A stretch of 64,000 bases of DNA from the NCBI RefSeq assembly GCF_004359215.1, contig NC_090615.1, forward strand, positions 6,910,373-6,974,372. Direction: 5' to 3'. The notes beneath the pieces were generated by a model. That model searched no databases and was not told where the DNA came from. It was given only the letters and a program-made list of their open reading frames with translations. A program made the translations under genes and the position numbers. Origin of the DNA: Bremia lactucae. Its lineage: Eukaryota > Oomycota > Peronosporomycetes > Peronosporales > Peronosporaceae. Shown piece after piece: positions 1 through 64,000 of this stretch (position 1 is its first letter; the number at the start of each line of letters is the position of its first letter).

Positions 1-1074
1 GTGCTCGGACAGCGGAGGGCCGCGTCCGAGGCACAGAGCCATGCTGCGGCGGAGTCCGTCACTCAGACTCAGGATGAGCTGAGGCATGAGCAGGCTCGGA
101 GCGAGGCTCTCAACAGGACTGTTGAGATGCTCTCTGCCCGGCCGCATCAGCCGAGGCCCATTCGGATGGACCCGCCCAAGTTCGATGGAACTGCAGCGCA
201 CACGGTTGTCCACTGGCTTTTAGCCTTGGAGCAATGCGGTGTCGCACAGCTGATCGAGGACGACAGTCGGATGGTGTCGTACGCCATGTCGCATCTTCGC
301 GGTAACGCCTCAGAGTGGGCTTACTCAGCGCTTATGGCGGACAGAAAAGCGTTCCCTGCATGGGCGGTCTTCAAGAAAAAGATTCGCGACATGTACCAGC
401 CGCCGAACACAACGAAGTGTTGCTTCAGGCGCGCTTCTTTGGTGCACGACAGGTGAAACGATCTCTGCAAGAGTTTGTGCAAGAGATGCTCTCGCTGTCG
501 GCGTCTATTACCGTGGGTCCGATTCCGAAGCACATTAAGGTGCCCACGTTTATGAACGGACTGTGGCATGGCCCATCGCGACAGGCCCTTTTCATAATGG
601 TGCCGTCGACGATGGAATAGGCGATCCAAATTGCGCATGTTGAAGAGCAATCCTACAACAGTGCATCGGCGACAGCTTGGTATAAGCCGTCGGCCGAGAA
701 GTCAGATGCCACTCCCATGGAGTTTGGCAATGCAGACGTTATCTGATATAAATGCGACAAGCGCGGCCATATGATGGCTTGCTGCTATGCCAGGGTCTCT
801 GCCGGGGCAAAGATGCCCAGCAAGAGGACTCGCTTCCAAAAGAGCGATGGCAAGAACCAGCGTGCGAAACACATGAGATCTGCATCGACCACTGAGGGGC
901 GGGAAATGCAGGAGCGCAGTAGGAGCGGGCTGCCCTACTGACGCGGACTCTGAAGCTACCCCTAAGTTCAGAGTTGTCGAACAAATGGGTAGCATAGTCC
1001 CTGAGGTCTCGATATTTCGGACCTCAGCCCTGCTGGTCTAAGCGCTCAAGTACGAGGCTATGACCAGGTAATGA
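1..1074 (+). pseudogene. Gypsy family G3 gag relic, copy 1 (truncated by window start)
   Basis: Retrotransposon capsid/nucleocapsid (Gag), which would package element RNA. The frame runs from base 1 through MDPPKFDGTAAH and a conserved capsid helix region to PPN near 405. A 2-base insertion there, relative to the copy at 29275, shifts the frame, and it resumes in frame 3 to a TAG at 618. After that stop the zinc knuckle of the CX2CX4HX4C type is recognisable at about 750-800, but its first Cys codon is TGA and a later position is changed. The 3' end near 1070 is the same break point as in the 29275 copy, while the third copy (57402 onward) continues into protease and pol. It is clearly dead. 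The assignment to a Ty3/Gypsy-type gag rests on the third copy, which is joined to Gypsy pol. Confidence 0.85.
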
Positions 1075-1098
1075 CCCTCCTTCAGTCTTAATTACTTT

Positions 1099-1190
1099 TT
1101 GACAAGTGCGCACGTGAAGTCGGATTACTGCTTCCGTGACGAAACTTGTCCTAAGTTTCTTAGTGTTAGAAGTGGTATTATTCTAGTCGT
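1099..1190 (+). repeat. G3-like LTR fragment
   Basis: The stretch AAGTGCGCACG, then a CGGATTACTGC-type stretch and a TGACaaaACTT-like tail, matches the middle of the G3 LTR at 57208-57260 with indels. It is a short diverged remnant. The adjacent bases 1191-1404 show nothing I can assign. Confidence 0.5.
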
Positions 1191-1404
1191 TTCAACTAGT
1201 TACGGAATGCCTGAAAAGACATGATGAGATAGGTGAAGATGCGGCCAACGACTTAGCGCCTGTCGGATTGAAAGCTTCGGTCAGCTTTGGTTGTAGGAAA
1301 CGGCTTGGGTGGACAAGAAAGGAAGAAAGGTCGCATAATAATATTGACAGAATCCTTTTAAATCAGTGCTACAGACTTCCCCTTTGACCATTAAGCAAGT
1401 TTGC

Positions 1405-1544
1405 CATCGAACGCTCCTAAAGTCAAAGGAAGACTTTTAGACTCAGAGTCTCTTGGTTCTATAGAAATGATGAGTTTGACAACTTAGTTCAAGGCATTCA
1501 GGGGCTCGTAGAACCAAGTGGCAACTAGTGCCCAAGAGTATATA
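1405..1544 (-). repeat. LTR-C type fragment
   Basis: Bases from GCTCCTAAAG to CCAAGAGTA match the left part of the LTR at 45948-46429 (CTCAGA, GTTCTATAGAA, GTAGAACCAAGT, GGCCAAGAG) in the same direction. It directly abuts the LTR at 1545, so it is probably the target into which that element inserted. Confidence 0.5.
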
Positions 1545-1973
1545 TGTAATGGGGCACTGCCGACTTGAACTGCTTCAGTACAAGTCCACTTGCACTGCCT
1601 CAGTGCGAGTGGTGCCGCCTTACGTCACTTCACGTACACTAGTACGTGCAGAGGAAACTCTCGTTAAAACTTTTGCTTTGAAAAGGGTTAATTAAAAACA
1701 GTATTAATATAATTAAGTTCTTCTGTTCTATCTACTTAATCCTAACTTAATTATTTACTAGCACAAAACATGTAATAAAGTCTTATCTGTCTCTCTCTTT
1801 GCGCGCGTCCAGCACTGACTGGACCGCGGAGCAAGTAGATATAATGGTCTGTATCTACCAATGGATAAACTTTTCAAATATTACTATGTAAAATAATAGT
1901 ATCTACCTTTTAGATAATATTTTAATAAAAAATTATTAAGTGATAATTTCTTGTAACGATGCACCCCTATACA
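1545..1973 (-). repeat. LTR-A, 3' LTR of the left amb-Gypsy copy
   Basis: A 429 bp block with TG...CA ends (TGTAATGGGGCAC to CTATACA on the + strand). It shares its layout with LTRs at 33692-34132 and 55869-56321: an inner TCTGTCTCTCTCTTTGCGCGCG tract, TGGACCGCGGA, and a long AT-rich right third. Its right edge is followed by a reverse-complement purine tract and amb-Gypsy internal sequence, so it is the 3' LTR of an element on the minus strand. No matching target duplication is visible because the other end is lost. Confidence 0.8.
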
Positions 1974-1996
1974 TCAATCCTCCCTTAAACAACAAT
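1974..1996 (-). other. Polypurine tract of left amb-Gypsy
   Basis: On the minus strand this reads GTTGTTTAAGGGAGGATTGA directly before the LTR start. The same purine-rich junction occurs at 11011-11022 (+) and 37293-37310 (-), as expected for the plus-strand primer of an LTR element. Confidence 0.6.
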
Positions 1997-2051
1997 CACT
2001 CTGACTGTCATTGGATAGAGTGGTTACCAAAAGACCACTTAATTAAATACG

Positions 2052-3972
2052 ATGTTGATTGGTCAGAGCCATCATTTTTTTCGCATTGTTAACAAGTCCA
2101 TGCGATGTGCGAATAGTGCGGCGCCTTCGGCTGCGGTACATGCAGCTGCGGGTGACGCAGTATTGTCTTTTGCGGCAATCGTTCCGTCTGTCGTAGCATC
2201 GTCTTCTCCCGCAACTTTAAATGTTGCGTATGCACGTGGTGAGTCACCACGTGAATGCGACACCTCTTTGGAGGTCGACTATGAGTGTGATCTCGACGAA
2301 CTGGCCGACTTGGGGTGAACAGAACAGTCGCCTGACCATCGTCAGGCGGCTGACTATGAGCATTCGAATGAGGGGGCTCAATCGGATAGACGTGCTAGTT
2401 GCATTCGCTATAGCATGTTCGGTTCCGACGATGAGGATGATTCCCTATCGCTAGCACCGTCTCCCGTGCCGTCACCCGCACATGTTTATGTGCGTGGTAA
2501 TGACGATGGCGTAAGCCATCGTAATAAAAGTTCTTGTGGTACCCCTGCTTCAGTATGTACCGTTCAGGGGAGCGTAGACAATAACATGTCTCGTCTTGCC
2601 CCTGAGAAAAAGCCGTGGCCTGTGCCCCAACGGCTCGTCAATAGCTTTTCTCGAGAGAGAACTCCTCACAATAAATATCCCTTATTTATTGCGACATGGC
2701 CGTGATCCCAGCGCGAAGGACTTCGCGCTGAGGAAGATTTTTATCTGGATGCTTTTTTAAGCATCGATCGTACAGACACATCAGCGTTATTAACCCTAAG
2801 AGTGGCAACAACAAACGAGATAAAATGTCGTTGATGCAAGCCTGAAGCGCATTCATTTGCAATGTGAAAGACATTGGGCGCGAAGCCTGGTTTCAAAGAC
2901 TTAACGCGATTCGCGTTAAGTTTGAGAAACGAACTAAAACCGGTGCGAACATAGCAGCGTTATTAATCTTAAGAGTGGCAGCAACAAACGAGATAAAATC
3001 TCTTTGTTGCAAGCCTGGAGTGCGTTCATTCGCAATGTGAAAGACATTGGACGCGAAGCCTGGATTCAAAGACTTAACGCGATACGCGTAAAGTTTGAGA
3101 AACGAACCATAAAATGAGTGCAAGGTATAAATTGCATCGGTTGCCTCGTGAGGCAGAACTTCCATGCCTCACGTGGGGTGATCCTTGTTGGCAACACGAA
3201 ACGAGTGAAAGGGGATGTTTATTCCCGTTCTTCATCCTAGGGGAGAGCTCGCATCTCTATCGAGATGCGCGATGCAATTGACGTTTTGCAAATGATTTAC
3301 AGGCGCCAGGGGTGCGTGTAGCTTCTGTTTCATCGGATGGGTCTCGTCATACTGCCGGACTAGGCCCCCAACGTCAGCAACCAGCTAGGAACGAGACTCC
3401 CAGCTGTCATGTGTAGGTGGATAACCACGCCAGCGAACAAGATAACTCGTACACTGCCCCTTCATCACGGTGATTTTGAATACGTTTCACAAGGAAACGT
3501 TGACCACCGTGGGCATCCACCAATGCTTGTGGCAGAGGAGGGAAAATTAGATCCGACCCATGTGTGGGATCAAGAGTCGAAAACCGACAAACTCGATCAC
3601 TTCCTCCATGAATTGGAGGAGGGACTTGATCACTAGCGCGGCAAGCGTCGCTCGTTGTAACAGACGGTGCAGGCTCACAATATCGAACGGTTGGAAGACC
3701 GTTCGAAGAGTGCGTACTCCATGTTGGAGTACGAACGGAAATATCACGCTCTTCGTGATGAGCTGTTGTCCGCTCTTCGTGATGAGCTGTCGTCCGCTCA
3801 TCGCAGTTTCGAGGAAACTCTGAACCGACATGAGAATCTCCAGATTCAACATGAGAATCTGGTTTGTGACCACAAGAATTTTGTAGGGATTCTTGAAAAG
3901 GGTGTTCAGATCCGTCCTCGGAAGAAACCGCGTACTGATGGTACGGGCGGTGCCTACCAACGTAAGACTTAG
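2052..3972 (+). pseudogene. amb-Gypsy antisense ORF, left copy (degraded)
   Basis: Protein-like frame on the strand opposite to the Gypsy pol that follows. From the LTR inward it holds an Ala-rich segment (about 2120-2220), an acidic part with FLSIDRTDTS (about 2755), KRDKISLLQAWSAFIRNV (about 2970-3030), then REAWIQRLN and KFEKRT. A Cys-rich part (LPCLTWGDPC, about 3160) follows, then MRDAIDV (3267). Next come QGNVDHRGHPP and a charged, likely coiled-coil stretch (3667-3900), and a basic tail RPRKKPRTD near 3920 that looks like a nuclear localisation signal. It has several stops, frameshifts and a 173 bp duplication. Matching frames occur at 37380-38953, 46601-47555 and, inverted, at 9264-10905. 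Function is unknown; the comparison across copies, not a known domain, is the evidence. Confidence 0.65.
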
Positions 3973-6449
3973 GATGCGTTCGCATCCTACGTGGCAAATT
4001 TATTGTATACGCATTACCTCTGCGATGCAGTACACGAAAGGCCCAATGAACTTGGGCAGTAGTTTACTACTACCCACATTAGTGACTACATGCTTAGGTA
4101 AGTTTACCGTAGACAGTAGTACTAGATCACTAATTCTAAATGAAAGAACATTTGCTCTTCCATGTTTGTCTGCGTTCCGTTTCTGACGATCCACTGAATT
4201 AGCAATGGAATCCTGTACGAAACGGACTACTGATTCTCGAGCCAGTAGAAATTCTTCTGCTGACTCTTTATTTTAAGTGCGCTTTGTGCGCACTGCCATG
4301 TGATATTTCTCATCTTTGATGTCGATTGCTTCGACATCGACATTATTCGCGTCGTTGGTAACTTCGACGCGTGATGAGCATGAGCCAGAAACAGTTTTGC
4401 TCGTGCGAGTCCACCCCACCCCCTTAAACTAGAGGATTCCTCTAATCGGGTGGGTATGCGTGGATGGCGTAAGCCATTCACGAAGAACGGTGTATGCGTT
4501 GTAGACGCATGCACCGAATTATTGATGGCGAATTCGACCATCGGTAAGAACTTGCTCCAATTCGGATACGATTGGACGTAACCTCGAAGTATCTTTTCGA
4601 GGACGCGGTTTACGCGTTCTGTTTGACCATCCGTTTCTGGGTGATCAGAAGTTGACATAGTCAGCCGTGTTCCGATCTCTCGGAACACGGATTGCTAAAA
4701 CTCCACTGTCGGTCGTGGATCTCTATTCGAGACCAATTCACGGGGTGGACCGTGGAATTTGAATACCCTGTCGATAAAGACACGCGCACAGCCCGGAGCT
4801 GTGAACGACTCTGGTACTGCAACAAGATGTCCCATCTTGCTGAATCTGTCTACAAAAACAAGGATTATATTATTTTTGTGATCGTCTTTGGGAAATCCGA
4901 AGACGAAGTCCATAGATACGGACTGCCAACATTCTGTCGGAACAGGCAGAGGTTTTAACGGAGTACAGAATCAAGCACTGGGCTTCAACCTTTGACAAAC
5001 TTCGCAAGCACGTAAGAGCTTGCGAATGGATATAAACTGGGGTGGTCAGTAGAAATTTTGGTTATCGTGAGATAAATTTCTCATGTCCACGATAGCCACA
5101 TATTGGTACTGATACAAGATGTGTAAACGCAGAATATTATGGGTGGGAATGCGAAATGAAATGTGTCGCCTGCAATACCTGTGTAATACAGTAATCATTG
5201 CGTGTTTTGTATTGATCTGTTTAGAATCGATACGATTATGACCATCCTTTTAAGAATTGTTGTGATGGATTTCTAAGGAAATTCATCAAAGCTTTTAGAG
5301 TCTTGCCTTCTTGATAGGCTCTTCTATCGTCAAGTAATGTTCATGTCAAAACACATATTGCTGCAGCGTTAGGCTCATGCTCACTTTTAATTTTTTCCAC
5401 CACCGGCTCAAAAAAAACGTGCCGACACAAATAAGGGATCAGCGACGACGTTTAGTCGTCCTGGTTTTAATTCCACGGAGAATTTATGCTTCAAGAAAGG
5501 AAGGTAACTATCTCGCCATTTTTTTGCGATGAGTGAACTTTTTACGGCCGCATGGCTCGTATAAACACTGATCGGTCAATCTTTCAAGAGATTGACCTTA
5601 AATTTATCCAGTGTATATTTCATGGCAATGCGCTCCTCGTCATACACTGGGCAATTGCATTCAGCTGGTTATAGATGACGCGATTGATAGGAGACGACGC
5701 GCTTTGCACCGTCTGTGTCATATTACATTAACGCACAGCCGATTGCAAAATAGCTTGCGTCACAGACCGCATGAAATCATCTGCCTTGGTCCGCAATCGC
5801 CAAGATAGGCAATTGCATCAACCTTTGCTTGACACCCTCATAGTAATGCTGACAATCATCGCTCTATGACAACTTTACATTTCTTTAACGAAGAAGAAAG
5901 ATGTACTGTCATTTCGGCACAACTTCGGGAGTGCTTATGTAAGTACGGGCCGCCAAGCCGAGAAACCTTCGAGGCTTCTTTAAATCGACTGGCACAGGTT
6001 ACTCGGTGATCGCCTTGATCGCTTACGGATCAGGGCGTGCACCGTATTTACCGACATGCACTCAATAAGTGGTGTTTCGCTTGCAGCGAGTATACACTTC
6101 GTGAAGTTGGCATGCAACTTATGCTCACGCGTAAATGCACGAACCTTTCGGACGTGGGAACGATGCACTTCAACGTCCGACTTTTGACTCGTGGCTTTTA
6201 TGAACGAAGGCGTCATCAAAATATCTCGGTTCGAAATCCCACACTATTGTTGACAGATTGGTTACACATCTTCGATGTTGCAGGGGCATTGAATATCCTC
6301 TTCACGCATAAGGATGATAGAATCCATCCATCAGATATATTGACAAGAAGATGGTACTCTTTGACATACCATGTCTTTTCCTGCTATCGGCGTTTGAGCT
6401 AATATTGGTGCAGCGTTCAATTTATTGAGCGCGTGCACAATCCGCTACC
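3407..6449 (-). pseudogene. amb-Gypsy pol, left inverted arm (RT to chromodomain)
   Basis: Ty3/Gypsy polyprotein remnant read leftwards. Reverse transcriptase: RIVHALNKLN near 6440, GFYH and YFDDAFVH near 6220-6250, and the thumb-side HKLHANFTKCILAASE at about 6100. A weak RNase H region lies at 5600-5900. Integrase: VFVDRFSKMGHL (about 4840) and HPETDGQTERVNRV with EFAINNSVHASTT (4400-4650). C-terminal part: SSKLLPKFIGPF (about 4050), the chromodomain lead-in YVGRHRPYHQY (about 3960) and FPPLPQALVDAHGGQRFLV (about 3500). Stops and frameshifts are frequent, so it is inactive. Its inner end meets a second copy head to head at 6450-6473. Confidence 0.85.
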
Positions 6450-6545
6450 TTCCTAGTGCTTCACGCGTATATGGGTGACAGATTGTGCACGCGCTCAACA
6501 TATCGAACGCTGCAACGGTACCGGCTCAACCGAGAAAATACGTAA
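6390..6545. repeat. Inner ends of head-to-head inverted Gypsy arms
   Basis: Left inner end 6409-6449 and right inner end 6474-6520 are imperfect reverse complements. Both read GG(T)...GATTGTGCACGCGCTCAA toward pol and are separated by 24 bp. Both begin at the same codon neighbourhood of reverse transcriptase (RIVHALN). Confidence 0.75.
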
Positions 6546-9500
6546 TTATTGAGGGAATGTCAAAAAGTATCTTCTTTTCGTCCATGGATCTGATGGGTGG
6601 ATTTTATCAGATACCCATGCGTGAACAAAGTAGCAGTAAGTATACCAAGCGGAGTGCTTTGGAAGTAACGAGTTGTGCCACAGGGGCTTGGTAATGTCCC
6701 TGCAACATTCAACAGATGTGTAACCGATCTGTTGAGATCGGTGCGGGTATTTGCACCAATTTTTTTTTATATTGTTCAGAGCCATGAGTGGATATTTGGA
6801 AGCTAAGCTCATCGAGCTCACGTCCGAACCGTTCTTATGCTCACGCATAGGTTGCATGCAAATCTCCAGAAGTGCATATTTGCTGCAAACGATATATCAC
6901 TTCTTGGTGCATCGTGGGTAAACATGGTGTTCGCCCTGATCCGGAAAAGATCATGACCATCACTGACTGGACTGTGCCAGTCGATGGAAAAGGGACTTCG
7001 AAAGCTTTTTGGCTTAGCTGCGTATTTGCCCATGTACTCACGCAATGACGCTGAAATGACAGTACATCTTTCTTCTTTGTTGAAAAAATGTAAAGCGGTC
7101 ATCAAACGCTGATTGTCAGCGTTCATTTAAGGTATCAAGCAAAGCTTGATGCAATCGCCAATCCTAGCGATTGCTGACCATAACACACGCCAGCGCTCTT
7201 TCAACGGCTGTGCGCTGATGCAATATGACACAGACGGCGCAGAGCGCATCGTCTATTAAAAATCGCGTCAGCTTCAACCAGCTGAAAGCAATTATCGAGT
7301 GCATGATAAGAAACTTTGTGCCATGAAAAATGCACAGGCCAACTTTAGGGTTTATGTCTTGGGAGACAGACCATTCATTGTATATGAGGAACATGCGTCT
7401 TTGCGTACGGCCGTAAACAGCCCACACCTTATAAAAAGAATGGCGAGATGGTTGTCTTTCTTCGCGGAGTATAACTTCTCCGTGGAGTCTAATCAGGACG
7501 ACTTAGCGTCGTCGCTGATGCGCTTTCGCGCCTGATCAATTTTGAGCCGGCTGTGGAAATCAATACTGAGCATAAGGCCACTGCTGCAACAATCAACAGT
7601 GAGCATAAAGCCACTGTTGCAACAATAAGTGTTCCGTCGTCAGCATTACTTGACGACGTTAGAAGAGCATATCAAGAAGATAAGGCTCTTAAAGGGTTGA
7701 TGGACAACTTTTGAAATCCACCCCAACAATCGTTTACGGGATTGTCGATATTGTATCGATCCTCAACAGATCGATACACAACACGCGGGTTACTGTACTA
7801 TACAGCCATTGCTGCCGACAATCCACGTGTCGTCTTCCTTATTCATAATGTTTTGCGTTTACGCATTATGTAGGAGTGCCACGATGCACTAATAAGTGGG
7901 CATCGTGGACGTGAGAAGACTTATCTCACGATGAGTCGCGACTTTTACTGACCACGCCAGTATGAGTTCGTCCGCAAATACGTACTTGCTTACGTGTTTT
8001 TCAACGAGTGAAGTTCAGTGCTTCATCGCGTGCTCCGTTACAACATCTGCCTGTTTCTGCAGAGTGTTGGCAGTCCGAATCTATAGACTCCATCTTCGGA
8101 TTTTCCGAAGGCGATACAAGAATAATTGCATTCTTGTGTTTGTTGATCATTTCAGCAAGATGTAGCATCTTGCTGCTGTCCCGGAGCCAAAAGATGTGCT
8201 CGTTATTTTATTGATACGATATTTCGACTCTATAGCTTATCGCGTGAACTGGTCTCAGATCAAGACCCTATATTCACGGCGGAATTTTGGCATCTCTGTG
8301 TTTGAATCACTTGAAACATAGCAAAAATGTCATTTTCTGTCATTTACAAGCAGATGGTCAGACAGAACGTGCAAATCATATCCTCGAACAGATAGCTTGC
8401 GGATACGTCCACTCTTTACGACTTGTAGCGTGGTTTTGCCGATGGTAGAACTTGCCATCTGCATGCTTCTTCATACATGACTTTTTCGTGAACGACTTAC
8501 GCCATCCACGTATACCCGCCTTGTTTATAAGTGACTCTTATTCAAGAGGGGAGAGACCCGCTCAAGCAAATAACTTTCTAGCTCTTGATCATCACGGATT
8601 GACCCCACTGTCAATGCGAAGGATACCAATGTTGATTTAATCAAAATTGAAGTGGACAATTCAGTAATTTCAATAATGCCATTAGTGACAATAGTATCGA
8701 TGCTTTAAAAGACTCAGCCTTGAAAAAATGATATTAGGGAGACTCTTGCCGAAGAGGAGATTGAAATCTTCCCAGTGCGAACCGGTCGCACTGAAAACAA
8801 AATAAAACCAAGTCAGGTGGTGACTTTCTGTTGGCTAAAAGCTGTGGTCCGTTTCGTACAGGATTTCATCGCTGATGCGGTGGACCGTCAGAAACAGAAC
8901 TCTGACAAAAAAGGGATCCTTCATTTCATGTAAACGATCTAGTCCAACTGCCTACGGTAATCTACCAAAACATGTAGAGACGAATTTGGGCATTTATAAA
9001 GTACCGTTAACTATATCATCGGTATCCATGTAATGCACCGCCAATACAATGCGTACACGATCGAGTTTTCTCTTGGATGCATACGCATCCTACAATTTAT
9101 GTTGGGCGTCTCCGCCGTTACCATCAGTACGAGGCTTCTTCCGATTCCGAATCACACCGGAAGGGTCTAAGGTTTCTGCCAAAGCCTGATAGTCCCGAGC
9201 TTAAGAATGACAGTCTTGGGACAGAGTCTTGTTCTCAGGAAACAGACGATCCACGTTTTTCTCTCAGGAAGAGATCATTTGACGAGCTTTCACAAGCTCG
9301 TTTCGAACGGACTGATGTGTCCTTTCGTTCGCAAGATCACTCACAACTTGAACACAGTTTTCAGCTGGTCGCAAGAAACATTATCGACCGTCACCGCTAA
9401 CTCGCAGCGACGGGATCGCTCGTGATCAATGTCCTCCCTCAAAAAGTGAAGGGTCGCGATCCAAATCACGATGTTAATTCGGGCTCGTCGAACGAGGCGG

Positions 9501-9790
9501 ACCCGATTTTTCCTCCCCCTTCAATCCATTGACGGATTCTGTTCGAGTGGTGAGAAGCGATTACTTGTTGAATGCTTCTCGAGCCACCGTGATGAAAAGG
9601 AGGTTCAAACGAGGTATCTCGTTCGTTGGCGATGGTATCCATCCTCTCATAATAGTTAACAACCTCGTTCCCAACTAATGATGGACGTTCCGGGTCTCGT
9701 GCGATAGTACGACGAGACCCATCCTATTCCACAAAGGGTCCATCAGAGAACGAGCGCTTTTCGCGCTCGTAAAAGAGCTGGACATTCTCA
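6474..9790 (+). pseudogene. amb-Gypsy pol, right inverted arm (RT to chromodomain)
   Basis: Second Ty3/Gypsy pol remnant, read rightwards. RT palm: IVHALNISNAATVPAQ then SIFFSSMDLMGGFYQIPMRE (6485-6650). RNase H: DRPFIVYEEHASLRTAVNSP and RMARWLSFFAEYNFSVE (7350-7490). Zinc-finger and integrase pieces lie at 7620-8400 (VFVDHFSKM near 8150, DGQTERAN near 8350), with FFVNDLRHPRIP at 8480. C-terminal part: YVGRLRRYHQYEASS (about 9100), then chromodomain RYLVRWRWYPSSHNS (9620-9659) and YDETHPIPQ (about 9715). There are many stops. It is more diverged from the left arm than expected for a recent fold-back. Confidence 0.85.
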
Positions 9791-10905
9791 ATCCTTTCGC
9801 GCATGTCACAAGAAATGAGCATCCTCCAACGAGGATCTTTAAGGGAGTATGCTTCCTTAGGGGCATGACCTGCACCCTTATAACAGCATGGACATGAGAT
9901 CCCCTACGAGAAACAAGTTATTCCTGCCTCTCTAGCAAACAGTGCAGCTTGTAGCGTGCACCAATTACGGTCCGGTTTTTCGATCCGTTCACTAAAAGCA
10001 TCCAGTATGTCAAGCCAGACCTCACGGCATATGCATTACACATTCTGTACAATTGCTGTCCAAGCTTGAAACAAACGTTTGACATGTTTTACCCGCTTAC
10101 AAGTGTACCACCGATGCCGGAAAAGGGCATCGATGAAGAATTTCGTTTCACCCTCACCAGGCTTGTGAAGCCTGGATGATTCGAACAACGGAATATCGAT
10201 CTCTGGTCATACCAGACCAACGAGTTAGGCTACTTTTAGAGGGCAACCAAGGCTTGTTTTCGGGAGTGAACTGCAACGTATCACGGTACCTCTCCTGTTA
10301 ACTCATGTAAATGTTTACGGTACCATGGCTCTCGGAGCGATCCTTAGAATCACTCCTTTCCTGGCGAGCAAACTAGCACCACCACCAGCATTCTTCCCTT
10401 CACGATCACTTCGCTCCTGGTGACGCATATTCTAACGTCGCCAGAGTGATCGTCCTCTATGGAGTCATAATCAGATGACTTTCCACCAAAAAGAGGTTCA
10501 ACGAGTTGAACAACCTCGTCACCATCTATTTGGAGTTGTCACAGTAAAAGACAAATGTTTAATGGACTCAGCCCCGGGTGATCCGGTAGCCTTCACAGTA
10601 GCCACTTAGTCGAGCGATGACGGTTACCTAGACCAGTCATCTACAATTGGTGTAGCAGATAACTTGTTAGGTGACGGTGACTAGTCACCGTCACCTGCAA
10701 TGGCATTAACATATGACATATTCCAGACATATCCAATGGGAGTAGGAGGTCATTTATTACCCACATTAGACGCATTAGCGTCCTCTAAAATATATGCATT
10801 AGCAACAACTGCACTGTTCCGTGCAGCTGCCAGCTATGCGACCTCACGGGCTACGCGCACAGACTTGTTGAAAGCTATGCGCAAACGAAATGATTGCTGA
10901 ACAAA
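9264..10905 (-). pseudogene. amb-Gypsy antisense ORF, right copy (degraded)
   Basis: Read on the minus strand from 10905 leftwards, this matches the antisense frames at 2052 and 37380. It has KSVRVAREVA with an Ala-rich run and DANASNVGNK (10770-10880), FFIDAL (about 10130) and KRVKHVKRLFQAWTAIVQNV (about 10060-10110). Next come ISCPCCYKGAGHA (Cys-rich, about 9880), SLKDPRWRM, then MRERIENVQLFYEREKRSF from 9804 and FHHGGSRSIQQ (about 9590). It ends with NELVKARQMISS and a stop at 9264-9266. About 600 bp of it overlaps the chromodomain region of pol on the other strand. Several stops make it nonfunctional. No known family is recognised. Confidence 0.6.
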
Positions 10906-11010
10906 AAAGAACAATGCGACAAAATCACTTTTTTATTAAAAACCAATAACAGGGAAGACATACCAATATTTCTTTGTCACTCCACATCACTCACTATTTT
11001 AACTGTTGGT

Positions 11011-11022
11011 TAAGGGAAGTGA
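11011..11022 (+). other. Polypurine tract of right amb-Gypsy
   Basis: TAAGGGAAGTGA lies immediately before the TG of the LTR. It is the mirror image of the tract at 1974-1996. Confidence 0.6.
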
Positions 11023-11477
11023 TGTAACGGTGCGTCCCGTTACATAAATATTATTACGTATAAGAGATAAAATAAAAAGTATTTCTATGAGAGAAAAAAA
11101 CAAAGAAGTATTTTTGACTTAAAAGTTCCAATATTACCAAATTTGGTAATTTTGACGAAAAAAGACTTTAGTTTTATTGATAGGTTGGTTACAGTTTCAA
11201 TCAACACCGCAAATCGTTAGATAACACGATTGTGCGGTGAGAAGTAGGCGCCATACATAGTTTGGTAATTAATATTGTAAAGTCAATCGTAGATATAAGG
11301 TCTTTACGCAGGACCTTAATATATTAATACAGTTTCTATTGTTAAGCCTATTAACTAATCTTTGGTAGCTACGACTACTTAGCTACCTGTAATCTTCCTC
11401 TGCACGTCGTGTACGTGGAGTGACCGAGCCACGCCACCTTCACTGTAATCAGTGTAGGTTGTCTAATACTGTTAACA
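11023..11477 (+). repeat. LTR-B, 3' LTR of the right amb-Gypsy copy
   Basis: A 455 bp block from TGTAACGGTGCGTCCCGTTACA to CTGTTAACA. It contains the GGTTGGTTACAGTTT...ACCGCAAATCGTTAGATAAC region and CTTCCTCTGCACGTCGTGTACG near its right end. Related copies lie at 18569-18972 (+), 23040-23375 (-) and 37064-37292 (-). It shares only short blocks with LTR-A, such as TCCTCTGCACGT, so the two inverted arms carry different LTR subfamilies. Confidence 0.8.
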
Positions 11478-11510
11478 GTTTTCGCAAAAAAGGATGCCCT
11501 GTTACACATT

Positions 11511-12379
11511 ATGCTCAACAAGTCAGCAATTTATCAACTGTTCGCAGCATTTGAGCGCGACCATCAGATTGGAAGAGCCTGCCGACTAATCGCAATAGAG
11601 AAACCCCTTGAGAGCTTAGGCAATCGGATCATTTCTGCTCAGAATTTTGAGTACAAGATTGTCAATATCCTTGAAAAATCAATGGAAGCTGTTTTGGCTT
11701 CATCATTGTACTTCCTAGTGCTTTCTCGGTCTACTGATTCGAAACCATTCGTCGATCTCCACTGGAAGCGTACTTTAAGACGATTTGTGCCGAACTGGGC
11801 GTCTCCGGGTCATTCGTTACGAACATGTACCTTACAGAGGACAGAAGTTTAATATTCGAACTTGTGGCAAGGAAATACCGCAAGTGGACTTCGGAATATG
11901 GAAGGATGCTGTGGCTCGACTGATAAACCACAAGACCTTATTGCGTTGGTTTCACAGCGCAAGCGCTGGCTCAACGGCGCTTTTTGTGCCAAGCTTTTCA
12001 GTATCTCGAATCAGAATCGTATCTACTCTGAAAGTAACCACTCGTGCTTGCGCAAGCTGGCCTTCTCACTTTTATACATGTATTATCTTCTAAATGCGGC
12101 AATTCATTTTTAATGCCGGCAATCTTCTACTTGTTGCTCTATTTGATTGTTTTTTTAGGCTTCCAGCAAAACCGACTTGGATTTGTTGACACGTCGCAGT
12201 ACACACAAGCGGTGCGGTATGGTGTAGTGAAAATTTATAATTTCATGAATCTATTTGGGCTTCTGATGGTGATAACTGTTGCCCTCAAGGGAGGCATTTA
12301 TATTTTTATGCATTCTGATCAGCTATACGTCGCCCTTTTAGTATTGCCACAGCCCCTCCCTGTCTGCATTTTTTTGTAA
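11511..12379 (+). pseudogene. Chitin synthase pseudogene (catalytic half plus membrane segments)
   Basis: Fragment of a family 2 glycosyltransferase of the chitin synthase group, an integral membrane enzyme that polymerises UDP-GlcNAc. From 11511 the frame gives a stretch ending in ISAQNFEYKIVNILEKSMEA, the acceptor-binding region. LTEDR (about 11830) follows in a second frame, and SQRKRWLNGAF (about 11950), the QRRRW-type signature, in a third. Hydrophobic segments (FYLLLYLIVFLGFQ, about 12130; MNLFGLLMVITVALKGG, about 12250) fit the C-terminal membrane helices. The N-terminal half is absent and at least three frameshifts or stops are present, including TGA at about 11922 and TAA at about 12111. 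Its start lies about 35 bp after the LTR at 11023-11477, so an insertion probably removed the 5' half. Family identity is firm; which chitin synthase paralogue it is cannot be told. Confidence 0.85.
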
Positions 12380-12695
12380 TTAGATAGGAACTACTTGATG
12401 GATATTGATATCCCCCCTACTAAAGGTTGATATCCCCGGAATCTTTTAAACATATTATATATTTTAGTTTACATGAACCGCTTCTTCTTAAATTATTAAT
12501 CTGACAATTTTTGATTAAAAAATTATATTTTTAAAATCGCAGAAGATGTTATATCCACAACTTCTGTAAAGATTCTTATTTGAGGTTTCAATCCGAAATG
12601 CCGAATTGCCAATACACATTATGTTTCCTGTGATTGGCTAATTCATAGTATGTTCAACTAATAGTGGCTAATACATACTATGTTCCAATTGTAGC

Positions 12696-12969
12696 TTGAT
12701 GCCACAATGTCCATAGTATTCCTTGTCTATATATAGGATGCTTGTTCAGCTCCTTTATACAGTATTCATTCGATCATTCATCCAATGTTACATCAAAAAT
12801 TGACAAAGACACTTGCTGCCTTGACAAAGACACTTGCTACCTAGGTAGCAAGTGCCTTAGTCAATTCTTGAGGTAAACATTGGATAAATGATTGAATGGA
12901 TACTGTATAAAGGAGCTGAAGAAGCATCCTTTACATAGACAAAGAATACTGTGGACATCGTGGCATCAA
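12696..12969. repeat. Long imperfect hairpin (fold-back/MITE-like repeat)
   Basis: TTGATGCCACAATGTCCATAG at the left and CTGTGGACATCGTGGCATCAA at the right are near-perfect reverse complements. The arms continue inward (GTATTC/GAATAC, AAGGATGC, CAGCTCCTTTATACAGTAT, CATTCATCCAATGTT) to a perfect core TTGCTACCTAGGTAGCAA at 12834-12851. The left arm has an extra 20 bp copy of TTGACAAAGACACTTGCTRCC. Weaker pairing extends outward to about 12680. Its status as a non-autonomous DNA element is inferred; no clear target duplication is visible. Confidence 0.75.
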
Positions 12970-13819
12970 TTTACCATTGAAAGGAACATACAAAACTATG
13001 GTCTTCACGCATTTGCTGACCTGCTAAACTTGAATGCTTTGCGGTATAAGAAAATTCGAACGAAAGCCGACAAAAATGAAACATAACGAAAGTGTGGCTT
13101 GCTTGCGCTTTTATGATGGGTACAAAAAAGAGACTCAGACGAAAAAAAAGCATGCACTTCCGCAAAAGCTGGTAAAAGTAAAGTATAATAAATTCATCCT
13201 TCGCTTGACCTCCAAATACAAACTTAGATGCATGCTCAAGAGCGCACTTTAGACCCTTTAAAGAGAGTGCAAGATAATAAATGGGATTTAAGCAGTTAAC
13301 TATTTTCGAGTTGGATAAAAGGGTGTATTTTCCATAAGGTAAATGTACAGAACACGGCAAAAAACGCGGCATGCACATATCGATGTTTAATGTAATAAAT
13401 ACAATGCTATCGGGAAAAACACTTTAGACAGCCATTTTTCTCCTCAACAAGTTCTGAAAAAATCAATATCAAGCTCTCTATCTCGTACCAATTGACTGTA
13501 GAAGTATGTAGCTCTTTGTGTAGGCGAGCGCTACTATAGCAGCCTTAAGCACACACCTTCAAGCACAGTGAGAAGCGGTTTGACCGTGTTTGATCTAGTT
13601 ACATTACTTTGCATTGCATAAAATATCTAATTTGTTGTGGAAAAGCACACTAAACCATAGCAGGAAGCTCCTGCTATAGCCTCTATTTTACCTCCTATAA
13701 TGTCTTTCATCCTCTGTAACAACTTTTACTTTAAGTCCAGAATCTCGACGCCATCTTGCCGGATGTAACGTCAAAATGTCACTACTCTACCTTCATATTT
13801 TACTAATGCGTTCGGTTGG
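12970..13819. other. Intergenic, no gene recognised
   Basis: AT-rich spacer between the hairpin and the stop codon of ornithine decarboxylase. Open frames here are short and have no recognisable motifs. It presumably includes the 3' untranslated region of the decarboxylase. Confidence 0.5.
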
Positions 13820-15250
13820 TTAGTGCACAAACTGCTGCTGGTCATCCGCCACGTAATTGGAATCGAAGTAAATCTTGTGCGGACGCTGAAAGCCATTAAA
13901 GTCCGAGCCAGCAGCGCACGTGTAAGCTCCCATACTCGGAAACAAAATCCACTGGCCAACATCCATCAACGGCAGATCAACCTCCTTCATGATACAGTCC
14001 ATGCCGTCACAAGTTGGCCCCCAGAGGCTCGCCTTGTGCATTGTAATAGCGTCCATCGACGCCGTGTGCGACATAATTACAGGTTGGATCGTCGGGTGGT
14101 CGTAAACCATGCAATTAAATGAAGCATACAATCCGTCGTTCACAAAATACATATACTTGGGTACTTCAGCAGCGGCTGCGCTAGCTAGCACAGGTGGCTT
14201 GCCGGGAATTTCAAAATTAGGCGCCACCTTGCGGCCAATTACGTTCACGGCCAGTGTGTGAGTAGCCGCGGCAAAGAAGCGGCCAGGCTCCGAAATAACT
14301 GTCACACCGCTGCCCTGTGGAAAATTCAAGGCAAGCGATTTCTTGAGCTCGCGGGCGCAGTCTTCAAACCGTATGGGCGCACTTTCAGATCCAGGAAAGC
14401 CACCTCCAATATCTAATAGGTCAAAGCGATACCCAAACGAGTGACCAATGTCGAAAACCCTTCGGGCGCGCGCCACGGCGTCTGTGTAAGCCTGGACATC
14501 AAAACAACCGCTTCCAACGTGAAAGCTTACGCCGACCACATCTAGGTTGAGAGAGCTGGCGTAATTTAATAAATCTGGTACATCGTGCACCATAGCACCA
14601 AACTTTGTGCCAAGGCGGCATGCAGAGTTGGAGTCATCCACATAAAGCCGTAGCACGAGCTTGGCACAAGGATTAATGGAATAAATTTTAAAAAGTTCAT
14701 CTTGTGAGTCAAACGTCATCATGTCGACGCCATTGGCATGCGCAAAGGCGATATGGGAGCCTTGTTTACATGGGTTTGCGTAAATTATATCGCTAGCTGG
14801 GACGCCGCTGCCCAGCACAGAGCTGATTTCATTTTGACTAGCGCAGTCAAAGCCTACTCCAAGGCGAGACAACCCTTCAATAAGAGCTGGATCGGGGTTG
14901 CACTTGACGGCGTAATATGGCCGCACCTCAGGAAGATACTCATGCCAAAGCTTGTAGCGGCCTTCAACTGCGGTCGTGTCCACGATGTAAAACGCGTCGC
15001 GTGGGCTACTCGGACCGCTTCCAATACTCTGAATCTGAGTCTGCAACTGGCCCAATATCGATGCATTCAGCTGAAGATGCTGCAACTTGGGCCAAGAATG
15101 AGCATTTGTGAGGTCACTCGGTAGCACTATGGCGCGAGCCGCTTGTGTGCTCCTAAATCGCATGGTGACAGATCGTTCATGGCCGAATCTGCTGGCCAAT
15201 CGTGAAGCGCTCGTGAGCGTTGTGCAAGTGCCACGGAAGAGCAGACCCAT
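13820..15250 (-). CDS. ODC: Ornithine decarboxylase
   Basis: PLP-dependent fold III decarboxylase turning ornithine into putrescine, the first committed step of polyamine synthesis; normally a head-to-tail homodimer. The open frame starts at 15445 (541 codons), and I prefer the Met at 15250 (476 aa). Another good start at 15163 gives 447 aa, closer to the usual 420-460. Numbered on the 541-residue frame, key residues are K181 in YYAVKCN (PLP Schiff base), H309 in FHVGSG (stacks on PLP), G347-G349 in GGGFPG, and E386 in EPGRF (pyridine N). D437 in VNDGLY, C479 in WGPTCDGMD (catalytic Cys across the dimer) and Y508 in GAYT complete the site. EPGRF has Phe where animal enzymes have Tyr. No PEST-like C-terminal tail follows. 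Residues 66-105 are rich in R, S and T with almost no acid, which could be a mitochondrial presequence or just leader. No intron is needed. Confidence 0.95.
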   Translation of the reverse strand: MGLLFRGTCTTLTSASRLASRFGHERSVTMRFRSTQAARAIVLPSDLTNAHSWPKLQHLQLNASILGQLQTQIQSIGSGPSSPRDAFYIVDTTAVEGRYKLWHEYLPEVRPYYAVKCNPDPALIEGLSRLGVGFDCASQNEISSVLGSGVPASDIIYANPCKQGSHIAFAHANGVDMMTFDSQDELFKIYSINPCAKLVLRLYVDDSNSACRLGTKFGAMVHDVPDLLNYASSLNLDVVGVSFHVGSGCFDVQAYTDAVARARRVFDIGHSFGYRFDLLDIGGGFPGSESAPIRFEDCARELKKSLALNFPQGSGVTVISEPGRFFAAATHTLAVNVIGRKVAPNFEIPGKPPVLASAAAAEVPKYMYFVNDGLYASFNCMVYDHPTIQPVIMSHTASMDAITMHKASLWGPTCDGMDCIMKEVDLPLMDVGQWILFPSMGAYTCAAGSDFNGFQRPHKIYFDSNYVADDQQQFVH

Positions 15251-15445
15251 CTCGTTAACGGGCAAGGAACGAGCGCGGAATGCCCAAACAGGAAATGGCA
15301 TGAGAGAGTGACGACAAACGCCAACTGCCGTCAAATTGCAGTCACAAAAGGTTGTCAAATCATGACTTCGTTTCAGTATGAGGAGGGATTCGCTGACAAC
15401 CAGCCGTTGTAGTCCGCATTGAAGCTTTGCACAAAAACGAACCAT

Positions 15446-16014
15446 ACTAAAAACAATGCAGTCATGTCGGACGAATAGAGCATCGCCTACGCACGTATTT
15501 CCAAAGTATTTTTTTCATGTACATGTGTTTTATTAAGAAACACAGTAAATCCCCTGGATCTAAGTGTTGTGGATAGAGTTCCCCTTTCACTCCAACCTCC
15601 GCTACGGCAGCCACTGCGTGACGTGTAGTGCAAATGACGTTAAAATCTGGGGGCATTTAAAATCTTACGGTATCCTGCATCCGTTATGTGAAGATTACGC
15701 TGATGTGCCATTCGATATTTTGACAGATAATCAAAAAAAATGTTAAGAGCTGGCAATAGGTGGTGTAGCTTATTCACTGGATAGCCACTTTAAGATAGAA
15801 ATGCGAATCAAAAGTTGCTGGCAAAAAAGAAAGGCGGTGTTATATAGCTGTGACACTGCAGCTTTCTCACTATAGAGCCACCAAAGCTAAGTGCTTTGGC
15901 TTCTTAGAAATTGCTGCTTCAGTGATCCAACCATTAAGCCTGCACCTCATACTTCTAAGAAACCAAATGACCGTAAACAGCTGTTCAATCCAATCCTAGC
16001 CACGAAGTCGGTAT
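15446..16014. other. Intergenic between ODC and APC7
   Basis: 570 bp holding the ODC upstream region and the APC7 3' flank, both genes reading leftward. I see no strong oomycete initiator (TCATTY-type) element that I would assign with confidence, and no other gene. Confidence 0.5.
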
Positions 16015-18196
16015 TTACGATGAGAGGTACTCGTTGGCCTCCATCGATTCTTCATGCTCCTGCTGACCCATCTGTTCCATACTGTTGTTCATTTCGTCAG
16101 GATCTTCACCGTGCATGAGCTTCTCAAGTCGGTCCAGTCCTTGTACCGCCTCACTCGATCCTGGATTCAGTCGAAGCGCTTGGTGGAAATAATTAAGCGC
16201 CTCCGGGTACTGTTTCTCCATTGAATAAGTATACGCCAACTTGGTGAAGACTTCTTCACGTGGGTGACGTTCCCCCAATGCTTCAAGTCTAGAGGAAAAA
16301 CTGAGTTAGAGAAACCGCCCATACACGTCACTTGCAAAATAGCAGAAACCTCTTAATAGCATCCCGCAAGTTGCCGTCCTCAACTAGCAAATCTACCAAA
16401 GCAAAGTTGTTCGAAATATTTCGAGGTTCGATCGATAAGGCCTTATGCAAAGCCTGATGCGCTTGTTCTCGGTGTTCAGTACTGAGTGCGAGAGCATTCC
16501 CGAGAAGCACAAAGCTTTGCGCTTTCTGCGGGAACAATTTCACAGCCGTCTTAGCAGTAGCAATAGCCTCCTTGGAACGGTGCACACCAAGTGCATCCAA
16601 CTCACAGTAGCTCGTGATGATACCAGTGTAGGCCTCTAGAGACGGAGTGAGTCGACAAGCTGTCCAGAATGCTTTCAAAGCAGGCTTTGGACGATTGAGT
16701 CGAAGCAAGACTTCGCCGCGGAACAAATGGGCCGGCACATGACATTGACGATCTGCGATAGCGCGCTCCGAAAACTTTAACGCAGCTTCGTAATCTCCTT
16801 TCATGTCGTTATAGTATGCAGCAGCTAGCCACGACTCGGCGCAAGTGCTACTTATTTGAAAGAGTTCGTGAACCAAGTCGTTTAAATTGTTTTGCGACTT
16901 GCCCTTCCGTAGACAATTAGCATAGCGGTCCATGTATGTCAAATTAAATTCATCGACTTGTCGCGCACGCTTGAATGTCACATTTGCTTGATGCAGCAGG
17001 TCTTGTTTCAATTCGAGAGATCCCTTGCGAAGTATACAGTATAGGTTTCTTGGAAAGATTTCATCTAGTGTGTTATAGGACTCAATAGCCGCTGCAAACA
17101 TAGGCAACCACACAACGTATTAAAATCCGGCATTTTGAGAAAACACGTTACGGATGTCATGCCTTGGTGGTTATCCTGCTCGGCATCCATGGATGCTGTC
17201 ACCAATGTTTGCATCCACATTGCGTTCTCGTGAGTGAAACCAGTGTCCGTCGTCTTTTGAAATGCAGAGTAATACCGTTCGATTTCGTCGTGGCAGATGG
17301 CTGAGGAGAGCAACTCTGCATCTTCGCCTGCCTTCCGCGGAACATCAAAAGCTTCAAATGCGTCCGGTGAAGAGCCTTTCGCTGTCGCGATTTTTGCGAG
17401 GGCTAATGCTGCTTCTAATGCGTAGGAGTTCTGTCGCAAGGCAGCCATATAGCTTTTCTCTGCTTCGATCTGCAGTCCTTCAGCCACATACAATTTTCCA
17501 AGAAGAAGGTTCATGCTTAAGCTCCGGTCGTCAAGCGAAGTCGATCTCAGCTAGCGTAGTAGCACTTTTGTCAGATGGTCAGATTTCGTTAAGAAAGCTC
17601 GCACTCAATATTACCACTGCAATGGCTTCGTGAATGCAATTGATCTCTACGTAACACTTGGCAATCTTAAGCTTCACCTCCAGCTCTTGCTCTTTTGTGA
17701 CCACGCTTCGGTCTCTACAGCTATGATGGTAATATCGCTACATTAAACGATGTATTATGAATTACAGACATCTGATTTTCAACCTCGACTCATTTAGACT
17801 CACAATGGCGCGTTTATATTCACGTTTGGTGACCATTAAATCTGCAAATAGGTGCAACGTTTTAGCATGGAAAGCAGGCGACCGCTGCTTAGCATTCCCT
17901 GGTGCTGTACAACTATCATCATGCCTTCGTTTGCATACACTTGTATCTGCTTTATTTTCGGTATCGCTTTTGCTGTCGGGAGCTCCAAAATATAATGGAA
18001 ACAATGCAATGGAGACGAGCAACTCGCCTAATATCTGGGCAGATTCGATATTCCCGCTACTAATGAAAGATTCCATCTGTTGCTGCATAATTTTGGCATT
18101 GTATTGTGTGGCCATTCGAGTGTTGGCATCAGCGGTGTCGCTCTCGTCACGACATCGTTGCAACTTATTCGCACGCCGTTTCTTGGATGTCTCCAT
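16015..18196 (-). CDS. APC7: Anaphase-promoting complex subunit 7-like TPR protein (five exons)
   Basis: TPR scaffold subunit of the anaphase-promoting complex/cyclosome, the nuclear ubiquitin ligase that drives mitotic exit. Exons on the minus strand: 18196-17784, 17720-17615, 17550-17163, 17091-16350 and 16288-16015, totalling 1923 bp (640 aa; animal APC7 is about 565-600). Introns are 63, 64, 71 and 61 bp. Exons 2 and 3 give the conserved N-terminal block (ELEVKLKIAKCYVEIN, then NLLLGKLYVAEG). Exon 4 gives several TPRs (AALKFSERAIAD, HLFRGEVLLRLNRPKPALKA). Exon 5 gives the last repeat (YPEALNYFHQALRLNPGSSE) and an acidic tail. Intron 3 fits best as GC-AG (CCAAG|GCATGA, CAG|CGGCT), joining DNHQ to AAIESYNTLDE; a GT-AG alternative shifted by 11 bp keeps frame but drops AAIE. 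The N-terminal basic segment SKKRRANK may aid nuclear import. Confidence 0.88.
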
Positions 18197-18477
18197 TTCA
18201 GAGCTTTATTGAGTTCGCCTTAAGTTTGAAGCGTCACTTAATATAGGCACATTTTTTTAAAGAATTTTGCCTTTTATCTTGACTAAATTAGATACTTCAA
18301 CCGAACGGTGAGATCAAGCATTATTTGTCGATATGTCTGAGACGGAGATACCAAGCAGAGATAGCGTGCAATATAAGCTGTTTGTATTAACAGTTAAATA
18401 GTACTGTATGTGAATTTGAGTGGTCGATGTAATTTTATTTAATTTTAGCAAGCACTTTGTTTTTCCTGTGAATAATA
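18197..18477. other. APC7 upstream region
   Basis: About 280 bp of AT-rich sequence between the APC7 start and the next transposon fragment. It should contain the APC7 promoter, but no specific element is clear. Confidence 0.45.
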
Positions 18478-18972
18478 CAATAAGTCATACTAATTAAAAT
18501 AAGCCAACACTCGTACTTTCTATCACTCTACATCACTCATTATAGTGACTGTTGGCTAGGAAGGGGGGTGTCCAATATACATAAACATTATTTCCTATAA
18601 CAGTAAATAATATAAAAAATCTAAAAAAAACATTTTTTAATTATACAATATTAATGCAGCTAAAGTTCTGTTGATTGTTTGATTTACCTTAGACCAACCC
18701 CGCCAATCGCTGCTAAGCGCATATATAAGCATTGCACCAAGGAGTCGCTATACATAAATTATAATAATTTAAAGTCAGTAGATAAGAAGGTCGTTAAGGA
18801 ACTTATTCATATTAATACAGCTTTACTTTGTCCCTATGCTTGACTTCTTATTATGGACGTGCTAATAATTCTTTGCAGCTTGAAACCTTCTTCTGCACGT
18901 CGTGTACTTGAAATATTCGGAGGCACCTCACCTTCACTATTATCAGTGCAAGTGAAGTAGAATAAAGCAGTA
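18478..18972 (+). repeat. amb-Gypsy 3' end fragment with LTR-B
   Basis: Bases 18478-18568 match the element end at 10920-11022, finishing with GGCTAGGAAGGGGGG, a polypurine tract. From 18569 an LTR-B relative follows: TATACATAAACATTAT, ACCCCGCCAATCG, TTAATACAG, TTCTTCTGCACGTCGTGTAC. The first bases TGTAACGGTGCG are mostly deleted. It is a detached 3' end, about 280 bp upstream of the APC7 start. Confidence 0.65.
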
Positions 18973-19689
18973 CCAGCGAATGGTGACCGGTTACAGCAGA
19001 GCCAATGAATGGCCTCCCACGTGCCGCGCGTCAATAGATGTCGCGGTTCCTACGTGGGTACGCTTAAACAGCAATTGTTTTGCGTTTTTGCTCCGCCTAA
19101 TCAGTTTTATTGCACGCTTTAACGCTTCTTGTATATCCTTAAATGTAGAAATATTTAACAGACTATGTTCGAGATTTGCGAATTCTAATTGCTGCTATGT
19201 AGCTTGACCTTTTATAAGAGGCGGTTCTGCAAACCCTTTTCATGGAAGGTCTTTGTATGGGTAGGACAGAATGGAAGTTTCGGAATCCTCCATGTTATAT
19301 TTGATGCCGCTGTGGATATTGCAATGAATAATGAACTTAACTTTAGAGAAGCCAACTTTGGTACGTATGGCACCATGCTAGCTCTTCGAGATCATCTGTC
19401 CGTCCAACAGACCAAAATCAATAGAACTTAGCCTCGCTAAGATCAGACCTTTAGCTGTTGAACAGCAAAAAGACATCCGTAAATTATATATATGCGAAAG
19501 TATGAAGCACTTGCGCCCGGCGTGCTGATTGCGGAGGCTCGGACAAGTACAATCGCCACATCAAAACAGAAACATCTGGCACAGTGCAAGAAAGTTCGAC
19601 TTTCGGTAGGCGCAAAGTGCCCTTCTGGGTAAGAAATAGGATTAGTGAAATCTTTTGGGAGGTAGGAATAACAGGGCTTAGCTTCACAG
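18973..19689. other. Unassigned sequence
   Basis: No gene recognised. On the minus strand, 19195-19010 reads a charged helical-looking stretch (FKDIQEALKRAIKLIRRSKN) without flanking support. Bases 19500-19690 may be the degraded gag/protease start of the Gypsy relic that follows. Confidence 0.35.
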
Positions 19690-20336
19690 AGTCTTGTTCT
19701 TCATTGTGCCTGACGGCACAGACTTAATACATACCAATGGCAAAAATAGCTGGATTGTGGATTCGTATCATCCCCTTGCGCTTTAAGCGCCTGAGTACAT
19801 CGCTGACTCACCTCAAAATATCGAAGTCGAGCAAAGTGAAAAGAATCTCCGAAATCGATTAAAAAAATTAAGGATGGTCTCTTATTGCCCTTCACAATCG
19901 TCTCTGCGACCAGTCAGCCCGGCTTGTACACTGCTTGCTTTGCAAAAGGAACTCGTGCCACTGCCTTAAATTTTGTTCAACATAAAGCGAAATGTTTTGG
20001 CTTTGACAGTATTGAATGCTGTCTTGTCCACGATTTGAATGTAAGATATGAACTCATCCTTGATGTGGCTTGGCTTGTACAACATGAATCATGCTTTACT
20101 TGGAGGTCTAAGACAATAGGCGCAACGCGCAATGTTCCTAGCGAAGGCTTGGCGAGTCATGATGTCACCTTTGCTAGGCGCGAACCACTGGCAGAGTCCC
20201 TCAAAGTGTTGAGCATTTTAGTGCTTGAGCATAATAAATTCAATGTCAATCACATTGGTCTCGAGTGTGGCTCATTGTCTGCTTGTGAAACAACACGTAC
20301 TCCGTCGAGTGTCACTCGTCGTGATAACGAGTGACT
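19690..20336 (+). pseudogene. Gypsy aspartic protease relic
   Basis: Retroelement protease region. The best frame (19885-20334) contains a hydrophobic ligand wall and FDSIECCLVHDLNVRYELIL, DVAWLVQHESCFTWRSKT and IGATRNVPSE. These correspond to the LGMxWLxxHxPWIDWRS block that ends the protease in oomycete Gypsy elements, as also seen at 59015-59075. The catalytic D-S/T-G segment further 5' is not intact. It is truncated at about 20336 where a different Gypsy begins. Confidence 0.65.
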
Positions 20337-20592
20337 ACTGCAGTATCCGATTAGAGGATACTGCGACTCATTTATGATCGGCTAACATTATTTAGTGCCC
20401 GACCCAATAATATTACTCAATCATAAGTCGGCCAGTATTTGAGTGGTACCCAAGCATAGGAGAATTATTTCGTAATTTGTACAAAATTACATCCTAAACA
20501 GCAAAAATTAGAAAGAACTGATTTCCCTTAGTGTGAGCGCTCTCGCAAAGCGTTAAGAGTAAGATGGTAACGGGCTCGAACCCCATTATACC
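20337..20592 (+). repeat. Probable LTR remnant with a perfect small stem-loop
   Basis: Bases preceding a primer-binding-like site. GCAGTATCC and GGATACTGC form a 9 bp stem around a 7-base loop at about 20339-20363. No second LTR is available for comparison, so LTR status is inferred only from position. Confidence 0.35.
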
Positions 20593-22990
20593 TGGTAGCA
20601 CTTCGTAGTCCTTTTAACGACAACATCTGAGATAAGCACGGACGAGTCTTCGGTGACTCCAACGACCTCGCTGAAGCATGCAGACTTCCTCATTTTACCT
20701 CGGCGGAATGGCAGGCGCTATACCGCATCGTGGCGGTGTCTGAGGATATCTTCGTGACGTCGTTACTGAGCACAGCAACGCCCGACAAAAAGCATGCTGC
20801 TATCTAAGACTACATGGTGCGCGAGGGAATCAGCAATTATCGACTTCCTTGCGCACATCGTAGCACAACGCTCTTAAGATGGAGACGTCGATTCTCCTTT
20901 GATGTTCCCGATCAACCCCCTCTTTATAGATGGTTCCGCGAGATTGACATTGCAATAGCGTCAAGATTGATTGACGCTCCGAACGTCATAATCAAACTTC
21001 ATCTATCACGACTGTCAGCAAGGCGAAGGGATGGCTCTTTGGAAACTCGTCGTGAACGAGTTGGCGTTTCCCACGCTGGACGCCTCTCCAACACGAGTCT
21101 CGCATGCGTGCAAGCTTCTTCTCCATTCGCTGAACAAACTGTCGATGCGTGATTACGTTCAAGACACGATATCTTGCTTCGTGTATCATCACGCAGCCTA
21201 TCGACATTGCTTCGCAAGTCCATCTCTTCGTCGTCGGTATGCAGCATGGCATGACACGTTACTGCCTCATGTGCTGAGCCGAAGACCCTCGAAGAAGTAT
21301 TTTCACTCGCGCTTCATAAAGATTAGGTTTCGCGTCGTCATATTTACATGCAGTATCGCTACCTCCCCAGATGCCTGATTCAAAGCCAATGAAGCTCGAT
21401 ACAATCGATATCTTCTGTGGTCGCGGCAACCCTCCACGCCGCAAGGTTTGCAATAAAAATGCGACGAAAGTGTTTTCAATGCGGCAAGACCTGCCATCGG
21501 GCGGTCGCGTGCCCGCGACTATACAGTATCTCACGAGGGATGCTGCATCGTAGATGGCCCCGCCAATACCATTAGGCGCGGGGCACCCTACTGGCAGAAA
21601 TGGAGCCCCGGGTACCCCGGTGGCAGCTCAAGGTCGTAGTCGCAAAGTGATATATAATCACTCCGTTGCTGAAGTGGATCGACCACTCTGAGCGTTGTTG
21701 GACTCTGGTGCCTCCTTTTTGACCCCTCCCGTCTACTGTCGCGGTTCGAGAGGGACTGGGAATATTATTGTCAAGCTTGCCGATGGCTAATCACATTGTG
21801 TTCCGCGCAAAACGGTCATTTGCCATACACTGTCGATGGACTTTTAACTACGCATTCGATTGCATTCCTAAGATACCGTGGCAATCACGGTATCAGCCGC
21901 AGATCGATTGGCTATCTCGATCCGTCAACCACCGAAGCGGATATGACGTGAGTGAAATATTTACTCACCCACTTGTTGCGGCGTCCGATTGGCCTCACGT
22001 CAGGGTCGTGAACGAACTCGCCACGACTAGAAGTCAGCACACAGAGAGCGATGGCTTTGTGCGTGGTATGTTCGGTCACGCTGATGATTCAAAGAGCAAG
22101 GCGGTAGATCAGGGGTTCCTGCATACAACTACATCGGCAGAGCAGAAGCTCCCAATTTAAAACGAGGCGCCGAACAGAGCTTCCCGCCTACAACTACCTC
22201 GGCTGAGCAGAGGCTCCCGATTCACAGCGAGGCGGTCGAACAGATCTCCATCATACAGCGACATCGGCTGAACAGAGGCTCTCGTTTCATTACGAGGCGG
22301 TCAAATAGAGGCTTCATCATTACACTACATCGGCTGTGCAGAGGCTCACGTTTTGAGGCTGTCGAACAGAGTTTTCCGCATGCAATTACATTGGCTAAGC
22401 AGCGGCTCTCGATTACTACCGAGGCGGTCGACGACAAGCTCTCGCTCTTCATTGACGATACTGAGAGGTCTGTAGGTCCTACTGTGGGTGACGTGGGGGA
22501 GTCTGCTGTCCCTGCGATAGCAATGTCCCAGTCTCGAGGAGGGGCTTGAGACGCAAAGAAGTTCGCAAGAACAGAGCAGACTGATCCCCGAAACGACGAT
22601 TGTCCGTCAATTTTCTGTTGAGGACGATTACTTAGTGACGGAATCTGTTTGCGCGCTTGAAAATATGGAGGCGTCTCCACATCGCGGCTGCTACAATGCG
22701 GTAGCGAGCCGTCATTGCAAGGCGAAAGAAATCACATCTCTGACAGCTCTATCGTAGAGGTACTTCCTTCACGACCTCGGGGTCTGTGATATCGAGCAAA
22801 TGTGCGTCGTTTCAGACATCGAAACAGCTAGTGAACAAATTTTGGAGAGCCGTTCAAAGAGGCTGAACCTAAAGCTGCGCGAGAAGAACGCTTCGCGGCG
22901 CAGTCCTGGGATACCCTTTGTAATTCGGGCAACCCTGCTTACAATCTCTCACGTGAGTGTGCCGATTTTTTTCCCGAAATTTTTATCACT
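20593..22990 (+). pseudogene. Gypsy gag-protease-linker relic
   Basis: Begins with a primer-binding-like sequence TGGTAGCACTTCGTAGTCC (20593-20611), also present in altered form at 42025. The gag part (20640-21450) is poorly readable. A full zinc knuckle CFQCGKTCHRAVAC lies at 21471-21512. A protease active site LLDSGAS follows at about 21695-21715, with VKLADG shortly after. Next come the WQSRYQPQIDWLSRS block (21880-21930), a repetitive linker (22115-22438) and a linker end with REKNASRRS. It stops just before reverse transcriptase, at a DVFPE-like motif (about 22960-22985). Frameshifts and stops are numerous. The pol half is missing, so it is a 5' fragment. Confidence 0.75.
22115..22438 (+). 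repeat. Minisatellite of about 65-66 bp, five units
   Basis: Units start near 22131, 22196, 22261, 22327 and 22388, each with ACATCGGCTGAGCAGAGGCTC then CGAGGCGGTCGAACAG. An original 66 bp unit would encode 22 residues (TSAEQRLPIHSEAVEQ core). Indels now shift frame between units. It lies in the linker between protease and reverse transcriptase. Confidence 0.75.
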
Positions 22991-23039
22991 GAGCTTCACA
23001 ACTGCATGAACATAATAAGTTTCTACGTATTGCTATCTT

Positions 23040-23375
23040 CTTAAATCGACTTAACATATCATAATCAGCAGATTAATAAATTAAGTCAGTCAGAGATTAA
23101 TACATTATATATTAAGTTAGCTAAAGAAGATTTTAATAAGTAGGGACTTAATTATATTAAATAGTTGCAACTCATTGCTCGCCGCCCATTCGCGCGTCTA
23201 TAAGCGATTGGCGGGATTAGTTTAAAGACTAAATCAATCCTTGGACAGAACTGTCACATTGCCACTACAATACTACCGTGTTTGATAATTTTTGGCAATA
23301 TCAACAATAAAATTTAAAATTCTTTGATGTTCATATAAAGATAATGATATGTATGTTTCTGGACACAACGTTACA
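23040..23375 (-). repeat. LTR-B type fragment
   Basis: On the minus strand it starts TGTAACGTTGTGTCC and contains the TAATCCCGCCAATCG-type segment, matching the LTR at 37064-37292. The next 250 bp to the right lead into an antisense-ORF remnant, the order expected for a minus-strand amb-Gypsy 3' end. Confidence 0.55.
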
Positions 23376-23609
23376 TATACGTAAAAATAATCTGAACTAA
23401 TGTGTAGATTTCTTACGCTAATACGCTTTTTGTGAATAGAAGTTATTAATTTTTATCCTTAAGAAATGTAGCCAATATACATCCTCAGCCTGAAAAATGA
23501 GCTGTGACAATCGCTTCTGTAGTATTCATATGAACAAATTCCCACGCGGTTCAAAGCCAACACCATATACATTCTGTTTGCGCAAGGTCACTAAGCCCGT
23601 GCGCATCAT

Positions 23610-23722
23610 TGTAAGGCAGTTAACCTGGTAGCTACAGGCTAATTGTAGCTGCTAGTGATGCAAACATTTCAGTAAACGATCAGGCGGCTACCTCGAGATT
23701 TTGCTCGCCTCCAACTCCGGTT
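23610..23722 (+). pseudogene. amb-Gypsy antisense ORF remnant
   Basis: Short stretch reading VAASDANISVNDQAAT, similar to AAASDANVPVDTNAS at 37480-37530 in the same position relative to an LTR-B. Bases 23376-23609 between it and the LTR show nothing further. Confidence 0.5.
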
Positions 23723-23724
23723 TG

Positions 23725-26135
23725 AAGTTTCAATTACAAATCGGCGTCGTCGTCCGACTCGAGAACAAGTCTAGTTGCCTCCGGGGCGTCCGGGGCTGGC
23801 CCTTAATCAGCATATCGTCGACAAAGAGCGTCACGTAAATCCACGAAAGGTTTTCATCGTGATGGACGAATACTACAGGTCCGAAACACATGGCACGAAA
23901 TCCCATTTGCCGGAACACATTTAAAAATCGTCTTGAACCATGTTGCAGCAGCTGGTTTGTCCGTAGAAACTTATGTTGAGCTTTAAAACTTGACTTCGTT
24001 CGATATCGACACCTTGAGGCATAAGTATATAAACATCTTCTTTTAAAACGTCATTAAGGAAGGCTGAGTCAACATCATATTATCGGATAACCATACCGAA
24101 ATGACAACACGGCAAGAAACACGAAATGAGTTCATGTTTGCGACCGGTGAATACGTCTCGTAATAATCCACACCATGGGTTTGTCGATAACCTAAAGCAA
24201 CCAGCCGAGCCTTGAACCGATCAACTTTTTTTCTCCATGTTCATCCCGCTTAATCGCGAACACCCACATGGTACCGCACATTTTGATCGGAAATTTTTGT
24301 CATCGCAATCCACGTCTTCTTTTGAGTGAGTGCGTGCAATTCGTTCTTGATCGCATCATTCCACATCTTGGCTTGAGGAGGACGAATAGTATCTTAGTAT
24401 CTTAATGGGGCCTCCAGCGCCGCATTTACTTGCTCATATTTAAAGCGATATAGTTTTGAAGCTCGCTCCGGTTGGTCATCACTAGGTGTAGGTGCATTAG
24501 CTTCGGAACGACTCGTTACAATTAAAGCTTGAAATTTCTGACTAGGTATCAACACGGCGGGTGCATTATGTACACCATATCGAGGTGGTACGAAGGCCGA
24601 ACAATTGCCGATATGTTCCGATCCACTTCTGGACACACTGGCCTGCTCTGTATCCACATCCACATCAACCGGCTCCATGTAAACGTCCATTTCTCGAAAG
24701 CGGAATCTGGACAAACAGCGATATCTTGATTTGGACTCAGAGTCACTAGAGGGTGAAATCGGCCGATTGTTGCCAATTTGGTCCACATCCGTTGGTTCAT
24801 GTCATTGCTAATTGATGCGTCGGTTATTTGTACCTGGTGTTTAGTGTCATCATCATGCCGATGTACATGTTGAATGACATTTTGGCCACAAACAACTTCA
24901 ACTTATCTGCACTTGGGCAGCTCTTAATGCCACAGACCTTGCAATTTCCAGTCAATTTAAATCTGAGTTCAAACACGTAGCTCTTCACACCAAGTGTGTA
25001 GCCCAAAAGCATGCAACAAAGGCCTTTTTATCCAACTTCTGTCCTTTCCCTTTGTCAGTGTGTGCGTACCCATGCGAGCCAAAGACTCGTAAATATAGCA
25101 AGTCCGGCTTTGATCCAAAGCAAACAATAAACGGAGTCTTGGTCGGTCATAAAGCGCATGCTACACTATTTTTAATGAAAACTGCAGTGTTCATGGCTTC
25201 AGCCCACCACTTCTCAACCTTCATGTGATTGAGCAATAATCGTGCTCGCTCAGTCAGCGTCGCTTCATCCGCTCAGCCATTCCATTTTGCTGCGGCGAAT
25301 ACGGAACTGTGGCTTGATGTATAATTCCAGCCTGTCGCCACACTTGATCAGATCGCTTGTTAATATATTCTCCACTATTTTCGGGGCATCACACTTAGTC
25401 TAAGCCGACAATTTATTCTCCATCATCATCTTGAACTCGATAAACTTATCGACCACTTTTGACTTGTGCACAATGGAGTACGCGACTACATTTCGTGAAA
25501 TAACGTCATGAAACGTAACCATGAATCTTGCTGCACCATGCGATTTGGTCTCCTTTAAGCTCATTACGTCGCTGTGAATCACTTGAAGAAGCGAATTTGT
25601 CTTCACTCCACCGTAACGTGACTTCGGGAGTGGTGTAACTGATGGCTTGCCGGTCACCCATCCTTCACATATTTTATCTTGAAAGTCGACAAAAGCAGAC
25701 CCGTCTTTCATCTGAAATCCTCCAACACATCTTTCGAGTGTGTTCAATGCCTTCATTAGCAGATGTCCCAATTGAGCGTGTCATATACTTGGACGCACAG
25801 GCTTGACTCCACCGCCAACCTCTTAACATATCTTTGCAGACTCTACTTGTTCACACTCTAGCTTAAACAATTTTTCGTTCGGAATAACGACTACCACTTC
25901 GTGGTCGTTCCTCATCTCGCATGTGCTTTTTCGGAACGTTATATGCAGTCCTTTCGCACACAATGCAGAAATCGACAGAAGCCTATGATCCAAATCCAGA
26001 ACGTAGAGCACAACTTCGATACGTATACGCTTCTAGTTTTTCATGCAGACTCGTATCGTCCCAACCCTAGCAGCCAAACAGTTTCTCCATTCGCAACCGA
26101 AATTTCAATCGACCTATTTAGTGATCGAATGAAGG
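23725..26135 (-). pseudogene. Copia pol relic (protease region to RT)
   Basis: Ty1/Copia polyprotein remnant read leftwards. It begins at about 26130 with a SLNRSIEISVANG-like segment after the protease, then DLDHRLLSISALC (25980). GAG-pre-integrase and integrase start: ICEGWVTGKPSV (25680), IHSDVMSLKETKSHG and YSIVHKSKVVDKFIEF (25440-25590). Integrase C-terminal and hinge pieces lie at 24800-25300. RT start is at 24230-24300, and the RT catalytic block SWIYVTLFVDDMLI is at 23800-23860. Stops and frameshifts run throughout. Residue patterns match Copia-1/2 closely enough to be a distant family member. It ends inside RT; RNase H is absent. Confidence 0.8.
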
Positions 26136-26139
26136 CCGT

Positions 26140-26520
26140 CAGAAGAGTACGATTAGATTGTTACGATCATAGAGAACGTGACGGATTTGATCTGTTTCAA
26201 ACCAAGGAGATGCTTTGTTGCGAGTACAAAGGCATTGTTCGTAAGGCCAAGCCTGAACTTGCTTTTAAGGCTACTTCAAGCGTCAAGGGCAAACTTTTCG
26301 GTCAAAGGGAACAAGAAACAAGTTAACCGGAACATGTTTCGTATGTGTTAAAAAAGGTCACAAGAAACAAGTTTGTTGGAACATTCCTGACATGGAAGAT
26401 AATGGAGAACAAGCATTTACCATGAGTGACCAAGAGACTGAAGGGTGGCTACTTGACAGTGGTGCAAGTAGTCACACGTGCCCGTTCAGGGATGAGTTGG
26501 TGGAATTGTCGCTCATCTCC
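26140..26520 (+). pseudogene. Copia gag-protease fragment
   Basis: Opposite orientation to the preceding Copia relic, starting 5-20 bp from it. It has DLFQTKEMLCCEYKGI (gag helix region), TSSVKGKLFGQREQ, a zinc knuckle reading CFVCVKKGHKKQVCW across a frameshift (26338-26385), then EGWLLDSGASSHTCPF (26440-26490), the protease active site. It is truncated right after the protease start. It equals the matching part of Copia-5 (31370-31600) with several differences. Confidence 0.75.
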
Positions 26521-28621
26521 AGCTCAACTTCTCCCTCGTGCTCGATTTTGCTGCCCTTTTTTCGCTCTTTTTATGAGTTGCCAATCAAGTTCAGGCGGTC
26601 TTAGCCTTTTCTCTCCTGTTGAAAACAACACATTTAATATCGCCAAACAAAACACGGTTACTGATGTGCTAAGAGGCAGTCACACCCATTACACTACTCT
26701 CATGTAGATAATTAGCATGTCTGCTGAACACGCCCCGAAGCGGCGGGAGAGGGGATGTCTCGTCTCTATAGACGTCGCAATAAGAACCTAGAGCCTCAAA
26801 GACTCGGCTAATTGGAATCTATCACCGGCAAAATCAAGCCTGAAAGAATCAGCAACGGGAACGCGTCACCTTTGACCATCAGCGCGAAAGTTCGCACGTG
26901 GATAGCGCCGGAGCAAGAGAGCTGAACGGCCGTCAAATAGCACAGCAAAGGCGTTCTTCCCCGGCTCGTGGCACACCTCGTCGCTGCAGATCGAAGCAAG
27001 AAGTACTCCTCCAATATGCAGAAGACATCCAAACACGCGCACACATGTAGGAGCAAAAAGAAATTTTGGGCGACTTATCGGTGGCATCAAAATTTGTGGA
27101 TCGTGGATACCAAAGGCGATGTGTTGTCCACAACAACCTACTCCCTGCTCAAAACCTGCCTGGTTTTCAGGCGGACTTACGCATTCGGCGGGTGTGAACG
27201 CTGGACTACAGCATCCGGATCCCGCTTACAGGACAGCTTTCAGATCATACTCTCCCAAGGCTGGGAAGATGGGCGACTGCCATCCTAGTAGCTAGTCCAT
27301 ATCTTCAAGTAGCAAAGCAACATACCAACTGCAAATACCGGCTCAGTAACGCTTCGGGAAGGACCGGGACGGCTCAACAGCTATATCGGGACATCTGTCA
27401 GTCCAGGTGTCGCGCACGGGCACCATCGGGCATATTTCGATCATTCGGCTTAGGTTGTGCTACATCAAGCCGACAACGGAGTCCATTGGACCATCGGTAG
27501 ATTGGGAGGTGCTCCAACAACCGTTCAACAGGAGCTGGGATAATACAACAGCGGACACAAAACATAGCACTTCTATTTGCCGCGCATTCGAAGCTATATG
27601 GTAATCCTTGGATACTCAATCCCTCTACCAACAACATGCGCGCAGACGTAGCTCTGCAATGTCAAGCATTTCATCGGGTAAAGCGACGCCTAAATCCGGC
27701 GCTAAATGTTATTATCACTAGGCTACAACACTGGGATCTTCCGGATGTCATCGGCATAGCTTTGGGCACAACAACATACTTTCACGGAATATCAAGTCTG
27801 GATGTGCCACAGAATAACAATCCATCATTGAATTTTTACCATCCGGGAAGAGAGACATATTCGACTTGCAAAATTCATTTGGCCTACACCGGGAAGCTCG
27901 CAGGACTCTTGCATATCGTTTGGGACCGCGAAGGTACGCGCAAGTGTTGGGCGTGCATTATAATCAGTGGACTAGATCAAAAGTCTCCCCTTCGCAAGTG
28001 CTCCAGTATAAACAGGCAGCGGTATCGCGATCGCCGCCTGAGCTACCTGCGAAGCTGCGGGTAGATACCGAGCACCTGTTCCCGGATTCAGCTGACGAAG
28101 TCCGTAGGGCCTGGACGAGGATATGGTGGTTGCGTGCTCTGCGTGCCTTACATCGTTATGGATGCAGCAGAATCGGAGTGTTAAAGCAGGACTGTGCATC
28201 ATCAGAATAAAAGCTAGCAGAAGTCCTACAGTAACTCGGTATGGTCGCGATCAAGGAGCAGCGGATCGATCGTAGTATTGCAAATGGCATCAATCTACGC
28301 CTAGCAGCCGAAATATTTCAGGAACCATTCCATCCCAGCAACCGGTATGGCACAGCCCACGTCAGCGACAGGAAACGACTCGTGGCTTTTTGTAGTGGCT
28401 GAAAAACTTTCAGAAATTTTGTACATCATAATGGTTATTAAAAAGTATGGTCATGATCATCATGTGTATACTTAGGGTGTGTGGCTACAACGATTCTTTG
28501 ATGTAATTTAGGGGGTGGGGTATTCCAAAGGCCAAAAGGGCGATCAAAAGACGACTCTAAAGGAGTAAATGTTGATTTTGAATGCAGTGAAATGACTCAT
28601 ACAGTGAAAATATTTTTTAAA
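26520..28621 (+). repeat. Unclassified decayed repeat
   Basis: No recognised gene. Base composition is more GC-rich than the flanks. A frame-conserved look persists on the + strand at 27636-28200 (RRLNPALNVIITRLQHWDLP; GPRRYAQVLGVHYNQWTRSK; DTEHLFPDSADEVRRAWTRI), suggesting the 3' part of an old mobile-element protein, perhaps a non-LTR type. I cannot confirm this. Bases 28343-28375 (CCGGTATGGCACAGCCCACG...) recur at 62577-62612. The last 200 bp (28420-28621) are AT-rich and blank. Confidence 0.35.
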
Positions 28622-29055
28622 TATAACGGGCTGAAGTTGCCCTAATGTTTCACAGTCCCCGTTAAGCACAATTAATCTACTTAAGGAGATGGTCAATTGC
28701 TTAAATAAAATAATTAGACCGACCACTCGGTTGTGGTTCACATTTGCGACCAACCCTTATGCATACGCTCCCAATACATATTAGTGTTATCTACAGGGAT
28801 GACATTGTTGATTGGTAAAATAGGTATTTATATTTAATGCGATTAAAAATAAATCAGCCTGAAAACAACTTTCAACTTAGTAAGTGCGCACGAGGAGCCG
28901 GATTACTAGAGTACTTAGTGCGTTGGGTGAGGCGCTAACGCGCCCACCGCAACTACCTCGCTGCACGCAAGAGAAGCTGGTTTAACCGTTTCCTCGCTGT
29001 TGCCAGGGTGTGTGTATAAGTAGAGCGTGGCCGCATTACGACGTGCCCGCCTACA
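28622..29055 (+). repeat. G3 Gypsy LTR (5'), copy 2
   Basis: 434 bp, related throughout to the LTR at 56866-57401: ACGGGCTGAAGTTGCCCT, CCCGTTAAG, GTGCGCACGAGGAGCCGG, GCGTTGGGTGAG, CGCCCACCGCAACTAC, ending GCCCGCCTACA. It starts TATAACGGG where copy 3 has TGTAACGGG, and lacks about 100 bp of the middle. A primer-binding-like TTGGTAGCACTTG follows at 29058. Confidence 0.8.
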
Positions 29056-29066
29056 ATTGGTAGCAC

Positions 29067-30345
29067 TTGAAATCCTTCCCACGACCCGCATCTCTGCGTG
29101 TGTACGTGTGGAGGAGCCTCAACATCGATTGGGCATATTTCCCCCACCTCTCCGAACATAATCGGGAGATAACAGGGCATATGGCACAGGGACTTGGTAA
29201 ACAAGCCCTGGCCAGGCTCCTGGGTAGACCTCCTAAGCAACATGTTGCTCAGTTGAAGCAGTTTGAGGCATTCGTGCTCGGACAGCGGAGGGCCGCGTCC
29301 GAGGCACCGAGCCATGCTGCGGCGGAGTCCATCACTCAGACTCAGGATGAGCTGAGGCATGAGCAGGCTCGGAGCGAGGCTCCCAACAGGACTGATGAGA
29401 TGCTCTCTGCCCAGCCGATCAACCGGGCCCATTCGGATGGACCCGCCCAAGTTCGATGGAACTGCAGCGCACACGATTGTCCACTGGCTTTTAGCCTTGG
29501 AGCAATGCGGTGTCGCACAGCTGATCGAGGACGACAGTCGGATGGTGTCGTACGCCATGTCGCATCTTCGCGGTAACGCCTCAGAGTGGGCTTACTCAGC
29601 GCTTATGGCGGACAGAAAAGCGTTCCCTGCATGGGCGGTCTTCAAGAAAAAGATTCGCGACATGTACCAGCCGCCGAACAACGAAGTGTTGCTTCAGGCG
29701 CGCTTCTTTGGTGCACGACAGGTGAAACGATCTCTGCAAGAGTTTGTGCAAGAGATGCTCTCGCTGTCGGCGTCTATTACCGTGGGTCCGATTCCGAAGC
29801 ACATTAAGGTGCCCACGTTTATGAACGGACTGTGGCATGGCCCATCGCGACAGGCCCTTTTCATAATGGTGCCGTCGACGATGGAATAGGCGATCCAAAT
29901 TGCGCATGTTGAAGAGCAATCCTACAACAGTGCATCGGCGACAGCTTGGTATAAGCCGTCGGCCGAGAAGTCAGATGCCACTCCCATGGAGTTTGGCAAT
30001 GCAGACGTTATCTGATATAAATGCGACAAGCGCGGCCATATGATGGCTTGCTGCTATGCCAGGGTCTCTGCCGGGGCAAAGATGCCCAGCAAGAGGACTC
30101 GCTTCCAAAAGAGCGATGGCAAGAACCAGCGTGCGAAACACATGAGATCTGAATCGACCACTGAGGGGCGGGAAATGCAGGAGCGCAGTAGGAGCGGGCT
30201 GCCCTACTGACGCGGACTCTGAAGCTACCCCTAAGTTCAGAGTTGTCGAACAAATGGGTAGCATAGTCCCTGAGGTCTCGATATTTCGGACCTCAGCCCT
30301 GCTGGTCTAAGCGCTCAAGTACGAGGCTATGACCAGGTAATGACT
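29067..30345 (+). pseudogene. Gypsy family G3 gag relic, copy 2
   Basis: Gag remnant directly after its 5' LTR. The frame from 29359 to 29889 carries MDPPKFDGTAAHTIVHWLLA and the capsid region without the 2-base insertion of copy 1, ending at the same TAG. Downstream, the zinc knuckle again has TGA for its first Cys (about 30012). From 29275 to 30345 it is about 99 % identical to bases 1-1070, with the same inactivating stops and the same 3' break. Protease and pol are missing. Confidence 0.85.
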
Positions 30346-30389
30346 CCTAGCAAAATGACGGCTGTTTATCTCGCGACACTTCATCTCCG

Positions 30390-30685
30390 ATATATTTTTT
30401 GGCAAGCTCAATTCATTGGGCTTCGGGAAGTTCTCTGAAAGTAAAGATGCAGAAAAACTGATTAAAAAAACATTTTCTTGCAATTTGTAAGCTCCGAACA
30501 TATTTGAAAACAACTTAGAGTGCTTTTTTTGTCATGTTCTGACATATTGGAAGATTAGCCGACCTTTTAAAGGGCGTGTAAAAAACCACATAAATGCATC
30601 TAAATTTTACTCAACCAGTGAAAGTATGACATCATTGCAGCGATCAATAATAATCGGAAGATTTCGCTTATGCATACGTCGTTAC
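30390..30685 (+). repeat. Tandem repeat R, unit fragments R0
   Basis: Bases match the right half of an R unit (CTCTGAAAGTAAAGATGCAGAAAA... CCCGAACATATTTG) and then the left half of the next (ATTGGAAGATTAGCCGAC ... GACATCATTGCAGCGATC). See 34164, 54563 and 54785. It is cut by the Copia-5 LTR at 30686. Confidence 0.65.
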
Positions 30686-30933
30686 TGTTGACGATGAAAA
30701 TATATTGGGCGCTCAAATATCGTCGTTTCGTTTTTTATCGTCGTTTTCCAAAACTACAGATTTTGGGTTTACAGCAGTAGCTGATATGCAGCTAGATACG
30801 GCTCATGGACGACTTTCTTAATGCTTTTTCTGCGCTAGCTAGCTGAATGCAACGTAAGTTTTCTAAATGACTAAAAGAATTTCCAATTGACTTCCTGACT
30901 ACTAATCGTCTCCTCTACTATTAAACCTCATTA
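30686..30933 (+). repeat. Copia-5 5' LTR
   Basis: Starts TGTTGACGATGAAAATATA, paralleling TGTTGACGATGGAAACATA at 33609, with shared GCTCAAATATCGTCG-like, CCAAAACTACAGATT and CAGCAGTAGCTGA blocks. It ends immediately before the primer site. Confidence 0.7.
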
Positions 30934-30945
30934 GGTTATGAGCCC
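30934..30945 (+). promoter_or_regulatory. Primer-binding site complementary to initiator tRNA-Met anticodon arm
   Basis: GGTTATGAGCCC is the complement of GGGCTCATAACC, the anticodon stem-loop of eukaryotic initiator tRNA-Met containing CAT. Drosophila copia uses the same internal priming mode. The equivalent site of Copia-2 is at 54346-54357. Confidence 0.65.
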
Positions 30946-30948
30946 AAA

Positions 30949-33608
30949 TATGGCTAAGGCAAACACTATTCTCAATAAAGACAATTATTTCGTTTGGGAG
31001 TTCAACACTCGAATGAAGCTTCCAAAAAAGGTTTGCTGGATCTCCTTGACACGACGAAAGCTCCGGGTAAAGGCGACATACACGCGGCAGCCTGGAAAGT
31101 CAACGACATGAAGGCTCAAATGTGTGCACTATGGTCAGTCCAAGCCCCCAATCCTTGGTTCGGAACGCACAGGCAACTGCTAAGGCATGGGAGATTCCAA
31201 AGAGCTTCTTTATTCTTCGTAGCATTCATGATCGAGACCAGATGCGTCGACAGCTGGATGAATTTAAGATGCAAAAGTGTGAAAGTGTGATAAAACACTT
31301 TCTGAAGTTCGAAGAACTTTGCTTGAGCACGAAGGCATTGTTCGTAAGGTCAAGAGTCGTTTTGCATTGAAAGCTACTAGAAGTGTTAAGGGCAAAGTTT
31401 TCGGTCAAAGGAAACAAGAAACAAATTTACCGGGACATGTTTCGTATGTAAAATAGGTCACAAGAAACAAGATTTGTTGGAAGAATCCTGACAGGAAAGA
31501 TAATGGAGAACAAGCATGTACCGTGAGTGACCAAGAGACTGAAGGGGGGCTACTTGACAGTGATGCAAGTAGTCACATGTGCCCATTTAAGGGTGAGTTG
31601 GTGGGAATTCTATCACTCAACAGGCCGGTTGAAATTTCGGTTGCGAATGTAGAAATAGTTAGGCTGCTGGTGTTGGGACGATACGAGTCTTATTAAATAA
31701 CCAGAAGCCAATCCGTGTCGAAGACGTGCTCTACGTTCCTACATTAATCGTAGATTTCTGACGATCCCTGCATTGTCTGCTTAAGGTTTATACATAACCT
31801 TTCAAAATGCTACATGCGAGATCAGGAACGAACATGAAGTGGTGACTCCAGTAACCCAGAAGGTTAATTAATTGTTCTCGAATGCAAACAAATTGAGTCT
31901 GCAAACATGAATGAATTGGTTCGCGGTGGTGTCAAACCTGCCATCTAAGTTTATGGCATGCTCGATTAGGACATCTGCCAATGAAGGCGTTGAAAACCCT
32001 CGAGAATTGTGTTGAATGATTTAAGATGGAAGATAAGTCTGCCATTTTTGACGACAAAGATGACATATGAGAAGGTTGTGTGACTGGCAAGTCGTCAGTA
32101 AAGCCATTCCTAGGTCAAGTTACGGTAAGGTGAAGACGACTTCACTACTCCAAGATGCGGAGTCAAGCGATCAAGACTGAGCTACATGCATTAAAAACAA
32201 AAGAAAACATGGAGTGCGATGAAGAAATTAAGGTGATAGGAACCAAGTGGGTGTTCGCTATTAAGCGGAAGAAAATTACAAAAATTGCTCGATTTAAAGC
32301 TCGTCTTGTTGCATTGGGTTATAGACAAATTTATGGTGTGGATTATTACGACACGTATTCTCCTGTCGCAAACATGAATTCGATTCGTGTCTTTCTGTCA
32401 GTTTTTTGTCATTTCGGTATGACTATTCGCCAGTATGATGTTGACACGGCCTTCCTAAATGGAATATTGGAGGAAGATGTATACATCTCCGCGCCTCAAG
32501 GTGTTGACATGGACGCGAGTCAAGTATTGAAGCTCAATTGAAGTTTGTACGGACTAAAACAATCTGCTGCAACATGACTAATTGGAGTGTTTTCCGCAAA
32601 ATGGGCTTCGATCCACGTGTCTCGGATCCGTGCGTATTCATCCGTCACGACGGAAACCATTCATGGGCTTACGTGACTTTGTACGTCGACGATATGCTAA
32701 TTGGAGGTGATTCTGCTCGCTTAATTGACAAAGTTGCGGATAAACTTGCAGGTCATTTCAAGCTAAAGACGGTAGGCAATGTTGAATTTATTCTCGGCAT
32801 TGAAGTGACGTACGAGCAGTATATCACGAAGCTCAAGATTAACCAAAGTGCGTGATGGTCGATAATTTACCACCAAGTCGACGCGAAAGTGGTGGGCAAC
32901 CCAAGTGTTGAAGGTCAAGTCATGCTCAAGTGCGAGAACATGGACCCGAAAATGGACAATCGTCCATATCGATCTCTGTTGGTATCAATCCTGTATGCGG
33001 TAGCAGGAACAAGACCTGATATTGCGTTTGCAGTGGGTCGATTGATTCGACATTTGGAGAAACCAAGTGAAGAGCACTGGAATGCAGCGGTTCGGGAGCT
33101 ACGCTATCTGAAGTCGACTGCAACGAAAGAAATTTGCTATCGTAGCAAGTCTGGTGAGCTAAAGCTGAGTGCATTTAGTGATGCAGATTAGGGAAGTGAC
33201 AAGGATAATCGACATCTGGAGTCATGGTGGTGGTCAATGACTCTCCAGTCAATTTCAAGTCGAAGCTTCAGAACAATGTATCCTTAAGTACTCCGAAAGC
33301 TGAATACGTGGCGCTTTCGTTGTGCGTCCAAGAAGTTTGTGGGAAAGAGGTATTGATGGAAATGAAGGTCAAGGTCGACGATCCAGTCATTGTGTATGAA
33401 GATAATCAGAGAGCGATTGTATCAAGCAAAGCACATTGATATTCGTTATCATTTTGTTCGCGACCAATTCAAGGCCAAGGTAATTTATTTGGAGTATATT
33501 GATACTCGACTTCAACTCGCCGATTTTCTGACCAAGGCAATTTCGACTAAGAAGTTTCAATTTTTTTTTGGCGAAGACAAACGTCAGAGACTTCTAGTCG
33601 AGGAGTAG
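30949..33608 (+). pseudogene. Copia-5 gag-pol (broken, internally deleted)
   Basis: Copia polyprotein. Gag start MAKANTILNKDNYFVWEFN (30952), zinc-knuckle region near 31440, protease GLLDSDASSHMCPF (31545-31595, Gly of DSG replaced by Asp), GAG-pre-integrase remnants (31930-32130). Most of integrase is missing: the frame jumps at about 32150 to the RT start. RT: GTKWVFAIKRKKITKIARF (32240), YDTYSPVANMNSIRVF, YDVDTAFLNGILEEDVYI, then YVTLYVDDMLIGG (32670-32710). RNase H: SLSTPKAEYVALSL (33280), DIRYHFVRDQ and LQLADFLTKAIS (33440-33545). Several stops (for example 32539, 32853, 33189) and frameshifts. Clearly dead. Confidence 0.85.
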
Positions 33609-34163
33609 TGTTGACGATGGAAACATAGTGGACGCTAAAATATCGTTGCTTTGTTTTATTATCATCGCTGTCCAAGAAACTACAGATTGTGTGTAATGGG
33701 GCACTGCTGACTTGTACTGCTTCAGTACAAGTCCACTCCACACTGCCTCAGTGCAAGTGGTGCCTCACGCCAATTCACGTACACTAGTATGTGCAGAGGA
33801 AGACTCTCTTAAAAAAACTCTTGCTGTAAAGAGGGTAACAAATAATTGTATTTTATATAATTTTATTCTTCTATTTCTATCTCTTTAATACTAACTTTAT
33901 TATAAACTATTACAAAACATGTATTAAGTCTTGTCTGTCTCTCTCTTTGCGCGCGTCCAGCGCTGACTGGACCGCGGAGAAAGTAGATATAATGGCCTAT
34001 ACCTATTAATGGATAAGCTTTCCGAATATTACTATGGGAAGTAATATTTTCTAAATAATCTCTACCTTTTAGATAACATATTAATAAATAACCTTTAAGT
34101 GTTAATTTCATGTAACGATACAACCCGTTACATTGTGGGTTTCAAGCAGTAGCTGAGGTACTT
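33609..34163 (+). repeat. Copia-5 3' LTR, interrupted by a solo LTR-A
   Basis: Left piece 33609-33691 and right piece 34138-34163 together match the first half of the 5' LTR. The end is truncated or diverged. The preceding GAGGAGTAG is the purine tract. Confidence 0.65.
33692..34132 (-). repeat. Solo LTR-A with TTGTG target duplication
   Basis: 441 bp, TGTAATGGGG to CCGTTACA, same family as 1545-1973. It is flanked by TTGTG at 33687-33691 and TTGTG at 34133-34137. No internal element sequence adjoins, so it is the product of LTR-LTR recombination after insertion into the Copia-5 LTR. Confidence 0.9.
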
Positions 34164-34359
34164 TTATAGTATGATTGGAAGATTAGCCGACTTAATTGAG
34201 GGCATGTAGAAAACCACGAAAACGTTTCTAAATTTTACTCAGCCAAGTGAAAAATATGACATCCATCGTTATCCTTGCAGCGATCCAAAAAGGAGAAATG
34301 CTGATCTGTATTGAGTCGTTTACAAGGTGTCGATTGGTGGACAGGGTTGTGCTTGTGAC
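34164..34359 (+). repeat. Tandem repeat R, unit R1 left part
   Basis: ATTGGAAGATTAGCCGACTT to GTTGTGCTTGTGAC, nearly identical to 54797-54979. It ends exactly at the Copia-1 LTR. The missing right part begins at 54563. Confidence 0.75.
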
Positions 34360-34559
34360 TGTTGGGATATGACAACACACTGCGTAAGAATGTCTTCGTG
34401 TAGGGAAAATGGAAAAGTAAATTCGTTCTTATAAAACCCTCATATATGTAACGTACTAAAATGTAACAGCTCCACTTGCTCTTCTTCTTGTGTCATTCAC
34501 GACAGTAACCGCCACATCAGCACGACAACGAACCGTCGCCTGATGTTCCACCTTCAACA
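34360..34559 (-). repeat. Copia-1 3' LTR
   Basis: 200 bp, TGTTGGGATATGACAACA to CCACCTTCAACA on the + strand, nearly identical to the two Copia-2 LTRs. The polypurine tract follows on the right (CTCCTCCTCG, reverse complement). Confidence 0.9.
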
Positions 34560-36963
34560 CTCCTCCTCGACGAGAAGTTTCCAATATTGGTCTTGGCCAC
34601 GAGAAATCGAAACTTCTTTGTCGAAATTGTCTTGGTCAGGAAATCAGCGAGCTGTAACTTGGATTCAATATACTCCAGCTGAATTACCTTGTTTTTGACT
34701 TGATCACGGATAAAATGATAGCGTATATCACTGTGCTTCGCACGACTTTGATATCCTTCATTTTTCGCGATAGCAATCGCACTTTGATTGTCCTCGTACA
34801 CCATTACTGGACCATTAATATTGACCTTCATCTCCAGCAATAGCGATTTAGTCCACAATACTTCTTGTATACACAATGATAAAGCCACATATTCGGCTTC
34901 AGCAGTGCTTAGCGACACACTGTTTTGCATTTTTGACTTGAAAATCACGGGGGATCCGTTGACCATCACCATCACACCTGATGTTGAGCGTCGATTGTCC
35001 TTGTTACTGCCCCAATCAGCGTCACTAAATGCACTCAACTGCAGTTCGCGTGACTTGCTCCGATAGCATATTCCATCCATAGCGGTTGACTTTAAATAAC
35101 GCAGCACTCGAATAGCCGCATTCCAATGTTCTTCACTTGGTTTTTCTAAGTGTCGACTCAATTGACACACCGCGAATGCAATATCGGGTCTTGTGCCGGT
35201 TGCCACGTAGAGAAGTGAACCCACCAATGAACGATACGGACGATTTTTCATTTTTGGGTCCATCACTTCACACTTTATCATGTTCTGGCCTTCCACACCC
35301 GGATTATACACCGGCCTAGCATTATCTTGATTGAATTTTTCAACCATTCTTGCTATACACGCGCTTTGACTGATCTTGAGTCGTTTCTCCTCCATCTTGT
35401 AGTCAACTTCGATGCCCAGAACAAATCGCACTTTACCCAGTCTCTTGAGCTGAAATTTAGTAGACAATTCATCAGCAACTCGCTTAATTGAGTCGTACGA
35501 AAGGCCACCAATGAGCATGTCATCGACATATAACGTCACGTAAGTCCATGAAAAATTGTCAAATCGACGAACAAATACACACGGATCCGAAACGCACGCC
35601 ACAAACCCCATGCTCTTGAAAACGCCTGAAATAGTCTTAAACCATGTTGCAGCAGCTTGTTTCAGTCCATACAGGCTTCGATTTAGCTTCAGCACTTGAC
35701 TCGATTTCATTTTAACGCCCTCGGGTGTATTAATAAACACCTCTTCTTTGAGAACACCATTGATAAATGCTGTATCGACATCATATTGGAATATAGCCAT
35801 CCCATAATGGCAACATACCGCGAAAAACACACGAATTGAATTCATGTTCGCGACCGGAGAATACGTGTCGTAGTAATCAATTCCATAGGTCTGACGATAA
35901 CCTAATGCCACAAGCCGAGCCTTATATCGCTCAATATCACCATTTTCATTTCGCTTGATAGCGAACACCCACTTAGTTCCAATTACCTTCTTGTTTAACG
36001 AATTGTCCACGGGACTCCACGTCTTTTTGCTATCTAGTGCCTTCAGTTCGGCTTCTATCGCTTCTTTCCACATCATACTTTGTGGAGACTTCACAGCATC
36101 TTGGTACGTTGATGGGGTTTCAAATGCCGCATTAGCTTGATCATATTCAATGCGATATCGTTTTGAGACACGTTCTACAGGTTCATCTCCTCGTGACGAA
36201 ACAATAGCATCTGACATCCCGACCGGAACCAAAGCTTGTGAGTCTGTACTTGGAGGAGATATTGCGAGAGAGTTATTGTGTCCACTAACACGAGATGAAT
36301 GTGTCTCTAGACTGTCATCGAGATTAGTCCATCCCTCCCTGGGCACAATGGCCTGAATATCATCCTCAATTAAATCAGCTGGCTCCATGTACACGTCATC
36401 GATATCAAAAGCAATATCATCTCCATGTCCATTCTCTAGACGTGTACCCAACGACATTAATTCTTGAGGAGGCGAGACTATTTGATCACCGTTAGTCTGA
36501 TCAACCTCCATAGGTTCAATTTCATCGTGATTCGAAGAAATTGGTGATTGAACCCTGATATCATCGTCTCCTTCGCCATTTCTTTTTGCGTGCTGACGAG
36601 TTGATACTGGTGCGTCATCAACAACTTGTACATACTTCGTCCGTGGCTGTTCTTGAAATGTCACTGAACTTGTGACTTCAAGTTTTTCTGAATTATAATT
36701 CCAGACACGATAACCCTTCACTTCTTGTGAATAACCAAGAAACATGCACCCAAATGCCTTCTTATCCAATTTAGCACGTTTTGCTTTGTCAATGTATGCG
36801 TAACCTTGAGCACCAAAAACGCGCATGTGTGATATGTCTGGCTTCAAGCCAAAACACATCTCAATTGGAGTCTTCGTCGGGGATGAAGCGCACGTGACCC
36901 GGTTGGTCACATATACAGCTGTATTTATAGCTTCAGCCCACCACTTCTTTTCCACTTGCATGT
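34517..36963 (-). CDS. Copia-1 polyprotein, C-terminal two thirds (integrase end, RT, RNase H)
   Basis: Uninterrupted frame of at least 814 codons entering from the gap at 36964. Order: integrase C-terminus (MQVEKKWWAEAINTAVYVTN), the Copia-type post-integrase segment (CFGLKPDISHMRVFGAQGYA), an acidic hinge, then RT (GTKWVFAIKRNENGDIERYK; YDTYSPVANMNSIRVF; SLYGLKQAAATWF; WTYVTLYVDDMLIGG). Next is the TRPDIAFAV connection and RNase H (SLSTAEAEYVALSL, VYEDNQSAIAIAKNEGY, LADFLTKTISTKK). The stop lies 43 bp inside the 3' LTR. It is almost identical to Copia-2 and has no visible lesion in this part. Whether the upstream gag-protease-integrase half is intact is hidden by the gap. Confidence 0.93.
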
Positions 36964-37063
36964 NNNNNNNNNNNNNNNNNNNNNNNNNNNNNNNNNNNNN
37001 NNNNNNNNNNNNNNNNNNNNNNNNNNNNNNNNNNNNNNNNNNNNNNNNNNNNNNNNNNNNNNN
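36964..37063. other. Assembly gap (100 N)
   Basis: Falls inside Copia-1 and ends in an LTR-B. At least the 5' third of Copia-1 and its 5' LTR are missing, so the true size is certainly larger than shown if Copia-1 is full length. Confidence 0.95.
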
Positions 37064-37292
37064 ACGCCTAGTCCCGTCTTGTAACGATTGGCGGGGTTTA
37101 TTTAGCTTAAAACCAACTGATATATAGAACTAATGTCTTGTTGCGCCAATATTGGCAAATTTAGTAACATTAAAATTATTATGTCAAAGTTGAAGAAAGA
37201 TAATAGTTTTGTACTTCGTATTAATTTCCTCTCATAGCAAATATTAATCCTCTTATAGGAAAATAAGATATGTAACGGGACATACCGTTACA
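37064..37292 (-). repeat. LTR-B (partial), 3' LTR of a minus-strand amb-Gypsy
   Basis: Ends GATATGTAACGGGACATACCGTTACA on the + strand, matching the start of the LTR at 11023 reversed, and contains GATTGGCGGGGTTTA. The outer part is lost in the gap. Bases 37293-37310 (reverse complement CTTTAAGGAGGACGGTGA) are the polypurine tract. Confidence 0.75.
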
Positions 37293-37379
37293 TCACCGTC
37301 CTCCTTAAAGAACAGTCACTTTAGGGACTGTTTTAAAGTGACGGAGAGCACTAGTATGTCTATCTGTAAATTAGCACTT

Positions 37380-38953
37380 GTTGGTTTCATTTCAACCCCA
37401 ACTTTTGATTGCGCATGTTTTTTTTTCAAAATCCGTGCGTGTAGTCTGTGAAGCCGCAAAGGTAGTAGCTGCACAACTCAGTGCAGCTGCTAGTGATGCC
37501 AACGTTCCAGTAGACACTAATGCGTCTAAAAAAGGTAATGCGTCGCCTCCACTCCCATTATACGTGACTGGGCCGAGTCGACGTCGTCGCCTGACTCGGC
37601 CGGAACTGGTAAGGCCTCCAGATCAGCCGAGGCCACGTCCATTAAGCCTACGGGTTCTAACGTGACAACCAAAGAGGTGATTACAAAGTTGTTTGACACC
37701 CGCTTTTAGTGCGGAGTTATCTTCTGATGACTTCGTGGGCGATATTGAATCTGGTGATGTCAGTATGTATCAATAGGAGAGAAGTGGTCGTTAAGATCGC
37801 TTTGGTAAGCTAACAACTGGTGTTGCTTGCATGCATCACCAGGGACATAGTGATTTTACGAATCACTCCGAGAATAATGTTAGCGCTAACGTTAACATCA
37901 GCCAAAGGGGGAGGGACCGCAATGTTATGCAGTTTGCTCCCGAAAGAAGCCTTGTTTGCCCTCTAAGAGCAACTTCACTCGTTGGTCAGGTGTACCCAAC
38001 AATCGATATTAATTCCATTATGCGACTCATCCAGGCTTCACAAGCCTGGTGAGGATGAAACGGAATTCTTCATCGATGCTTTTTCCGGTATCGATGGTAC
38101 TCATGTAAGCGGGCAAAGGTCGTCACTCCTTTGTTCCAAGCTTAAGAAGCAATTTTACAGAATGTGGACAGCATAAGCCGCGAGGCCTGTCTTGACAAAC
38201 TGAATTCTTTCCGTGACCGGTTCGAAAAACGGACCGTAGTCGGTGCACGCTACCAGTTTGTCTAGAGAGACAGGGTGGTTCATGCTCGTTTTAATCAAGG
38301 GTGCAAGTCATGCCATTTGGAGACATACTCCCTTAAAGACCGTCGTTGGAGGAAGCTCTCTTGTACCACCGGGGAAGCTGTCTACATATTGTATCTTGTT
38401 ATTTGTATGCTAAATTGCTTTAAGAACTTTGTTCTTAATATTTGTCTCTTGTAAGATGCGCGAAAAGATTGAGAACCTACAATCCATTTACCAGCGCGGC
38501 AAGCGCTCGTTCTCTGATGGGCCCTCTGTCGAGGAGAATGGGTCTCGTCGTACTGTCGTACGAAACCCACAATGTCCATCATCAGTCGCGAGAGTGAATA
38601 ATCGCCTTAACAAACAAGATAACTCGTTCTAACCCCTTTCACCTCATGGTGGTTTCAGAAGCGTTCAACAAGGAAACGCATTTCACCACTTGAATCCGTG
38701 AATGGATGTGGAGGAAATGAGAAAAGTAGCTCCGACTCGTTCTCCGAAACCGAGTCAACACCGTGACTTGAATCACTTCCTCCGTTTTTTACGGGAGGAC
38801 GTTGATGACGAACGATCCCGTCGTCGAGAGTTAGCGATTACGGTCGATGAGTTTTCGCGTGACCAGTTTAAAAATGTGCGCAAGTTGTGTTTGATCCTGG
38901 CGAGCAAATGGACGCTTCAGACCCTTCAAAACGAGCTGAAGACAGCTCGTTAA
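37380..38953 (+). pseudogene. amb-Gypsy antisense ORF, central copy
   Basis: The best readable copy of the frame opposite to pol. KSVRVVCEAAKVVAAQ and an Ala-rich run with ASKKGN (37430-37540); FFIDAFSGIDGTHVSG (38065-38110); KRAKVVTPLFQA and REACLDKLNSFRDRFEKRT (38112-38235). Then GARYQFV, a Cys pair NQGCKSCHLETYSLKDRRW (38300-38355), and MREKIENLQSIYQRGKRSF from 38456. It continues with PHGGFRSVQQGNAFHH (38640), HRDLNHFLRFLREDVDDERS (38760-38820), and ends NELKTAR at 38953. Stops remain, for example at 38279 and 38632. It starts about 90 bp from the LTR, reads away from it, and its last 550 bp lie opposite the chromodomain region. Function unknown. Confidence 0.65.
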
Positions 38954-40480
38954 AAGATTTATCCTTGAGGATGAATGGAATGTATAATTAGACTTTGTTT
39001 CAAGACTATCATACTTAGTCTCGAAATCATGAGGCTTTGGCTCGTAGCCATCTGGCTTTGGCGGATGCCTTAGACCGTGCCGGTTTAATTCGAAAATGGA
39101 ACACACATCGTACGGGCGAAGACACCCGACACAAAACGTAGGATGCGTTTGAATCTTTCGAGGTAGCGCGATCGTGTACGCCTTGCACGACACGAAGCGT
39201 GTTGCCAGAAACGCTTGTGTAATAAAGTAAACGGTCGCGTTTTGTGTATCGATCTGTTAAGGATCGATACGGTTTCGATAATCATTTTAAGAATTGTTGT
39301 GATGGATTTATAAGATCATTTATCAGCCTTTTTATGAGCCGTATCTTCTTGGTAGGCTCTTCTAACGTCGACAGTCAACGTTGTTTACGGAAATCTAGTC
39401 GTTGCAACAGTAAGCTTATCCATCACTGTTATCTTGCGCCAGCCGGCTCAAAATCAAGCCGGCGTGGAAAGACATCCGATACGACTTTAGGTCTTCCCAG
39501 CTAATATCCCATCGAAAAGGTATACTCTCCGCCAAGGCAGTCAGAAATCTTGCCCGTTCTATGCGTGAAGTAAAGACTGGTTAAGGCCAGACGCATGGTC
39601 CTTTACGATTAAAGGTCTATCTCGTGTGAGATAGACCCTAAACTTAGCCATTAATATTCCATGGCAAGGATTTATTTGTCATGAACTGGATAATTGTGGT
39701 CAGCTGGTTAAAGCTGACGCGATTGATAGCAGACGACGCGCTCTGCGCCGTCTGTGAAACCGCTGGCGTCACAGACCACATCAATTGGTCTGTCTTGGTC
39801 CGCATTGGTTATCACATCAAGCTTTGCTTGATAACCTCAAAAGAACGCATACAATCGCGTTTCATGATCACTTTACATTTTTCTTCAACAAAAAAGAAAG
39901 ATGTACTGTCATTTCGGCATACTTGCGGGAGTGCTAATGTAAGTAGGCCACTATACCGAGGAATTTCGAAGTCCCTCTAAATCGACTGGCACAGGTCAGT
40001 CTGTGAACGCCAGGATCTCTTCCGGATCAGGGCGTACACCAATGTAACTTACGATGTAACCAAGAACTGCTTTTTGCTTGCAGCGAATATATATTTCTTT
40101 AGATCTGCATGCAACTTATGCTTACGCATAAGTGTAAAAACCTTTTGGACGTCGGTACGATGTTAGCCGACGTCTAATTTTCCGTTTATTGCTATGCTAT
40201 CAACGAAGACGTCAACTAAAATAACTCGGTGCGAAACCCGCACCAATTTCAACAGATTGATCACATATATTTAAATGTCGCAAGGGTATTACTAAGCCGT
40301 GTGTTATAAATAGCCGTTCCGCTTGGGGTACCCTTATGCTGTGAAATGCAGATATACATATCCTTTCCTTTATGTGCAAATATGTATTTTCATAGTTACG
40401 ACATCTCCTTCGACAATCTCCCTTTATGTATTTCCACGCGAAAACCCTACCATATGAAGAAGACGTATCCAATTATCGAG
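38390..40480 (-). pseudogene. amb-Gypsy pol, central copy (RT, RNase H, chromodomain; integrase deleted)
   Basis: Read leftwards: RT pieces with FAPSYFS (about 40215) and thumb-side sequence (40050-40150). RNase H region at 39500-39900 is antisense to the lysine-rich region near 39890. Then IALPRKIQTHPTFCVGCLRPY (39193-39110) and, after a highly degraded segment, chromodomain-end residues FVRQYDETHS, RQRAHQRTSAC (38565-38480). The integrase core that should lie between RNase H and the C-terminus is absent: the sequence passes from RNase H-adjacent bases (39240) to C-terminal bases (39190). An internal deletion, many stops. Confidence 0.75.
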
Positions 40481-40489
40481 CGTTGTGTA

Positions 40490-41660
40490 TCCAAACCGCC
40501 AGTCTAATTGGCATCAGCAGAACCAATGAGCTCTCCCTTGCTCGCGCCGTCGAATACGATCTCAATGTCTAGAGCTGTCGTCAAATATTTGAGAATTCTC
40601 TTGGCTGCAATCCAGTGTAGCTTCTCGTTGTGTCCGCAGATTTGGCCACCTCACTAACAGCATGCGCAATGACCGGGGATGCACTTTGCTTCATACATGA
40701 GCGCTTTCACAGCTAGCGATACGGAAACTTACTTTCAATCGCATCCTTGTTCGTTGGTTTCAAAGCTTCGAATTTCTGTCTGCTGGGGTGTGTTCTTCCT
40801 TGCAGTACTCGATGTCAAACTTCTGACAGTCGTTTAATGTATGCACACTGGCTCATCGTGATCACCTTGCGGCTTCTGTCTCGATGGATCTCGATTATTA
40901 AACAGTACTTGAGCTCCCCGAGTTCCTTGATGCTAATATTTTTTCAGGGAGCACTTGATCGTTTCGAAATGCTCTGCGGTTTTGCTGGAATTCATCCTGT
41001 CGTCTACATTTGACAACAATGCTGTATTGTGCCGTTGACTTTCGGAAGTACACGCATGGGTCTGCCGTAGAGCGCGTAAAGCCTTGGTCCTCCAGGTGCT
41101 GATTCATCCTGTTGTTCCATTGACGTGCACCTTTCTCGGTTCCATACAATGCTTTCAAGAAGAAATTACTGAGCTGGTTTGTCCGAGATTCCGAAGCCGT
41201 TCGGCTGATTCATGTAAAGCTTTCTTCGACTTCATCGTTTAGAAATGCTATATCCACATCAACATTCTCTGCTTCGAGATCCTCAGTTGTGTTAATCACT
41301 TGTGCAGTATTTATAGAATTTTTCAAGTCACTGGAGCAAACGTGTCTACGTAATCAATGCCGGGTCGCTGTATAAATTCCTTGGCTACGAGCCCAGCCTT
41401 GAACTTGATTATGGATACATTTGGGTTGCATTTAATTTGAAATACCCACTGCACCCGATAGCTTTTTTTTCTTGCGGCGTATCCACGAGCTCTTTGTCCT
41501 GTTCAACTCCAGAGATTTCATTCTGCTCTTCATCGCTTCAAGCCACTGATTTTTGGATTTGCCAGCCATCAACTAACGGTATGACGTCGCTTGCTCACCG
41601 TCATTGTCCCCATCATTGAGACAATATAGCGCGCCGTAGTCGACCTCATAGTCGCCCAAG
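40490..41660 (-). pseudogene. Copia-4 RT-RNase H relic
   Basis: A different Copia family, read leftwards. About 41570: an SKNQWLEAMKSRMKSL-like RT lead-in; 41400-41450: KWVFQ-like segment in damaged form. MKALYGTEKGARQWNNRMNQ (41158-41100) and HLEDQGFTRSTADPCVYFR (41098-41042) mark the RT thumb. RNase H-side residues follow to 40500. The YVDD catalytic box is shifted out of frame at about 40995. Both ends are truncated, with no LTR found. Confidence 0.75.
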
Positions 41661-42024
41661 GATTCTAAAAAATAATGGAATATAGTGGAAATATCGATTA
41701 AGAAAGCTATTCAGGATGGTACTCGGTGCGTGACTAAAAAAAATTAAAAGTGAACACTATAATGATTGTGAAATCGATTTTCAAATTTCACCGTTTGTAA
41801 AAGATTTGATGATCGTAATTGAAAAACCAAAGCACGTCGGCATAAATGCCACAAAACGAAAGGCCTAGCCGATATGCAGAGAAACATAATGATTGTGTGT
41901 CTGGAGCATCTTATCGCGTCACGGGCTTTTCGTTTGATGGCTCATCTTGTATCGTGAGTTATCCAATTGATGAACAAACGCGAATAGATAATTATCGGGA
42001 TCGCACCATTTTCGTCATCTAGAT
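41661..42024. other. AT-rich spacer
   Basis: No coding or repeat feature recognised. It may include part of a Gypsy LTR ending just before the primer-like site at 42025. Confidence 0.4.
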
Positions 42025-45000
42025 CCGGTAGCGTTTCGTAGTCCGTTCAACGGCCCATGCACGTTCCCACGAATTTACTTGCGCACGAACTGATACTGGC
42101 GGGGCACCAGGTCTGACTTATTCGTTGGACCTGCCTGTTTGTCGACATGATCGCGTCACTTCGTGGGCGCATTCAGATCAAGGGTATCAGCGCCTACTCT
42201 GTAGGAAACGATGCAATCTTGGCAATGCTGTCCAATTTGGACAGGGACGCCCGTCATTCAGCCATCGCCCAAGTTGCTCATGCCAAAATTCACTTTCGTC
42301 GCATCGTCATTGATGCGGCGAGTTTCTATGGAATCATCTTGTTCGACGAACCATCTTAAAATAGAGTCGCTTTTGACTGCCTTAAACTTAGAGATTTCGA
42401 TCATTTAACTATCGGGTCGACGCGAATGCGTCGGTCAGCTAGCAGCATACAAATGCTGCTGTCGCAACAGCTCTAACTGTTGAAAGCCTTGCTGGTGAAG
42501 CAAAACTACCTTTTGTTGGGGTCCGTCGAGTCCATGTTGTTTAAACTTGGCTATAGCCGAATATTGTTCAGCTGTGTTGAAGTTGAATAGCATCGCTCCA
42601 ACGGTTGGTCCGCCTACGTCCAAACTTATGCGTTCTACCACACTCCTTATAAGGTCTCTCAAATGAGGAACCTTTCAGGCGTTGCGGGGTAGCCTTCTCA
42701 AGGAGGCGCTTATACACTTGGTCTGGTAGCGTTTCCGAAGTTAACTTCGGATACAACAGAATTGCCAACGCTAGAACTCGGTTCTTGCGTGATCTGCGTA
42801 ATGACAATGTCAAGCAGATCTGCGTAATTGTAGCAGATGACAAGTACATAGCAGATATTCGGTCGGCAATAGTATTTCCTGAGAGCGAACGGATTCTCAG
42901 CAGCTCATCGATGGACGAAAGTATCCTAGATCAGAAGACTCGGATGGAACGTTTTGTATTCCAATCCTAAGGATCTTTGAAGACAAACTTTCATATAAGT
43001 ATTTGATCGAACTCAAGGATGTATTCGCTGAATCCGTACCGTGCGAGTTGCCCAAGGATTAGGGCACTCAACACAAAATCGACCAGATATCAGGTTAAAA
43101 TTACTGTGTCATTAAGCAGTGGCCATTGCCTCGTGAATAAGTATTATCAATTGTCAAATTCTTTGCCGATCACTTAGCAGCGGGCCATGAGAGGGAATCA
43201 ACCTCCCCACATTACTCTTCGACCTTCTGTGCGCGTTAAACAACAGGGGGGCGGATTGTGCAGGCGTTCAATATAGTGAACGCTTTAACGGTATTGGCTC
43301 AAACAGCGATATCACGAAAGAATATAACCACTGATGGTATGTCAAAGAATACTATCTTTTCGTCAGTGGATCTGATGGATGATTCTGTCAAACCCTTATG
43401 TGAGAGCATGACTTCCCGTTCACAGCAGTAAGCACCACAAGCATAATGCTATTAGCGAAGCCATTTATGCCTCAGAAACTTAGTAATACCCCGGAGACAT
43501 TTAACAAATGTGTTACCAATCTGTTGAGATCGGTGCGGGATTTCTTACCGAGTTATTTTGACGACGTCCTCGGTCATAGCAGATCCATGAACGGAACGTT
43601 GGACGTTGAAGTACATCGTACTTACGTCTCAAAGGTTCTTACCCTTATGCGTAAGCATAAGTTGTACGCAAATCTAAAGAAGTGTATATTCGCTGCAAGC
43701 AAAATAATGTTTTTGGGTGCATCGTGGGTAAACGCGATATACGCCTTAATCCCGCGATCAAGCGATCACCGACTAGCCTGTTTCACTCGATGCGAAGAGA
43801 CTGCGAAAGTTTCTCGGCTCAGGCGTATACTCCCGCGATTTTTCTGAAATGACAGTATATCATTCTTCTTTGTTGAAGAGAAATGTAAATTGGTCATGGA
43901 ACGCTGATTTTCAGCGTTACTTTATAAATATCAAGCAAAGCTTGATGCAATCGCTAATCTTGGTGTTTGCGGACGAAGGTAAGTGGTCTGTGATGCCAGC
44001 GATTTTGCAATCGGCTATGGGGTAATGCAATATGACACAGACGGCACCGAGCGCGTCGTCTGCAATCAATCGCATCAGCATCAACAAGCTGATCAATTAC
44101 CCAGTGCATGATCAGTAAATTCTTGCCATTAAATATGTTGTAGCAAAGCTTTGGGTCTATCTTGGAGGATAGACCGTTCATTGTTTTTACGGACCATCCG
44201 TCTTTACGCACGGCCGTAAACAGTCCATATCCTTTGAAAAAAGCATGGCGAGATGGCTGTCTTTCTTCGCCGTGGAATACAAACCAGGGACGGCTTAATG
44301 TCGTCGCTGATGCCCTTTCGCGCCGGTCCGATATTAAGCGGCTGCGCAAACCAACAGTGAGGATAAGCCCATTGTTGCAACAATCAACAGTGAGCATGGG
44401 ACTAGTGTTGCAACATTGAGGGTTCCGTCGTCAACATTACATGACGATGTTCGAAGCGCCTACCACCAACATAAGACTCTTCAAGGGTTGATGCGTTATC
44501 TTTTGCATCCATCACAAAAATCCTTAAAATGATTGTCTTAATTTTGTATCGATCCTGAACTAGTTGATACACAACACAAAACGGTTTTACTGTACTACAC
44601 ACACGTTTGCTGGCAACACACCTCGGGTCGTCATCCCCACCATAGTGATTTGTGTACGCATCATGTATGAGCGTCACGATGCACCAATAAGTTGGCATCG
44701 TAGACGCGAGAAAACTTATTTTATAACAAGCCGCAATTTCTACTGGCCTAACTCGCCCGCAAGTGCATACGTGCTTGCAAAGTTTATCATCAAATGAAGC
44801 CCGAGGTTCATCCCGTGCTCCATGACAATCTCAGACTGTTCCGGCAGAGTGTTGTCAGTCTGTATCTATGAACTTCGTCTTCGGATTTTCTCAAGATGGT
44901 CACAGCCAACCGCTGTTCTCGTATCTTTGTTGACACGATATTCAGGGTTTCCACGTGAATTGGTTTCAGACCAAGATTCCGGGTTCGCGGCGGAGTTTTA

Positions 45001-45947
45001 GAAATCTGTGCTCAAAACACTTGCAACACAGTTGAAGGTATCCAAAAATGGATGGTCAGACGAAAATCGTATCCTCGAAGAAATACTTTGCGGATACGTT
45101 CACTCGTTTACGAGCTGGGGCGAGTTCTTGCCGATGTTAGAATTTGTCATCAACAATTTAGTGCATGCTTCTAAAACGCATTAACCGTTTTTCGTAAGTG
45201 GCTTACGTTATCTACGTATGCCCACCTTGCTCAAAAGTGACTGTTATTCAAGGGAGGGAGGGACTTGCTCGATCAATAAACAATCTAGCTTTTGCTTATC
45301 ATGCATTGACTCAACGGGTCAACGTGAATGATACCAATGTTGACACAATCAGCATTGAAAAGGACAAACTCAGTAAAAGCGATTAGGATATTGCTGCTTG
45401 GTTACAACAATGCTGAAATACTCAGCATCAAAAACAATAATACAAGGGAGACTTTAACGCTCTCTCTAATGAGGAGAATGACATCTTCGCACTGCGCACC
45501 GAGCGCACTGAAGACAAAGTAAAACCGAGTCAGCAGGAGAATTCCTCCTGGTAAGAGAAGAAGTGGTCCGTATCGTACAGAATTCCATCGCAGATGCTGT
45601 AGACCGACAGAAACGAAACTCTGACAAAAATGGAAGAGCAAACGTTCTTTCATTTGAAGTTAATGATCTAGTTGTACTGTCTACGGTAAACCTTCCTTAA
45701 CATATAGTGACTAATGTAGGCAGTAATAAATTTCTGCCCAGGTATGTCGGCTCGTTCGTGTATTGCACAGCCAAGGCAATGCCTATACGATCGAGCTGCC
45801 TCGAAGGATGCGACGCATTTTAAGTTTTACGTTGGACGTTTCCACCCGTACCACCGTACGGGGCTTCGTCGGTTCCAAATCAAACCGGCACGGACTATGG
45901 CATCCAAGAAAGACTGATGGCCCCGAATCAAACCCCCTGATAATCTC
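42025..45947 (+). pseudogene. Gypsy relic (amb-Gypsy-like pol) on the plus strand
   Basis: Begins with a primer-like CCGGTAGCGTTTCGTAGTCC (compare 20593). The gag/protease part (42050-42770) is unreadable. Pol linker: RFLRDLRNDNVKQICVIVAD (42782) and SSSSMDESILDQKTR (42895-42940). RT: PKDxGTQHKID (43050), KQWPLPRE, then ETFNKCVTNLLRSVRDFLPS and YFDDVLGHS (43490-43590), HKLYANLKKCIFAASK (43650). RNase H: DRPFIVFTDHPSLRTAVNSP (44170) and RLNVVADALSRR (44295). Integrase pieces at 44650-45160 (EFVINN near 45145). The C-terminal FLPRYVGSFVYCTAKAMPIR-like segment continues to 45945, where LTR-C interrupts before the chromodomain. Many stops. Confidence 0.8.
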
Positions 45948-46429
45948 TGTAGCGGAGCTACCTCGCTCCTAAAGTTAGATGAAGACTTCAGACTCAGATA
46001 GTCTCCTAGTTCTATAGAATTAATAAATTCAACAACTCAAGGATTCGTTCAAGCTATAAAAGCTTAGTGAATCCTTGTTCAAGAAATTCGGGCTTCGTAG
46101 AACCAAGTAACAACTATTGGCCAAGAGGATACATCTTAGAAAAGCTTCTATCTCTTATAGATCAATGCGCAAGCCTTAGGAAGGCATTTACCGCTATAAG
46201 GACAAAAGATGAAGTGCACTTTATCATAATATTTAATTTAAAACCTTAACCTAGCTGATTTAAAAATAGATTTCGACCGCCAGATTTATATCTAGCGTCG
46301 ACCACGTTTGTTACCTATTATTAACGGAATTTATGTATTTACTATTTAAGAATTGGATAGAATAGTATTTTAGCCATAAGGTATATGTACCACAACAACG
46401 GTTCTCCAACCGATGTGTGCGCCATTACA
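45948..46429 (-). repeat. LTR-C, 3' LTR of another minus-strand amb-Gypsy
   Basis: 482 bp with TG...CA ends (TGTAGCGGAGCTACC to GCGCCATTACA). Its right edge is followed by CCCTCCCCCATC, a reverse-complement polypurine tract, and then the antisense ORF frame. A fragment recurs at 1405-1544. It truncates the plus-strand Gypsy on its left. Confidence 0.7.
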
Positions 46430-46600
46430 CCCTCCCCCATCAGGCTGTTGACATCGAGTGTCAACATTCGCTTCATTTCATCGTTTAGGTCGGAAACCTA
46501 AACAGCTAACTGTTTGGTTGTGTTTTGCTTTTGTTTGTCCCATGACAATTAAGCGTGAGCCACAGACGGCTGAGCACCTTCCTCGACGATTAAGCAATCG

Positions 46601-47555
46601 GTGGACTTTGAAAATCACACTCCATCAGACGAAGAGGAACAAGAGCGTCGCTCTTACACGCCTTCTTCTCCGAATGAACGTCGGCGGGCCCCGAATCCTT
46701 TCCCAGAACATGGTGCCGCTGATGTCTTAACTGCATTGAGGAAACAGGATCCTGAGTCCACCATCATTACGAATCCGCTCGATGAAGGGCAAGATCGGGC
46801 AATCCTCATAGAGGAACAAGCTCGTCGTCAATCTGCCGAGATAGCGAAAGCTAAAGCTCATAGTGAATATAGATTCACTCCGCTTAGCGCGGATGAGTGT
46901 CTCAAAAAGATCCCGGGTCACAGCTTGGCCATCTGGACCTCCAGTGACACGGCGAGAACGCCGGAGGAGATCGCTGCTCGCGACGTTCTTTATGAGCGAT
47001 ACCTTACGTCAAAGGTAATGACGCGAAGTCTGTATCTGACTCGTTTACATGATCAAGCCCCTGGGGTTCGGTGACCTCAATGAGGGAAATTCCGATCGTT
47101 GAGAAAAAAACTCCAACCGGTGCAAAGTATAAATTGCATCGGTTGTTCCGATCGTTGAGAAAAGAACTCCAACCGGTGCAAAGTATAAATTGCATCGGTT
47201 GTCACGTGAGGCTGGACTTCCATGCCTCACGTGGGGTGATCCCTGTCCGTGTTGTGTAGACAACTCGAAGAGGGTAAAAGGGGATGTCTATTCCCTTTCT
47301 TCGCCCTGGGGAAGGGCTCGCATCTCTATTGAGATGCGTGACGCGATTGACGTTTTGCAATCGATTTACATGCGCCAAGGGCGCGTGTTTTCCGATGGGC
47401 CTTCTGAACCATCGGGTGGGTCTCGTCATACTGACGGACGAGGCCCTCAACGTCAACAATCAGCTGGGAACGAGGCTCCCAGCTGTCATGCGAAGGTGGA
47501 TAACCTCGCCAGCGAACAAGATAACTCGTTCGCTGCCCCTTCACATCACGGTGGC
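46601..47555 (+). pseudogene. amb-Gypsy antisense ORF, LTR-C copy
   Basis: The most intact N-terminal part: MDFENHTPSDEEEQERR opens a 157-codon frame rich in acidic and Pro/Ser residues. It continues FTPLSADECLKKIPGHS and RDVLYERYLTSK to a stop at 47072. After a 56 bp tandem duplication the frame resumes with KLHRLSREAGLPCLTWGDPC and PCCVDN (47190-47265). It then reads MRDAIDVLQSIYMRQGRVF (47334-47390), FSDGPSEPSGGSRHT and EQDNSFAAPSHHGG up to the gap. Middle and C-terminal parts match the copies at 2052 and 37380. The N-terminal 150 residues do not obviously match them, so this subfamily may have a different head. Confidence 0.65.
47326..47544 (-). pseudogene. amb-Gypsy chromodomain end, LTR-C copy
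   Basis: Minus-strand frame reading YLVRWRGYPPSHDSWEPR, then DVEGLVRQYDETHPMVQKAHR and a basic tail. This is the best preserved chromodomain of the family: aromatic/Trp positions and the WEP turn are present. It overlaps the antisense frame completely. The rest of pol lies in or beyond the gap at 47556. Chromodomains at the integrase C-terminus are typical of the chromovirus branch of Gypsy elements. Confidence 0.8.
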
Positions 47556-47655
47556 NNNNNNNNNNNNNNNNNNNNNNNNNNNNNNNNNNNNNNNNNNNNN
47601 NNNNNNNNNNNNNNNNNNNNNNNNNNNNNNNNNNNNNNNNNNNNNNNNNNNNNNN
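47556..47655. other. Assembly gap (100 N)
   Basis: Separates the minus-strand amb-Gypsy 3' end from the plus-strand Copia-3. Its true size is unknown. Confidence 0.95.
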
Positions 47656-49918
47656 GATGAGTACGCGGCTTATGTTTTGAACCGAAGCTCGTGTAGCGCC
47701 AACCCTAAACGCCTTTCGCCACTCGAAATGTTAACCGGAACGGTCCCGAACATGGCGGACATTGTTACATTTGGGAGCTTCTGTTCAACGTACAGGGATC
47801 CCGGAAAGAAAACATGGAAGCCAAGATCTCAAGTTGGAATGATCGTTGGCAAGAATGATGAAACTAAGGGCTTCAAAGTCTATCTGCCGAAGGAGAAAAT
47901 TGTGATAACTACTCAGCATATTCGAAATGTCGAGACATTCAAGAGCGCGCAGAACGCGCAGCTACAAAAACAGATTGAGCACGAAGATTCCTTGCTGCGG
48001 CGCGCCAAAATGGATTGTGACGAAACCCCGAAGCGGAAGGAGCCTGCAGAGCCGAAGAAGAATGGTTCGATGGCAGATGAAAATTCGGTAGCGAGAAACA
48101 ACTCTAGCACGACTGTAGGGAATGAAGGTGATGTAGAGCCGCTGCCAGAGGATGGACGGACGCAAGCTCAGATGCAAACACGCAACATGGGTACCAAGCA
48201 CATGCCGGTATATGGTCCGAAAACCATTACGATTAAGGACCCCAAGAACTTCCACGAGGCGATAAAAGGCCCTCGAGCCAAGCATTGGAAGGAGGTAATG
48301 CGCACAGAGATTGGCGCATTGGAGCAAAACGATACGTGGGAAGTTATACGTAAGCCGCGCGAAGCAAAGTTACTTCATAGTAAGTGGGTTTACAAGCTCA
48401 ACATGCACGCTGACGGCACTATCGAAAGATACAAGGCGAGGCTAGTGGCGCGATGAGATGAACAAGTATATGGTGTCGATTACACCTATACTTTCTCGGC
48501 CGTAATGGAAATGGTTTCTGGCAAGGTGATTCTTGCAGTGTCAAGGATATGGGGAGTACCTGCGCAACATGGCGACGTGCCTAGCGCTTATGTCAAAGCC
48601 GACAAAGAAGAAGGCTTGGAGATACTCCTCCATATTCCGCAGGGTATGGAAATTGAGGCAAAGTTGTTGGACAAGTTTGGCGTGCAAGATAAGGGACATC
48701 TTGCACTGAGACTAAAGAAGGGCCTGTACGGACTTAAACAGTCGGGACGGTTGTGAAACCTGATGCTCCACGACATACTACTGTCACTGGGTTTCTGTCA
48801 GTGCTATACGGACAGTTGCCTATACATCAAGGTTGAAAGTGACGGTAAAACGCTCGTTGGCATCTACGTGGATGACGTCCTGGCAACGGCAACCGGTCCT
48901 CAGAAGGTCGAGGATTTCTTTCATGACATGCAAGTGGTTGAGCTTAAGAACCTCGGTGTGGTGTCCAAGTTTATTGGTATATTGTTTCATTACGATGACG
49001 ATAATAGATGGAACTCAACCAAGAAAATGCTATTGACGAGATGGTCGAGCGGTTTGGATTAGCCGAGTCGGCACCGGTCAGGGTGCCAATCAGCGGAGAA
49101 GACGGAGACGACAAAGGTATGCTGCTACCTTCTGATGGAAAAGGCTCGCCGAACAGACCAACTGTACAGATTTTCCAGTCGCTAGTCGGATGTCTATTAT
49201 GGATAGCTCGATGCACGCGACCCGACATAGCATTTGCAGTGCACCGAGTGATTCGTCGTTCGCACGCGCCGAGCGAAGGCGATTGGCGTCTGGCCAAGAA
49301 GATTGCAAAATATCTTAAGGGCACTAAGAAATTGAATTTTAGGATGAAATACAGACAGACAAGGACTCAATGAATGATGACGGCGAGCTAGTCGATGCAT
49401 ACAGCGACGCCGACTACGCCGCAGACAGGACTGACCGGAAGTCGGTCAGCGGTGGTGTGTTCATGGTGGGCGGCATGGTTGTAGGCTGGATGTGCAAGAA
49501 ACAGAAATGTGTTGCATTGTCAACAATGGAAGCTGAGTATGTAGCGGCTTCGCAAACAGCGGCTGAAATGATGGGCATCGTGGAATTGCATAAGGAGATC
49601 AGCGTGCAGCTTCAGTCAGGTACGACTTTACACGTGGATAACCAAGCAGCCATCGCTCAAATCAGGCGAGGACACATCTCGGCGAGCAAAGCACATCGAA
49701 GTGCGATAAAAGTTTGTCAAAGATCTGGAGAAGAAGAAAAAGTTGAAGGTGAAATACTGCGAATTCAAGAAAATGCGTGCGGACATCCTGACCAAGACCC
49801 TCCCAGCGCCCCGACTCTGCGAGCTACGTGGACTGATGATGCTCAGTTGGTAAGCACACCCACACGGGAAGGAGTGTTGAAACAGGGTGCGACTGTTGAT
49901 GGGACAGGACATAACTGA
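47656..49918 (+). pseudogene. Copia-3 pol (integrase end, RT, RNase H)
   Basis: Third Copia family, entering from the gap. Integrase end: DEYAAYVLNRSSCSANPKRL and SPLEMLTGTVPNM (47656-47750). Hinge to 48240. RT: NFHEAIKGPRAKHWKEVM (48250), KWVYKLNMHADGTIERYKAR (48382-48440), LKKGLYGLKQSGRL (48712), GIYVDDVLATATG (48862-48897). TRPDIAFAVHRVIRRSHAPS (49218-49270). RNase H: YSDADYAADRTDRKSVSGG, LSTMEAEYVAASQTAAEM, HVDNQAAIAQI (49400-49665). Lesions: TGA at 48454 and 48754, frameshifts near 49020 and 49350-49370. These are few, so it died fairly recently. The 3' LTR is not obvious; Copia-2 begins at 50028. Confidence 0.85.
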
Positions 49919-50184
49919 TGGTGAGACGAAGCGACCATTTGGGATGGGCAAGGTGATTTAAAGAAACCTACGCAGGAGAGATTGAAGGTAAGGGACAGCA
50001 AAGGTAACGGACAGTGAAGGTAATTAATGTTGGGATAGGACAACACACTGCGTAAGAATGTCTTCGTGTAGGGAAAATGGAAAAGTAAATTCGTTCTTAT
50101 AAAACCCTCATACATGTAACGTACTAAAATGTAACAGCTTCACTTGCTCTTCTTCTTGTGTCATTCACGACAGTAACCGCCACA

Positions 50185-52863
50185 TCAGCACGACAACGAA
50201 CCGTCGCCTGATGTTCCACCTTCAACACTCCTCCTCGACGAGAAGTTTCCAATATTGGTCTTGGCCACGAGAAATCGAAACTTCTTTGTCGAAATTGTCT
50301 TGGTCAGGAAATCAGCGAGCTGTAACTTGGATTCAATATACTCCAGCTGAATTACCTTGTTTTTGACTTGATCACGGATAAAATGATAGCGTATATCAAT
50401 GTGCTTCGCACGACTTTGATATCCTTCATTTTTCGCGATAGCAATCGCACTTTGATTGTCCTCGTACACCATTACTGGACCATTAATATTGACCTGCATC
50501 TCCAGCAATAGCGATTTAGTCCACAATACTTCTTGTATACACAATGATAAAGCCACATATTCGGCTTCAGCAGTGCTTAGCGACACGCTGTTTTGCATTT
50601 TTGACTTGAAAATCACGGGTGATCCGTTGACCATCACCATCACACCTGATGTTGAGCGTCGATTGTCCTTGTTACTGCCCCAATCAGCGTCACTAAATGC
50701 ACTCAACTGCAGTTCGCGTGACTTGCTCCGATAGCATATTCCATCCATAGCGGTTGACTTTAAATAACGCAGCACTCGAATAGCCGCATTCCAATGTTCT
50801 TCACTTGGTTTTTCTAAGTGTCGACTCAATTGACACACCGCGAATGCAATATCGGGTCTTGTGCCGGTTGCCACGTAGAGAAGTGAACCAACCAATGAAC
50901 GATACGGACGATTTTTCATTTTTGGGTCCATCACTTCACACTTTATCATGTTCTGGCCTTCCACACCCGGATTATACACCGGCCTAGCATTATCTTGATT
51001 GAATTTTTCAACCATTCTTGCTATACACGCGCTTTGACTGATCTTGAGTCGTTTCTCCTCCATCTTGTAGTCAACTTCGATGCCCAGAACAAATCGCACT
51101 TTACCCAGTCTCTGAAGCTGAAATTTAGTAGACAATTCATCAGCAACTTGCTTAATTGAGTCGTACGAAAGGCCACCAATGAGCATGTCATCGACATATA
51201 ACGTCACGTAAGTCCATGAAAAATTGTCAAATCGACGAACAAATACACACGGATCCGAAACGCACGCCACAAACCCCATGCTCTTGAAAACGCCTGAAAT
51301 AGTCTTAAACCATGTTGCAGCAGCTTGTTTCAGTCCATACAGGCTTCGATTTAGCTTCAGCACTTGACTCGATTTCATTTTAACGCCCTCGGGTGTATTA
51401 ATAAACACCTCTTCTTCGAGAACACCATTGATAAATGCTGTATCGACATCATATTGGAATATAGCCATCCCATAATGGCAACATACCGCGAAAAACACAC
51501 GAATTGAATTCATGTTCGCGACCGGAGAATACGTGTCGTAGTAATCAATTCCATAGGTCTGACGATAACCTAATGCCACAAGCCGAGCCTTATATCGCTC
51601 AATATCTCCATTTTCATTTCGCTTGATAGCAAACACCCACTTAGTTCCAATTACCTTCTTGTTTAACGAATTGTCCACGGGACTCCACGTCTTTTTGCTA
51701 GCTAGTGCCTTCAGTTCGGCTTCTATCGCTTCTTTCCACATCATACTTTGTGGAGACTTCACAGCATCTTGGTACGTTGATGGGGTTTCAAATGCCGCAT
51801 TAGCTTGGTCATATTCAATGCGATATCGTTTTGAGACACGTTCTACAGGTTCATCTCCTCGTGACGAAACAATAGCATCTGACATCCCGACCGGAACCAA
51901 AGCTTGTGAGTCTGTACTTGGAGGAGATATTGCGAGAGAGTTATTGTGTCCACTAACACGAGATGAATGTGTCTCTAGACTGTCATCGAGATTAGTCCAT
52001 CCCTCCCTGGGCACAATGGCCTGAATATCATCCTCAATTAAATCAGCTGGCTCCATGTACACGTCATCGATATCAAAAGGAATATCATCTCCATGTCCAT
52101 TCTCTAGACGTGTACCCAACGACATTAATTCTTGAGGAGGCGAGACTATTTGATCACCGTTAGTCTGATCAACCTCCATAGGTTCAATTTCATCGTGATT
52201 CGAAGAAATTGGTGATTGAACCCTGATATCATCGTCTCCTTCGCCATTTCTTTTTGCGTGCTGACGAGTTGATACTGGTGCGTCATCAACAACTTGTACA
52301 TACTTCGTCCGTGGCTGTTCTTGAAATGTCACTGACCTTGTGACTTCAAGTTTTTCTGAATTATGATTCCAGACACGATAACCCTTCACTTCTTGTGAAT
52401 AACCAAGAAACATGCACCGAAATGCCTTCTTATCTAATTTAGCACGTTTTGCTTTGTCAATGTGTGCGTAACCTTGAGCACCAAAAACGCGCATGTGTGA
52501 TATGTCTGGCTTCAAGCCAAAACACATCTCAATTGGAGTCTTCGTCGGGGATGAAGCGCACGTGACCCGGTTGGTCACATATACAGCTGTATTTATAGCT
52601 TCAGCCCACCACTTCTTTTCCACTTGCATGTGATTTAGCATTGACCTTGCACGCTCCGTCAGTGTCCTATTCATTCGTTCAGCCATTCCATTTTGCTGGG
52701 GGGAATATGGCACTGTCGCTTGGTGTACTATGCCAGCCTTGCGACAAACTTCTGCGAATTTCTTGTTGATGTATTCGCCACCATTGTCGGTGCGAATGCA
52801 TTTGATCTTGGAATTCAGTTGGTTTTCCATCATTGACTTGTATTCGATAAACTTTTCCAGCAC
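50185..52863 (-). CDS. Copia-2 polyprotein, integrase to RNase H
   Basis: About 892 codons open from just after the in-frame TAA at 52864-52866. Integrase core and end: CIRTDNGGEY (second Asp), VPYSPQQNGMAERMNRTL (catalytic Glu). RT: TKWVFAIKRNENGDIERYK, YDVDTAFINGVLEEEVF, SLYGLKQAAATWF, YVTLYVDDMLIGG (catalytic DD). RNase H: SAFSDADWGSNKDNRRSTSG, LSTAEAEYVALSL, YEDNQSAIAIA. The C-terminal 14 codons lie in the 3' LTR. Differences from Copia-1 are a few single residues (for example Ala for Asp before SKKTW). As it stands the frame lacks its own ATG at the left edge, because it is the continuation of the next entry. Confidence 0.93.
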   Translation of the reverse strand: MLEKFIEYKSMMENQLNSKIKCIRTDNGGEYINKKFAEVCRKAGIVHQATVPYSPQQNGMAERMNRTLTERARSMLNHMQVEKKWWAEAINTAVYVTNRVTCASSPTKTPIEMCFGLKPDISHMRVFGAQGYAHIDKAKRAKLDKKAFRCMFLGYSQEVKGYRVWNHNSEKLEVTRSVTFQEQPRTKYVQVVDDAPVSTRQHAKRNGEGDDDIRVQSPISSNHDEIEPMEVDQTNGDQIVSPPQELMSLGTRLENGHGDDIPFDIDDVYMEPADLIEDDIQAIVPREGWTNLDDSLETHSSRVSGHNNSLAISPPSTDSQALVPVGMSDAIVSSRGDEPVERVSKRYRIEYDQANAAFETPSTYQDAVKSPQSMMWKEAIEAELKALASKKTWSPVDNSLNKKVIGTKWVFAIKRNENGDIERYKARLVALGYRQTYGIDYYDTYSPVANMNSIRVFFAVCCHYGMAIFQYDVDTAFINGVLEEEVFINTPEGVKMKSSQVLKLNRSLYGLKQAAATWFKTISGVFKSMGFVACVSDPCVFVRRFDNFSWTYVTLYVDDMLIGGLSYDSIKQVADELSTKFQLQRLGKVRFVLGIEVDYKMEEKRLKISQSACIARMVEKFNQDNARPVYNPGVEGQNMIKCEVMDPKMKNRPYRSLVGSLLYVATGTRPDIAFAVCQLSRHLEKPSEEHWNAAIRVLRYLKSTAMDGICYRSKSRELQLSAFSDADWGSNKDNRRSTSGVMVMVNGSPVIFKSKMQNSVSLSTAEAEYVALSLCIQEVLWTKSLLLEMQVNINGPVMVYEDNQSAIAIAKNEGYQSRAKHIDIRYHFIRDQVKNKVIQLEYIESKLQLADFLTKTISTKKFRFLVAKTNIGNFSSRRSVEGGTSGDGSLSC

Positions 52864-54330
52864 TTAAGACTTATTAGCGATGAAGTATGTCACCACGTAG
52901 CGCGAAAAATCATCCAGAAATGTAACTACATATCGTGCTCCACCTTGAGACTTTGTCTCCATTGGACCCATTACATCACTGTGAACAATTCGGAGCAGTG
53001 ATTTTGTCTTCACTTTGCCGTGACTTGACTTTGGAAATGGTCTTACTGACGACTTTCCAGTCACACATCCCTCGCAAATTTCATCTTGATCATCGATATC
53101 ATCACTCAAAACTTGCACATTTATTCCTTCTACACAATTGTGTAGATTCTTCAACGTCTTCATTGGAAGATGTCCTAGTCGTGCATGCCACACACTAGGA
53201 CTCACATCTTTAATTCCACATCCAAACACTTCGCTAGTGAATGCCGACCGTAAAGTTGCACATTCCATCACAAACAGTTTCCCCAATTTGTTTACTACCG
53301 CCACCACATCTTGATCATTCTTTATCACACATGTTCTGTTCGTAAAAGTCACATCCAATCCTTTTTCCAATAGTACAGAAATTGAAAGCAGTCTGCGATC
53401 CAGCTCTGGAACGTACAGCACGTCTTCAATGCGAATTGGCACATTGTTTTTCAGAATAACTCGAATCGTACCAATTCCAGCAGCCATAACTGTCTGCCCA
53501 TTTGCGATCGAGATGCCGATTGACCGATTCAACGATCGAATCTCCAAAAATTCATCTTGGTATGGGCACATGTGACTACTCGCACCACTGTCGAGTAGCC
53601 AACCTTCCGAACCATGTTCACTAACAGTAAACGCTTGCTCGTTATTTTTCTTGTTGGCTTGATTCTTCCAACAGTCTTGTTTCTTATGACCCTGTTTTCC
53701 ACATACGAAACACGTCCCGGTAAACTTGTTTCTTGTTTCCTTCGACCGAAAAACTTTGCCCTTGAAGCTTCTTGTAGCCTTCAATGCAAGTTCACTTGTC
53801 TCCTTGCGAGAAATGCCTTCGTATTCACGACGAAGCATTTCTTTGGCTTGAAAAATATCAATTTCCTTCATGTTCTCAATGATTCTGATGATCTGATCAT
53901 ACTCATCAGATAAGCTTCCAAGCAGTATAACGAGCTGCTCGTCAAACGAAACTTCGTCTCCGATGGCTTGCATGGACATGCACAGCTCATCAAACTTTAG
54001 AAAGTGGTCCAGTACACTCTCTCCCTTCTGCATCTTGAAATCATGTAATTGCCGACGCATCTGCACACGGTTGTGAATATTTCTTCGAAGAAAAAAGCTC
54101 TTTAATATCTCCCAAGCTTCTGCAGCCGTGCCTGCATTGCGAACCATGGACTGTAGACTTGGGGCGATTGACGTACACACAATCGCGAAGGCCTTCATAT
54201 CATTGACTTTCCATATCGACGCGTCGGCCCTTGTGGCACTCGGTGCCTTCGTCGCGTCGATGTGCTCCAGTAGCCCTTTCTTGGCTAGTTTCATCCGAGC
54301 ATTAAATTCCCATACAAAGTAGTTGTCCAT
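52864..54330 (-). CDS. Copia-2 polyprotein, gag, protease and integrase N-terminal part
   Basis: Starts at ATG 54330 (MDNYFVWEFNARMKLAKKG), just downstream of the primer site; the frame is open a further 16 codons into the LTR but without ATG. Gag: ILKSFFLRRNIHNRVQMRRQ, then DIFQAKEMLRREYEGISRK. Zinc knuckle CFVCGKQGHKKQDC (53665-53705). Protease EGWLLDSGASSHMCPY (53560-53610). GAG-pre-integrase WHARLGHLPMK (53155-53190). Integrase zinc-site and first Asp: ICEGCVTGKSSV, HSDVMGPMETKSQGG, VTFLDDFSRYVV. The frame ends at TAA 52864-52866 after YFIANKS, inside integrase. In the 25440-25500 relic the corresponding codon is Lys, so this is a nonsense change. Everything else in gag-pol is open. Confidence 0.93.
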   Translation of the reverse strand: MDNYFVWEFNARMKLAKKGLLEHIDATKAPSATRADASIWKVNDMKAFAIVCTSIAPSLQSMVRNAGTAAEAWEILKSFFLRRNIHNRVQMRRQLHDFKMQKGESVLDHFLKFDELCMSMQAIGDEVSFDEQLVILLGSLSDEYDQIIRIIENMKEIDIFQAKEMLRREYEGISRKETSELALKATRSFKGKVFRSKETRNKFTGTCFVCGKQGHKKQDCWKNQANKKNNEQAFTVSEHGSEGWLLDSGASSHMCPYQDEFLEIRSLNRSIGISIANGQTVMAAGIGTIRVILKNNVPIRIEDVLYVPELDRRLLSISVLLEKGLDVTFTNRTCVIKNDQDVVAVVNKLGKLFVMECATLRSAFTSEVFGCGIKDVSPSVWHARLGHLPMKTLKNLHNCVEGINVQVLSDDIDDQDEICEGCVTGKSSVRPFPKSSHGKVKTKSLLRIVHSDVMGPMETKSQGGARYVVTFLDDFSRYVVTYFIANKS

Positions 54331-54562
54331 ATTGAGGACGTCATTCGGCTCATAACCTGTTGGGATAGGACAACACACTGCGTAAGAATGTCTTCGTGTA
54401 GGGACAATGGAAAAGTAAATTCGTTCTTATAAAACCCTCATACATGTAACGCACTAAAATGTAACAGCTTCACTTGCTCTTCTTCTTGTGTCATTCACGA
54501 CAGTAACCGCCACATCAGCACGACAACGAACCGTCGCCTGATGTTCCACCTTCAACAATTAA

Positions 54563-54784
54563 CACTCTGTCTCGTTTCGATGGGTTGGGAAACTGGGAGT
54601 CATTACTGGTCCAGCAACTGGCAATTTGCATAAACGTTCGATTTGCTATCTCCAATCCATGTTGCCGGATCTCTGAAAGTAAAGATACAGAAAACTGATT
54701 TAAAAGACATATTTCTTTGCAATTTCTAAGCCCCGAACATATTTGTAAGCACTCTTAGAGTGCCTTTTATAGTGTGCATTTGTT
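54563..54784 (+). repeat. Tandem repeat R, unit R1 right part
   Basis: CTCTGTCTCGTTTCGATGGGTTGG... to CCCGAACATATTTGTAAG, the continuation missing at 34359. It is followed directly by unit R2. Confidence 0.7.
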
Positions 54785-55290
54785 CTGACATATTGGAAGA
54801 TTAGCCGACTTAATTGAGGGCATGTAAAAGCCACGAAAACGATTCTAAATTTTACTCAGCCAAGTGAAAAATATGACATCCATCGTTATCCTTGCAGCGA
54901 TCCAAAAAGGAGAAATGCTTATCTGCATTGAGTCGTTTGCAAGGTGTCGATTGGTGGACAGGGTTGTGCTTGTGACCACTCTGTCTTGTTTTGATGTGTT
55001 GGAAACTGGGAGTCATTACTGGTTCAACAACTGGCGTTTTTGCTTATACGCTCGATTTGCTATCTTCAATTCATCTTGCCGTTTCGAGATGCAAAGAGCA
55101 GATTTAAAAAAACATTTTTTGCAATTTTTAGCCCCGAATGTCTCGTTTCATGAATATTATTTCCTGTGTGTGGTAACAAATAAAGAAATAGACTTAAGAA
55201 GCGAGGTAGCCCCGCTACAGATTTGCCATGTAACCTCGAATGACCTGGATAGCGTTAACATGCCACTCGTTGCCCTAATTACGACATAGC
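54785..55290 (+). repeat. Tandem repeat R, unit R2 (intact) with open frame
   Basis: Uninterrupted unit: GACATATTGGAAGATTAGCCGAC ... GTGCTTGTGACCACTCTGTCTTG ... TTAGCCCCGAATG. A frame from 54870 reads MTSIVILAAIQKGEMLICIE and RLVDRVVLVTTLSCFD and stays open to 55289. The start of this frame is kept in R1 (34255-34359), so R may carry an old gene piece. The protein is not recognised. Confidence 0.6.
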
Positions 55291-55868
55291 AATGCAAAAT
55301 GTTGTGATACAGAATATCAACTTAAATAGTACGAGCGATCGATTAGCTTTTTGAAAAAAATATTTCATGTCTAAATTATGCCAACGTCAAAATACACGAC
55401 ACATGACACCAATGCGAGGTGTCGGCTTTACAGGCCTCATGATATTGGTGTGGAAAACTCAAAGGAGGCAGCGAGTACTTGCTTGATCTTGAGATACTTT
55501 CTCGCAAAATTCGCCTAATTTACAAACAGATTTGCGATCTAAGCTGTACGGAATGAACTTACCTGAAAAGCCTCTCATAAGTGGCGTCTTATATCGCACT
55601 TAAAGAACTTACTAGCTTGATCTTAATTCTTGGACATTTGGCGCGACTTTCGCGTGCTGAGATTGGGCCATACCCATTTCGGCAGCCATCCGATTCAGTA
55701 GTCGTAGGGGACGTCGTTCGAACCTAAAGGAAGTGCGTGCCCGCGTTCCTTTCAACTAATACCATAACCAGTAGAGAGTATTCTTGTCATCGCTCAATTC
55801 TGCGAAATCTCATGCAAGAGTAATAATACATTACTTCCATTACGGCTTCTTCTTGCGCAAGTGCTTGT
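55291..55868. other. Unassigned sequence
   Basis: No gene or known repeat recognised on either strand. Composition is average, with no long open frame. Confidence 0.4.
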
Positions 55869-56321
55869 TGTAACGGGGCACTACGACTTCTACTGCTTCA
55901 GTACAACCACTTCGCACTACTTAAGTTGTGAGTGGTGCCTTACGTTATTTCACGTTCACTAATTCGTGCAAAGGAAGACTTCTCTTTAAGACAACTAGCT
56001 TAAAGAGGGTTAAATGAAAACTGTATTAATATAAATAAGTTTCTCTTCTTTCCATCTGTTAATGCTAACTTAATTACAAAACTTATACTAAACATGCAAT
56101 TGAAATCTTATCTTATATAATCTGTCTCTCTCTTTTGTTTACGTCTACAGCTGATTAGTCTGCGGGATAAATAGATATAATGACCTATACCTATTTATGG
56201 ATAAGAATTCTGAATTTTTACTATATAAAGTAATATCCCTTAAATATTATCTATCTCTTAGATAATATATTAATTAACAACCTTTAAGTGTTGATTTCAT
56301 GTAACGATACACCCCGTTACA
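55869..56321 (-). repeat. Solo LTR-A
   Basis: 453 bp, TGTAACGGGGCACTACG to CACCCCGTTACA, collinear with 33692-34132 (TCTGTCTCTCTCTTT, CTGCGGGATAAATAGATATAATG, CCTTTAAGTGTTGATTTCATGTAACGATAC). Flanks CTTGT and GCTGT are similar but not a perfect duplication. No internal sequence adjoins. Confidence 0.8.
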
Positions 56322-56865
56322 GCTGTGGTAGTCACAGGCATCCTGGTCGGTCGTAAATTCTAGTAACAACTTTTATGTGCTTGATCAACACACACAAAAG
56401 GTTTCAGACGTTCCTTTGACGTTAATTTTTTTTCTCAAGGCTTTCAGCGAGTATACATATCACGGTAAGGGATTGTCGCCTACTTCGAATGGCATATATA
56501 ATTGAGTAGTTTTTCGCTTCGCACCACTGTTGGATCCAAATGTTAAGTCAGCATCAACAAAAAAGGTGAGCACATTAAATAGATACCCCAGCTATATTTC
56601 AGCGACAAGGAATTTCGACGTCCAGCTATGCGTTCGTTAGAAAGTTAAAACTCGAAATATTTCCGTTGTGTAGCGAACAAAACTTGTAGATATTGAGAAA
56701 TGTTATCATCATTACAATGTGAAAATACACAAAAAAAGTCTAAGGATCATAAATAATTTGATCAACTACCATGGTAAGTCGATATTCTCAAATTTGATGA
56801 CCTATCTTAAGTCTTAATACTTTACAGACACCATAAATCACATCATAGCTTCGGGATACTATAGT
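56322..56865. other. Unassigned AT-rich sequence
   Basis: Nothing recognised between the solo LTR-A and the G3 LTR. Confidence 0.4.
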
Positions 56866-57401
56866 TGTAACGGGCTAAAGTTGCCCTGATGTTACACAGT
56901 ACCCGTTAAGTACACTTGGTGTACTTAACGGGGATGGTTAATTACTAAATTATAGTAATTAGACCCAAAACACTCGGGTGTGGTGCACATTTGTGACTAA
57001 CCCTTGTGTATATGATGCACATGGGTGCATTCACATGAGGAGGGATGACGCCTAGCGTCATCCGTTACGCGAGGTATTTAGAAAGATACGCTCGCAACAC
57101 ATATTTAGTGTTATCTATAGAGATTACATTTTGATTGATAAAAATAGGTATTTATATTCTATACGATTAAATATAAATCAGTCTGAAAACTACTTCCTAC
57201 TTGATAAGTGCGCACGAGGAGCCGGATTACCGCTCCTCTGACAACACTTAATCAAAGTACTTGGTGCGTTGGGTGAGATCGCTAACGCGCCCACCGCAAC
57301 TACATCACTGCACGCAAGAGAAGCAGGTTAAACCGTTTCCTCGCTGTGCTAGGGTGTGCGCCTAAGTAGAGCGTGGCCGTATTACGACGTGCCCGCCTAC
57401 A
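56866..57401 (+). repeat. G3 Gypsy 5' LTR, copy 3 (longest)
   Basis: 536 bp, TGTAACGGGCTAAAGTTGCC to GCCCGCCTACA. It contains the palindromic ACCCGTTAAGTACAC..TTGGTGTACTTAACGGGG (56908-56935) and GATGACGCCTAGCGTCATC (57041-57060). The 57019-57110 segment is absent from the LTR at 28622. A damaged primer-like site CTTTGTAGAACTTG follows (TTGGTAGCACTTG in copy 2). Confidence 0.8.
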
Positions 57402-58885
57402 CTTTGTAGAACTTGAATTTGTACCCACGACCCGCGTCTCTGCGTGTGTACGTGAGGATGAGCCTCAACATCGATTGGGCTCATTTTCCCCACCTTTCCG
57501 AACATCATCGGAAGATGGCACGACATTTGGCCAGGGACTTGGTAAACAAGTCCTGGCCTGGCTCCTGGGCAGTCTTCCTGAGCAACATGTTGCTCAGTTG
57601 AAGCAGTTTGAGGCATTCGTGCTCGGATAGCGGAGGGCCGCGTCCGAGGCACAAAGCCATGCTGCGGCGGAGTCCGTCACTCAGACTCAGGATGAGCTGG
57701 GGCATGAGCAGGCTCGGAGCGAAGCTCTCAACAGGACTGCTGAGATGCTCTCTGCCCGGCTGCATCAGCCGAGGCCCATTCGGATGGCCCCGCCCAAGTT
57801 CGATGGAACTGCAGCGCACATGATTGTCCATTGGCTGTTAGCCGTGGAGCAAAGCGGTGTCGCGAGCTCATCAAGGACGACAGTCGGATGGTGTCGTACG
57901 CCATGTCGCATCTGCGCGGTAAGGCCTCAGAGTGTGGGCTTATCTGGCGCTTATGGCGGACAGAAAGGCGTTCCCTACATGGGCGATCTTTAAGGGAAAG
58001 ATTCGCGCCATGTACCAGCCGCCGAACAACGAAGTGTTGCTTTAGGCGCGCTTCTTTGGAGCGCAACAGGCGAAGTGATCTCTGCAAGAGTATGTGCAGG
58101 AGACGCGCTCGCTGTCGGCGTCCATTACCGTAGGTCCGATTCCGGAGCACATTAAGGTGCCCACGTTTATGAACGGACAACGGCATGGCCCATCGCGACA
58201 GGCCCTTTTCAGAAAGAGGCCGTCGACGATGAAAGAGGCAATACAAATTGTTTTGGTTGAGGAGTCCTACAACAGTGCCTCGGCGACAGCTTGAGCAATC
58301 CTTCAACAGTGCTTCGGCAGCAGCTTGGTATCAGCCGTCGTCGAGAGGTCAGATGCCACTCCCATGGAGTTGGGCAATCCAGACGTTGTCTGTTATAAAT
58401 GCGGCTAGCGCGGCCATATAATGGCTCGCTGCTATGCCAGGGTCCCTGCTGGGGCGAAGAAGCCCAGCAAGAGGACTCCCTACCCAAAGAGCGATGGCAA
58501 GAACCAGCGTGCGAGACGCATGAGTTCTGCATCGACCACTGAGGGGTCGGGAAATTCAGGAGCGCAGTAGGGGCGGGATGCCCTATTAAAAAAATCATAT
58601 TATACAACCAAAAACTTCCTCCGATGAATCCTAAAAATATTAAAAAATAGCATGTATTTTTTAAGGTAATGTAATCGGATAAATGTGTTTGTTGATTTTC
58701 AACTTCCATATTTTCCAATTTTTCCTACTGACGCGAACTCTGAAGCTACCCCTAAGTTCAGAGTTGTGGAACAAATGGGCAGCATAGATCCTGAGGTCTC
58801 GAAATTTTGGACCTCAACCATGCTGGTCTTCAGCGCTTAATACGAGGCTATGACCTGGTGTTTTAGTCGCTTTGCCAGGATGACA
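57402..58885 (+). pseudogene. Gypsy G3 gag, copy 3
   Basis: Gag region of the nearly full-length G3 element. Left part QHRLGSFSPPFRTSS and LLGSLPEQHVAQLKQFEAFV (57470-57627), stop at 57628. MAPPKFDGTAAHMIVHWLLA (57787-57850) then a 1-base frameshift; HIKVPTFMNGQRHGPSRQAL (58148-58205). Zinc knuckle CYKCG*RGHIMARC at about 58390-58430, with one TAG but all four metal ligands present. A 138 bp insertion (58586-58723) interrupts the end. It is more diverged from copies 1 and 2 than they are from each other and does not share their TAG after MVPSTME. Confidence 0.8.
58586..58723. repeat. Small AT-rich insertion with CCTA duplication
   Basis: 138 bp with no counterpart in the other two gag copies (which read GCCCTACTGACGCG). 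It is flanked by CCTA at 58582-58585 and 58724-58727. Its ends are only weakly inverted (TTAAAAAAAT / ATTTTT), so it may be a small non-autonomous DNA element. Confidence 0.55.
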
Positions 58886-58899
58886 AGTGAGAAGAGGCG

Positions 58900-59888
58900 A
58901 CCGTTCGTTTAGCGAACAGCGCGCTCGTTAAGCCTGAGAGAGTTTAGGTAGAACTCGCCTTCAGCTTTAGTGACTTCTTTGTAAAGAGAAGTTCACAGTG
59001 CTAGGTATGGAGAGTCCGTATGATCTCATCCTAGGCATGCCATGGTTGGCAAAACCCAACCATGGATAGACTGGCGTACACGCACAGTTGCGAGGTCTGC
59101 GCAGGACACCGGAAAGGATGTGCTCCTGCGAGACTCGTATGCAACTGATGTCGTGTCAAACACAGTTGAGGGTGCGTTGACGGGATGTCAAACGTCACCA
59201 ATTTCTACCCAGCTCGTGGAGACTGAGGTAGTGAAAAGAACGATGATAAGTAGTCATGCGTCCGAATACCCTGCACAGAGCCGAGAGCCTGTGGCAGTAG
59301 ACGGCGAGCTGACAGGAAGTCATGCGTCGCATAAACCGCCACAGTGCCTAGAGCCTGGTGCGGTTGGAAGGGGTGCGTTAGCCAGGAGTGCAACGGCACC
59401 CGCTTCCCAGAAAAAGGTCGTGGTGACTCGAAGAACGAGTACCCGACAGATTAGGACGATCAAAGGCACGTCTAAACGAGTGACCTTTGGATCAGTCTCT
59501 AATAAAGAGGACGGGCCTTCGAACGAGGTGTTCGAGGCCGTCAAAGACGAAATTGCGGAGGCATCCTCAGTTGAGGTGCTCCGGCAAGTCTTTAAATCTG
59601 CCGAGGAGATAGTAAATCTCCCGGAGATGTCGTGGGATCTGTTCCTTGCCGAATTAAAGGAAGGAAAGATCCACGAAATAGTCGCACCAGTTCCAGAAGA
59701 GAACTTGGTGGACTGCTGCTCGTCGTCCACAATGGACGAGAGCGTCCTAGAAACGGACAAAAAGAAGCGGTACGCTGCTCAAGGCTGGGATGCCTTGAGA
59801 GACAGTCCGTTCTTTGAGGTTCTGTGGAAACATCGTGATGTGTTCCCAGAAGAAGTGCCGAGCCGCCTACCAGCAGATAGGGGCATCG
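58900..59888 (+). CDS. Gypsy G3 protease end and pol linker (partial)
   Basis: Protease C-terminal block MESPYDLILGMPWLAKTQPW and IDWRTRTV (59008-59090), then a long hydrophilic linker in one open frame from 59042 to the gap. It has paired motifs SHASEYPAQSREPVAVDGEL and SHASHKPPQCLEPGAVGRGA (59253-59380, about 108 bp apart, an internal repeat). The linker is otherwise rich in Ser, Thr, Glu and Lys. It ends in SSSTMDESVLETDKKKRYAA and FFEVLWKHRDVFPEEVPSRL, the standard lead-in to Gypsy reverse transcriptase. The catalytic DSG part of protease upstream (58860-59000) is not readable in one frame. Confidence 0.75.
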
Positions 59889-60538
59889 NNNNNNNNNNNN
59901 NNNNNNNNNNNNNNNNNNNNNNNNNNNNNNNNNNNNNNNNNNNNNNNNNNNNNNNNNNNNNNNNNNNNNNNNNNNNNNNNNNNNNNNNNNNNNNNNNNNN
60001 NNNNNNNNNNNNNNNNNNNNNNNNNNNNNNNNNNNNNNNNNNNNNNNNNNNNNNNNNNNNNNNNNNNNNNNNNNNNNNNNNNNNNNNNNNNNNNNNNNNN
60101 NNNNNNNNNNNNNNNNNNNNNNNNNNNNNNNNNNNNNNNNNNNNNNNNNNNNNNNNNNNNNNNNNNNNNNNNNNNNNNNNNNNNNNNNNNNNNNNNNNNN
60201 NNNNNNNNNNNNNNNNNNNNNNNNNNNNNNNNNNNNNNNNNNNNNNNNNNNNNNNNNNNNNNNNNNNNNNNNNNNNNNNNNNNNNNNNNNNNNNNNNNNN
60301 NNNNNNNNNNNNNNNNNNNNNNNNNNNNNNNNNNNNNNNNNNNNNNNNNNNNNNNNNNNNNNNNNNNNNNNNNNNNNNNNNNNNNNNNNNNNNNNNNNNN
60401 NNNNNNNNNNNNNNNNNNNNNNNNNNNNNNNNNNNNNNNNNNNNNNNNNNNNNNNNNNNNNNNNNNNNNNNNNNNNNNNNNNNNNNNNNNNNNNNNNNNN
60501 NNNNNNNNNNNNNNNNNNNNNNNNNNNNNNNNNNNNNN
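59889..60538. other. Assembly gap (650 N)
   Basis: The codons on the left (PADRGI) and right (HEIDLEPG) are neighbours separated by one residue in Gypsy RT lead-ins, as at 43050-43080 in this window. The gap either hides an insertion or is a scaffolding size estimate with almost nothing missing. Confidence 0.95.
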
Positions 60539-61560
60539 GCACGAGATAGACCTCGAACCTGGCACCAAGTATTGTGTGACCAGGCAATGGCCGTTGCCGA
60601 AAGAACAAGTCGATTATATCGATGAGTTCTTCGACAAACGAGCCAAGGCGGGACATGTGCGTGAGAGCAAATCGCCTCACTGCAGCCTGACCTTTTGTGT
60701 GCATAAAGCCACAGGTAGATGGCGCGTGGTTCATGCTTATAATAAGCTGAACACGGCGACCATACCGGCGCAAACGCCAATCTCGCGGAAAGGTGTCTTG
60801 TTGAACTCCATGGGAAAGTCAACAATCTTTTCCGCGTTGGATTTAAAGGATGGCTACTATCAGGTACTTATGAGTGAGTCCGATATAGCCAAAACAGCTG
60901 TAAGCACCCCAAGCAGTATGCTTTGGGAGTGGCTTGTGATGCCCAAGGTTTAAAAAACGCACCAGCGACATTCAACCAAGTGGTGGCTCACGTGATGCGT
61001 CAACACCGTGCCTACGCGCTTCATTACTTTGACGATGTATTCGTGCGTAATAGGGCCGAGGACGGGCTGAGCGCAATAGAGTCGCACAAGCGTCATTTAG
61101 ATTTTTTTTTTTTGTTGCAGACTTTAAAGGACGCCCAATTTTACGTCAACTTGCAAAAGTGCGTCATAGGGGTCCCTGAGATACCTGTACTGGGCTGCAT
61201 CGTTGGTACACATGGTGTACGAGCAGACTAAGACAAGGTAAAATCAGTAAAGGAATGGCCAATTCCACGGCATGTGAAGGATTTGCGCCTATTCCTAGGG
61301 CAAGTTAATTACTTGCATAAGTATAGCAAGAATTATGCGGAGCAAACTAAACCATTATCGGACCTCCTTAAAAAGGACACAGAATGACTTCGGCTAAAAG
61401 GACAAGATGATTGGTTCACATCAGTGAAGCATTCTCTTGTAGAGGCACTGATCTTAGCATTTCAAGACGCGGACAAGCCTTTTAGCGTCGTCTGCGATGC
61501 AAGTTATTTTGCATTCGGCAGCGCGCTCACTCAAAAGGAATGAAGGTGTTGACCGCGTCA
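60539..61560 (+). pseudogene. Gypsy G3 reverse transcriptase and start of RNase H
   Basis: RT: HEIDLEPGTKYCVTRQWPLP, AKAGHVRESKSPHCSLTFCV, GRWRVVHAYNKLNTATIPAQ, STIFSALDLKDGYYQVLM (60545-60875), then WEWLVMP. A frameshift at about 60948 moves into KNAPATFNQVVAHVMRQH and ALHYFDDVFV (60960-61045), the YxDD-type catalytic site. Then YVNLQKCVIGVPEIPVLGC to GVRAD and TAA at 61229. The thumb/connection continues in frame: EWPIPRHVKDLRLFLGQVNY (61250-61310). RNase H start DADKPFSVVCDASYFAFGSA (61470-61525) then a frameshift near 61543. Five or more lesions in about 1 kb. Confidence 0.85.
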
Positions 61561-61564
61561 TCTC

Positions 61565-62287
61565 TTGTCAGTTTCGCGGCTTTTAAAAGCCGCGGATCTT
61601 AATTACTCCGTGCATGGCAAAGAGCTACTTTTAATAAAGTATGCTCTTGTCAAGTTTTATGTGCACCTATTGGGCACCGAACCATTTGTGGTTTATACGA
61701 ATCAGGCATCACTGCGGACCGCAATAAACTCACCGCGCCTCTCGCCTAGAATGGCAAGATGGCTCACATTCTTCTCTGAATTTAATTATAGCGTCAGCCA
61801 AGACATTCGAGGTAAGAAAGCACGAAGTGTGTCTAGTGCGAAAGCACAATTTCAGCCGTCAACGTTGGCAGCCATGAAGGCATACCACGTGACGAGCTCA
61901 TTGGCCTCTGAAATAAAAGAGAGCTACAGTCAGGACGACCATTGTCGCCTGCTGTTGGATCACTTTGGTGGACGAAAGGTTTCCCTTCCGTCGCACCTGA
62001 AAGCAAAGCAAAATCGCTTTAGCTACAGCGATGGCCTGTTAGAGCATCAGCTGTCACCTTGTGATCCCCTGAGAATCTATGTGCCTCATGACACAGATCT
62101 AAAGCTGATGATCCTTCACGAGCTCCATGATTCGCCATCTTGTGGGCATCTGGCCGTGAAAAGACATTCTTACGAATGTCAGAGGCATTTTGGTGGCCAC
62201 ATCTATATAGATGGGTGGCCAACTATATTCGCTCTTGCGAACAGTGTCAGCGCATTAAGCCTGCACCGTCCAGCAGTGCACCACTGA
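61565..62287 (+). pseudogene. Gypsy G3 RNase H and integrase zinc domain
   Basis: Open for 240 codons. RNase H: LNYSVHGKELLLIKYALVKF (catalytic Glu), FVVYTNQASLRTAINSP and RMARWLTFFSEFNYSV. Spacer, then integrase H2C2 zinc domain: VPHDTDLKLMILHELHDSP, GHLAVKRH (His pair), ANSVSALSLHRPA in altered form. The expected CxxC (CEQCQRIK) is present in the neighbouring frame at 62235-62255 (TGCGAACAGTGTCAGCGC), so a frameshift at about 62225 breaks it. Confidence 0.8.
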
Positions 62288-63903
62288 AGCCGCTACCAAT
62301 TCCAACCAACTGTTAGAAGTCAGTCTGGACTTCATGTTTGGCATGCCGCCCGATCATAAGGGTCAGACAGGGCTAGTCGTCTTTGTAGACAGACTGAGCA
62401 AGATGGTGCATTTGGCACCATGTAATAAATCATACTCCATCACATGCACGGGTTTCAACTCGATAGAATGCATGACCTGCACCCTTAAAACATTATGGGT
62501 ATAAGTCCCCCCACGAGAGGTAAGTTATCCCTGCCTCTCTAGACAAACGACGCAGCTTGTAGCGTGCACGCCATGAACCGGTATGGCACAGCCCACGTCA
62601 GCGACAGGAGACGATGAATTTATTGCGGGATACAAGTGCGAATATCACAGACAAAGAGGCAGCTCTCTTGTTCCTGGATCATGTTTACCGACAACACGGG
62701 ATGCCTGAGTCCATAGTCTCGGACCGGGATCCCCGTTTTATGTTTAATTTTTGGCGACATATGTTCGAGCTGCTATGTAGCAAGCTCCATGTATCGACCA
62801 CAGATCATCCCCAGACCGATGGCCAAACAGAACGTGTCAATCGGGTCGTGGCGGATGTCTTAAGCACTATAGCGACTCCCAAAGAGAGGAGCAAGCAATT
62901 GCCCTTTGTGGAGTTCGCTATAAATAACAGTGTCCATGCCAGTACGGGTGAGACACCGTTTTATATTAACGGACTGCGCCATCTTCGGACGCCAGTCTCG
63001 TTTGTGCGCAGCCCGAGTCTTAGTGGGGGAGGGCCCCTCACTATGCTCGGTGCGAAAGAGGGACATAGTTTCGTCAATATGACGATGACCCAAGAGGGTA
63101 TCATTTCAAAGACTGAAACTTGCCCTAGTGAACCTGCCAGTTTAGCAGTGGTCAATAAAACTACCTTCGTCCACCAACAGGAGGCGGCAATGGTGGCCCT
63201 GACTGTAGCTGCCATTGATGAGGCTAATGTGCTCGTCACGGGACATAGTTTCGTCAATATGACGATGATCCCATGAGGGTATCATTTCAAAGACTGAAAC
63301 TTGCCCTAGTGACCCTGCCAATTTAGCAGTGGTCAATAAAACTACGCCTTATGACCGACCTCTTGGCGGTATCATAGGCGAGTTTGATGCTAAAAGCGTG
63401 CGCGAGGCTCAGCGCTTTGTGGATGAGCGATAAGCCATCAGACGAAAGTCCGTGACGCAATGGCAAGCGCACAGGACAAGCAAAAAGAATACGCGGATTG
63501 AAATGGCCGCAAAGATAATGAACTTTAGAGTGGGTAAAAAAGTACTATTAAGTACTGCTACCCTACCTAAAAATGCAATTTCTGTACTACCTGGAGGAAC
63601 TACGAAGTTGTTGCCGCGTTTCATTGGGCCCTTTACAGTGGTAGAAGAGGTTAGATACCTAAATAATAGGCTCACCTTCCCCCGTTTATGAAGACGCACC
63701 CCGTAATTCACGTGGGTCGTCTGAAACGGTATGTAGACCCAAATGAGGTCACATATCCCCATCTGGCTAAGAAATCCGATGGTGACGCCGACTGTGAGTC
63801 GAGCGTCGTTCAGGTTGAGGGGGGCGGTGAAGGCGAAAAGCTATCGGACCGACTCCTCCCTCCACGAACAGGACTTGGAGAGCGAGAGACATCACGCGAG
63901 TGA
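62288..63903 (+). pseudogene. Gypsy G3 integrase core, C-terminal domain
   Basis: Integrase: a QTGLVVFVDRLSKMVHLAPC segment (62362-62422, first Asp just before at LDFMFGMPPDH). It is interrupted by a mosaic insertion (62448-62615), then resumes NITDKEAALLFLDHVYRQHG, MPESIVSDRDPRF (second Asp), TTDHPQTDGQTERVNRVVAD (catalytic Glu) and VEFAINNSVHASTGETPFYI (62637-62970). A tandem duplication of about 181 bp (63059-63346) follows. C-terminal domain: NFRVGKKVLLSTATLPKNAI, TTKLLPRFIGPFTVVEEV (63530-63660). After a frameshift, KTHPVIHVGRLKRYVDPNEV (63690-63750) and an acidic tail to the window end. Any chromodomain and the 3' LTR lie beyond 64000. Confidence 0.85.
63059..63346 (+). repeat. Tandem duplication in G3 integrase spacer
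   Basis: GGGACATAGTTTCGTCAATATGACGATGA starts at 63059 and again at 63240 (period about 181 bp). The first about 107 bp are repeated with a few changes and one indel, which puts the second copy out of frame (TGA at 63274). Confidence 0.85.
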
Positions 63904-64000
63904 CGCGGATCCCTCAGCATTATCCGTTCAAAGAGGTCCAAGCGAGTCTTCAGGCGATCATGACCCTGACGAGCCTTCGCTCGGACATCAACGAGATCCG

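Follow-up and report, generated by a model that had tools for sequence, protein, structure and literature searches.

The window analysed here is a stretch of 64,000 nucleotides of the Bremia lactucae genome (C6:6910373-6974372), in which an earlier, sequence-only reading had described Gypsy copies with a protein frame on the strand opposite to pol. The copies are designated c1 to c4, and the features identified are as follows.

1545..1973, - strand: 3' LTR of c1, outer end TGTAATGGGG..., inner end ...TATACA (+ strand reading)
1974..1990, - strand: polypurine-like tract of c1, complement TCAATCCTCCCTTAAAC, adjoining the 3' LTR; the L032 equivalent in place and type is AAGGGAGGGGTGA
2052..3972, + strand: antisense ORF of c1, broken, from the Met of MLIGQ to the stop after QRKT; relatives have an open frame
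2776..3112, + strand: tandem duplication within the c1 antisense ORF (2776-2939 / 2949-3112, 89%)
3316..3465, - strand: pol chromodomain of c1, opposite the antisense ORF, from alignments on the pol strand; Pfam Chromo 3.1e-14 in the relative L034
3930..6449, - strand: pol of c1, broken, from the integrase C-terminus back towards RT; right end as in the earlier reading
6474..9815, + strand: pol of c2, broken, with chromodomain 9609-9743; left end as in the earlier reading
9090..10932, - strand: antisense ORF of c2, broken, ending KKPRTDGNGGDAQHKL at 9140-9093; N-terminal limit approximate
11023..11506, + strand: 3' LTR of c2, TGTAACGG...CCCTGTTACA
33692..34133, strand not given: LTR copy of the c1 family, from similarity to the c1 LTR
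37432..39141, + strand: antisense ORF of c3 (N-terminal limit approximate), broken, with the assembly gap 36964-37063 upstream
38444..40299, - strand: pol of c3, broken pieces
43229..45857, + strand: pol of c4, to the integrase C-terminus; opposite it, an antisense ORF is represented by roughly its last 45 codons only (within 45952-45701)
47157..47544, - strand: separate c1-type chromodomain fragment, joined to c4 in the earlier reading; ends just before an assembly gap
55869..56321, strand not given: LTR copy of the c1 family, from similarity to the c1 LTR

The antisense frame of c1 begins with a Met codon (MLIGQ) at 2052, near the 3' LTR, and its final 16 residues, KKPRTDGTGGAYQRKT, are read from 3922 and followed directly by a stop that ends at 3972, opposite the integrase C-terminus. 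The coordinates originally proposed for a frame running from near the 3' LTR to opposite the integrase, 2052-3972, are therefore those of the ORF itself. This ORF is disrupted by stops, frameshifts and the 164-nt tandem duplication, and the window copies in general are pseudogenes with stops and frameshifts. The c1 3' LTR, delimited by the LTR ends that L032 defines for this family, is 82% identical to 33692-34133, 73% to 55869-56321, and 74% and 83% to the two LTRs of L041. For the copies described as 1545-6449 and 6474-11477, a 3' LTR is present in each (1545-1973 and 11023-11506), whereas a 5' LTR and gag were not found with them.

The frame had been said to occur in every copy with a readable 3' end. 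This holds for three of the four copies listed (c1, c2 and c3) and fails for 45948-47544, which lacks the conserved core and is not a single copy at all: it is a composite of an integrase end on the + strand and the chromodomain fragment 47157-47544 on the - strand, a direct repeat of 3322-3464. A common order of motifs outside the pol overlap was confirmed in the three divergent copies, beginning with DFYLDAF at 2736 in c1, EFFIDAF at 38063 in c3 and KFFIDAL at 10143 in c2, followed by LLQAW (c1), LFQAW (c2) or LFQA-stop (c3), then REA or REV, and then FEKRT (c1, c3) or IEKPD (c2). The last motif proposed, SLKDxRW, is found in c2 (9846-9820) and c3 (38329-38355) only; c1 and its relatives read otherwise at that place.

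Two features of the window's organization were also observed. The pol pieces of c1 and c2 lie head to head at about 6449-6474 with almost nothing between them and with inverted similarity flanking about 6460, an arrangement that seems unusual for independently inserted LTR elements. In addition, c2 (window 9565-10206) has a twin 22 kb upstream (C6:6897857), identical over the antisense query and 99.5% identical across 750 bases of the 3' end, which represents either a segmental duplication or an assembly duplicate.

LTR-bounded copies outside the window show the anatomy of the element. In L032, the LTRs lie at 2291-2775 and 5974-6425 and have the ends TGTAACGGGG and CCCCGTTACA; TGGTAGCACTTTGTAGTCC lies just inside the first LTR and AAGGGAGGGGTGA immediately before the second, and these sequences, resembling a tRNA primer site and a polypurine tract, place the RNA sense on the gag-pol strand. 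Between these LTRs, gag and the chromodomain are on the + strand and the antisense frame is on the - strand, the remaining pol falling within an N gap. L041 (LTRs 1209-1656 and 8853-9290) carries gag, RT and chromodomain on the strand opposite the antisense frame, and L043 (LTRs 1249-1652 and 8550-9023) likewise carries gag, RNase H, integrase and chromodomain; both contain N gaps. In all three, the antisense frame sits between the chromodomain and the 3' LTR, within a region from pol to the 3' LTR of about 1.1 kb (L032, L041), and it overlaps pol by about 700 nt. It is whole in none of the three, being cut by a gap in L032, interrupted by stops in L041 and frameshifted in L043. The same order of pol, chromodomain and antisense frame was found in L036-L040, and the antisense core directly adjoins pol in seven of eight copies that were picked by pol score and examined on the pol side. 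The flanks of L032 agree at four of the five target-site bases (GGAGG/GGAAG), and those of L041 and L043 show no match; a target site duplication is doubtful.

RT, RNase H, integrase and chromodomain occur in the Ty3/Gypsy order between LTRs, an order assembled from several copies since N gaps hide part of pol in L032, L041 and L043. The Pfam matches are RVT_1 at 3e-19 (L041), RT_RNaseH_2 at 3.7e-33 and Integrase_H2C2 at 6.3e-17 (L043), and the L034 Chromo match already listed. Judged from its coding sequence, the element is ambisense. In L041 the MKNQ codon lies 118 nt from the LTR edge, with about 560 codons from there to the stop, so that an antisense promoter would be expected either within this 118-nt interval or within the LTR. 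Another family of chromodomain Gypsy elements was seen beside, or nested with, the antisense-bearing one at L031:5889-7271, L033:482-2182 and L036:1375-4231.

The genome search covered 115,934,607 bases on 220 contigs; in size and content it fits the published assembly of 115 Mb, of which 24 Mb are gaps and in which Gypsy elements account for 53.3 Mb (PMC6570648). A 214-residue query from c2 matched at least 151 places (150 of 6009 candidates scored), and the 397-residue L034 frame matched at least 108 stretches (104 of 8732 candidates scored), 17 of these 108 being free of stops by hand count. Copies with a long open frame do exist, although the earlier reading had allowed that no intact copy might be present genome-wide: the frame is open over about 390-397 codons in L034, L042 and L044, whose stop-to-stop frames of 427, 426 and 400 codons, respectively, span nearly all of the L034 query. 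The N-terminal part is shifted in L042 and rearranged in L044. The opposite strand of L034 holds an equally open 238-residue pol end, from MRTHPTFYVGR to RHASQ, with the chromodomain; an LTR was not found at L034. A 608-codon frame without stops is present at C1:4826295-4827467 (L083), but one stretch of it reads in a shifted frame. Relatives were sought in prokaryote genomes and viral contigs, and none were found there.

Several groups of copies are identical or equal in score. Among 40 candidates scored, 28 places (including L038, C1:4309299, C2:1700250 and C3:2916829) share 100% identity over a 501-base segment of the antisense ORF, and among 40 scored for a segment about 4.5 kb away, 24 places are 100% identical, the next independent copies standing at about 85%. 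Equal-score groups comprise 10 places like L039 and 35 places with a pol end carrying one TAG. Such groups suggest either a single repeat contig placed repeatedly in scaffolding or a very recent burst; groups of identical copies, which may be assembly artefacts, contain broken frames, a point against the proposed gene. A separate case is L035, in which an antisense frame (L035:4018-5601) with 526 sense codons and just one internal stop lies about 1.7 kb from an ORF that resembles a protein kinase by eye. The chromodomain frame there is closed by three stops, and neither an upstream pol match nor a flanking direct repeat was found when looked for. L035 could possibly be a domesticated host gene, and because of its one stop it is left here as a relic or a candidate.

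Purifying selection acts on the antisense frame at the codon level, both outside and inside its overlap with pol, as demonstrated by comparing shared changes (present in at least three copies and mostly inherited from active elements) with private ones (present in a single copy and mostly due to decay), a design adopted because old copies decay. In the 34-family outside pol (29 sequences, 979 nt; c1 left out), shared changes are distributed 27/24/51 over codon positions 1/2/3 and private changes 170/166/156 (2x3 p = 0.0019). The corresponding synonymous/nonsynonymous/stop counts are 49/52/0 and 128/338/24; changes involving stops thus make up 0 of 101 shared and 24 of 490 private changes. The resulting N/S ratio is 0.38 of neutral (95% bootstrap 0.24-0.58, p = 1.5e-5), with 0.28 (0.14-0.50) for the core part alone and 0.47 (0.24-0.89) for the 422-nt N-terminal part. 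The first 300 nt show no position bias (shared 15/10/13), and the N-terminal part of the antisense protein is weakly constrained.

The c2-family gave a closely similar result from 34 sequences over 480 nt, with L001 and L002 left out, the exact duplicate L011 dropped, and the equal-scoring L006 and L007 both kept. Its shared changes fall 61/58/88 over the codon positions, the synonymous/nonsynonymous/stop counts are 78/118/10 for shared and 75/300/16 for private changes, and N/S is 0.39 of neutral (0.26-0.59, p = 1.1e-6). Ten of the 206 shared changes involve stops, and some shared changes therefore represent decay. Raising the threshold for sharing lowers the ratio: at two, four or five copies it is 0.58, 0.21 and 0.15 in the 34-family and 0.47, 0.28 and 0.24 in the c2-family. 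A ratio near neutral outside the overlap, which the sequence-only reading had named as grounds for abandoning the idea of a gene, was thus found in neither subfamily.

The copies were selected for resemblance to the antisense protein, a choice that biases towards open frames, although the comparison of shared with private changes within copies is less affected. Outside the overlap, the opposite-strand frame that shares wobble positions also has a low ratio (42:55, p = 0.00075), and stops and open frames are therefore also needed to choose the strand. The integrase region (30 sequences), taken for calibration, has a ratio of 0.54 (0.34-0.85) when read in pol, itself an imperfect reference, and of 0.39 (0.24-0.64) in the wobble-sharing opposite frame, so the ratio alone cannot tell the strand. 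The stop counts speak to this point. In the region outside pol, 30 stops were counted in 8484 antisense codons (12 of 29 copies have none), as against 201-909 in the other frames; expressed per 100 codons for the 29 genomic relatives of c1, this is 0.35 versus 2.4-10.8 in the other five frames. Together with the avoidance of amino-acid changes among shared changes, this exceeds what chance would give.

Within the overlap (28 sequences, 702 nt), the ratio is 0.46 (0.26-0.81) for the antisense frame and 0.85 (0.45-1.89) for pol. The linker between integrase and chromodomain gives 0.42 (0.21-0.86) for the antisense frame and 1.43 (0.63-4.70) for pol, and the chromodomain part gives 0.54 (0.18-1.55) and 0.40 (0.14-1.42), respectively. 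Coordinates derived from L034 place third positions of one frame opposite second positions of the other, and a shared change at an antisense third position, as in 22 of the 39 in the linker, is therefore a change at a second position of pol. Stops in the overlap number 19 in 6178 antisense codons versus 45 in 6156 pol codons (p = 0.001; copies chosen by the antisense protein). In eight copies chosen instead by pol score, the antisense frame has 4 stops in 1870 codons and pol 13 in 1861 (p = 0.03); outside the overlap, these eight contain 10 antisense stops in 1281 codons, and L085, where the core is lost, accounts for four of the ten.

The protein itself, as aligned in A2 (35 members), has a poorly conserved N-terminal part followed by a conserved block, REAWL.KL....R..FEKR...GA..KLHRLSREAGLPCL.WGDPCPCC. 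Over this core block, L034 and L035 are identical at 36 of 49 residues (hand count), compared with 41% overall. Beyond this block, A2 shows a variable middle, then a likely coiled coil, and finally RPRKKPR at the C-terminal end; weak matches to coiled-coil proteins (best E 0.015 and 0.021) fall for the most part in positions 265-377. The NLS-like RPRKKPR was read directly from the sequence and lies opposite the integrase motif FYVGRLRPYHQ, and pol may therefore help to conserve it. No family for the core was found in Pfam, NCBIfam, PHROGs or PDB sequences, and the Pfam searches returned no domain of a known regulator. PF04195 (Transposase_28) did not appear at E up to 1 in L034, L035 or the 35 A2 members, nor at E up to 0.01 in L053 and L063. 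A weak MADF/Myb-like match (E = 0.92, in one of three composites) was dropped, as it is not among the 14 families listed for the 35 members.

The antisense frame holds a constant place in LTR-bounded elements and is open in several copies, and we consider it very probable that it is a real gene. Opposite-strand frames over conserved pol motifs appear conserved, and the last antisense codons do lie over the integrase C-terminal motif, so it had to be weighed whether the frame merely mirrors pol or is open by chance and yields no product. This is highly improbable: the shadow reading is rejected by selection outside pol, where 979 nt and 480 nt retain the low ratios of 0.38 and 0.39, and in the linker it is the antisense frame that is constrained (0.42), with pol indistinguishable from neutral (1.43, wide limits). 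Nested and head-to-head insertions also occur in this genome (c1/c2 at about 6460; L036 with two Gypsy types), and the sequence-only reading had itself raised the prospect that the frame is a normal gag of tail-to-tail insertions. The likelihood of such an origin, be it from gag or from some other gene of a neighbouring element, is negligible, and it is rejected because gag and the readable pol share the strand opposite the antisense frame inside a single LTR pair in L032, L041 and L043; the same order recurs in L036-L040, and Pfam detects no gag domain in the antisense frame. Antisense RNA across pol would pair with genomic RNA, and the region might accordingly be kept as RNA, through such pairing or RNA interference, the open frame being incidental. 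Codon-level selection in two subfamilies and the absence of stops among 101 shared changes point instead to translation, and we assign this explanation only a very small chance.

With a real gene accepted, where its product acts becomes the main point of divergence. Most probably, by analogy with known antisense proteins, it is an accessory gene of a chromodomain Ty3/Gypsy element that encodes a nuclear protein made from antisense RNA of the 3' LTR region; the nuclear-regulator role rests on this analogy, the likely coiled coil and the basic end. In this model, a promoter in or beside the 3' LTR would drive an antisense mRNA, and the product of about 560 residues would enter the nucleus via its C-terminal RPRKKPR, self-associate through the coiled coil and act, through the conserved Cys-rich core, on the transcription, chromatin or integration of the element, much as may be the case for plant Retand and HTLV antisense proteins. 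The gene product could instead work elsewhere than in the nucleus, or on the host, for example in RNA packaging, in counteracting silencing or as a particle protein, its NLS-like end being a by-product of the pol overlap. That end does lie opposite the integrase motif, and Cys-rich cores occur also in RNA-binding proteins. The combination of coiled coil and basic end fits a nuclear regulator, and the antisense protein of maize Grande is reported to be nuclear (PMC11963269, citing another paper), which leaves a non-nuclear role rather unlikely. Returning to the nuclear accessory gene, its occurrence in subfamilies that have diverged suggests that it was already part of the element when they split. 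A more far-reaching combination, in which about 700 nt are double-coded with the antisense frame better kept and dictating the integrase-chromodomain linker, and in which the product is an independently evolved nuclear regulator with a new fold, is put forward tentatively. If true, a nuclear antisense regulator would have evolved independently of plants and retroviruses in an ambisense chromodomain Gypsy lineage.

Among known systems, antisense genes in LTR retroelements are described for a plant lineage (PMC11963269) and for some retroviruses. Retand elements of plants carry antisense ORFs between pol and the 3' LTR, with TRP28 in 97% of clusters, and a regulatory, DNA-binding protein has been proposed as their product; these elements are non-chromoviruses of flowering plants (PMC11963269). 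The element described here resembles the Retand/Tat group (TRP28; Grande, RIRE2, Retand) in being Ty3/Gypsy with an extra antisense frame between pol and the 3' LTR (PMC11963269). It differs in its chromodomain, in overlapping pol by about 700 nt, in the length of the pol-3' LTR region (2.9-6.6 kb in Retand/Tat, PMC11963269; about 1.1 kb here) and in having no PF04195 match. The word "overlap" does not occur in the text of PMC11963269. Membership in the TRP28 family was rejected, as PF04195 was not detected in the frames searched by Pfam, and the antisense frame is most likely analogous but unrelated to the plant Retand antisense ORFs.

Chronos, an oomycete Ty3/Gypsy element, also ends pol with a chromodomain and has a dual RNase H (PMC5348765). 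In contrast to that dual arrangement, the native RNase H of L043 is separated from the integrase zinc finger by a stretch in which Pfam recognizes no RNase H; no second, archaeal-type RNase H was detected by Pfam (E up to 1) in five open pieces of this one broken copy, and on that copy Chronos membership was rejected. The text of PMC5348765 contains none of the terms "antisense", "additional ORF", "extra ORF" and "opposite". A search confined to the open-access literature showed no antisense gene described for any oomycete Gypsy element.

Retroviral antisense genes, such as HTLV-1 HBZ and HIV-1 ASP, are expressed from the 3' LTR side. The likeness to them lies in the plan of a minus-strand gene overlapping sense genes, and HBZ is nuclear (PMC11963269, PMC8781085, PMC10846101); the proteins, hosts and overlapped genes differ, and no homology is claimed. 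The long pol overlap of the Bremia element offers a natural case of double coding that is measurable at more than 100 matching places, and the finding suggests that an overlooked gene can lie within what is annotated as repeat in genomes of this kind. Alongside the plant and retroviral systems, this element provides a further case, with its own, unrelated-looking protein, for comparing why retroelements acquire antisense genes.
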